Assembly (NCBI GenBank): GCA_023382175.1 | Contig: JAMCQB010000154.1 | Span: 1 to 42,687 of the forward strand | Direction of reading: 5' to 3' | DNA length: 42,687 nucleotides | Source of the DNA: Nitrospirota bacterium | GTDB lineage: Bacteria > Nitrospirota > Thermodesulfovibrionia > Thermodesulfovibrionales > UBA9159 | In this document: piece by piece, positions 1 through 42,687 of the stretch | Numbering within the stretch: position 1 is the stretch's first letter | Layout of the letters: every line of letters begins with the position of its first letter | Translations under genes and position numbers: made by a program | Notes under the pieces: generated by a model | Seen by the model: only the letters and a program-made list of their open reading frames with translations | What the model was told of the DNA's origin: nothing | Databases searched by the model: none

Positions 1-3
1 TTT

Positions 4-753
4 TTGTTCTTGTCTCTTTTAGTCTTGCTGCTGCCGGTCCCATACTCTTACGGTTTCAGCACGAAGGGCGAAGACTGTTCAAAATGTCATACCCTTACGA
101 AGGATGACGCGGCTGCCCTGCTGAAGGACCTGATTCCGAACGTGAAGGTACTGGAAGTCAGGGTGAGTCCTGTAAAAGGAATCTGGGAGGTGGATATCGA
201 CTCAGGCGGCAGGAAGGGGCCTACCTATATTGATTTTTCGAAGAAGTACCTTGTCGCCGGATCGATCGTCGATATTAAGGAGAAGAAGAACCTCACCCAG
301 GAGAGGCTCAGCGAGATCAACAAGGTGGATGTGTCCCAGATCCCTCTGTCAGATGCCCTTGTGATGGGCGACAAGGATGCAAAACATAAAGTCATTGTCT
401 TTGACGACCCCGATTGCCCCTACTGTGCAAAGCTTCATCAGGAGATGAAGCAGGTCATAGCAGAGAGGAAAGATATCGCCTTTTATATAAAGATGTTCCC
501 CCTGCCGATGCACAAAGGGGCATATGATAAGGCGAAGGCCATTGTGTGTGAAAAATCCCTCGCCCTTCTTGAGGACGCCTTTGCGGGCAAAGAGCTGCCG
601 AAACCGAAATGCGAGACCAAGGTAATCGACGAGAATATTAATCTGGCTCAGAAGCTTGGAATCAGTGGCACCCCTGCGCTGATCCTCCCTGATGGGAAAG
701 TCATCCCGGGATATAAAGATGCCAAGGGCATCATGGAAATGATCGGGAATTGA
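4..753 (+). CDS. DsbC-like thioredoxin-fold protein with N-terminal CXXCH motif; 5' end may be truncated by the window edge
   Basis: Signal-peptide-like N-terminus, CSKCH motif, FDDPDCPYCAKLH thioredoxin-type active site and GTPALILPDGKVIPGY cis-Pro region. Confidence 0.8.
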   Translation: MFLSLLVLLLPVPYSYGFSTKGEDCSKCHTLTKDDAAALLKDLIPNVKVLEVRVSPVKGIWEVDIDSGGRKGPTYIDFSKKYLVAGSIVDIKEKKNLTQERLSEINKVDVSQIPLSDALVMGDKDAKHKVIVFDDPDCPYCAKLHQEMKQVIAERKDIAFYIKMFPLPMHKGAYDKAKAIVCEKSLALLEDAFAGKELPKPKCETKVIDENINLAQKLGISGTPALILPDGKVIPGYKDAKGIMEMIGN

Positions 754-785
754 CAGCATATATCCTGTAAGATATAGCATTCAAG

Positions 786-814
786 ACGAGGGGTCCGAAG
801 TCCTGACCCCTCGT
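786..814 (+). terminator. Probable rho-independent terminator
   Basis: Perfect 10-bp inverted repeat ACGAGGGGTC / GACCCCTCGT, followed by gtctatttt, just after the DsbC-like stop. Confidence 0.65.
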
Positions 815-823
815 GTCTATTTT

Positions 824-910
824 GCCGAAGTGGCGGAACTGGCAGACGCGCCAGGTTCAGGGTCTGGTGGTCGCAAGGCCGTGCGGGTTCGAGTCCCGCC
901 TTCGGCACCA
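824..910 (+). tRNA. tRNA-Leu (anticodon CAG)
   Basis: GCCGAAG/CTTCGGC acceptor stem, anticodon stem-loop CCAGG-TTCAGGG-TCTGG, long variable arm, GCGGG-TTCGAGT-CCCGC T-arm, encoded CCA. Confidence 0.95.
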
Positions 911-992
911 TGGATTTTCCGAAGCTCTTCCGGAGGATAAATTTTAGGAAGAGGGGATATGCGCTCTCCTTGCAGGGAATAACTTCCGGGGA

Positions 993-1676
993 CTAAAGAG
1001 GAGATTGGTCCGGTTCCTTTTCAGAGAGCAGTTTTGTTCTTTTTATTGCTCCCATCAGGTAGTCCTTGAATTTATCGGGGAAGAGCCACTGTATCCCGAG
1101 TTTTTCAGCCCAGAGAATCAAGCCCTGATCGGCGGAAATCAAAAGGGCATCCAGTTCCATGGCGAGGAGGAGCAGGTCCACATCCTCTTTGCTGTCGATG
1201 ATTCCCTCCCGCAACGCCTCCCTGTATTTTCTCCTCAGATCCTGAATAATCTCCTCGGGTTTTTTCTTCTCCGCACTTCTCACTGCTTTCTCCGCAATCC
1301 GTAATCCCTTGTTCACTCTCTCCCTCAAATCTTCTATCAGTTCATAGAGAAGGAAGGCGGGAACTTTGAGTTCATGCCTTTTGGGCGGTTTCTGGTGCAG
1401 GATCACGAGGAGGTCCCCGGGAATCCTGTCTTTTTCCACAAAATGGAGAAGCTCCTCGAATATGGACGGAGGCATATAAAATTCCAGGATGTGGATCTGC
1501 GCTGCAAGAAACAGGAAGGTCTCCAGGGCTTCTGTGGGCGTGCTCCCAAGATTTGTCCGCACATCGGGATTGACAAAAAGACTGGTATCCAGAACAACTC
1601 TCTGGGGTGGTGAAGAAAGGATTACGGGTGGCGAAGAATCATCGTCTCCCTCGTGCTCTTTACCCTCATTGTTCAT
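993..1676 (-). CDS. PIN-domain protein, RNA ligase partner-like
   Basis: VVLDTSLFVNPDVRTNLGSTPTEALETFL and EFYMPPSIFEELLHF match the RNA-ligase-partner PIN family as I recall it. Start moved to ATG at 1676, after the upstream gene's stop. Confidence 0.75.
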   Translation of the reverse strand: MNNEGKEHEGDDDSSPPVILSSPPQRVVLDTSLFVNPDVRTNLGSTPTEALETFLFLAAQIHILEFYMPPSIFEELLHFVEKDRIPGDLLVILHQKPPKRHELKVPAFLLYELIEDLRERVNKGLRIAEKAVRSAEKKKPEEIIQDLRRKYREALREGIIDSKEDVDLLLLAMELDALLISADQGLILWAEKLGIQWLFPDKFKDYLMGAIKRTKLLSEKEPDQSPL

Positions 1677-1695
1677 CACCTCACCCGCTGTTCCT

Positions 1696-3009
1696 TCAGG
1701 CCTTGCAGACTCCGTAGAGATTGAACTGATAGGTATCCCACTCCTTGCAGTTGGGGCATCTCCCCGACCAGTCATCGGAGGAGTAACCGCAGTTGTAGCA
1801 ACAATAGGGGAGCCTGAACGGTTTCTTTATGGCGATCACCTTTTTAAATTCTTCAACAGCCTTTTCGCACTGCTGCCGCCTCAGGTAGATGTTCCCCAGA
1901 AGCTGATGCAGTTCAGGATACGGAGCGCTGCTCGCGTCCACCGTAGCGAGGGTGTCGTATGCATCATCCAGCATCTCAAGCCGGTAAAAGAGTTTCCCCA
2001 TAAAGAAGCGCAGGGCCTGGTTCTGGGGTTCCTTCAGGGTGCTGTTCCGGTAAAGGGTTATCAGTCTCCCGGGTTCGCCGAGATTAATGAGAAGGTCTTC
2101 CATCCTCGCCAGGATTATGTTGGACGATGTCTGTTCAAACCCCCTTTGGAGAAGAGCGACAGCATCCTCGGATTCCCCTTCCCTGAGCATTGCCTCGGCA
2201 AGACCGAGGTAGGCGGGCACAAAGTCCTTGTCTAACCGGAGTACTGTGGTAAAGGCTTTTTTTGCCTTTTCCAGTGCAGCGTTCTCGATGCTGTATCTGC
2301 CCTGTTCGTACTTATATCCTAGGAGATTCTTCTGCTCTCTCTGACGGTCCTTCTCATTGTGCTCGCATTTGATTATGGTCCTCTGGATGGCGATGATATC
2401 GTCCCACCTCTCGCTTTTTTCAAGGAGTGAACGCTTCCGGTAAAGGGCGGTGAGGTTATCCGGGTCCAGCCTGAGGATTTCATCCAGATACAGGTTTGCC
2501 TCCGACCCTCTGCCGGTCTTCCCCATCATCCTCTCCAGGGAGAAGAGCACCTCGATATTCTGAGGCTGTATATCCCTGGCCCTCTTATAGTAGCTCAGGG
2601 CTTTCTGATAGTCTTCGTCCCCTGCGGCGATATCGCCGAGTCTCAGAAGGGCGTCCATGTGTCCCGGTTCTTCCTGGAGTATGCTCTCGAGAGCGGACCG
2701 GGCCTCATCTTCATTGTCGGCAAGGATAGCGTTCAGCGCCCTTGAGTAGAGCTCCTGGATATGCATATCCCGTTTCTGCTTGCGCTGATGCTGCCTGCTG
2801 TCAATGAACCGTTTGGTATCCCTGAAGAAGAAATAGACGAGCATTACGGCAGCCCCTACCGCAAAGGACAGGAGGATGAGGGCTATTTTCGGCATCTCAT
2901 ATGCCGTTTTTGGGGCGACCGTGAGGGTGATGGTCTCTTCGTTCAGGACGGCAAAATAGCCGAGGGCCAAAAGCAACAACACAAAAAGTAAGAGGGCAAA
3001 CTTACCCAT
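1696..3009 (-). CDS. LapA-like membrane domain fused to LapB-like TPR/rubredoxin protein
   Basis: Two N-terminal TM segments (DUF1049-like), multiple TPRs, C-terminal zinc ribbon CCYNCGYSSDDWSGRCPNCKEWDTY. Confidence 0.75.
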   Translation of the reverse strand: MGKFALLLFVLLLLALGYFAVLNEETITLTVAPKTAYEMPKIALILLSFAVGAAVMLVYFFFRDTKRFIDSRQHQRKQKRDMHIQELYSRALNAILADNEDEARSALESILQEEPGHMDALLRLGDIAAGDEDYQKALSYYKRARDIQPQNIEVLFSLERMMGKTGRGSEANLYLDEILRLDPDNLTALYRKRSLLEKSERWDDIIAIQRTIIKCEHNEKDRQREQKNLLGYKYEQGRYSIENAALEKAKKAFTTVLRLDKDFVPAYLGLAEAMLREGESEDAVALLQRGFEQTSSNIILARMEDLLINLGEPGRLITLYRNSTLKEPQNQALRFFMGKLFYRLEMLDDAYDTLATVDASSAPYPELHQLLGNIYLRRQQCEKAVEEFKKVIAIKKPFRLPYCCYNCGYSSDDWSGRCPNCKEWDTYQFNLYGVCKA

Positions 3010-3392
3010 CAGCGGGAATACCTTTCATCCTTGGATGCGTGTGCTTCCTTTTGTCGGCTCATCTGTCCACCCTCTTCAACGTCGATTCTCGGGGCATCGA
3101 GCCACAGTTTCTCCAGTTCATAGTAAGCCCTTGTCTGGTCTTCAAAGATATGGACGATGACGTCGCCATAATCCATGAGCACCCAGTGCGCATACCGCAG
3201 TCCCTCAATGGATAACGGTTTCAGCGCATGTTTCACAAATTCGGACTCGATATGTTCTGCGATTGCTTTCACCTGGGTTGTGCTTTCGCCGGAGCAGATA
3301 ACAAAATAATCCGTGAAGACGGCCAAGCCCTTCAGTTCAAGGACAAGGGTATTTTTCGCTTTCTTTGCTAATGCTGACCGTGCTGCTTCCAG
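3009..3392 (-). CDS. rsfS: Ribosome silencing factor RsfS; start codon uncertain
   Basis: LAVFTDYFVICSGESTTQVKAIAEHIE...HWVLMDYGDVIVHIFEDQTRAYYELEKLW is characteristic. The frame stays open past the TTG at 3326; CTG at 3392 is the nearest plausible start. Confidence 0.85.
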   Translation of the reverse strand: MEAARSALAKKAKNTLVLELKGLAVFTDYFVICSGESTTQVKAIAEHIESEFVKHALKPLSIEGLRYAHWVLMDYGDVIVHIFEDQTRAYYELEKLWLDAPRIDVEEGGQMSRQKEAHASKDERYSR

Positions 3393-3409
3393 GGCCTTAT
3401 TCTTAGCTT

Positions 3410-4084
3410 CTAAAGGTGATCACTCCCTTCCTTATAGAGGTTATGAGAAATTATAAAGGATTCCACACTCTCTGGCAACAGGTATTTTATGCTCATCCCC
3501 TGTTTCACAAGCCTTCGGATAACAGTCGCGGATATATCCAAGGGGGTGACGTTCATGAGGAAGACCTCTCCGCCATTCTCAAGGACGGTCCTGTATACGT
3601 TGAGGTGACCGCTTTCCAGGGCTGAAAATGCCTCTGCATCCACGGCGACCCGGGAAGAAAGCCGCATGAAACTGAAGCCCGGCCGTGACACCACCACGAA
3701 ATGAGTGAGTTCCATGAGTCTTTCCGGATGATACCATAATGGGATATCGAGAAATGCATCGATCCCCAGAATGAAATAGAATTTCTTCCCGGGATGCATC
3801 TCCCGCAACGCAATGAGCGTATCCACCGTGTAAGACTTCCCGGTCTTTTTGCACTCAATATCAGAGATTTCGAAGGACGGATTCGACGCTATGGCAAGCC
3901 TGGTCATCTCGTGCCGGTATTCTGCTGAAGCCAGTTCCAGATCCTTCAGCGGAGGATTCCCCGAGGGAATAAAGAGTATCTTTTCGAGGCCGATACGCTC
4001 CCTCACTTCCTCGGATACCCTGAGGTGTCCATAATGCACGGGATTAAATGTCCCGCCCAGTATACCGATCCTGCCTTTGCCCAT
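3410..4084 (-). CDS. nadD: Nicotinate-nucleotide adenylyltransferase
   Basis: GILGGTFNPVHYGHLRVSEEV nucleotidyltransferase motif, FILGIDAF, and C-terminal ISATVIRR. Confidence 0.93.
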   Translation of the reverse strand: MGKGRIGILGGTFNPVHYGHLRVSEEVRERIGLEKILFIPSGNPPLKDLELASAEYRHEMTRLAIASNPSFEISDIECKKTGKSYTVDTLIALREMHPGKKFYFILGIDAFLDIPLWYHPERLMELTHFVVVSRPGFSFMRLSSRVAVDAEAFSALESGHLNVYRTVLENGGEVFLMNVTPLDISATVIRRLVKQGMSIKYLLPESVESFIISHNLYKEGSDHL

Positions 4085-4089
4085 AATGG

Positions 4090-5058
4090 CTATTTTTCTT
4101 TTTTCCCGAAGACCAGCACCGTATCATCCATCATTGCATTCCTGATATCCCTGAATCCGGTTTTGGCAAGCCACTTTTTGATTTCTGACGACGAATAGCA
4201 CCTTCCCGCCGGGGTATTTACGAGCATATTCACGGAAAACAGTGCGCTCGAAGCCGGATGAGCCCTGTCCTTTTTGAGATAGAATTCCTGAACCACAATC
4301 CTTCCGCCGGCATTCAGGGCATCCCTGGATTTCTCGATGAGCTGCAGACTCTCCTCCTCCGAGCAGGAGTGGAGCACCTGACTGATGAAGATGAGATTAT
4401 AGTCCCTGCCTATGTCATCATGAAGAAAATCTCCCTGAAGAAAGCCGATATTTCTATTTCTCACCCCGGCCCTCCTGATGACGGACCTTGCTATGTCCAC
4501 GGTCTCCTGCCTGTCAAAAAGGGTCACAGAAATTCCCTTTTTGGCCATTTCCATTGCGTAGGTCCCCGGGCCTCCCCCCAGGTCCAGCACTTTTTTCACA
4601 CCGCGCAATCCTACAGCATTGATAACCTTTCTGGCCTTGAATACCGCAAGGTTATGCATGCCCTTGATAAAGGAGGGGTGGTCATGGGCAACGTGATGGG
4701 GTTTCCCTGTTTTTACGACCTCGTCAAGACCGGACCAGTTCTTCCAGAGGGCATCTGCGTGTCGCAGGATATCGCCCTGGTAAAAGGGACTTTCTGCCGT
4801 AAGAAAACGTCTGGCCAGTGAGGTGTTCTTGTAGCGCAAGGAGGCTTTTCTTAAGAGACCAAGCCCTGTCAACGCATCGAGGAGCATCTCCGTTGCCCGT
4901 CTGTCAGTCCTTAGAATACCGGACAACTCCTGGGCTGTTTTCGGGGATTTCAGATGTTCAAAGGCCCGGTAGTTATTTGCGGTCAGTATCACCCTCGATG
5001 ACCAGAAGCCGCTCCATGTCTTTCTGAGTTCCTTAGCCTGCTCGACAATGTTCGCCAT
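4090..5058 (-). CDS. SAM-dependent O-methyltransferase family protein
   Basis: N-terminal winged-helix/dimerization region; VLDLGGGPGTYAMEMAKKG SAM motif; FISQVLHSCSEEES. Confidence 0.8.
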   Translation of the reverse strand: MANIVEQAKELRKTWSGFWSSRVILTANNYRAFEHLKSPKTAQELSGILRTDRRATEMLLDALTGLGLLRKASLRYKNTSLARRFLTAESPFYQGDILRHADALWKNWSGLDEVVKTGKPHHVAHDHPSFIKGMHNLAVFKARKVINAVGLRGVKKVLDLGGGPGTYAMEMAKKGISVTLFDRQETVDIARSVIRRAGVRNRNIGFLQGDFLHDDIGRDYNLIFISQVLHSCSEEESLQLIEKSRDALNAGGRIVVQEFYLKKDRAHPASSALFSVNMLVNTPAGRCYSSSEIKKWLAKTGFRDIRNAMMDDTVLVFGKKEK

Positions 5059-5092
5059 GTAAATTCCTTTCTTAGCCTGACAGTTGCATAAA

Positions 5093-5186
5093 CGTAACGC
5101 GTAACACGTGACAAGTGACGGGTGAAAACACGAGCGCCATTATGTATGTTCATAACTCATTACGCATAACGCGTCACGCATCACGG
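5093..5186. repeat. Degenerate heptamer repeat element, two arms in inverted orientation
   Basis: cgtaacg|cgtaaca|cgtgaca|agtgacg|ggtgaaa at 5093-5127 and ataactc|attacgc|ataacgc|gtcacgc|atcacgg at 5152-5186. Confidence 0.7.
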
Positions 5187-5189
5187 CCC

Positions 5190-5468
5190 TTATAGCCCCA
5201 TCTTTTTCAGCGTCTCATCAGCCGAGCTTTTGGCCGACGGTGCATCCTCCGGCAGGTAGAACATCACTCCGCCCTTCACCGGCCTGATAACGATCTTTCC
5301 TCCCTCGGCCAAACGGTTCGTCACCTCGACGGGATTCTCCCCATCAAAATATTTCTTGAACGCCTCGTTAAACCCCGAATACACAGAGTGAATCCCCTTA
5401 TACCCTTCCTTCCTCAGACTCACAATGGCCTTTCTCACAAACTCCTCATGACTCAGTCTCTCTGCCAT
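5190..5468 (-). CDS. Conserved hypothetical protein (92 aa)
   Basis: Compact ORF with ATG in an intergenic slot, no competing ORF; composition protein-like. Confidence 0.7.
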   Translation of the reverse strand: MAERLSHEEFVRKAIVSLRKEGYKGIHSVYSGFNEAFKKYFDGENPVEVTNRLAEGGKIVIRPVKGGVMFYLPEDAPSAKSSADETLKKMGL

Positions 5469-5492
5469 GTCGCCCTCCTCCTATAATGTATT

Positions 5493-6839
5493 TTATACTT
5501 CCCGAGACTCCTCGGATAAAAGGTTCAGATTCCTCGGCTTCTGGTCTAGCTGTTCGAGGACCGGGATCTCTTCGGCTCCTGTAGCCCCGAGCTCTTTGAA
5601 TTTCCTCATCGATGGCAATACCCGGGCTTCCATGGACCCGACAATCCGGTTGTACGCGTCCAGGGATCTTCCTATGGCGGTCCCCAGTTCGTCGAAATAC
5701 TTTGCAAGGGTTCTCATCCTTTCATAGAGTTCCTTGCCGAGGGCGCTTATTTCCTGGGCATTTTTCGTAATATGCTCCTGCCTCCAGCCGTATGCAATGG
5801 CCCTGAGCAGTGCAATAAAGGTGGTCGGTGTTGCGATGATGACCCGCTTCTGTATCCCGTCCTCTATGAGGGTAGTGTCGGTTTCCAGGGCTGAACTCAA
5901 GAAGGACTCTCCGGGGATGAAGAGCACAACAAATTCGGGAGACTGCTGGAACTGGGCCCAGTATTCCTTTGATGCGAGCTTGTTCATATGAGTCCTCACC
6001 TGTTGCGCATGCTTCTCCATCTTCATCTTTCTTTCGTCTTCCACGGGAGCTGATATGGCGTCGAGGTATGCTTCCAGGGATACCTTTGCATCAACAACAA
6101 TCTCCCTGTCCATGGGGAGATGCACCACCATGTCCGGTCTGATCCTTCCCTTGTCAGTATCCACGGACTGCTGTTCACTGAAATCACAGTGCATGGACAT
6201 CCCTGAGAGCTCGGCGACCCTTCTCAGTTGCATTTCTCCCCACCGGCCGCGCACCTGGGGCTTTCTCAGGGCAGAGACAAGGTTGCTCGTTTCCTTCTGG
6301 AGATTTTCATGGGTTAATGCCAACGCCCTCAGTTGCTCCTCAAGACTTCCGTATGCCTTGTGCCTGCTCTCCTCAATAGTCCGTATCTGTTCTTCATATC
6401 TCTTGAGGGTCTCATAGAGCGGCTTTATCATTCCGTCCAGTGCGGCCTGATGCTCCCCCAGTTTCCCTTTGGTGTCCGATACCACTTTGCCGAGGTGCTC
6501 GGAGGCAAGCCTCAAGAAATCCTCACTGCTGCTCTTCAGTGCCGCCGAGGAAAGGGCATTGAAGGTGTCGGTCATCTCTTTCTTCATGGCATCAATGAGG
6601 GCTTTCTGTTCCTCGAAGCTCTTCTGGGATTCTTTCAGGCTGGTGAGGGCCTCAATCTTCAGGTGTCCCTCATTCTGGAGTTCTTTCCGCACCTGCTGTA
6701 TCTCAGAGTCCCTCTGCTGGATTTGCTGCCTCAATAGGGTATTCACAGCTTCAGCACTTTTTGCTTTTGAAGACGCAAAAAGCCAGGCCACAACTCCGCC
6801 GATTATCAGTCCAACCAAACCATATAGCATTATTTCCAT
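5493..6839 (-). CDS. rmuC: RmuC family DNA recombination protein
   Basis: N-terminal TM, coiled coil, VRGRWGEMQLRRVAELSGM, RIRPDMVVHLP, VVDAKVSLEAYL, VVLFIPGESFLSSAL. Confidence 0.92.
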   Translation of the reverse strand: MEIMLYGLVGLIIGGVVAWLFASSKAKSAEAVNTLLRQQIQQRDSEIQQVRKELQNEGHLKIEALTSLKESQKSFEEQKALIDAMKKEMTDTFNALSSAALKSSSEDFLRLASEHLGKVVSDTKGKLGEHQAALDGMIKPLYETLKRYEEQIRTIEESRHKAYGSLEEQLRALALTHENLQKETSNLVSALRKPQVRGRWGEMQLRRVAELSGMSMHCDFSEQQSVDTDKGRIRPDMVVHLPMDREIVVDAKVSLEAYLDAISAPVEDERKMKMEKHAQQVRTHMNKLASKEYWAQFQQSPEFVVLFIPGESFLSSALETDTTLIEDGIQKRVIIATPTTFIALLRAIAYGWRQEHITKNAQEISALGKELYERMRTLAKYFDELGTAIGRSLDAYNRIVGSMEARVLPSMRKFKELGATGAEEIPVLEQLDQKPRNLNLLSEESREV

Positions 6840-6854
6840 ATCTGCCCTCTGGAA

Positions 6855-7421
6855 CTATACTTTCTCATACACCCACACCCTCCCGCCGTTCTTCATTTCA
6901 TCTATTCGTTTCACAAGCCGCTTCTTGTGCAAATTCAGTAATCTTGTTCCGCTGGTATTCGCGGGGACTTTAAGCATCTCAGAAAGTTCGCCGCCGGTGA
7001 TCTTGCCTTTTTCGAGTATCAGATCGAGGGTCTTCTGTAAATAATTATTCAGGCTTCCGATGAGTACTCTGCTCCCGTCCCTCATCTCCGCCATGACTGC
7101 CAGGTCTTTTCTCTCAAGAGCAACCTCTATGTTCTCCTTCTGGTTCTCGTTGAGACCGGTGAGGACGATATATTTGTCACCATACTCACCGCTTAAGAGC
7201 CTCGAAATAAGCTTCGCTACTATCTCGTCAGCGCAGGAATAGTCAACAACGCCGATCTTCGAGAAATCAAGGGCAATGATCGAACCGTCCTTCTCCTGTG
7301 CAATATCTCTCTCGATGCGCTCCCGTATAACCTGCCCCGACTGCCGCGTCACCAGATCACTGAAACCGTTTTTCAGTTCTTCCTTGAGGAGTTTATAGAG
7401 GTTGTAGGTGGTCATTTTCAA
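6855..7421 (-). CDS. STAS-like (DUF4325-type) protein with C-terminal winged-helix-like region
   Basis: IIALDFSKIGVVDYSCADEIVAKLISRLLSG STAS-like core; C-terminal GKITGGELSEMLKVPANTSGTRLLNLHKKRLVKRI resembles wHTH. Confidence 0.65.
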   Translation of the reverse strand: MKMTTYNLYKLLKEELKNGFSDLVTRQSGQVIRERIERDIAQEKDGSIIALDFSKIGVVDYSCADEIVAKLISRLLSGEYGDKYIVLTGLNENQKENIEVALERKDLAVMAEMRDGSRVLIGSLNNYLQKTLDLILEKGKITGGELSEMLKVPANTSGTRLLNLHKKRLVKRIDEMKNGGRVWVYEKV

Positions 7422-7448
7422 TTTCCTTCATTTCTCATTTCTCCTCTA

Positions 7449-8033
7449 TTATCTTCTCCTTACCTGTTGGCGCACATGATAAAGTTTCTCTGTGAACCCG
7501 CCTTCTTCCAAGAATTGTTTTTCCAGCTGACGCAGTTGCTGGTCAAGCAGATAATTTGCCTGATGAATCATGCAGATAAGGGCATTGGCAGCCACTTCAG
7601 GAGACGCTTTTTCAATATAGGTCTCATAAGTCTCATATGACCTATTCTTTTCCCAAGCAAGCTTTCGAATAGTTTGCGCCTGCGGATGCTCCTTCTCCCA
7701 CAGCAGCAGTCCCCGCTGACGCAAGAAATCATGGTAGTCGAGCAGTAGTTCTTCCAGACTTGCGCGGGCTACGCCGATCAGTTTGAGTTCGCTTTTCTTT
7801 GAAGTGCCGGACACCATACTGCCTTCGGCAATATTCTGCTTGCCGCTACGCGAAGCCTGTACCATCTGGTCATGAGTGCGCGAGCGTTTATCAATAAAGA
7901 GATTACAAAATGCAGTTGTGGCATCATAGATGATTTCAGCAGTCTGATAAGATTTCAGACTGCGATATCCTCCGTGGGGACTGATAAGAGCTGATCTTGT
8001 CTCTTCATTCTTTATGTTCATTATGTCGTTCAA
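7449..8033 (-). CDS. Four-helix-bundle (23S rRNA IVS/Avd-like) protein
   Basis: DQMVQASRSGKQNIAEGSMVSGTSKKSELKLIGVARASLEELLLDYHDFLR matches the four-helix-bundle family. Confidence 0.8.
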   Translation of the reverse strand: MNDIMNIKNEETRSALISPHGGYRSLKSYQTAEIIYDATTAFCNLFIDKRSRTHDQMVQASRSGKQNIAEGSMVSGTSKKSELKLIGVARASLEELLLDYHDFLRQRGLLLWEKEHPQAQTIRKLAWEKNRSYETYETYIEKASPEVAANALICMIHQANYLLDQQLRQLEKQFLEEGGFTEKLYHVRQQVRRR

Positions 8034-8176
8034 AAGTCCTCTTACGCCATCACTCCACTTTCCTTCTTAAGCTCAACCATCCTCCGGCTGTCGCAAATGA
8101 TTATGGTGGTGATAGTTTCTGCAACACTCACCCTATTGGACCGTCCCCTTTTTGCCTCATTAACAATAAAACTTTG

Positions 8177-8320
8177 TTAGACATCCTCTTCTCTAGACTG
8201 TTCTATAGTGATTATCTCCTTTGGACTGTCTGCATAATCAACCGGTTTCAGAGGATAAGGCATTGGTTTGGCCGGCTGTAATTTTTCAGGTTGTTTTGCC
8301 TCTTTCTTTTTATCACTCAT
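8177..8320 (-). CDS. Small hypothetical protein (47 aa)
   Basis: Hand-translated MSDKKKEAKQPEKLQPAKPMPYPLKPVDYADSPKEIITIEQSREEDV*; its ATG overlaps the upstream ORF's stop by 8 nt. Not in the ORF track. Confidence 0.5.
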   Translation of the reverse strand: MSDKKKEAKQPEKLQPAKPMPYPLKPVDYADSPKEIITIEQSREEDV

Positions 8321-8510
8321 TTGACTCCTCCACATTTGAATTAGAGGTTTTGCTTCCTACAAGCCTGACTGTTCCATAGCTCTTTGACTTAGACGGATTT
8401 AGACTCTTCTGAACAGGCTCTGTACCATAGCTTTGCGGTTTATTCTGGTCACTATCGCCTGAATCTTGCTGTGGGTTGTTAGCTCCTTGGTCTTTTTCTT
8501 CGTCATTCAT
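8313..8510 (-). CDS. Small low-complexity hypothetical protein (65 aa)
   Basis: Tightly packed between neighbours; internal near-repeat PQSYGTEP / SKSYGTVR. Confidence 0.5.
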   Translation of the reverse strand: MNDEEKDQGANNPQQDSGDSDQNKPQSYGTEPVQKSLNPSKSKSYGTVRLVGSKTSNSNVEESNE

Positions 8511-8513
8511 AAC

Positions 8514-9041
8514 TTACCTCCATAAGCAGAGATTTCTTGTATTTATCCAAAAAATGGTGAATAGAACGAGAAAAACTATAAATGAAGAGATCATAACAAA
8601 AAAAGTTCCTTTTCTAAATTTGTCAGCCATATCATCAACAGTCAACCTATTGTCCTTTAATGCCTCTTCGTATGTAGTAATTAATCTGCTTTCAACTTCA
8701 ACTGGTTTCTTTTCTAATTCTGAATTAAAAACGAGCGCCTCGGATTTAATTCTTTTAAAAAGTCTTATCTGAATAACTTTCAAAAAAATAATGATAGAAA
8801 TGACAATGATCAATGCAGCGAGCGATAATAACGTTGTGTTTAAACTGATAAGCCAGCCATTTTCGCTTATTGTCTTAAGAAGAAAAGTTATGGCGGCTAA
8901 TAAAATACCCGCAACAGTTAACATCATTTGAACTTTAGTTATTATGTATTTGTTCCTACCTTCTTCTGCTTCGAATTCTTTCTGTAGAATATTCAGCACA
9001 GTTCTCACAGTCTCAGGATTGTATTTTGGTTCTTCAGCCAT
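8514..9041 (-). CDS. Multi-TM hypothetical protein with cytoplasmic linker
   Basis: Three strongly hydrophobic segments (MMLTVAGILLAAITFLL; LLSLAALIIVISIIIFL; FFVMISSFIVFLVLFTIFWI). Confidence 0.65.
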   Translation of the reverse strand: MAEEPKYNPETVRTVLNILQKEFEAEEGRNKYIITKVQMMLTVAGILLAAITFLLKTISENGWLISLNTTLLSLAALIIVISIIIFLKVIQIRLFKRIKSEALVFNSELEKKPVEVESRLITTYEEALKDNRLTVDDMADKFRKGTFFVMISSFIVFLVLFTIFWINTRNLCLWR

Positions 9042-9291
9042 TTATCTTCTCAAAATGTACGATATTATTGGGCTCGTTCTCATGCACATCCTGTAGGATC
9101 TCAATAAGCTCAATCAATCCCCAGAGTTCGCTGAGATTTTCATTAGGTATGTTCGATGACTTCACACTAAGAGGCAAAGTGGGCAACAGTTTTTCAAGAG
9201 TCTTTTTCTGTTGTTTCAACAGCTTCCAGTCAATATTTTCGATGGCTTCTTGATAATTTCTATATTGCATCAACGCCCTGAAATTTCTCAT
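9034..9291 (-). CDS. Small hypothetical protein (85 aa)
   Basis: ORF overlaps the downstream gene by 8 bp and starts 8 bp after the MTase stop; operon-like packing. Confidence 0.55.
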   Translation of the reverse strand: MRNFRALMQYRNYQEAIENIDWKLLKQQKKTLEKLLPTLPLSVKSSNIPNENLSELWGLIELIEILQDVHENEPNNIVHFEKING

Positions 9292-9299
9292 AAAGTCCT

Positions 9300-11456
9300 C
9301 TACTCAAGACCGTATGCTTTGATCTCTTCGTCACTGAGCATTTCATTTGGAACAGTGCGATAGTGCTTCTCGTCCTTGATCGAAATCTCGCCTTCACTTC
9401 GTTCGAACTCGAACAGGGCGATCAAGCCACCCTCCATAAACTGAGCAGCAACTGGTCGGCAGATGAGCGACGGGAATTTGGCTTCACAAACCGCCACATC
9501 TTGTTCAATCTGCACTATTCCTATTTGTTCATTTCTCCCTTTCGCTTGCACGGGGATTGCAAACTGTTGTCCTTGTTTATTAACGCCGACATAGATCTCA
9601 TCAGTCTCTACCTGGCCCATACCCGGAGCGGTCGTTCGCAAATGGCTCTGAAGCGAATAGCATGTAACCCCTAAAAAGGTGTCAATGAGGCGATTGTAGC
9701 GAAGGATTGCGAGCAAAGCCTGCTCATCATTTAAGGCATAGCGGCGAATGATTTCCGGTGTCGCATCCAACACTTTTATCTTTGTAAGCCTGGGATTAGG
9801 GGTGATTCGATGAATTTGACTTTTTGAGAATTGATACTTGCCGCGCCCAATTGAACGAATAATCCATTCTTCGCCTTTGGAAAGAAGATCCCTGATCCTC
9901 CCAGGCAGCTCATTTCGATACCTATATGAATAGATAATGTCTCCCAGGTTCTTAGGGAGTTTTATTTTAAGTCTCTTGGATGCTTTTTCGAATTCTTCGC
10001 GATCAAAAGTTACTTCAGTGGTTCCTTCTGAATAGTTTTTGAAGAATACTTCTTCAATTAACACATCATAGCGATTTTTTTCCTCTGACATACCTTCCTC
10101 CAATGGAGATGATTCAATCTTAAGAGACCGATTACTGTCAAACCCCTTCCATTCGAACATAACGACCTCTTCGCGCAACTGCTGCCTGGTTGCGGTGGCC
10201 AGCCTCGTCCTAAAGAGATCAATTCCCAACACTCTATAACCAAGCTCTGTTGCAATGTCGGCCAGTAGCTCACCCGTCGGTATCAGTACCTGCAAATATG
10301 ACGCCTGGTCTCCAACGACATACGCCAACTTGGCTCCGGGTTTTAGTATGTTCCTCAAGTCTGCCAAATGTCGCTTAATGCCGCCAAAATATAATCTTGC
10401 CACCCGATGGTAAAGCCTCTCGAATCCAGAGGTTTTATTTAATGCGATGCGTCTTCGTTCAATCTCACGTGCAAGACGATCAATTTTACTACCTGTGGGT
10501 ATCAGGTCATCGTCCCTGTCAGCAGCAAACACGTTTCGCGTATTCGACCTGAGTAAGCTTTCCTTTAATTGTCGCAAGTCTTGTCTGCTCCGTAAAAAGC
10601 CCAACAGAGTGGATTCAAGGCGTGTAGTTCGCGTATAATCCTTTTCGTTCGGATATGGGGGCGAAGTTATTACTGCGTCCACAAATGGATTCTCGAATCT
10701 GCTGCCACAATCCCTGGCATCCAACATCAGACACGTTGTCTGTGCGCATTCTCTGTCACGCACGGAAGCCAAGTCGTCACACATCTCAGTCACCTTGCGA
10801 AACCAGTACTCGAAGACCTTTGCATCGCTCTTCTTGCCGTGACTGACACCTACTTCAGGACCGAACTCAAGGTTGCTGGCTTCGTGGACCGATGTGTGAG
10901 CAAATGCTAACCGCAACAAATCTTTGATACGATTATCCTCTATAATGGCTATTTCATCACGTAGAATAAGGCACTTGTGAAGCGGTAACGGGCTGATTGA
11001 ACCTTGCAGAACCACAGACTCTTCGTCTTGTGAAAACCTCCTCAACTGCACGGATTCCCTGTCAAGGATATCTTTAGCGCGCTCGCAAACAGCCGCTGCG
11101 GTATCTCGGATACGAACTGGATCAATATCCCACGTTGTTTTCACTTGTGACGCATACCATGCAACGGGATTAGTTTCAAAACCAACAGCTGGGATTCCCT
11201 GTTTTTTGGCTTCAACCAAGGTCGTACCCGTCCCGCAAAACGGATCGAGTATTGTCATATCGGAGGTCAGTTCCAAAACGTGAATGTAATAAGCGACAAG
11301 ATGAGGGGGAAAAGAGAGAACAAATCGATACCAGTCATGAAATTGTCTATCTGAAGCCGTCATGCGGTTATTTCTGGAATCGCTCGGGTCAAGAATATCC
11401 AGAAAGGTGGCAGCATCTGTTCCAAGGTTTTGCAGTGTCAACTGTTTGATATTCAT
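9300..11456 (-). CDS. DNA methyltransferase fused to endonuclease-like C-terminal domain
   Basis: DPFCGTGTTLVEAKKQGIPAVGFETNP (motif I) and ITSPPYPNEKDYTR (motif IV); C-terminal VETDEIYVGVNKQGQQFAIPVQAKGRNEQIGIVQIEQD resembles a PD-(D/E)XK-type nuclease core. Confidence 0.8.
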   Translation of the reverse strand: MNIKQLTLQNLGTDAATFLDILDPSDSRNNRMTASDRQFHDWYRFVLSFPPHLVAYYIHVLELTSDMTILDPFCGTGTTLVEAKKQGIPAVGFETNPVAWYASQVKTTWDIDPVRIRDTAAAVCERAKDILDRESVQLRRFSQDEESVVLQGSISPLPLHKCLILRDEIAIIEDNRIKDLLRLAFAHTSVHEASNLEFGPEVGVSHGKKSDAKVFEYWFRKVTEMCDDLASVRDRECAQTTCLMLDARDCGSRFENPFVDAVITSPPYPNEKDYTRTTRLESTLLGFLRSRQDLRQLKESLLRSNTRNVFAADRDDDLIPTGSKIDRLAREIERRRIALNKTSGFERLYHRVARLYFGGIKRHLADLRNILKPGAKLAYVVGDQASYLQVLIPTGELLADIATELGYRVLGIDLFRTRLATATRQQLREEVVMFEWKGFDSNRSLKIESSPLEEGMSEEKNRYDVLIEEVFFKNYSEGTTEVTFDREEFEKASKRLKIKLPKNLGDIIYSYRYRNELPGRIRDLLSKGEEWIIRSIGRGKYQFSKSQIHRITPNPRLTKIKVLDATPEIIRRYALNDEQALLAILRYNRLIDTFLGVTCYSLQSHLRTTAPGMGQVETDEIYVGVNKQGQQFAIPVQAKGRNEQIGIVQIEQDVAVCEAKFPSLICRPVAAQFMEGGLIALFEFERSEGEISIKDEKHYRTVPNEMLSDEEIKAYGLE

Positions 11457-11489
11457 TTCAGCAAAACATACCTAAGCTCGTCTTCAATT

Positions 11490-11503
11490 GATTCAATTGA
11501 ATC
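11490..11503. promoter_or_regulatory. 14-bp perfect palindrome upstream of the MTase operon (possible operator)
   Basis: GATTCAATTGAATC is self-complementary, overlaps TTCAATTGA x2, and lies about 34 bp upstream of the ATG. Confidence 0.45.
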
Positions 11504-11561
11504 ATAAAAAGGAAGCTTTGTCAAGAAAAATTTCTGAGCGGCGGAAGAAAGACCAAGAGTT

Positions 11562-12404
11562 CTACACTTCCGGCAGCAGGATGCTGATCTGCGCGCCGGG
11601 GAAAGGGGTGAGATCCAGCTCCTTCTCTTTTCCCCTTGCCCATTTGGGGAGTATGGAAAGCCTTGCCGTCCCCGAGCGTATGGAGAGCTTGCCGTTCCAT
11701 TGATGCACGAATTTCCTCACCGCAGCAAGACCATGTCCCCTCCCCTGGTCAGTGAAGCGGGATGCGCCGTGGAGAAGGGCCTTTTCTATGGCATGGAGAT
11801 CGTTTCTCAGGAGGAACCTGTCGGAGAGGGAATTCATGAAACCGATGCCGGTATCCATGACCGCGATTTTTACGACGTTCTTGTTCAGGTTCTGAAAATG
11901 ATATTTCTGGATCCCCACAAATCCCTTGTTTTCGCTGTGTTCGATGATGTTCTGGCATACTTCTGAAAGAGCTACGATGAAGTCATTTATCGCTTTTTCA
12001 TTATAATGGAGGTGCGTAGTCAGGATTGAATGGGCACGTTCTTTCACTCTGCCGACAATAAAATGTATATCATCAGATTTTTCTATCGGTGTTATCTCAA
12101 GCAAGACATCGGAATAAGAACTCCTCGGGTATTTCCCCGCAATCTCCGGCCTGGCAGGCTCAAGCGTGAAATAATTTCCGGCAAACTTAAAGAAATCCAT
12201 TCTTTCGAGATATCGAAGAACTTCCTCTGATTCGGGGAGGTGGAGGGTTTTTTGAAGTCCCGCCTTTTTGAAAACTTCTCCCATCTCAAGAATGCCGACC
12301 ATCCCATACGGATCAATGAAGGCTGCGTTCCGGAGGTCCAGAACCGAAGACCGCATAAAATGGTCCAGGGCTTTTTCAAAGGTCTCCTCTGTTATCTGTG
12401 TCAT
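11562..12404 (-). CDS. STAS plus HATPase (anti-sigma-factor-type) regulatory protein
   Basis: N-terminal STAS-like LDLRNAAFIDPYGMVGILEMGEVFKKAG; VALSEVCQNIIEHSE N-box and VMDTGIGF G-box. ATG at 12404 overlaps the upstream TGA (ATGA). Confidence 0.7.
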   Translation of the reverse strand: MTQITEETFEKALDHFMRSSVLDLRNAAFIDPYGMVGILEMGEVFKKAGLQKTLHLPESEEVLRYLERMDFFKFAGNYFTLEPARPEIAGKYPRSSYSDVLLEITPIEKSDDIHFIVGRVKERAHSILTTHLHYNEKAINDFIVALSEVCQNIIEHSENKGFVGIQKYHFQNLNKNVVKIAVMDTGIGFMNSLSDRFLLRNDLHAIEKALLHGASRFTDQGRGHGLAAVRKFVHQWNGKLSIRSGTARLSILPKWARGKEKELDLTPFPGAQISILLPEV

Positions 12405-12844
12405 CCTGTCACGTCTCGCTTTCGGCGATTTCGGTGCGGACCAGGGCAAGTATCCCTTAACCTCCGGTAGAGGTCATTTCCCTCGCAAGCCCATCTCCAT
12501 GAGCACGAGTTGCAATAGGCCTGGCGCCATGCCGGAAATATCTCCGGGATTCTTTCCCCTATCTCTGCCCATCTGATCTTCACTCCCCGAGAAAGCTTAA
12601 GGAGGTCCAGCGCCGTCCTGTCCATCTCTCCGATCCCCTTGTCTGCGTCCTCTCTGTACTGACATCTGGTATGGTTCAGGTAAGGACACTTTGCGCAGAT
12701 GTCATCAGCCCCGCAATGTACCTCAATCCCCCTGTCCTGTGCAGACCTGATAACGCGTGTAAGGTTTTCGACGAACTCTTCATTATAGCCTTCTCCTTTA
12801 AAGAAGTGCAGGCATACAAGATGATGTCCTCTCAGCCTCGGCAT
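12401..12844 (-). CDS. DUF1284 family Cys-rich protein
   Basis: MPRLRGHHLVCLHFFKGEGY...CGADDICAKCPYL...CSWRWACEG. Confidence 0.75.
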   Translation of the reverse strand: MPRLRGHHLVCLHFFKGEGYNEEFVENLTRVIRSAQDRGIEVHCGADDICAKCPYLNHTRCQYREDADKGIGEMDRTALDLLKLSRGVKIRWAEIGERIPEIFPAWRQAYCNSCSWRWACEGNDLYRRLRDTCPGPHRNRRKRDVTG

Positions 12845-13005
12845 AAAACCTCAATAAAACATTGCGAGAAGCATAGTCTTAAGTGGCAGAGTGCCAATAG
12901 TCTCAGTCCGCCTTCCGCCGTAAACTTTACGTTTTCCCGGTAGTAATTCTGAAACAGGTTTATCCTGATGACCTCACCATCATAAGATGAGTAGGTTGGT
13001 TTCAG

Positions 13006-13035
13006 TTGTCCGCAATCAATTGTTTATTATATAAT
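13006..13035 (+). promoter_or_regulatory. Putative sigma70-like promoter for lysA
   Basis: TTGTCC (13006-13011), 18-bp spacer, perfect TATAAT (13030-13035), 41 bp before the lysA ATG. Confidence 0.55.
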
Positions 13036-13076
13036 ACTTTCACCCGTGGAGAAAAGATTGCGTCAAGGAGAACCCC

Positions 13077-14330
13077 ATGCACTTTTTTAGATACAGAAAC
13101 GGCGAGTTATATGCTGAAGACGTCCCCGTGAGAGAGCTCGCGGAAGCCTATGGAACGCCGCTCTACATCTACAGTTACAGCACCCTTCTCCGCCACTTCA
13201 GGGCCTATGACAATGCCTTCGACGGCGTACCCCATATCATCTGTTTTGCCCTGAAGGCAAACTCCAATACCTCCGTACTCAGATTGTTTGCGAAGAACGG
13301 CGGCGGCGCTGACGTGGTATCAGGGGGAGAGATATTCAGGGCGCTGAAAGCAGGGATCCCTCCCCGTAAGATCGTCTATGCGGGTGTGGGCAAGACAGAA
13401 AAGGAGATCCGCTTTGCCCTGAAATCAAGGATACTGATGTTCAATGTGGAGTCGGAAAGCGAGCTCATGGAGATCGACAGGATCGCCGGGGTCATGAAGG
13501 TGAAGGCTCCCATCTCCCTCAGGGTCAACCCTGATATCGATCCCGGGACGCATCCCTATATCGCTACCGGTTTGAAGGAACACAAGTTCGGCATTCCCAT
13601 AGAGGCGGCCTTTGAATATTACAAGCTCGCAGAGCGCCTGGAAAACACAGAGATCGTGGGTATCCATAAACATATCGGCTCACAGATCACAAAGGTATCT
13701 CCCTTTGTGGATGCGCTGAAAAAGACCCTTCTCCTTGTGGATGAACTGAAGGAACACGGAGTGGACATACGCTATTTCGACATCGGAGGCGGTCTCGGTA
13801 TTACGTACAAGGACGAGGAGCCTCCGGTACCCCGGGACCTTGCACGGAGCCTCCTGCCGTTGCTCAGGGGAAGGCGGCTCACCATCATCATGGAGCCCGG
13901 CAGGTCCATCGTGGGCAACGCAGGAATACTGGTCACCAAGGTGCTCTATCTCAAGAAGGGTGAGGAAAAGGATTTTGTGATCGTGGACGCAGGGATGAAT
14001 GACCTCATACGACCGTCATTTTACGGCGCATACCATCACATACAGCCGGTGGAAAAGAAGCGGAGAAAAAACATCCTTGCTGATATTGTCGGTCCCATAT
14101 GCGAGTCAGGGGATTTCCTCGGAAAGGAAAGGGAGATGCCTGATGTGAAGCCGAGGGAATACCTTGCGGTGATGTCGGCAGGGGCCTATGGCTTCACCAT
14201 GAGTTCAAATTACAACAGCAGACCTCGGGCTGCAGAAGTGATGGTGAAGGGAAAGGACTTTTCCCTGGTGAACAAAAGGGAGACGTACAGGGACCTCGTA
14301 AGGGGAGAGGTCGTTCCCGGTTTTCTCTAA
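13077..14330 (+). CDS. lysA: Diaminopimelate decarboxylase
   Basis: ICFALKANSN PLP-lysine motif, HKHIGSQI, DIGGGLGITY, EPGRSIVGNAG, CESGDFLGKER, GAYGFTMSSNYNSRPR. Confidence 0.96.
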   Translation: MHFFRYRNGELYAEDVPVRELAEAYGTPLYIYSYSTLLRHFRAYDNAFDGVPHIICFALKANSNTSVLRLFAKNGGGADVVSGGEIFRALKAGIPPRKIVYAGVGKTEKEIRFALKSRILMFNVESESELMEIDRIAGVMKVKAPISLRVNPDIDPGTHPYIATGLKEHKFGIPIEAAFEYYKLAERLENTEIVGIHKHIGSQITKVSPFVDALKKTLLLVDELKEHGVDIRYFDIGGGLGITYKDEEPPVPRDLARSLLPLLRGRRLTIIMEPGRSIVGNAGILVTKVLYLKKGEEKDFVIVDAGMNDLIRPSFYGAYHHIQPVEKKRRKNILADIVGPICESGDFLGKEREMPDVKPREYLAVMSAGAYGFTMSSNYNSRPRAAEVMVKGKDFSLVNKRETYRDLVRGEVVPGFL

Positions 14331-14357
14331 AGGTGTGCATCATGTTTGGTATCGGCG

Positions 14358-15242
14358 ATGAAACTTGAATTTACCAAAATGCACGGTCTGGGGAATGATT
14401 TTATCCTCATAGATTGCAGGGGCTTCGAGCCTCCGGCTCTGCGCGGTCTTGCGCAACAACTCTGTCACAGAAGGTTCGGCATCGGCGCTGACCAGCTTCT
14501 CCTCCTGTATCCCTCTGATGGCGCGGATTTCAAAATGCGCATCTTTAATGCTGATGGCAGCGAGGTCGAGATGTGCGGCAACGGCATACGGTGTTTTGCC
14601 AAATATATCTGGGACAGGGGCCTGTCGGATAAGAGGATTCTGGAGGTCGAAACCATAGCAGGCATTATAAGACCCGAAAAGGTCGATGGTCTTGTCAGGG
14701 TGGACATGGGTGAGCCGATTTTCGAGCCGGAAAAGATTCCGGTAAAGATAGTTCCAAGTTCAAAGTTCAAAGTTCAAAGTTCTGAGAAAGAAAACGCAAC
14801 ACTCAACACAAAACACTCAACACCGGTTGTCGATTATCCCCTTCAAATTGATGACAGGGAGTTCAAAATAACCTGCGTTTCCATGGGGAATCCCCATGCA
14901 GTGATTATTGTTGACAACGTGTCGGAATTCCCGGTAGCATACTATGGACCGATGATAGAGAATCATTCCCTCTTTCCAAAGAGGACGAATGTTGAATTTA
15001 TTGAGGTTATGAGCTCCTCGGAGATAAAGATGCGGGTTTGGGAAAGGGGCTCCGGTGAGACCATGGCATGCGGAACAGGGGCAGCAGCGTCTGCTGTTGC
15101 AACTCATCTAAAGATGCTGGCGGAAAAGTCTGTCACTGTGCATCTGAACGGAGGGGATTTATCCATCGACTGGGCCGCAGACAATCACGTTTATATGACA
15201 GGGCCGGCGGTGGAAGTATTTATCGGGGCAATAACTCTTTAG
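14358..15242 (+). CDS. dapF: Diaminopimelate epimerase with repeat-derived internal insertion
   Basis: MKLEFTKMHGLGNDFILID, EMCGNGIRCFAKY, MGNPHAVI, GSGETMACGTGAAAS. Confidence 0.95.
   Translation: MKLEFTKMHGLGNDFILIDCRGFEPPALRGLAQQLCHRRFGIGADQLLLLYPSDGADFKMRIFNADGSEVEMCGNGIRCFAKYIWDRGLSDKRILEVETIAGIIRPEKVDGLVRVDMGEPIFEPEKIPVKIVPSSKFKVQSSEKENATLNTKHSTPVVDYPLQIDDREFKITCVSMGNPHAVIIVDNVSEFPVAYYGPMIENHSLFPKRTNVEFIEVMSSSEIKMRVWERGSGETMACGTGAAASAVATHLKMLAEKSVTVHLNGGDLSIDWAADNHVYMTGPAVEVFIGAITL
14751..14825 (+). repeat. Two heptamer tandem arrays inside dapF
   Basis: gttccaa|gttcaaa|gttcaaa|gttcaaa|gttctga (14751-14785) and aacactc|aacacaa|aacactc|aacaccg (14798-14825). Confidence 0.85.
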
Positions 15243-15246
15243 ACCA

Positions 15247-15531
15247 ATGGAGGGGATTGTGGAGGAGAGAAGAAACATCGAAAGAAGGCCGCATATAAGC
15301 AGCATCCAGTATTCCGTCACGGTCCTTGAATTCAGGGATCGCAAGAGGGTGAACTTGAAGGGTGATATTGTCGATATCAGTGATGTGGGATTGGGCATCA
15401 AAACCGATTATCCCCTTGAGCCGGGCCATGTGCTGACGTTCAATGACAACATTGGATGTCAAACGGGAATTGTTGAATGGAGTTCCAGGGTGCAGAACAA
15501 CGGATACAGGGTCGGGATCAGATTTGTTTAG
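15247..15531 (+). CDS. PilZ domain protein
   Basis: Short protein with ERRNIERRP and VDISDVGLGIKTD, a variant of the PilZ RxxxR...(D/N)xSxxG pattern. Confidence 0.75.
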   Translation: MEGIVEERRNIERRPHISSIQYSVTVLEFRDRKRVNLKGDIVDISDVGLGIKTDYPLEPGHVLTFNDNIGCQTGIVEWSSRVQNNGYRVGIRFV

Positions 15532-15600
15532 AAAGGGAAGAACGAGCAGGACGGTTGTTCAATGACCTGTGAGAGGGTAATGCCCAAGAAGGAGGATGGC

Positions 15601-16473
15601 ATGTTCAGTGGAGCTATCGTCGCAATCGTCACACCGTTTAAGAACGGGAAGGTGGACGAAAAGGCATTAGGTGACCTCATAGAGTGGCATATATCCAGCG
15701 GTACCAATGCCATAGTTCCCTGTGGCACCACGGGGGAGTCTGCAACCCTTGAATATGAAGAACACTACAGGGTTATCGAGGTAGTGATCAAGGCGGTGAA
15801 TAAGCGCGTTCCCGTTATCGCGGGGACAGGCGCCAACTCCACGGACGAGACGATAGTGATTACCAGGAAGGCCAAGAAGCTCGGAGCGGATGCTGCGCTC
15901 CTTGTTGCGCCTTACTATAACAAGCCTACCCAGGAAGGTCTCTACCGGCATTATAAGGCGGTGGCAGAGGCGGTGAAGATGCCGATTGTCCTGTACAATG
16001 TTCCGGGAAGGACCGCGGTGAATATCCTGCCTTCTACGGTGGCGAGACTTGCAGAGATCAGGAATATCGTCGCCATAAAAGAGGCGACGGGCGACATGAG
16101 GCAGGTGAGCGAGGTCATCAGGTTATGCGGAGACAGGATAACGGTTATCTCAGGGGATGACTTTACCACGTTCCCTCTCCTTGCCCTGGGAGGAAAAGGG
16201 GTGATATCGGTTACCGCAAACATAGCACCCCGGGAGGTCTCTGACATGTGCAGACTCTGGAGGGAAGGGAAATATGAAGAGTCAAGGGCATTTCATTACA
16301 GGCTGGAACCCCTGAATCAGGCGATGTTCATTGAGACAAACCCCATCCCTGCGAAAACAGCGCTTGCTTTGATGGGGAAGATACGGGAGGAATTCCGTCT
16401 CCCCCTCTGCGAGATGTCAGAGGCGAACAAGGAGAAGCTCAGGAAGACCATAAAGGATTACGGACTGATCTGA
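15601..16473 (+). CDS. dapA: 4-hydroxy-tetrahydrodipicolinate synthase
   Basis: MFSGAIVAIVTPFKNGKVD, CGTTGESATL, APYYNKPTQEGLYRHY, VPGRTAVN, IVAIKEATGD. Start moved to ATG at 15601. Confidence 0.95.
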   Translation: MFSGAIVAIVTPFKNGKVDEKALGDLIEWHISSGTNAIVPCGTTGESATLEYEEHYRVIEVVIKAVNKRVPVIAGTGANSTDETIVITRKAKKLGADAALLVAPYYNKPTQEGLYRHYKAVAEAVKMPIVLYNVPGRTAVNILPSTVARLAEIRNIVAIKEATGDMRQVSEVIRLCGDRITVISGDDFTTFPLLALGGKGVISVTANIAPREVSDMCRLWREGKYEESRAFHYRLEPLNQAMFIETNPIPAKTALALMGKIREEFRLPLCEMSEANKEKLRKTIKDYGLI

Positions 16474-16570
16474 AAAAGACAATTCGCGTGAGGCCCTTTC
16501 CGGCGATGGCCTTATTTCTTTAGCTTGTTTGCTTCGACAGAAGCATCCAGACATTCATGATGGCACAACA

Positions 16571-16594
16571 GGGGACGATGGTCTCATCGTCCCC
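16571..16594. terminator. Hairpin between convergent dapA and lipoprotein genes
   Basis: Perfect 10-bp inverted repeat GGGGACGATG-GTCT-CATCGTCCCC; no strong T-tract. Confidence 0.5.
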
Positions 16595-16614
16595 TATCCA
16601 ATATCGCATGAATC

Positions 16615-17220
16615 TTAACGGATTTTGTTTCCGTTCAGATATACTTCATACTCCTTTATCCCCTTTAAGAAGGTCGGGATTCTGGTCGGATGCGTTTTGT
16701 ACCTATAAACAGGTTTGAATTCCAGAATATTCTCTCCGCCTTCAGTCAGGGTTACTTCTCCTTCTGCAAAAAAGTTTTCCTCTGGAAATCCCAAAAACAC
16801 CTTGTGAGTCCCTGCGTGCAGTCTAATTTTCTTCTCAAGAACATACTTGAGCCCTTCGCCTGCTTCAGGATCGCGGCTTGTCTTCCCGTCTGCTTCATAA
16901 GCCGGCCTGATATCTTTAACACCGTCAACTTTCCACTTAATGCCCTGGCCGTCGATGTTAATCACAAACGGATATCCCGGCTTGCCGTGCAGAGACTCCT
17001 TTGATTCGAGAACGTAGTAGCCTTCAATATGTGTCTTGATGTTCGCGTTTATGATCAGATCAGCAAATCCCTTGGGGATTTCACTCTCATTACTTATTTC
17101 CGTGAAGACATCCAACTTTTCGCCCAGCGATCTCGACTGGATTTCCTTTGCAGCAGTTCCGCACCCCAAAAGGCTGCTCAGCAAGAGCACCGTTCCAATG
17201 GCCAGTATTAGTTTTTTCAT
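16615..17220 (-). CDS. Putative lipoprotein
   Basis: Signal peptide with lipobox-like LLSSLLGC followed by soluble domain. Confidence 0.65.
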   Translation of the reverse strand: MKKLILAIGTVLLLSSLLGCGTAAKEIQSRSLGEKLDVFTEISNESEIPKGFADLIINANIKTHIEGYYVLESKESLHGKPGYPFVINIDGQGIKWKVDGVKDIRPAYEADGKTSRDPEAGEGLKYVLEKKIRLHAGTHKVFLGFPEENFFAEGEVTLTEGGENILEFKPVYRYKTHPTRIPTFLKGIKEYEVYLNGNKIR

Positions 17221-17232
17221 TGCTTTCCTCCT

Positions 17233-19140
17233 TTATCTGTCTTCATATCCGAACAATCTCAAGCTATTCATGATTACCAGCACAGTAACCCCGACATCGG
17301 CAAAGATCGCCATCGCCAGATTGCTCAATCCCGCCATGGCCAGGAACAAGAAAAGAAATTTCACCGTTACGGCCGAAGCTATGTTATAACGTATCTTCTT
17401 TGCACATGCCCGGCCCAAGCCAACAAGGTAAGCCACCAGTCCGAGCTTGTCGTTCATAAGAGCGACATCTGCATTTTCGATGGCAACATCCGAACCGATT
17501 GCGCCCATTGCAATCCCCACAGATGCAGTGGCAAGGGCTGGCGCATCATTTACACCATCACCCACCATGGCAACATGCCTGTGCTGTTGGATAAGTCCTG
17601 ATAGTTCTTCCACTTTTTCGCTTGGCAGCAATTCCGCCTTCACAACCCCGATTCCGAGGTGTGCGGCAACAAAACCGGCCGCTGCCTTATTATCGCCAGT
17701 CAGTATTATGGGGACGATATTCATTTTCAAAAGCCTATCGATAAGCGGCTTGCTCTCTTCTCTGATTTCATCGGCAACGCCGATTATCCCTTTGACTCTT
17801 TTATTGTCGCTGATCACGATTGCCGTTTTCCCCTGTTCCTCGAACTCCTCAACTTTCTTTAAGACAGGCTCTTCAACAGCATGCTCCTCTGTAACAAATT
17901 TGATATTCCCCATGCAGTGGTGTTTATCAAAACAGACCATGCACTCACCTTTTAATCCCTTGCCTGGAATGGCCCTGAAATTCTCATACTCATGGACCCT
18001 GACACCCAACTTCTTTGATTTATCCAAGATACCCCTTGCAATGGGATGTTCCGAAAATGTTTCCATCCCCGCAGCGCATGCGATTACCTCTTCTTCAGTG
18101 AACCCGTTGAAGGGAACTACGTCAGAGATGACAGGCTCACCTTTTGTTAGCGTTCTGGTCTTATCGAAAGCAATGGCTTGCACCTTACCCATCTCTTCAA
18201 TAAATCTCCCTCCTTTGATTAGCACCCCTTTCCCGGTTGCATTTCCGACAGCCGAGAATATGGCGATTGGGGTGGAAATTACCAAAGCACAAGGGCAGGC
18301 GATAATGAGCAGGGTCAATGCCTGTGTAAGCCAAGGGTCAAGCGGTTTGCCCAATAGTGCAACAGGAATCAGGATGAGCAAGAGAGATGCAATTACTATT
18401 GAAGGAGTATAAATTTCCGCAAATCTCTCGATAAATTTTTGTGACGATGCTTTCTTCTCAGCAAATCTGAAGGTCAGCTCGATTATTTTCGCAAGCGCAG
18501 AGTCCTTTGCCTTCTTAATTACCTTCGCTTCCAGATAGCCCTGCATATTGACCGTGCCGGCATAAACGGTATCTCCGATGTACTTACTCGCCGGAAGGGG
18601 TTCACCGGTTATTGTCGCTTCATCAAGAAGAGAGTTTCCAAAGATGATTTCTCCGTCCAATGGAATCTGGTCACCGGGTTTAATAATCATAATTTCGCCT
18701 ATTTCGACATCTTCTATAGGAACCTCTTCATTTTTTTCTTTGATGCGCGCTGACTTGGGAGTCTTGTCGATAAGGCCTTTTAGGGCTGCCTGACTTCTCT
18801 CTACGCCGAATTCCTCAAGGGTCTCTCCGAGTGCAAAGAGAACAACGATGATCGCTGCCTCCTCAAACTGTCGAAGATAAAGTGCGCCGAGAACTGCTAT
18901 CGTCATCAGGAGGTCAATGTCGGCAAAGTTCAGTTTCATAAGACTTCTGATGCCGCCTATGAAGACCTTTCTGCCAAATACGACAATAACAGCAATCAGC
19001 AAAGGAAGCTCGATCCATAATGGAAGATGGATCGAGAAAAGAGACAATATCTCAAAAGGGACAATTGCCAGCAGCGCTGCCAATAACCATCTAACTTTTC
19101 TATCTCTGAAAAGTTCATTCATGAGATACCACAATCCCAT
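17233..19140 (-). CDS. Heavy-metal translocating P-type ATPase (Zn/Cd/Pb-type)
   Basis: CPCALVIST, TGEPLPASK, SEHPIA, MVGDGVNDAPAL, C-terminal ADVGVTVLVIMNSLRL; DKTRT replaces DKTGT. Confidence 0.9.
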   Translation of the reverse strand: MGLWYLMNELFRDRKVRWLLAALLAIVPFEILSLFSIHLPLWIELPLLIAVIVVFGRKVFIGGIRSLMKLNFADIDLLMTIAVLGALYLRQFEEAAIIVVLFALGETLEEFGVERSQAALKGLIDKTPKSARIKEKNEEVPIEDVEIGEIMIIKPGDQIPLDGEIIFGNSLLDEATITGEPLPASKYIGDTVYAGTVNMQGYLEAKVIKKAKDSALAKIIELTFRFAEKKASSQKFIERFAEIYTPSIVIASLLLILIPVALLGKPLDPWLTQALTLLIIACPCALVISTPIAIFSAVGNATGKGVLIKGGRFIEEMGKVQAIAFDKTRTLTKGEPVISDVVPFNGFTEEEVIACAAGMETFSEHPIARGILDKSKKLGVRVHEYENFRAIPGKGLKGECMVCFDKHHCMGNIKFVTEEHAVEEPVLKKVEEFEEQGKTAIVISDNKRVKGIIGVADEIREESKPLIDRLLKMNIVPIILTGDNKAAAGFVAAHLGIGVVKAELLPSEKVEELSGLIQQHRHVAMVGDGVNDAPALATASVGIAMGAIGSDVAIENADVALMNDKLGLVAYLVGLGRACAKKIRYNIASAVTVKFLFLFLAMAGLSNLAMAIFADVGVTVLVIMNSLRLFGYEDR

Positions 19141-19211
19141 ATGACTGGGGCACTTAAGATCGCTATTACATCTCCCATGTCATTCCGATCCATACGCATA
19201 TTGAATCACGT

Positions 19212-20234
19212 TCAAAGGAGTTCCTCCAAAGCCTTAAGGACAGCCTTAGCTCCCACATATTTTTTCCTTTCACCGCCCTTCACGATGACAACTGCCGGCG
19301 TTGCGCTAACCTTGTCTGTCTTTATAGATTCGTTATAAAATCTGCGAAAGATTGACCGTGCCCTCTCCCTGTCAATACTTAGCTGGATGCCCTTTGACTT
19401 CAGCAAGGTAATGACTCCGGTCTGATCGGTTTTCTTCGCAGCCAAGTCGAAAAGCAGCTCCCTCACCATGAAAGCGTTTTCCAGGTTATTCCCGGAAACA
19501 AACCATGTATAGAGAAATATCTCCGAATAATCAAGTGATTGAGGATGAAGCGGCACATCAATAAAGACTATTCTTGCTCGTTTCTTCATTTTACTCAGGA
19601 TCATGTTCGTCTGCTGATCTATCCTTCTGCAGTAAGAACATAAGTAATCCGAATAGACGATAATCTCGATCCCCGCCTTGTCAGTACCGAACTGTGGGTA
19701 TGACTCATCCGCATATGAGGGGATGACGGACCCGTTGAAGGTGAAAGAGGTGAAGAGCAGCCCGGTCGCGATCAGAAGAATTATGACCCATTTTTTCAAA
19801 TGCTGGGCAACCAGGAAAAACAGGACAAGGAGAAGAAACCCAGAGATAAGGCATTTCGGGCAATAGACGCTGTTTTCGACCTGGAACTTTATGAGGATCA
19901 ACTCGGCCCCGACGCCCGCGGACGCAACAGCGACTATCGCCTTCATAAGCCAATCCTTTGGACAGATATTTATGTATACCAAGAGTGAGACGAGCAGTGA
20001 TGAATAATAAAGGATGCCGAAGATATTCAGATCAATCCCGAGGATATCTCCCTGGATATAGGAACACTTTGCAGCACATAGCTGCCCGATGATTATCGTG
20101 AGGACGCCCAGGACCGGCAAAATCCACAGCCTCTTCTGTAAGCCGGAAACAACTCGTGTCGCCTTCATATCAGTCCTCTCTGATAAAGTAGCTTTCAGAA
20201 TATCCATCCGGCAATTATTCCGATCCATATGCAT
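19212..20234 (-). CDS. VKOR-like membrane domain fused to DsbA-like thioredoxin domain; start codon uncertain
   Basis: Multi-TM N-terminus with NSVYCPKC VKOR-like motif; C-terminal IIVYSDYLCSYCRRIDQ and KVSATPAVVI. Confidence 0.8.
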   Translation of the reverse strand: MHMDRNNCRMDILKATLSERTDMKATRVVSGLQKRLWILPVLGVLTIIIGQLCAAKCSYIQGDILGIDLNIFGILYYSSLLVSLLVYINICPKDWLMKAIVAVASAGVGAELILIKFQVENSVYCPKCLISGFLLLVLFFLVAQHLKKWVIILLIATGLLFTSFTFNGSVIPSYADESYPQFGTDKAGIEIIVYSDYLCSYCRRIDQQTNMILSKMKKRARIVFIDVPLHPQSLDYSEIFLYTWFVSGNNLENAFMVRELLFDLAAKKTDQTGVITLLKSKGIQLSIDRERARSIFRRFYNESIKTDKVSATPAVVIVKGGERKKYVGAKAVLKALEELL

Positions 20235-21300
20235 GCAATCCTGAAAGTAGAAGGTTCACTCCGAGATAGGTGAAGATCACGAGCACAAAACCGACCACCG
20301 CGACCACTGCCGCCTTCTTGCCCCTCCAGCCCCTGAGCAGCCGCGAATGGAGGTAAAAGGCATAGGCGAACCATGAGATCAGCGACCACGTCTCTTTCGG
20401 GTCCCAGCTCCAGTACACGCCCCATGCCTGGTCTGCCCAAATCGCACCGAATATCAAACCTCCGAGGGTGAATACCGGAAACCCTATGGCGATACTTTTG
20501 TAAGTGATATCGTCAAGGGTATCAGCCGAGAGGGAGAAAGAGCCGATGACCTTCTTAAGAAGATGGCCGTATCGCCACAACATAAAGATGAAGACGGCTG
20601 CGGCAATCCAGCTCAGGAACGAGACCACGGGAGAACTGTTGAGCAAAGTCGACTTGAACAGGAAGCTCTTGATCAGTGCGTCGGGGTTCTTGATCATTAC
20701 CTTGAAAGAGAGATAATCCAGTCCCATGGCCAGAAGCACCGCGATAAATATCCCCGTCGACACTGTCCAGAAGATGTAGGAAGGCTCGCTTCTCTTCTCC
20801 GTTTTCATTATGAGGTACATCAGTCCGGTGCTGAAGGCGAGGGCAAAGGTCGAATAGGCGATAAAGCTCATCACCACATGGGCCAGAAGCCAGTTGCTCT
20901 GGAGCGCGGGAACAAGGGGATGAATGCCCTTGTCCATGCCGGTGAGGTCGATAAATGCCAGGGCAAGACCGGCAACAGGCGTCACAAATGCGCCGAAGGA
21001 CCTGTTCCTGTACTTGAGCTCGATGATCAGGTATCCCAGGATCAGACACCATACGAAGAAGACGAGGGATTCATAGAGGTTCGTGAAGGGCGCGGCCCTG
21101 AGCCATCCCATCTGTCCGAGGTTCTTGAATTCGACCCATCTCGCACCTATCGCAAAGGTCTGGGAGACAAAACCGATCACCGTAACTGTCGTGGCAATGA
21201 TCCCTATCTGGGACTTCCTGAACGCGAGATAGACAATATAGATTATCATGGCAACGATATATGCCATTGTTGAGATTCCGAATAGTGTCGAGCTGTCCAT
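20215..21300 (-). CDS. Cytochrome c biogenesis protein CcsA/CcsB (System II)
   Basis: WWD-like AWGVYWSWDPKETWSLISWFAYAFYLHSRL, multi-TM. Confidence 0.9.
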   Translation of the reverse strand: MDSSTLFGISTMAYIVAMIIYIVYLAFRKSQIGIIATTVTVIGFVSQTFAIGARWVEFKNLGQMGWLRAAPFTNLYESLVFFVWCLILGYLIIELKYRNRSFGAFVTPVAGLALAFIDLTGMDKGIHPLVPALQSNWLLAHVVMSFIAYSTFALAFSTGLMYLIMKTEKRSEPSYIFWTVSTGIFIAVLLAMGLDYLSFKVMIKNPDALIKSFLFKSTLLNSSPVVSFLSWIAAAVFIFMLWRYGHLLKKVIGSFSLSADTLDDITYKSIAIGFPVFTLGGLIFGAIWADQAWGVYWSWDPKETWSLISWFAYAFYLHSRLLRGWRGKKAAVVAVVGFVLVIFTYLGVNLLLSGLHAYGSE

Positions 21301-21303
21301 TAG

Positions 21304-22896
21304 CTATTTTCCTCCTTCTCTGTCTTTACCGAAGAGACCTATCATCCTGTCGATCCTTCTTTCGAAGGCATGTCTGTTCTTGTTGGCAGAGGCGCCGATT
21401 ATGACCCGGGTCCCGCTTTTTTCCTCCACAAGTTTGATCCAGATCTTTCTGTGGCTCATGAAAAAGGCGATGAAGAGGCCGGCAGCCATCACGAGGCAGC
21501 CCAGATACACAACCCATACTCCTGGGTCTTTCCTGACCTGAAGGCCCGTGTACTGCATCCCCAAGATGCCGGCGAACTCGACCGAACTCCCATCCGGCAT
21601 TCTCCATGTCTCAGGGTACCTCTTCAAAATCCATCCGCCGAATTTCCGGTTGCCTCCCTCGAAGAAATTTATGTAGACTGCGGGATTGTTCAGCTGCTCT
21701 GCGTAGGTAAACGGCCTTCCTGTCCGGTCGTCGATACCGAGGGCCGGAGAGAAGTCCTCGATCTTTCCCGTGATGTTCGTGCCGGGAATAATGAAGGAAT
21801 TGCCGAACCTCAGGTCCATGGCCTCGGGCCGGCCCCCGGCGGCGGAGACCCTGAATCTGAATACGGCATTTCCCGCACCGCCGGGCACCAGACCGTAACT
21901 TGACTGATAAAAAGTGATTCCCTCATAAGACAGGGGGTCGTTCACTTCTATCACCTTTTTCACCGCCTCTTTGCCGTCCTTCACGACAGTGAGCCAGCTC
22001 CTGTATGCCTTCGGCATATCGGTTCTTTCATAAAAATCCACGTTGAATTCATCGCATCTTATCTGAAACCCGAGGGGATAGATACCGTAAGAACGCATCT
22101 TCGATTTCAATGTGCCCTCGTCCATGCCGAGCTGCCTTGCCGCGTTTTGCAGATTTCCCGAAGAGGCGTCGATCACGTTCAGGATTCTCTCGAACTCCGC
22201 AGAATCCTTTATTTGATGTCCCCGAGCAAAGGCCACAGGATAGGACCTGCCCTCGGGAATGTTCAAAAAACCCTTAAACCCGAAGAAGGCCCCGATCACC
22301 GCCCCGGCGAGAATCACCAGGATACTGAAATGAGTTATATACACGCCGAGACGGGTAAAGTTTCCTTTTTGTGAGTAAAGCTGATAGCCGTTCCCCTCCC
22401 TGACCTCGCTGAACTGAAAGCCCAGGGCCTTTTTTGCGGCATCCATTACCGTGCCTTTTGCCTTCTCGAGACCGCCCTTCAGCACGACCTCTTTCTTTAT
22501 CCCGAATCCCTTGAAGTGATCTTCAGGTAGGGGTTTGACGGGTTCTTTCACTAGCTTCAATATTCTGGGCAGGCGGTCGATCGAGCAGATGATCAGGTTT
22601 GCCGTAAAGATGAGCAGGAAGGCGAGGAACCACCACGAGTGATACATGTTGGTAAATCCGAGTCTGTCAAGCGCGCCCAGCACGCTGTGCGCAGCATCAT
22701 GCTCAATCCCGAACATCTTTGTTAGAACCTTAATGTTCTTCTCAGGTTCCGCCCGCTGCTCAATAACCGTACCTACAATGGATGTAAGCCCAATAAGGGA
22801 AAACATTATAACTGCTAACTTCACAGAGGCAAACAAGTCCCAGATTTTGTCTATGATCGTTTTATTCTTTTCTTTTTCCACTCCAATCTCCTTCAT
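21304..22896 (-). CDS. Cytochrome c biogenesis protein ResB-like (System II), with unusual Fis-HTH-like insert
   Basis: ASVKLAVIMFSLIGLTSIVGTVIEQ, YHSWWFLAFLLIFTANLIICSIDRLP, NDPLSYEGITFYQSSYG; adjacent to ccsA. Confidence 0.9.
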   Translation of the reverse strand: MKEIGVEKEKNKTIIDKIWDLFASVKLAVIMFSLIGLTSIVGTVIEQRAEPEKNIKVLTKMFGIEHDAAHSVLGALDRLGFTNMYHSWWFLAFLLIFTANLIICSIDRLPRILKLVKEPVKPLPEDHFKGFGIKKEVVLKGGLEKAKGTVMDAAKKALGFQFSEVREGNGYQLYSQKGNFTRLGVYITHFSILVILAGAVIGAFFGFKGFLNIPEGRSYPVAFARGHQIKDSAEFERILNVIDASSGNLQNAARQLGMDEGTLKSKMRSYGIYPLGFQIRCDEFNVDFYERTDMPKAYRSWLTVVKDGKEAVKKVIEVNDPLSYEGITFYQSSYGLVPGGAGNAVFRFRVSAAGGRPEAMDLRFGNSFIIPGTNITGKIEDFSPALGIDDRTGRPFTYAEQLNNPAVYINFFEGGNRKFGGWILKRYPETWRMPDGSSVEFAGILGMQYTGLQVRKDPGVWVVYLGCLVMAAGLFIAFFMSHRKIWIKLVEEKSGTRVIIGASANKNRHAFERRIDRMIGLFGKDREGGK

Positions 22897-23017
22897 GCAT
22901 ATTCCGAGTATCCTGCTTATTAAGACGGCTATCGAATACCCGAATTAATTTGAACACAAATCAGCTCTCGTATTGAATTCGTATTCAGGTTTCACGTTGC
23001 CGGATTAATAGTAGGCA

Positions 23018-23060
23018 TCTCAAGATAAAACTGCATAGGATGAGCAATTTCATCTTGAGA
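23018..23060 (-). terminator. Possible stem-loop downstream of the PII/efflux operon
   Basis: Perfect 9-bp inverted repeat TCTCAAGAT / ATCTTGAGA with 25-nt loop. Confidence 0.35.
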
Positions 23061-23074
23061 ATCCGTAATACACA

Positions 23075-23404
23075 TCAGCCTATCTCGCCTTTCCCGATCT
23101 TCAGGGCACTAACCACGTCAGAAACATAGATTTTGCCGTCGCCGCGAAGCCCTGTCGTGGCGTTCTTGTCAATAACACCGACCAACTCTTCAACAAGGTC
23201 GTCGTTGCAGAAGATCTCGATCTTCATATGTTCGGAAAAATCCATCAGGTCATCGACCTTGCGATACTGGTTTTCAGCAACCTCTCTGCGACCAAATCCA
23301 CGGGCAAACAGCACGCTCATGCCACGGAGCCCATCAACCTTTTGAAGGGCCATGGTAACATCCAATAATTTATGCGACTTAATGTAAGCTTCAATCTTTT
23401 TCAT
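23075..23404 (-). CDS. PII-like protein associated with metal RND efflux
   Basis: GlnB-like size and architecture: KKIEAYIKSHKLLDVTMALQKVDGLRGMSV...TGLRGDGKIYVSDV. Confidence 0.75.
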   Translation of the reverse strand: MKKIEAYIKSHKLLDVTMALQKVDGLRGMSVLFARGFGRREVAENQYRKVDDLMDFSEHMKIEIFCNDDLVEELVGVIDKNATTGLRGDGKIYVSDVVSALKIGKGEIG

Positions 23405-23414
23405 GTTCGTCTCC

Positions 23415-26400
23415 TTATTTCATAACGATTTCTTCTTCGGGATTTATCGCAAACCACCGATACAGCGATGGAATGACCAGGAGCGTCAATACAGTCGATG
23501 TAACAAGTCCACCGATCACTACTGTTGCCAGAGGCCTCTGCACCTCGCTGCCCGTTCCGCTCGAAAGGACCATTGGGATAAGCCCGAGCGCTGCGGCGAG
23601 GGCTGTCATAAGCACAGGTCTCAACCTCAGGCAGGCACCCTGGATACAGGTTTCTTCCATGGGGATGCCGTTCCGAAGGAGCTGGTTCAGGTAAGTTACG
23701 AGTACCATGCCGTTGGCAAGGGCGATGCCGAAAAGTGCGATGAACCCGACAGAGGCCGGGACGGAGAGGTTCTGGCCGGTGATCCAGAGGCCCACAATGC
23801 CGCCCACGAGGGCAAGCGGGATGTTCATGAGTATCAGGAAGGAGTTCTTCATGGAGTTAAACGACGAATACAGGAGAAGGAACACGATCAGGAGGGTCAC
23901 CGGTATCACCAGCATAAGCCTTCTGTTTGCCTCCTGCTGAAGCTCGAATTGCCCTCCCCAGCTGGTGAGATATCCCGGCGGCAGATTGACCTTGGCATTA
24001 ATCGCAGCCTGGGCATCCTTCACAAAGGAGCCGATGTCCCGGTTCCTCACATTGCACTGGACTGTGATGAAGCGCTGGTTGTTCTCCCGCGTCACCTGCC
24101 GGGGGCCTACGATTTCTTCAATCTTCGCAAGCTCAGCAAGCGGCACTTTCGGTCCTCCCGGTACCGGCACGAGTATATTGCCGATAGCCTCGGCGCTGCC
24201 TCTCGCTCCCTGTGTATAGCGCACAAGGATGTCGAACCGCTTGATGCCTTCAAAGACCTGTCCAGCCTTTTCGCCGCCGACAGCGGTTCTGATGATATTC
24301 TGGACATCCTCGACATTGACGCCGTACCGGGAAATCGCCTGCCGGTTGATGGTTATCCTGAGCTGCGGCGTTCCGGTCACCTGGTCTTTCTGCACGTCAG
24401 CGGCACCCGACACTTCCCTGATCACCTTTTCGATCTCCTCGGCCTTCTCTTTCAATACTTCCATGTCGGGGCCGAATATCTTGATAGCAAGGTCAGCCTT
24501 GATGCCGGTCAGGAGTTCATCAACGGCAGCGGCGATGGGCTGTGTGAAGTTAAACTGGACCCCTGGGAAATCTTCGAACGACTCGCTCATATTGTAGCTA
24601 AGCTCCTCAAGGGACTTTGCCGTCTTCCATTCGCCCTGCGGCCTTAATCCGACAAAAGCCTCTGCATTATTTATAGGGTCCGCATGCGCGCCGACCTCTC
24701 CTCTTCCGACGCGCGTTACGACCCTGGTCACTTCGGGGAATTTCGCCATCAGCCTCTTTTCGAAGCGGAGCATGGTGTCGCGCGCCTCCTCGAGCGATAT
24801 GGAGGGCGCCATGGTAGCCCGGACAAGCATATCCCCCTCGTTCAGCCGGGGGACGAACTCTGATCCGAGGAAGAAAAAAAGCGTGCCTCCCAGGGCGACG
24901 AGAAAGAGTGAAAGGACGATTGCCGTTTTCGGACGTCTGACGAAGTGGGTCACGGCAGGGCGGTAGTACCTGAGAAGCCAGCGAATAGCAAAAACCTCGG
25001 TATGACCTTCCTGAGCGGTTGCCTTCGGCCTCTTTATAAGGAACGTACCGAGCACCGGGACAAAGAGCATTGCGAAGAAGAGAGAACCGAGCATCGCAAA
25101 CGACATGGTCTGGGCAAGGGGCCTGAACGTTTTGCCCTCGACGCCCTGCAGGGTGAAGAGAGGGAGAAACACGATCACGATGATCAGGAGCGAAAACAGG
25201 ATAGGCTTCGCAACCTCAATGCATGAGCGGGCGATGATATGCACAAGAGGCTCACCCGGATCGGCGTTTCTCAGCTGTCGGTCTATATTCTCGACCATGA
25301 CAACGGCGCCGTCGACAAGCAGGCCGAGGGCAATCGCAAGGCCGCCGAGGGACATGAGGTTGGCCGAGACCCCGAAATACCGCATGAGGAGAAAGGCGAA
25401 GGCGAGAGAGAAGGGGATCGCGCTCAGCACAACAATGCTCGGACGTATCCCGCCGAGCATGACGAGCTGAATGACGATAACCAATGCCACAGCTTCAGCA
25501 AGGGCTTTTGTGACGGTCGTAATACACTTCTTAACAAGCGTCGCCTGGTCATAGTAAGGGACGACCTTGACCCCCTGTGGAAGGACCTTGTTTATCTCCC
25601 CCATCCTTTTCTTAACGTCGGCGATTACCGTAGAGGTGTTTGTGCCGATCAATTTGAGCACCATCCCCACTACCGTCTCGCCTGCGCCGTTCATCGTCGC
25701 GAGCCCCCTTCGGATCTCACCGCCGATCACCACCTCGGCCACCTGGCTCAGAAAGATGGGGGTGCCCTTTTTCGATTTGAGGACAATGTTTTCGAGGTCA
25801 GGGATCTTTTCGGCAAGGCCGACGGACCTGACGATATATTCCTCGGCGTTTCGGACGATAAACTGTGCGCCGACATTCGAGTTATTAGCTTTTACGGACT
25901 CGATGATATCCTTCAGCGAAAGGTCATACCGCAGCAAGTCGTGAGGCCTGATCCTGATGTGGAACTGCTTGACTTCGCCGCCGAGGGAGAGCACTTCTGT
26001 CACGCCTGGGACCGTCTGGATGTTGAATTTGATGAGCCAGTCCTGTATCTCGCGCATCTCCTCCGGGGTCCGCTTGCCGGTCTCGTCTTCGAGCACATAG
26101 AAAAGGACCTGCCCAAGTCCGGTGGAGATCGGTCCCATTTCAGGCTCTCCAAAGCCTTCGGGAATCTGGTCGCGAGCATGCTGAAGCCGCTCGTTGACAA
26201 GCTGCCTTGCAAAGTAGGTGTCTGTTCCATCCTTGAAGTAGATGTTTATTACCGAGAGGCCGAAGTTCGAGACCGACCGTATTTCTCTAAGATCGGGCAG
26301 ACCGCTCATCGCAGCCTCGACAGGGTAGGTGACATACTTCTCGACTTCCTCAGGCGCAAGCCCCTCTGTCTCTGTGAAGATCTGAACCAAACTCGGCGTA

Positions 26401-26522
26401 ACATCCGGAAAGGCGTCAACCGGGAGCTTCACATAGCTGTAATATCCTGCCGCAAGCACCAGCACGGCGAGCACGCTTATGAGGAGACGATTCTTGAGCG
26501 CAAAATGAATAATTTTCTCCAT
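23415..26522 (-). CDS. CusA/CzcA family heavy-metal efflux RND transporter
   Basis: 1035 aa; VKLPVDAFPDVTPSLVQIFTETEGLAPEEVEKYVTYPVE, GLAIALGLLVDGAVVMVENI. Confidence 0.95.
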   Translation of the reverse strand: MEKIIHFALKNRLLISVLAVLVLAAGYYSYVKLPVDAFPDVTPSLVQIFTETEGLAPEEVEKYVTYPVEAAMSGLPDLREIRSVSNFGLSVINIYFKDGTDTYFARQLVNERLQHARDQIPEGFGEPEMGPISTGLGQVLFYVLEDETGKRTPEEMREIQDWLIKFNIQTVPGVTEVLSLGGEVKQFHIRIRPHDLLRYDLSLKDIIESVKANNSNVGAQFIVRNAEEYIVRSVGLAEKIPDLENIVLKSKKGTPIFLSQVAEVVIGGEIRRGLATMNGAGETVVGMVLKLIGTNTSTVIADVKKRMGEINKVLPQGVKVVPYYDQATLVKKCITTVTKALAEAVALVIVIQLVMLGGIRPSIVVLSAIPFSLAFAFLLMRYFGVSANLMSLGGLAIALGLLVDGAVVMVENIDRQLRNADPGEPLVHIIARSCIEVAKPILFSLLIIVIVFLPLFTLQGVEGKTFRPLAQTMSFAMLGSLFFAMLFVPVLGTFLIKRPKATAQEGHTEVFAIRWLLRYYRPAVTHFVRRPKTAIVLSLFLVALGGTLFFFLGSEFVPRLNEGDMLVRATMAPSISLEEARDTMLRFEKRLMAKFPEVTRVVTRVGRGEVGAHADPINNAEAFVGLRPQGEWKTAKSLEELSYNMSESFEDFPGVQFNFTQPIAAAVDELLTGIKADLAIKIFGPDMEVLKEKAEEIEKVIREVSGAADVQKDQVTGTPQLRITINRQAISRYGVNVEDVQNIIRTAVGGEKAGQVFEGIKRFDILVRYTQGARGSAEAIGNILVPVPGGPKVPLAELAKIEEIVGPRQVTRENNQRFITVQCNVRNRDIGSFVKDAQAAINAKVNLPPGYLTSWGGQFELQQEANRRLMLVIPVTLLIVFLLLYSSFNSMKNSFLILMNIPLALVGGIVGLWITGQNLSVPASVGFIALFGIALANGMVLVTYLNQLLRNGIPMEETCIQGACLRLRPVLMTALAAALGLIPMVLSSGTGSEVQRPLATVVIGGLVTSTVLTLLVIPSLYRWFAINPEEEIVMK

Positions 26523-26533
26523 CGTCGTCCCCC

Positions 26534-27748
26534 TTAGTGCCCGTGGCCGTCGCCGAAGGCGCCCTTGCCAAGTTGCGCCTTGAGGGTAAAGCCGCCTTTT
26601 GCCACATAGCGTTGACCGGCCTTAAGCCCTGAAGTCACTTCCGCATTCATGTCATCAGACCTGCCTATCGACACCGGCTGGGGACTAAAGCCCTTATCAG
26701 TTTCGACAAAGACCTCTGTCTTCTCGCCTTCTGTTACAAGGGCTGTCTTCGGCACAAGAAGAGGAACATTCACTTCATCCACCATGATCTTCGCGCTAAC
26801 AAAAAGCCCGGGACGAAGCACGCCGCTCGGATTCGGCAATACGACGCGGGCGACTGCCGTCCGCGTCTCCTCTCCGGTGACCGAAGAAATATAGGAGATG
26901 ACCCCTTTTGTGTCAGGGACCCTGCCGCTTGCCGATATCGTCACCTCCCGGCCTTTTCGGATGTACGGCATGTCCTTCTGGTAGACGCTGATGTTTACCC
27001 AGACGGAGCTCAGGTCGGCGATCACGAAGGCCTCTTTATCGTCCTTCAGGTATTCTCCCAACGCGATATGTTTTTCGAGCACCGTACCGCCGAAGGGCGC
27101 CCTGATCTCGTAATTCGTGTATGTCACATCAGGCCGGGAAGGCAGTTTTTCAACATATTCCTCGGAGAGGCCGAGCGCATGGAGCTTCTGTTCGGCGGAT
27201 TTCAGTTCGATCTGTGCTTCGTCAAAGGACTTCCTGGCCTCAAGATAGTCGATCTCGGGAGAAATTCTCTTCTTCCAGAGTTCTTCTTCCCGCTTTATGT
27301 TAGTCCGTGCTATCTCGACCCGTTTAAGCGCCCCGAGGTATGCTGCCTGTGCGTCCGCAAGTTCCCTGCTATCGATGACCGTGAGGACTTCTCCTGCCTT
27401 CACCGCATCACCCACATTCTTAAAGACGCGGCGCACCACACCTGCTACACGGGGAACGATATGAGCGAGCCTGTCCGCATTCGGAACGATCTCACCGGGG
27501 AGCTCACGCTGCACAGAAAGTCTTCCGGGTCCGGCCTCTTTCACCACGATGCCGAACTCCTTCAGGTCTCCGTCATGGAGCTTCACGAGTTTCTTATCGT
27601 CCTGTATCTTCTCTTTCCCTTCACCGTGCTTTCCTTCTTCATTTCTTTCCGTCTCTGCCTTGTGTGGAGCCGGGAGATATTTCATCGAAAGCGCTCCAAT
27701 GATCATCCCGGCGATCGCAACGAATATGATCAATGCCTTGTTTTTCAT
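26534..27748 (-). CDS. RND efflux periplasmic adaptor (CusB/CzcB-like)
   Basis: Biotinyl-lipoyl-like VGDAVKAGEVLTVIDSRELADAQAAYL, alpha-hairpin, IRAPFGGTVLEKHIALGEYLK; C-terminal GDGHGH. Confidence 0.9.
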   Translation of the reverse strand: MKNKALIIFVAIAGMIIGALSMKYLPAPHKAETERNEEGKHGEGKEKIQDDKKLVKLHDGDLKEFGIVVKEAGPGRLSVQRELPGEIVPNADRLAHIVPRVAGVVRRVFKNVGDAVKAGEVLTVIDSRELADAQAAYLGALKRVEIARTNIKREEELWKKRISPEIDYLEARKSFDEAQIELKSAEQKLHALGLSEEYVEKLPSRPDVTYTNYEIRAPFGGTVLEKHIALGEYLKDDKEAFVIADLSSVWVNISVYQKDMPYIRKGREVTISASGRVPDTKGVISYISSVTGEETRTAVARVVLPNPSGVLRPGLFVSAKIMVDEVNVPLLVPKTALVTEGEKTEVFVETDKGFSPQPVSIGRSDDMNAEVTSGLKAGQRYVAKGGFTLKAQLGKGAFGDGHGH

Positions 27749-29026
27749 CTATTTCACCTTCTCTTTCGTATCGCTCTTTGGAAAAGCACCTCTCAGCCGC
27801 TCGATGTCGGCATAGGCCTTTTTATGTGCAGCAAGAGAATCTATATATTTGATTTTCGCTTCGAAGAGTGTCCTTTGCGCGTCGAGGACGTCGAGATAAC
27901 CGAATTTTCCAAAACTGTATCCCTCGTGGACGGCATCGTACGCGTTCTGAAGGGCCGGGAGAACGTCGGCCTTCAGCGTCGTGACCTCCACAAATGATGA
28001 CGATAATGTCTGATAGGCATCCGAAAGGGCGGTCTGTGTTCTTAGAACTGCGGTCTTTTTCTCCTTCTCAGCCTTCGTGAGGCGTTTTTCAGCTTCAAGG
28101 ATCGAACCCCTGTTGGTATTGAATATCGGAAGCGGAAGGGAAATGCCGACGACGAAGGCCGTCTCTTTGGCCTCGTTGAAGCGCCTTACGCCGCCCTTGA
28201 TAACAGGATTGGGGATTCGGTTCGCCTTTTCAAGAGCCAGAGCAATACCACGCTGCTCTGTCTCTTGTTCCCAACGGGCGATATCGGGGTTCCCCTGGAT
28301 CCGTTCAAGCAGTTCCTTGTATGTCGGGATGGAAGGGCTCACTTCGAGCGAGCCTTTCACAGTGAAGATGACGGGCAATGCTCCATCCAGGAGCGCGGAC
28401 AGCTTCTTCCGTGCGGCGTCGAGGGAGCGGCGCGCCCGCTCAAGATCGATCTTTGCAAGCGAAGAGGCTGCTGAGGCCTTCGTTTCATCGATCGGCGAAA
28501 CCTTGCCGGCCTTCACACGTGCAGCGACTGTATCAAAAGACTGCTCTGCCAGTTTCACCAACTCCTCGTGCAGACGCACCCGCTCCTGCTCCGAGAGGAC
28601 ATCGAGAAAGCTCTTCGTGACCTCAAGGATGACATCCTGCTTCTTGCCTTCGAAATCCCACTGTGCGAGGTCCCGGTCGAGCGCAGCCAGGTTCGTCCTC
28701 TTCGAGCGCTTACCGCCAAGCTCAAAGGTCTGGCCGAGCGACAGGGTGGATGCGGCGCCGTCAAACCCTTGCAGGTCCTTGTTGCCTATGTTTTCGACTA
28801 CCAGTTCTATTTCGGGGTTTTGAAATACCCGGGCCTGGATGATCCTGGCCTCGCGGGCCTGAACCTCCAACCGGGCGGCCGACAACTCCGGATTCCTTTC
28901 GAGCACTGAAGAGATAGCCTGCTCAAGCGTCAACTCTTTTGCGTCGAATGCGTAAGCAGGCAATGTGCATATGAACACTGCACAAATAAGAATAAGTACA
29001 GAATAAATGCGAACCATAAAATACAA
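27749..29026 (-). CDS. TolC family outer-membrane efflux protein (CzcC-like)
   Basis: LTLEQAISSVLERNPELSAARLEVQAREARI, long amphipathic coiled coil, duplicated halves. Confidence 0.9.
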   Translation of the reverse strand: MYFMVRIYSVLILICAVFICTLPAYAFDAKELTLEQAISSVLERNPELSAARLEVQAREARIIQARVFQNPEIELVVENIGNKDLQGFDGAASTLSLGQTFELGGKRSKRTNLAALDRDLAQWDFEGKKQDVILEVTKSFLDVLSEQERVRLHEELVKLAEQSFDTVAARVKAGKVSPIDETKASAASSLAKIDLERARRSLDAARKKLSALLDGALPVIFTVKGSLEVSPSIPTYKELLERIQGNPDIARWEQETEQRGIALALEKANRIPNPVIKGGVRRFNEAKETAFVVGISLPLPIFNTNRGSILEAEKRLTKAEKEKKTAVLRTQTALSDAYQTLSSSFVEVTTLKADVLPALQNAYDAVHEGYSFGKFGYLDVLDAQRTLFEAKIKYIDSLAAHKKAYADIERLRGAFPKSDTKEKVK

Positions 29027-29102
29027 GCCTCCTTAATTGATTAGGCGAATAAAGACGACGTGTTCCCGTCCCATAAATACGGACAGTGGAGAAGGAGGCG
29101 AA

Positions 29103-29501
29103 TCAGATCAGAAGAACAACGGAATGCAGACTGGCGAGAGTCTTATGATGTGAATATTCAGGCGGATTGATATCCTGACTGTGATACTCTTTTGACGGCA
29201 AAGATGGCGACATCGGAGACGGAGACATCATAGGGAGCGTTTGTGTATAATGCGAAATATTATTTCTGCAAGCCGGGCTGCTGAGAAATTGGACATCCCT
29301 GCAAGGGCCGCAGGCATCGCCTTCCACCGCACCAAGCTGTGATTCAAGCGCCGCTCCCCTGCATGCATCCACGAACTCTACCGCCACATGCCCGTCATCA
29401 CCAAAGCACAAAAGAGACCCCTCGGCGCCGATGACAGCGAGGAAAAGGTAAACAGGCAGAGCGAGAACTGTCAAAATGGTTTTATGTTTGATTAAAGACA
29501 C
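29103..29501 (-). CDS. Small secreted Cys-rich protein in the metal efflux operon
   Basis: Signal-like N-terminus, then LLCFGDDGHVAVEFVDACRG...GDACGPCRDV...; upstream of tolC on the same strand. Confidence 0.55.
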   Translation of the reverse strand: MSLIKHKTILTVLALPVYLFLAVIGAEGSLLCFGDDGHVAVEFVDACRGAALESQLGAVEGDACGPCRDVQFLSSPACRNNISHYTQTLPMMSPSPMSPSLPSKEYHSQDINPPEYSHHKTLASLHSVVLLI

Positions 29502-29562
29502 AATGATATTCTACAGGCATATTCCAAGCAAAGTCAACTTTCCGGAAAATAATTTGGTCATT

Positions 29563-30219
29563 TCAACGGCGTCCGGCAACATTCAGTTTTGCGCAAAAGT
29601 TATTGAGATCACAACTGCTGCAAAGGGGAGATATAGGCCTGCATATGCCCTGTCCGAAAGCAACGAGCAGACCATTAATCTCCTTCCAGTATTTCTTGGG
29701 CAGTTTCCTTCTCAAAGCAAGCTCAGTCTCTTCCGGTGACTTTGTCTTCACGTATCCCCATCTGTTTGTAATCCGGTGGACATGGGTATCCACACAGATG
29801 CCTGGCTTATTGTATCCCAAGGTAACCACAAGGTTGGCGGTCTTTCTTCCGACCCCTTTGAGCTTCAGCAGTTCTTCGATCTCATCGGGCACTCTCGAAT
29901 GATACTTTTCTGTAATCTCCCGGCTCATGTCCTTGATCCTCTTCGCCTTGACTCTGTAAAAACCGACCGGATAGATCGCTTTTTCTATCTCCCTTACGGA
30001 CAGCTTCGCCATCTTTTTCGGCGTTTCTGCCAGGGCAAAGAGTCTCTCTGATGCCTTGCCCGTTGTCCTGTCCTGCGTTCTCAAGCTCAGGATGCAGGAG
30101 ATGAGTATCTTGAAAGGGTCTCTTTCGCGGGAAGCCATGTTCTCAAGCCACGGCAGATGAAGGCTTCCGACCTGGCGTTTGAGGAGAGGCCAGACTTTTT
30201 GTATATCGAATTTTTTCAT
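29563..30219 (-). CDS. nth: Endonuclease III
   Basis: LLKLKGVGRKTANLVVTLGYNKPGICVDTHVHRITNRWGY HhH-GPD; C-terminal CRPISPLCSSCDLNNFC 4Fe-4S loop. Confidence 0.93.
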   Translation of the reverse strand: MKKFDIQKVWPLLKRQVGSLHLPWLENMASRERDPFKILISCILSLRTQDRTTGKASERLFALAETPKKMAKLSVREIEKAIYPVGFYRVKAKRIKDMSREITEKYHSRVPDEIEELLKLKGVGRKTANLVVTLGYNKPGICVDTHVHRITNRWGYVKTKSPEETELALRRKLPKKYWKEINGLLVAFGQGICRPISPLCSSCDLNNFCAKLNVAGRR

Positions 30220-30352
30220 CTCTGCATTATATCAAATCTCACCATATGTGCATTCAGGGAGTCGCTTAAAACCGTTTCATCCGCCATGCCTGCTCATCGC
30301 TTAAGGTTCATTGGTGTATAATGAGGGGAGATTTTCGTCTGAAAACCGAACT

Positions 30353-31147
30353 ATGCGATACAAGAAGATAACAAGCCCTTCAAACCCTCTCGTCAGAGAG
30401 ATCTTGAAGGAAAAAAAAGAGAGAACAGGCAACATTCTGATCATCGAAGGACGCCGTCTCATCGAAATGGCCCTCGCCTCCGGTGCTCACGTGGACAGGG
30501 TTTTCTTTACCGATACGTTTAAATCAAAGAACGAAGCGTTTCTCATGCAGATCTCAGGGAAATCATCGGGACTCATAGAGACTTCAGAGCATGTTCTTTC
30601 GAAACTCGCTGATACGGAAACACCCCAGGGCATTGTGGCAGAAGTCTCTCATAAAAGCCGCAAGCTCCAGGAAGTATCTTTACAAGGCAGTCCCCTTATC
30701 GTTGTCTGCGACGGTATTCAGGATCCCGGCAATCTGGGTACCATCATCAGAACAGCTGATGCCGCAGGCGCTGATGCGGTGGTGCTCCTTCCCGGGACAT
30801 GCGACCCCTTTTTGCCGAAGGGAATACGTTCCACCGCAGGGAGCATCTTCAATCTCCCCGTTCTTTTTCTGAAACCGGAGGCGCTGGTGGAATGGCTGCG
30901 GAAAAAATCCATCAACCTTATCGTAAGCGATGTGCATGCACCGGGCGCCCTCTATGATGCCGACATGAGAAAACCGTTGGCCTTTGTCTTTGGGAATGAA
31001 GCTTTCGGGGTGAGCGAATACCTTAAGGGCAAGAGCGATATGAGGGTGAGCATTCCGATACCGGGGAAGGCGGAAAGTCTTAATGTGGCGACATCCGCTG
31101 CGATCTGTCTTTACGAAGCCGTCAGACAGCGGAGAGGGCCGACTTAG
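30353..31147 (+). CDS. TrmH/SpoU family RNA 2'-O-methyltransferase
   Basis: LIVVCDGIQDPGNLGTIIRTADAAGADAVVLL, FVFGNEAFGVSE, VSIPIPGKAESLNVATSAAICLYE. Confidence 0.9.
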   Translation: MRYKKITSPSNPLVREILKEKKERTGNILIIEGRRLIEMALASGAHVDRVFFTDTFKSKNEAFLMQISGKSSGLIETSEHVLSKLADTETPQGIVAEVSHKSRKLQEVSLQGSPLIVVCDGIQDPGNLGTIIRTADAAGADAVVLLPGTCDPFLPKGIRSTAGSIFNLPVLFLKPEALVEWLRKKSINLIVSDVHAPGALYDADMRKPLAFVFGNEAFGVSEYLKGKSDMRVSIPIPGKAESLNVATSAAICLYEAVRQRRGPT

Positions 31148-33470
31148 TCATCTCAGCGATCTCGGCCACAGTGTAAGGCTTCTGGACAAATCCCCTTATG
31201 CCCGTGTCGCTCATCATCTCCTTTGTCTGTTCCCCTATCCCGTAGCCCGAGGAGATCAAGACCTTCACCTCAGGGTCTATGGTCTTTAGGTTTCTGAAGG
31301 TCTCTTCTCCTCCCATCTTCGGCATGATAAGGTCGAGGATAACAAGGTCTATCTCTTTTTTTCGCGCGGAATAAATCTCCACGGCTTCCAGGCCATTGGA
31401 CGCTTCCATTACCTGATACCCGAGCTTTTCCAGCGTTTCCCGCGCAAAGATCCTTATAAACTCTTCATCATCCACAACAAGGATAGTCCCCTTGCCGTGA
31501 GGCAGGCTCCTTTCCTCAACTTCTTCCTTTCTCGCCTCCTTTTCCACAGCAGGGAGATATATGGTAAGGCTTGATCCCTTGCCGATTTCGCTGTCAACGG
31601 TTATGAAGCCGTCATGGTTCTTCACCACACCATACACCATGGCAAGACCCATGCCCGTGCCTTTCCCTTTTTCCTTTGTGGTAAAGAAAGGTTCGAAGAT
31701 ATGTTTCTTGACCTCCTCGTTCATGCCCATACCCGTATCAGCGACCCTGAGGGCCGCGTATCTTCCCGGCCGCAGCCATGGATGTTGAATCTCTTCCTTG
31801 CGGAGTTCGACATTCATGGTCTCGATATGGAGCCTCCCCCCCGAGGGCATTGCATCCCTTGCATTGAGGCAGAGATTGAGAATGACGTGCTCGAGCTGGC
31901 TTCTGTCGCCGTCAATGGTCCAGAGGTCATCCTTCAATGTTGTCGTAATCTCTATGGCCCTGTCGAAGGTTCTCGTGATAATTTTGAATACATCATCCAC
32001 AAGGGCATTGAGGTTCAGGGGTTCAACAACATATTTCCCCTTGCGCGCAAAGCCGAGGAGCTGTTTGGTAAGTTCTCCAGCCTTTTCCGCAGAACTTTCG
32101 ATTACCGAGAGGGGCCTCTGAATGGGGTCGTCCTCTGAGATCTTCATCTTCAAAAGGGATGCATAGCCGAGGATTCCCTGGAGCATGTTATTGAAATCAT
32201 GGGCAATGCCGCCGGCAAGGGTACCCACTGCTTCCAGTTTCTGGGCCTGGAAGAGTTGTTCTCTAACCTTCTCCTTTTCCACATCTTCGTCAATCCTTTC
32301 AAACTCTGTTGCGACCATCTGGCCTATAGTCTGGAAGACCTTTATGTCTGACTCTGTAAACTCTCGCTCTTTGCCAAAGGCATTCACGATTCCAACCACA
32401 TCCCCCTTTCTATTAAAAACGGCAAGGCCTATGTAAGAATCTGCCTTTATGGGCAAAAGGAAGTTTGACGAAGGGAATTGTTTATATGCATCCTTTTCAA
32501 AGACGACTAACTGTTTCTTAGTCACAACACCTTCACAAACCGTGCCTTTAAGGGAGATGTTAATATCCTTCTTCAGTTCACCACCATAATACATTGCAAC
32601 CACATGTGCACTCTCACCCTCCGGGCCAACCCTTGCTATGAGCGAGTTCAGGTCAAACATTCTCGAAATAGCCATCACAACCTCATCCAAGAATTCCTCG
32701 CCCCTCCTCGACGTAGCTATGTGGTAGATATTATTGAGCATCCTGTTTTCTCTTTCATGCAGCTCGATAGCACTCCTCAGAGTATCGCTCAGGAATTCAA
32801 ACTCAGAGATACCCCTATATTGAGGCTTTTCGCCTTTTTTCAGTGAGTTAACAATCCTGCTAACTGGTAATCTGATAATCCTGTCGATGTAATAAAAAAG
32901 CAACAGGGCTGAGATTAGGAAAACAAGGCCTGTAGCCCCATAGGCAAGATTCGTTCTATATATTACTGGGGTAAAGGCGCTGTCATCCTTTATCAGTATT
33001 ATGCGCCATTGCCAGGGGTCAAACCTCGTTAGGGACACATGATAACCCTTTCCATCACGCTTAAAGGCAGAAAAATTCCTCTTACTATCCATGATCTCCG
33101 TCAACATAAAAGGGAGTTTCTCGGTGGAAAATATCACCCTTCCTTCTCCCTCAGTGATTGCACCCAGCAGGTTATTCGCCCTCATGAAGTCTTCTATCTT
33201 GCCCAGGGTTATGCCCTTTTTGATCCTCACCCTCCCCTCATCCCCTGCCGTCCCCGACCTCAAAAGTTCATTTAAGTTTTGCTCACAGATGTTATATACG
33301 CTGGTGGATAGGGTCTCAAGGTTCCCCCTGATATGGATATTCACGAGATCGGACATAGACCGCAGCACGATGAAGTAGAGGAGATATCCACCCAAGAGGA
33401 CTGTGGCAACTATAGGAATAATAACCCTAAAGGTGAGGCTGTTTATTATCCTGAGCTTATATTCCTTCAT
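31122..33470 (-). CDS. Membrane hybrid sensor histidine kinase with GAF and receiver domains
   Basis: Two TMs flanking an external sensor; [46 protein letters not shown]-terminal [12 protein letters not shown]...[13 protein letters not shown]. Confidence 0.92.
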
Positions 33471-33480
33471 TTACACCACT

Positions 33481-33688
33481 GTCATTCTGAGTCCTTCGCT
33501 TGTCATTCTGAGCGAAGCGAAGAATCTTGTCTTTCTGCTCAGGATAAACTCCGCGATGAATCTCATCATCTCGTGTTTCGACATCTGTTATTCACCTGTC
33601 ATGCTGGATTATTTCAGCATCTCTTAGACCCTGAAATAAGTTCAGGGTGACAATTTAGGGATTGCTTCGCTTCGCTTCGCAATGACAA
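33481..33688. repeat. Intergenic dispersed-repeat mosaic
   Basis: GTCATTCTGAG at 33481 and 33501; GTCATTCTGAGCGAAGCGAAGAATCT; CCTGAAATAAGTTCAGGGTGACA; ATTGCTTCGCTTCGCTTCGCAATGACA. Confidence 0.75.
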
Positions 33689-33697
33689 TTTTTATCC

Positions 33698-34846
33698 TTA
33701 CCTGAATACCGCCTTTGCTGTCCTGAGCTTCTCAGGCCAGACTACCTCTTTTTTACCGTTCTGGCACTGGATGATGAGATTGAAATGTTTCACCTGCATC
33801 CCTGTCCGGTCAACACCGTATCTGCCTGTTATTGTCATTGTATCGAGCGTGGATAAGATGTCCCTCAACCTGTCCCTATCAAGGCTTCCTGCCTTTTTTA
33901 TGGCCTCCTCCATTATCTGGCCTGCAGCATAGGCCTCGGCTGCATGGTATGATGGCTCCTCTTTATACGTCTTTATGAATGCTCCATGAAATGCATGACA
34001 GCCTGGAGGAAGTAATCCACCGTGGTGTTCCCACTGGGACGAGGAAAAGGCATAATCTGCATCGGCCTTGAGCCTGTCATAAAATGCCTGCATTGTTGGA
34101 CCTACAGAGGCATAGTATGCCCTTGGATACCAGCCAATCCTTTTCAGGGATAGCCGCATATTTACTGCCTCATCAAAATGCCCGCAGACAATCAGGACCT
34201 GAGCCCTGGATTCCCTTGCCCTCCGGGCAAATCCATCGAGGTTCTCGGTGCCTTTTTTGAAGCCCTCGAACAGGACGACCTTAAGCCCAAGCCTCTCTGC
34301 CCATTTCTTTGTGCCCTCTGCTATGTCCCTTGAGAATGAATCATCTGCATAAACAATGGCAATATCGTTTAAATTATTCACCACAAGCAATTCAAGAAAG
34401 CCTACAGAATATCTGCTCGCAGGCGTAAAGACACCAAAGATATATTTATAGCCCTTTTGCCACAACCTATCTGCAGAGGCGCCTGATGCTAAAACGGGGT
34501 ATCCGTATTTTTCTGTCACGGGCGGTATCGCCTCTGTTATCTCACTTGAGTATGGGCCGAAGAGGAGATCGACCTTCTCTTTTACAATGAGGTGTTCGTA
34601 AAGGGATTTTGCGGTTTGCGGGTCGCTCTTGTCGTCATAGATGACGAGGGTTACCTTTCTCCCGAGAATCCCTCCGCTGCTGTTCACGTCCCTTTCCCAG
34701 AGCCTGAAGCCCTTCATCTGCATGTCCGACATCTCAGAATATTTCCCTGTCAGCCCGAGAGTCAGCCCAATCTTGACAGGTTCTTCCGCGCGTGAGGGCA
34801 ACGCAAGGCAAAAAAGAAGTATAAATGCAACAAATAGTTGTTTCAT
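33698..34846 (-). CDS. Branched-chain-amino-acid-type ABC substrate-binding protein
   Basis: Signal peptide; EPVKIGLTLGLTGKYSEMSDMQMKGFRLWERDVNSSGGILGRKVTLVIYDDKSDPQTA. Confidence 0.9.
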   Translation of the reverse strand: MKQLFVAFILLFCLALPSRAEEPVKIGLTLGLTGKYSEMSDMQMKGFRLWERDVNSSGGILGRKVTLVIYDDKSDPQTAKSLYEHLIVKEKVDLLFGPYSSEITEAIPPVTEKYGYPVLASGASADRLWQKGYKYIFGVFTPASRYSVGFLELLVVNNLNDIAIVYADDSFSRDIAEGTKKWAERLGLKVVLFEGFKKGTENLDGFARRARESRAQVLIVCGHFDEAVNMRLSLKRIGWYPRAYYASVGPTMQAFYDRLKADADYAFSSSQWEHHGGLLPPGCHAFHGAFIKTYKEEPSYHAAEAYAAGQIMEEAIKKAGSLDRDRLRDILSTLDTMTITGRYGVDRTGMQVKHFNLIIQCQNGKKEVVWPEKLRTAKAVFR

Positions 34847-34888
34847 GGTTTCAGAGAAACTTTATTTTACAGTATATCAGAAAATCCC

Positions 34889-36604
34889 TTAGCCCAACAC
34901 ATTCCATCCCATTTTGCGCAGACCCCTGCACACAAGCCAGCCGCTCACCGCTGCCACGCAAAGCCAGAGAGAACCGGGAAGAATGTATCCCAGGATCAGT
35001 TTTCCGAGACCTATGGTAAGGCCGATAATGAGAAGGCAGCCATAGATCCACTGAACCAATGAATCGGTAAGGGTACCCCTGTCTTGCGGATCATCAGCCA
35101 GCAATGCTACGGGTTTCCATCCCGCCCTGCCAGGCCTGGTCCTCCTGTAGAATTCCACCAGTTTTGCATTCTCAGCGGGTTTTGTGAGGAGGGTCACCCC
35201 AAGCCACACAATGGTGGATACACTAATGATAAGGAAAAGCTTTGCATAATACGGCGACGACCTGAAGGAGGGATGGAGGTAGGCGAGGAGGGTCATGCCC
35301 GTGGAAGCGACCATGGCAGAGATCTCGCTCCATGCATTTACCCTCCACCAGAACCATCTCACGATATATACCAGTCCTGTACCGGAGCCGAAGGCTATGA
35401 GAAACTTGAATACCCCGATAATAGAGGTCGTGTAGTACGTGACGATACCGGTGACAATGGAGAGCACGAGGGTTGCGATGCGGGATACTTTTATATAATG
35501 TTTCTCCGTTGCTTCCCTCTTCACGAAGGGTCTGTAGAAGTCATTTACGAAATATGCGGAAGAGAGATTGAGATAGGTGCTCAGAGTCGACATGAACGCT
35601 GCAAAAAAAGAGGCGAGCATGAGTCCCTTCAGCCCCGAAGGCAGGAGGTCTACCATCATCCGGGGGTATACCGCCTCGTGGTCCCGGGCCTGAGGGTAAA
35701 GTATAAGAGAAGCCAGCGCTGCAAGGATCCACGGCCATGTCCTCAATCCGTAATTTGCGATGTTGAAATAGAGGGTTGCGAAGAGACTCTGTGTTTCATC
35801 CTTGCATGAAGACATCCTCTGGACAATGACCCCCCCGCCGTCCGATGAGTATTTCGACCACCAGCTCAGTCCCACATATCCGAGAAATGTCATAAACGCC
35901 GTTCCAAAAAACCCCTCATCAAGGGGCGGGAAAAAGCTGAGGGTGTTTTGGTCAAGGCGCATTTTTATTGCTGAAATGCCCCCTGCCGTATCGACGGACA
36001 CTACGGCAAGGGTAATTGCGCCGATCATTGCGATAATGAATTGGAAGAAGTCCGTGGTGACCACGCCCCAGTAACCCGAGAGCATGGCGTAGGCAACAGT
36101 TATCCCGCTTGAGACAAAGATGCTTTCCCATTTCCCCCATCCAAGGCTCACGTCCAGGATCTTCGCCATGGCGAGGATGACCTGCGCCTTGATAATGGTA
36201 TGTATGGCAACGGAGAAATAGATGGCCTTGAAGCCACGGAGGAGGGAGGCTGATCTCCCCGAATAGCGGAGGTTAATGAGTTCAACGTCGGTCAGTACGC
36301 CGAGCCTCCTCCAGAGGCGCGCAAAGAAGAAGACGGACATCATTCCTGAAAAAAGGAAACACCACCACTGCCAGTTTTCGTAGATGCCGTGCTCCCGCAC
36401 GAGTCCCGTTACATAGAGGGGAGTGTCTGATGAAAACGTGGTTGCCACCATTGAGGTGCCGGCAAGCCACCAGGGGAGATTCCTTCCGGAGAGAAAGAAT
36501 TCACTCACACTGGATGAGGCCTTTTTCGTGAAATAAAGGCCGATCATCAGGGACGCGAGCATGTAGGCGACAACGATTGCCCAGTCAAAGAAGGAGAGGT
36601 TCAT
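34889..36604 (-). CDS. Sodium:solute symporter family protein
   Basis: MNLSFFDWAIVVAYMLASLMIGLYFTKKASSSVSEFFLSGRNLPWWLAGTSMVATTFSSDTPL. Start moved to ATG at 36604; the longer track ORF overlaps the divergent PAP2 gene. Confidence 0.9.
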   Translation of the reverse strand: MNLSFFDWAIVVAYMLASLMIGLYFTKKASSSVSEFFLSGRNLPWWLAGTSMVATTFSSDTPLYVTGLVREHGIYENWQWWCFLFSGMMSVFFFARLWRRLGVLTDVELINLRYSGRSASLLRGFKAIYFSVAIHTIIKAQVILAMAKILDVSLGWGKWESIFVSSGITVAYAMLSGYWGVVTTDFFQFIIAMIGAITLAVVSVDTAGGISAIKMRLDQNTLSFFPPLDEGFFGTAFMTFLGYVGLSWWSKYSSDGGGVIVQRMSSCKDETQSLFATLYFNIANYGLRTWPWILAALASLILYPQARDHEAVYPRMMVDLLPSGLKGLMLASFFAAFMSTLSTYLNLSSAYFVNDFYRPFVKREATEKHYIKVSRIATLVLSIVTGIVTYYTTSIIGVFKFLIAFGSGTGLVYIVRWFWWRVNAWSEISAMVASTGMTLLAYLHPSFRSSPYYAKLFLIISVSTIVWLGVTLLTKPAENAKLVEFYRRTRPGRAGWKPVALLADDPQDRGTLTDSLVQWIYGCLLIIGLTIGLGKLILGYILPGSLWLCVAAVSGWLVCRGLRKMGWNVLG

Positions 36605-36623
36605 CGCTGTGATATTATATAGC

Positions 36624-38747
36624 ATGCCTGAATGGATAACACAATTGGATACCGCATTGTTTTTCTTTCTCAACAGGGACTGCCACAATAAACTGTTCGA
36701 TCTTCTCATGCCTGTTATTACCCACCGGGCGAGTCTCATCGTACTGCCGTTCCTTGTTCTTTTTCTTTTGCAGGAAAAGAGGAAAGCGCTGGCGGTCTTC
36801 GGGGTCGCCTTTTTTTCGATACTGCTGGCTGACGGGTTGAGCAATGTCCTGAAACATCTCATGGAGAGGCAGAGGCCATGTAATGTCCTGGAGAACGTCC
36901 ATCTTCTCGTGGGCTGCACCAAGTCCTTCTCCATGCCCTCAAACCACGCCGCCAACGCCTTTGCCTTTGCTACCCCGTTCCTTTTCATGACAAAGAACCG
37001 TCTGCGGTATCCCCTTCTCTTTATTGCCGTGCTTGTTTCCCTTTCACGGGTAGTTGTGGGCGTTCATTATCCCGGAGATGTCCTTGGCGGCGCTCTGGCA
37101 GGCGGTCTCTCGGCCGGAGCCGTTATGTATCTTTATGCATGGGCGGAAAGAAGGTTCAGGGACAGGCCATATGCCACCGTGATGTATCTGTTCCTTCTCG
37201 GTCTGAGCCTGTTCCGCATGTATTACCTCTCCTTCGGTCCCCTTGACCTCAGCCCTGATGAAGCGCATTACTGGGAATGGTCACGGAGGCTGGATTTAAG
37301 CTATTACTCCAAGGGCCCCATGATTGCCTACCTTATTGCCCTTTCGACTTCCCTGTTTGGTGATACGGTGTTTGGAGTGCGGTTCCTTGCCGTTGTCCTT
37401 TCGCTCTTAAGCAGCATCATTCTGTACAGGCTCGGCAAGGAGATGTATAACGAGCGGGTGGGAGCGGCCTCCGCCATCCTTTTCCAGGTCATACCCCTTT
37501 TCTCCGCCTTCGGCGTCCTCTTCACCATAGACTCTCCCTTTCTCTTCTTCTGGATACTCTCCCTGTATCTCTTCTGGAAAGCGGTGAATAACCCCCCTCT
37601 TATCCCCCCTTATTTAAGGGGGGAAGCAGGGGGGTTATCGAAAGGGGGCAAGGGGGGAATTGACAGGAATGTGCCGGGCATGAATCACTCATCACTTTTA
37701 TATTGGCTCCTCCTCGGCATTTCTGTCGGTCTCGGGCTCCTTACGAAATATACCATGGCCTTTTTTTACCTCTGTGCGCTCTGTTTTCTTGTCTTTTCAG
37801 TTCACCACAGAAAGCTTCTCAGGACTGCTGCGCCTTATGGAGCGTCGCTCATAAGTTTCATTGTCTTCAGCCCGGTGGTCCTCTGGAACGCGCAGCATGA
37901 CTGGGTGACGCTGAGACATACCGCAGGCCAGGCACATATTGCAGAAGGACTCCGGATATCGGTGATGAGTTTTATTGAGTTTGCAGGGTCTCAGTTCGGT
38001 GTCGTTACGCCTGTTCTCTTTGTCCTGATTTTATTTGCTTTATGGAAGGCGAGAGGCAAAGGCCAGGACACGTCCGGCTCCCATGGTAAATTCCTTTTCT
38101 GGTTCTCAGCGCCTGTAATTGTCTTTTTCCTTTTAAAGAGTCTCCAGGGGAAGGTCCAGGCAAACTGGGCAATGATGGGATATATCACCGGCCTCATTGC
38201 CTTCTCGGAGATATTCATCAACCAATGGGTAAGATACAGACCCGCCATAAAGAAAATCATCATCATCGGCCTTGCCCTTTCCCTGCTGTTGACTGCTGTC
38301 GCCCATTATCCATCGAAGTTTCATCTCCCCGTTAAACTTGATCCATCAGCCAGACTTAAGGGCTGGAATGACCTTGGGAAAGAGGTGGATGGTATATATT
38401 CTGATATGAGGGAGAAGGGACAGGTGTTTATCTTTTCCGACAGCTACCAGATCTCCAGCGAACTTGCCTTTTACGTGAAGGGGCATCCCATCACGTACTG
38501 CGTGAATCTTGGAAGGAGGATGAACCAATATGACCTCTGGCCTGATTTCGGGAATTTTATCCATTCCAACGGGATTTTTGTTACAATAGGCGATACAGAA
38601 TTGAACCCCGGGATCAGGAGTGCCTTCCATGGCTATGAAAAGCGACTCCTGAAAGTGTACGACAAGGACAGGCTTTTGAGGGAATTTTCGATCTTTCTCT
38701 GTTACGACTTTCAGGGCATGACGAAGGAAACAATAGGAAAATACTGA
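36624..38747 (+). CDS. PAP2 phosphatase domain fused to ArnT-like (GT39/PMT-type) glycosyltransferase
   Basis: PAP2 motifs KHLMERQRP, SMPSNHAAN, SRVVVGVHYPGD; then DLSPDEAHYWEWSRRLDLSYYSKGPMIAYL and multi-TM. GTG at 36609 is an alternative start. Confidence 0.88.
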   Translation: MPEWITQLDTALFFFLNRDCHNKLFDLLMPVITHRASLIVLPFLVLFLLQEKRKALAVFGVAFFSILLADGLSNVLKHLMERQRPCNVLENVHLLVGCTKSFSMPSNHAANAFAFATPFLFMTKNRLRYPLLFIAVLVSLSRVVVGVHYPGDVLGGALAGGLSAGAVMYLYAWAERRFRDRPYATVMYLFLLGLSLFRMYYLSFGPLDLSPDEAHYWEWSRRLDLSYYSKGPMIAYLIALSTSLFGDTVFGVRFLAVVLSLLSSIILYRLGKEMYNERVGAASAILFQVIPLFSAFGVLFTIDSPFLFFWILSLYLFWKAVNNPPLIPPYLRGEAGGLSKGGKGGIDRNVPGMNHSSLLYWLLLGISVGLGLLTKYTMAFFYLCALCFLVFSVHHRKLLRTAAPYGASLISFIVFSPVVLWNAQHDWVTLRHTAGQAHIAEGLRISVMSFIEFAGSQFGVVTPVLFVLILFALWKARGKGQDTSGSHGKFLFWFSAPVIVFFLLKSLQGKVQANWAMMGYITGLIAFSEIFINQWVRYRPAIKKIIIIGLALSLLLTAVAHYPSKFHLPVKLDPSARLKGWNDLGKEVDGIYSDMREKGQVFIFSDSYQISSELAFYVKGHPITYCVNLGRRMNQYDLWPDFGNFIHSNGIFVTIGDTELNPGIRSAFHGYEKRLLKVYDKDRLLREFSIFLCYDFQGMTKETIGKY
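37588..37638. repeat. Nested perfect inverted repeats inside the PAP2-ArnT coding sequence
   Basis: Outer ATAACCCCCCT/AGGGGGGTTAT (37588-37598/37628-37638); inner CCCCCCTTA/TAAGGGGGG (37604-37612/37615-37623). Confidence 0.9.
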
Positions 38748-39691
38748 TGACCGTATCTGTTGTCATTCCGGTTTTTAATGAAGAGGATAATGTTGAGACC
38801 CTCCACGAGAGGCTCAGAAGTGTCCTTGGCTCCCTCGGCACAGAGTATGAGGTCATCTACGTTGATGACGGCAGCACGGACAGGACCCTTCCCCTCCTCG
38901 AGCAGATACAGGGCGGTGACCCCTCTGTGGTGGTCCTCAGCCTCAGGAGGAATTTCGGGCAGACCGCGGCCTTTGCAGCGGGCTTTGATTTTGCCAGGGG
39001 AGATGTGGTCGTCACCATGGATGGGGACCTTCAGAACGACCCCAATGATATTCCCAAGCTCCTTGAACTCATCAAGGACAGTGATCTGGTGAGCGGCTGG
39101 AGAAAGAAGAGGAAAGACCCGTTCTTCAGCAGGAGGCTGCCGTCCATGGCCGCGAACTGGCTTATCAGCAAGGTGACGGGGGTTAAGCTCCACGACTATG
39201 GCTGTTCCCTGAAGGCGTACCGGCGCGATGTCATAAAAAACCTTAAGCTGTATGGCGAAATGCACCGCTTCATCCCTGCAGTTGCGAGCTGGTACGGGGT
39301 GAGGGTGGCAGAGGTCGAAACGGTCCATCATCCGCGGCTGAGGGGAAAATCGAAATACGGGATTACGAGGACCGTCAAGGTGGTTCTCGATCTCATCACC
39401 GTCAAGTTCCTGCAGAGTTTTTCGACGAAACCCCTCCAGTTTTTCGGATCCATTGGCATGGCGTGCGGTTTTATCGGATTCCTCGTGCTGTTCTATCTCA
39501 GCATTGAGAAGCTTATCTTCGGCAACCCCATCGGCGGCAGACCCCTCCTCCTCCTCGGCGCGCTGCTTCTGATCGTCGGCATCCAGTTTATCGGCATGGG
39601 GCTGTTGGGCGAGATGATTGTGAGGGTCTATCACGAGACGCAGCGAAAACCTATTTATGTGATCAAGAAGGTCCTTGGCCCGTCCAAATAA
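38747..39691 (+). CDS. Polyprenyl-phosphate glycosyltransferase (ArnC/DPM1-like)
   Basis: VSVVIPVFNEEDNVETLHERL, YVDDGSTDRT, VTMDGDLQNDPNDIPKLL, two C-terminal TMs. Start overlaps the previous stop. Confidence 0.92.
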   Translation: MTVSVVIPVFNEEDNVETLHERLRSVLGSLGTEYEVIYVDDGSTDRTLPLLEQIQGGDPSVVVLSLRRNFGQTAAFAAGFDFARGDVVVTMDGDLQNDPNDIPKLLELIKDSDLVSGWRKKRKDPFFSRRLPSMAANWLISKVTGVKLHDYGCSLKAYRRDVIKNLKLYGEMHRFIPAVASWYGVRVAEVETVHHPRLRGKSKYGITRTVKVVLDLITVKFLQSFSTKPLQFFGSIGMACGFIGFLVLFYLSIEKLIFGNPIGGRPLLLLGALLLIVGIQFIGMGLLGEMIVRVYHETQRKPIYVIKKVLGPSK

Positions 39692-40577
39692 GATAATCAT
39701 CCTTTTCGTGAAGATCCTTGTGAGCGGAGGGCTTCTCTATGCAGTCATCTCAAGAACCGGCATCGACAAGGTCCTTTCCACCCTGAGGGGGATATATATC
39801 CCTTCTTTCATCCTTGCAGTCCTGATCTACATCTGTGCCGTCTTCATATCCACAATACGGTGGCGTCTCCTCCTCCATGAACGGTTCGGACTCGGGAGAC
39901 TCTTCTCCCTTTATTTTATCGGTTCTTTCTTCAATCACCTTCTTCCCGGAATTATTGGGGGCGATGCGGTGAAGGCGTACTATCTTTACCGGGATACGGG
40001 CAAAGGCGCCTCTGCCATTGCCTCCGTATTCATGGACAGATACATGGGTTTTACCGCACTCATGCTTGTGGGGCTGATCGCTTTCCCCTTTGGTTTCGGG
40101 TACTTCAGAGGGTCATATATCGAATGGATCCTCCCCCTTATAGTCCTCCTTTTTATTGCGGGAAGCTTCGTTGTTTTTGGCCTGAGGGTCGGCAGGAGAA
40201 TTAAATTCCTGTCGGGATTTTATGATTACTTTGCCATCTACAAAGAGAAGAAGGCCGTTATCGTGAAGACGTTCCTTATTTCGGTGGTCGTCCAGGCGAT
40301 TGTGATATTTGCGGTCTATGCGCTCTGCAGGGGCCTGAGCGTAAACGTGCCTCTCCTGCCGCTCTTTATCTTTGTCCCTGTGATCTCCACTATCGCCACA
40401 ATTCCGATCTCCATCTCGGGACTGGGAGTCAGGGAGGCATCCTTTGTCCTGCTTTTCGGCTTTCTCGGGATAAGCCCTGCCCAGGCTACGGCGGTATCCT
40501 TCGCGTGGTTTCTCTCAGTGGCAACGGGCAGCCTCCCGGGGCTTATAGAATACCTGAGGTTTAAGAAGGGGGCGTAA
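39675..40577 (+). CDS. Lysylphosphatidylglycerol synthase TM / flippase-like (UPF0104-type) protein
   Basis: GLGRLFSLYFIGSFFNHLLPGIIGGDAVKAYYLYR...VFMDRYMGF, ISISGLGVREASFVLLF. Confidence 0.85.
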   Translation: MARPNKIIILFVKILVSGGLLYAVISRTGIDKVLSTLRGIYIPSFILAVLIYICAVFISTIRWRLLLHERFGLGRLFSLYFIGSFFNHLLPGIIGGDAVKAYYLYRDTGKGASAIASVFMDRYMGFTALMLVGLIAFPFGFGYFRGSYIEWILPLIVLLFIAGSFVVFGLRVGRRIKFLSGFYDYFAIYKEKKAVIVKTFLISVVVQAIVIFAVYALCRGLSVNVPLLPLFIFVPVISTIATIPISISGLGVREASFVLLFGFLGISPAQATAVSFAWFLSVATGSLPGLIEYLRFKKGA

Positions 40578-40583
40578 GGATCT

Positions 40584-40650
40584 CTGATCTGCTTCGCCCC
40601 GGCGAGAGCCTCTCTTTGCGCTCCGGGGTTGATGAGAAACTTCAGATCAG
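40584..40650. other. Nested inverted repeats in intergenic region (structured RNA or terminator candidate)
   Basis: Outer CTGATCTG/CAGATCAG (40584-40591/40643-40650); inner CCCCGG/CCGGGG (40597-40602/40623-40628). Confidence 0.4.
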
Positions 40651-40713
40651 TCTTCATTGTCATAGTAATTCATATTGTCAGAAACCGGAGCAATGGTGTA
40701 GAATTCATCATCC

Positions 40714-41226
40714 ATGGTCATGGATAACAAAATAGTGAGAAGATATTTTAGCTGGGCGCTGGATCATACCAAAGAATCCCATCTCCGCATTCTCAGCGAC
40801 GTTCCCCTCTTTAAGGGTATGGGCAAGAACCTTCTCAGGAAACTTCTCATCAACCTCGTTGAAAAGAAATACACGACTGGTGATGTCATTTTTCATGAAG
40901 GAGACAGCGGAAAGGCGCTTTATGTGGTCCTTGAGGGATTGGTCAGAATATCCAAACGGTCGAATTCAGGGGACAGGACACTTGCTGTTCTCGGACCCGG
41001 CTCCCATTTTGGCGAGGTTGCCCTCATCAACCAATGCTCTCGCTTCGCGACTGCTGTCGCAGAAAAGGAATCCCTGCTTTTGATCATGTATAAAGCATAT
41101 TTCGATGACCTTATCAGGGGGAACAGTGCCATCTCCTCAAAGATTCTTCTTAACCTGGCCGAGATTTTGTCAAACTACATATACTGTGACCAGCCCGAAG
41201 GTAGTGATGAAAAGACATCTCCATGA
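40714..41226 (+). CDS. Cyclic-nucleotide-binding domain (CRP-like sensor) protein
   Basis: VPLFKGMGKNLLRKLL, GDVIFHEGDSGKALYVVLEGLVRIS, PGSHFGEVALINQCSRFATAVA; no clear HTH. Confidence 0.85.
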   Translation: MVMDNKIVRRYFSWALDHTKESHLRILSDVPLFKGMGKNLLRKLLINLVEKKYTTGDVIFHEGDSGKALYVVLEGLVRISKRSNSGDRTLAVLGPGSHFGEVALINQCSRFATAVAEKESLLLIMYKAYFDDLIRGNSAISSKILLNLAEILSNYIYCDQPEGSDEKTSP

Positions 41227-42371
41227 CTGATGAAAGGCATAAGGGTGGCCTCTCGCTGACGGATCTGCGGAAGCTCCACCATCAGATGCCGCGATGGGTC
41301 ATGGCGCTTCTCATTGTCGGTGTCGCAGCAGTCATCGCCAGTCATATCGTGCACCTCCTGATTACGCTTACCATGGCAGCAGTTATCGCCTATATCCTGA
41401 GTTCGGCAGTCGTTGCGTTTGAAGCCCTTGGGATAAAGAGGAGCCTGGCCGTAATGCAGCTTTTCATCCTCGGCGCTGTGGTCGCCGTCTCCGCAGAGGT
41501 CATCTTCGCTCCCTACCTTGGACAGGAGATCAGCAAAGGCTATGCGAAGCTTCCTGAATTCTCGAGGCAGCTGGAGGCCACGCTTTTATCGGGCGCCCAC
41601 AACAGCACACAGAACTATCCGATAGTCGGGCAAGTTATCAGGAAGCTTGTGGACACGGTGATCGGTCCAAACGGATTCCTTGAGAGAACGCTCGATGTTA
41701 CTGAAATTCTGATGCAAGCGACCCCATTTATAATGGGGCTCATTCTCGTCCCTTTTTTCGTCTTCTTCCTGCTCAAGGACTGGCCGAGGGTGCTGAAGAG
41801 AATCATGGACTGGGCGCCGCCTTCTTACGTCGAGACTGCCCTTTCAGTCATTGCGGAGATGAATATCCTCGTTGGAAAGTATCTCCGCGGGCTTGCAGGG
41901 GACTGTTTTTTCATGGGAGTACTGGCTTCGCTGGGACTATGGCTGATCGGAATCAATAACCCTATTTCACTCGGCATCTTGACTGGTTTGGCAAATGTGA
42001 TACCGTATCTGGGCCCCGTCATCGCATGCTCAGTATCCTGCCTCATCGCTTTGATGCAGTTCAACAGTTTCGATGCAGTACTGAATGTCATCCTCCTTTA
42101 TGTCTTTATAAAGCTTATGGACGATCTATTTATACAGCCGCTGATGATAGGCAAGAGCGTAAAGCTCCATCCCATGCTTCTCGTCATTACCATAATCGTA
42201 GGAGAGAATCTGTTCGGGATAATCGGCATGATCCTCGGTGTTCCCGTCGTTACCGCGGCGCAGAAAACTGTCGGCATTCTGCTCGAACATCGCCGGGAAG
42301 CAGTGAAAAGAGAATCCGCGGGCAGACTCATGCCGCATCACCTTGACAAATCTCCCGTCAGGCCGATTTAG
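41223..42371 (+). CDS. AI-2E family (PerM-like) transporter
   Basis: Multi-TM; FIMGLILVPFFVFFLLKDW, YLRGLAGDCFFMGVLASLGLWLIGINNP, GLANVIPYLGP. 4-bp overlap with upstream gene. Confidence 0.9.
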   Translation: MTDERHKGGLSLTDLRKLHHQMPRWVMALLIVGVAAVIASHIVHLLITLTMAAVIAYILSSAVVAFEALGIKRSLAVMQLFILGAVVAVSAEVIFAPYLGQEISKGYAKLPEFSRQLEATLLSGAHNSTQNYPIVGQVIRKLVDTVIGPNGFLERTLDVTEILMQATPFIMGLILVPFFVFFLLKDWPRVLKRIMDWAPPSYVETALSVIAEMNILVGKYLRGLAGDCFFMGVLASLGLWLIGINNPISLGILTGLANVIPYLGPVIACSVSCLIALMQFNSFDAVLNVILLYVFIKLMDDLFIQPLMIGKSVKLHPMLLVITIIVGENLFGIIGMILGVPVVTAAQKTVGILLEHRREAVKRESAGRLMPHHLDKSPVRPI

Positions 42372-42470
42372 CTTTTTCCTAAGCACAACCGGCCACGTTC
42401 AGCCATACTATCCCGCAGCCCATGCTCTTGACAGCGAACTTTCCGCTGAAGCTCTTGCAAAAGTCTTTAT

Positions 42471-42562
42471 CACAGAGTTCACAGAGGATGCCGTAACCCG
42501 TAACGCGTCACGAAATTATTTTTCTCTGTGTGCTCTTTTTCAAAACTCTGAGTTCTCTGTGG
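42471..42562. repeat. Composite intergenic repeat: CACAGAG arms around a TAACGCG-type heptamer core
   Basis: cacagagttcacagagg (42471-42487); cgtaacc|cgtaacg|cgtcacg (42492-42512); ctctgtgtgctct; ctctgagttctctgtgg (42546-42562). Confidence 0.65.
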
Positions 42563-42687
42563 TTTAAATTCATTTTTTAAAAGTCTCCTCTTATAAAACA
42601 GCAAAAGCAAAGCTCAATTCGACTAAGACTACTTGACAAGCATCGACTCAACTAGTATTATATGAATTATAGGAATGTATGGCTGAA

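What the first reader, a model, noticed from the sequence alone, without database searches (positions are those of the whole stretch)
8177..11456. Compact accessory operon: two tiny proteins, a multi-TM protein, a small ORF and a fused MTase/endonuclease (candidate uncharacterised defence-type system)
Five minus-strand ORFs are packed almost without gaps: 9291/9300 is an 8-bp gap, 9034/9041 an 8-bp overlap, 8510/8514 a 3-bp gap, 8313/8320 an 8-bp overlap. The genes between 8.1 and 9.3 kb look AT-richer than the flanks and sit between conserved genes. The lead gene carries DNA-methyltransferase motifs plus a nuclease-like tail. The TM protein and small partners match no R-M subunit I recognise. 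A modification enzyme with a membrane protein resembles membrane-effector defence architecture, but that function is inference.
Basis: partly seen in the sequence, partly recalled or inferred. Interest (0 to 1): 0.68.

Follow-up and report, generated by a model that had tools for sequence, protein, structure and literature searches.

The report
Inducible restriction operon with membrane module
A bacterial DNA-cutting defence enzyme sits in one operon with four small conserved genes, one for a membrane protein, apparently under a damage-responsive switch; related bacteria keep different restriction systems in the same regulated slot.

Summary
The five packed genes are real and are not chance packing. 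The lead gene is an ordinary type II restriction-modification (R-M) system with methyltransferase and endonuclease fused; relatives are widespread, usually as two adjacent genes (73 methyltransferase-only and 60 endonuclease-only ORFs, 10 fused).

The four genes behind it (85-aa protein, 175-aa three-TM protein, two disordered peptides) are a separate conserved module. It is absent from about 80 R-M homologue loci, but its membrane gene occurs in 5 of 231 genomes of the class, each time directly beside R-M genes of different types, and is under purifying selection. No known family matches it.

The whole operon is cargo in a slot. A CapK-like kinase gene lies upstream and a CapS-like STAS-winged-helix gene downstream, with one promoter/operator (TTGACA-N17/18-TTCAATTGAATCAATTGAA) between them, found in 29 of 29 loci. 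Relatives carry MvaI/BcnI-, BglII-, EcoO109I- and type IIG-like systems there; one carries nothing.

Most likely this is an inducible restriction operon, repressed by CapS and released by CapK, with the membrane module as second-line effector (inferred). It is a new variant of CapKS-controlled immunity. No function was tested.

The parts
11562..12449 (-). CapK-like regulator: N-terminal STAS-like part plus GHKL ATPase/kinase domain (295 aa)
   Evidence: HATPase_c E 2.3e-9; 74-76% identical in relatives with invariant N-box EVCQN; no N-terminal HTH seen
11483..11524 (-). Conserved promoter/operator: TTGACA (11519-11524), 17-bp spacer ending in TGA, 19-bp dyad TTCAATTGA-A-TCAATTGAA (11483-11501) overlapping the -10
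   Evidence: Present in 29 of 29 loci examined; nearly always once per genome, none in 5 genomes without the regulator pair
9300..11456 (-). Fused type II R-M enzyme, 718 aa: methyltransferase (residues 1-440; DPFCGTGTT at 71, TSPPYP at 264) and endonuclease (residues 459-715; DE...QAK at 619 and 637)
   Evidence: separate adjacent genes in most relatives, fused in 10
9034..9291 (-). p85: small accessory protein of unknown family, ending EPNNIVHFEKING
   Evidence: 63-64% identical homologue directly before the TM gene in G430; pN 0.18 against pS 0.73
8514..9041 (-). Three-TM protein of unknown family, 175 aa (TM near 37-55, 72-90, 148-166)
   Evidence: Homologues in 4 other genomes; hydropathy; purifying selection
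8313..8510 (-). p65: disordered peptide with two SYGT motifs
   Evidence: Follows the TM gene in all five loci
8177..8320 (-). p47: disordered peptide with KPxPYPL motif
   Evidence: Follows p65 in all five loci; fused in frame to p65 in G201; interrupted by a stop in G242
7449..8033 (-). Four-helix-bundle protein with suffix domain; probable further operon member, not specific to the module
   Evidence: TIGR04258 E 7.8e-23; also in the slot of G090, G276 and G332
6855..7421 (-). CapS-like repressor: STAS (DUF4325) plus winged helix, 188 aa; invariant serine in DYSCADE at residues 60-66
   Evidence: Profile hits CapS structure 9z72, E 2.5e-4; serine invariant in 22 of 22; STAS plus winged-helix secondary structure in the model

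Best explanation
This is an inducible immune operon nested inside a CapK/CapS-type regulatory pair. The CapS-like STAS-winged-helix protein (last gene) binds the 19-bp dyad that overlaps the -10 of the single conserved promoter and keeps the operon low, its own gene included. The CapK-like GHKL kinase, encoded just upstream of the promoter, phosphorylates the invariant STAS serine on a signal such as DNA damage or phage attack and releases the repressor. The cargo is a fused type II R-M enzyme followed by a conserved accessory module (p85, three-TM protein, peptides p65 and p47). The R-M enzyme is the first line; the membrane module is proposed as a second-line effector or sensor that acts with whatever R-M system it lies next to. 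Shown from sequence: gene order, fusion, conservation, operator, homology of the repressor to CapS, hotspot. Inferred: repression, phosphorylation, induction, and the membrane module's function.
For: R-M enzyme. Module conserved in five genomes and each time beside R-M genes of different types, nearest R-M gene or piece 8-99 bp away. Purifying selection. Slot with variable, mostly R-M cargo between kinase and repressor genes. Empty site in G344. Operator in 29 of 29 loci and nearly always once per genome. Repressor is a CapS homologue by profile. Published CapK/CapS mechanism, including R-M neighbours and a narrow palindrome between capK and capS: PMC13373217.
Against: No experiment. The kinase lacks the N-terminal HTH of published CapK, so the signal is unknown. 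In the published set capS always directly follows capK (443 of 443), unlike here. The putative -10 (TTCAAT) is weak and a generic scan misses the promoter. A 143-bp gap separates p47 from the four-helix gene, so co-transcription to the repressor gene is not shown. Three of the five module copies share one hotspot, and two lie elsewhere without the operator. The TM protein has no demonstrable homology to any effector.
Confidence: 0.6

Rival explanations
1. The four-gene module is an independent passenger (for example a stress or toxin-antitoxin-like membrane system) that accumulates in the same defence hotspots as R-M systems but has no functional link to restriction.
For: It is absent from homologous R-M loci; it lies upstream of some R-M genes and downstream of others; hotspots also hold toxin-antitoxin genes and helicases.
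Against: Direct adjacency to R-M genes on the same strand in five of five copies, at three apparently independent sites.
Confidence: 0.3
2. The module modulates restriction itself: the TM protein and peptides tether or restrain the R-M enzyme at the membrane, for example at the site of DNA entry.
For: Adjacent, same-strand genes with different R-M types.
Against: The R-M partners share no obvious common protein surface (type IIG, fused type II, XcyI-type); other R-M slots in the same clade do without the module.
Confidence: 0.1
3. The TM protein is a Pycsar- or SLATT-type effector gated by a nucleotide second messenger.
For: Same length and three-TM layout as PycTM; weak PADLOC hits (best E 0.0025 to 0.0028 for single members).
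Against: No Pfam PycTM hit and no profile-profile similarity; no cyclase or CD-NTase recognised in the window operon or the other module loci.
Confidence: 0.05
4. Chance packing of unrelated short ORFs beside a solitary R-M gene.
For: Homologous R-M genes lack these neighbours.
Against: Conserved gene order and purifying selection across several genera.
Confidence: 0.02

Closest known systems
CapK + CapS controllers of immune operons (Chambers et al., EMBO J 2026, PMC13373217)
   Same: GHKL kinase plus STAS-winged-helix pair; conserved STAS serine; palindrome with half-sites one base apart in the capK-capS interval; neighbouring immune genes, R-M among them (88 of 443 published loci lie just downstream of an R-M system).
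   Different: Here the immune cargo lies between kinase and repressor genes, behind the one operator, instead of before or after an adjacent capK-capS pair; the kinase lacks the N-terminal HTH; the slot holds different R-M systems in different genomes.
Fused type II restriction-modification enzymes
   Same: Methyltransferase and endonuclease in one chain; the same family is widespread as two adjacent genes and is fused in 10 of the loci examined.
   Different: No recognition site is known; nothing unusual found in the enzyme itself.
Alternative R-M systems at one chromosomal locus (DpnI/DpnII in pneumococcus; Dolosigranulum pigrum, PMC8547433)
   Same: Different R-M systems occupy the same chromosomal position in related genomes.
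   Different: Here many unrelated systems share one conserved promoter/operator and lie inside a regulator pair, across several families of a class rather than strains of a species.
Pycsar TM effector PycTM (PF18967)
   Same: About 175 aa, N-terminal helix, two TM, cytosolic part, third TM.
   Different: No significant sequence or profile similarity; no cyclase recognised next to it.

Membership tests
CapK/CapS controller | CapS: STAS domain plus winged helix, homologous to solved CapS | tested here: met
   Profile A10 hits 9z72 (V. cholerae CapS), E 2.5e-4, and weakly 9z71 (E. roggenkampii CapS), E 0.075
CapK/CapS controller | Conserved serine in the CapS STAS domain | tested here: met
   DYSCADE invariant in 22 of 22, at residues 58-67 of each protein; phosphorylation not tested
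CapK/CapS controller | CapK: GHKL kinase domain with catalytic asparagine | tested here: met
   HATPase_c E 2.3e-9; EVCQN invariant
CapK/CapS controller | CapK: N-terminal HTH | tested here: not met
   Protein of 280-295 aa; STAS-like part starts near the N-terminus; no HTH hit
CapK/CapS controller | capS immediately follows capK | tested here: not met
   4.1 kb of cargo between them in the window; adjacent in G344
CapK/CapS controller | Activation of CapK by ssDNA and binding of CapS to the palindrome | not testable with these tools
   Needs biochemistry; only the palindrome itself is shown
Type II R-M system | DNA methyltransferase with SAM-binding and catalytic motifs | tested here: met
   DPFCGTGTT and TSPPYP; alignment A1
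Type II R-M system | Cognate restriction endonuclease | tested here: met
   PDLC03404 E 7e-110; conserved DE...QAK
Type II R-M system | Site-specific cleavage and protective methylation | not testable with these tools
   No assay or methylome
Pycsar effector PycTM | Sequence homology to PF18967 | tested here: not met
   No Pfam PycTM hit in five members; no profile similarity to two PycTM proteins
Pycsar effector PycTM | Three-TM layout of about 175 aa | tested here: met
   Hydropathy and model
Pycsar effector PycTM | Adjacent pyrimidine cyclase gene | tested here: not met
   None recognised in the window operon or the four other module loci

The most novel reading that the evidence does not exclude
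The p85-TM-p65-p47 cassette is a new membrane-effector immune module that teams with restriction systems of any type, killing or arresting the cell when restriction is overrun; and in this lineage R-M systems are plug-in cargo of one fixed, autoregulated CapK/CapS-type slot, so that restriction itself is induced on attack.
Probability: 0.35. Interest if true: 0.78.

Novelty: new variant of a known kind. Interest (0 to 1): 0.57.

Why it matters
If right, it shows restriction-modification, usually thought of as constitutive, as exchangeable cargo of a damage-responsive repressor circuit, with the repressor gene placed last in the operon. The operator is so conserved (29 of 29) that it can be used to find new defence genes: whatever lies between operator and repressor is a candidate. 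It also supplies a concrete, unnamed membrane module to test beside R-M.

Tried and rejected
Pycsar/SLATT membership of the TM protein: weak hits only, rejected on profile tests.

A viral or plasmid origin of the module: no homologue of the TM protein in IMG/VR, phage or plasmid collections, nor of p85 in plasmids or IMG/VR. The promoter/operator pattern has no exact match in viral contigs.

Structure search of the TM model gave no significant match. PDB search with the endonuclease profile gave only a chance-level hit to GTP cyclohydrolase.

The recurring EPNNIVHFEKI stretch was first taken for a DNA repeat or attachment site; most changes lie at synonymous positions, so it is a coding motif in p85 and in gene remnants.

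A paper search for Kpn2kI/SenPI (from memory of similar plasmid enzymes) gave no usable link. Rfam found no RNA. A generic promoter scan finds no more than chance and misses this promoter. Other phyla could not be sampled for the TM module.

In one search one endonuclease comparison was out of frame; it was redone. The low p47 identities for G242 come from an in-frame stop in that copy.

Full report
OBSERVATION. The five ORFs, their coordinates and their tight junctions are confirmed. The low GC of 8.1-9.3 kb is confirmed.

THE LEAD GENE. Residues 1-440 are a DNA methyltransferase (DPFCGTGTT, TSPPYP). Residues 459-715 match PADLOC REase_II PDLC03404 at E 7e-110. In G142 (L003), G187 (L005) and G034 (L006), genomes of the same phylum, the same two proteins are separate adjacent genes (the methyltransferase is cut by the contig end in L006). 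The endonuclease is also paired with cytosine-5 methyltransferases, for instance in G226 (L004), on Paracoccus plasmid p12374 and on small Klebsiella/Salmonella plasmids. The endonuclease family keeps DE and QAK residues at PD-(D/E)XK-like spacing. The fusion is therefore real and recurrent but not the norm. This gene is a new member of a known kind.

THE MODULE. tblastn of p85, TM, p65 and p47 against all R-M loci then held found no convincing homologue. In the class of the window's genome, however, a profile of the TM protein finds five strong hits among 231 genomes: the window, G354, G430, G242 and G201. In each, the TM gene is followed by SYGT-type p65 and KPxPYPL-type p47 sequences. p85 precedes TM, with a start-stop overlap, in the window and G430 only. 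The adjacent R-M genes differ: the fused enzyme in the window; a HSDR_N/N6-methylase/specificity type IIG protein in G430 and G242, and a split one in G354, which also keeps a remnant of this fused enzyme's endonuclease at 71% identity; and a methyltransferase plus XcyI-type endonuclease in G201. The nearest R-M gene or gene piece is 8 to 99 bp away in every case (for G354 the endonuclease remnant, 65 bp before TM). With about 5 to 17 methyltransferase matches per genome of about 2-3 Mb, chance adjacency at three apparently independent sites is very unlikely (rough estimate, inference). TM, p65 and p85 are under purifying selection; p47 is looser and is broken by a stop in G242. None of the four proteins passes a curated threshold in Pfam or NCBIfam or has a significant match in PHROGs or PADLOC.

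THE SLOT. Upstream lies a STAS-like/GHKL protein (11562-12449) and downstream a STAS/winged-helix protein (6855-7421). In G344 these two genes are adjacent. In the window and its relatives with R-M cargo they are separated by about 2.8 to 8 kb of mostly co-directional genes. Cargo identified by family search includes MvaI/BcnI endonuclease with methyltransferase (G116), BglII-type endonuclease with methyltransferase and a PD-T4-6-like kinase (G170), EcoO109I (G142), an Eco57I-like methyltransferase (G227), PDLC03259/PDLC03450 methyltransferase and endonuclease (G262), a further methyltransferase/endonuclease pair (G332), a type IIG enzyme and a weakly SIR2-like protein (G430), and a helicase plus four-helix protein without R-M (G276). 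In a second family (f15) the interval is usually short and holds small genes without R-M; where it is longer (G445, G334), the extra genes lie before the operator.

THE OPERATOR. Every one of 29 loci carries CTTGAC[A/T], a spacer of 17 or 18 bp (26 to the best-scoring of two overlapping dyads in G334), and TTCAATTGAATCAATTGAA or a near copy. In the slots with R-M cargo it lies before the first cargo gene; in the empty site it lies before the repressor gene. Among 28 genomes searched with one mismatch allowed, 22 have it, nearly all once and at this locus; five genomes without the kinase/repressor pair have none, as has G170, whose copy has three mismatches; the reversed pattern gives none. The dyad has 9-bp arms around one central base and overlaps the -10 position, as expected of a repressor site (inference).

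MECHANISM. A profile of 22 STAS/winged-helix proteins hits the solved structure of V. cholerae CapS (9z72, E 2.5e-4) and weakly E. roggenkampii CapS (9z71, E 0.075). Chambers et al. (PMC13373217; [quoted passage not shown] the site between capK and capS is a narrow palindrome with half-sites one base apart. The serine is invariant here, the kinase keeps the N-box, and the operator contains TTGA-a-TCAA. The best explanation is therefore that this operon is repressed by the CapS-like protein and induced through the kinase. Two published features are not met: the kinase has no N-terminal HTH, and kinase and repressor genes are not adjacent. I therefore call it CapK/CapS-like, a nested variant, and do not file it as a member.

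WHAT THE MODULE DOES. The TM protein has the layout of small immune membrane effectors, but no homology to PycTM could be shown. A second-line membrane effector is my leading guess, at about 0.35 to 0.4; a passenger or a modulator of R-M is not excluded.

VERDICT. The R-M gene is ordinary, the module is new and conserved, and the regulatory setting is the most interesting part.

Noticed in passing
L138 10119-10298; L139 5357-5629; L229, L231, L232, L236, L237, L093, L228 and L141 between operator and repressor gene: Several families of small ORFs (60-95 aa; for example SKIIYSINxEDVQNVAEEEL, CDAKFLIVAAEGGKVVEINHFGS, HNEDIKELIAEIPEGHKHLRTT, NLFIDQKADKEPFKGVRKEK) recur beside different R-M genes in these slots, as if shuffled with the cassettes.
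   Followed up: partly
window 9041-9075; L137 about 9990-10060; L093 about 3781-3830; L149 about 6430-6480: The C-terminal motif EPNNIVHFEKI of p85 recurs as gene remnants at the repressor-proximal or R-M-proximal end of other slots, mostly with synonymous differences.
   Followed up: partly
L140 (G344) 3456-4958: In the empty site the kinase and repressor genes are read as one 500-aa ORF that runs through the operator.
   Followed up: no
L137 (G354) 7589-8164; L093 (G227) 780-878: Remnants of the same fused endonuclease remain in the slot of two relatives that now carry other R-M systems, which suggests cargo turnover at one site.
   Followed up: yes
L259 5037-6516 (Janibacter melonis plasmid): A distant DUF4325 protein (24% identity) directly follows a 287-aa hypothetical gene on an actinobacterial plasmid, possibly a related pair.
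   Followed up: no
L227 1085-1966; L229 1687-2544: A protein of about 290 aa beginning MNNILLLYDTQEEDLARDF, of unknown family (no Pfam or PADLOC hit for the L227 copy), precedes the methyltransferase in two slots.
   Followed up: no
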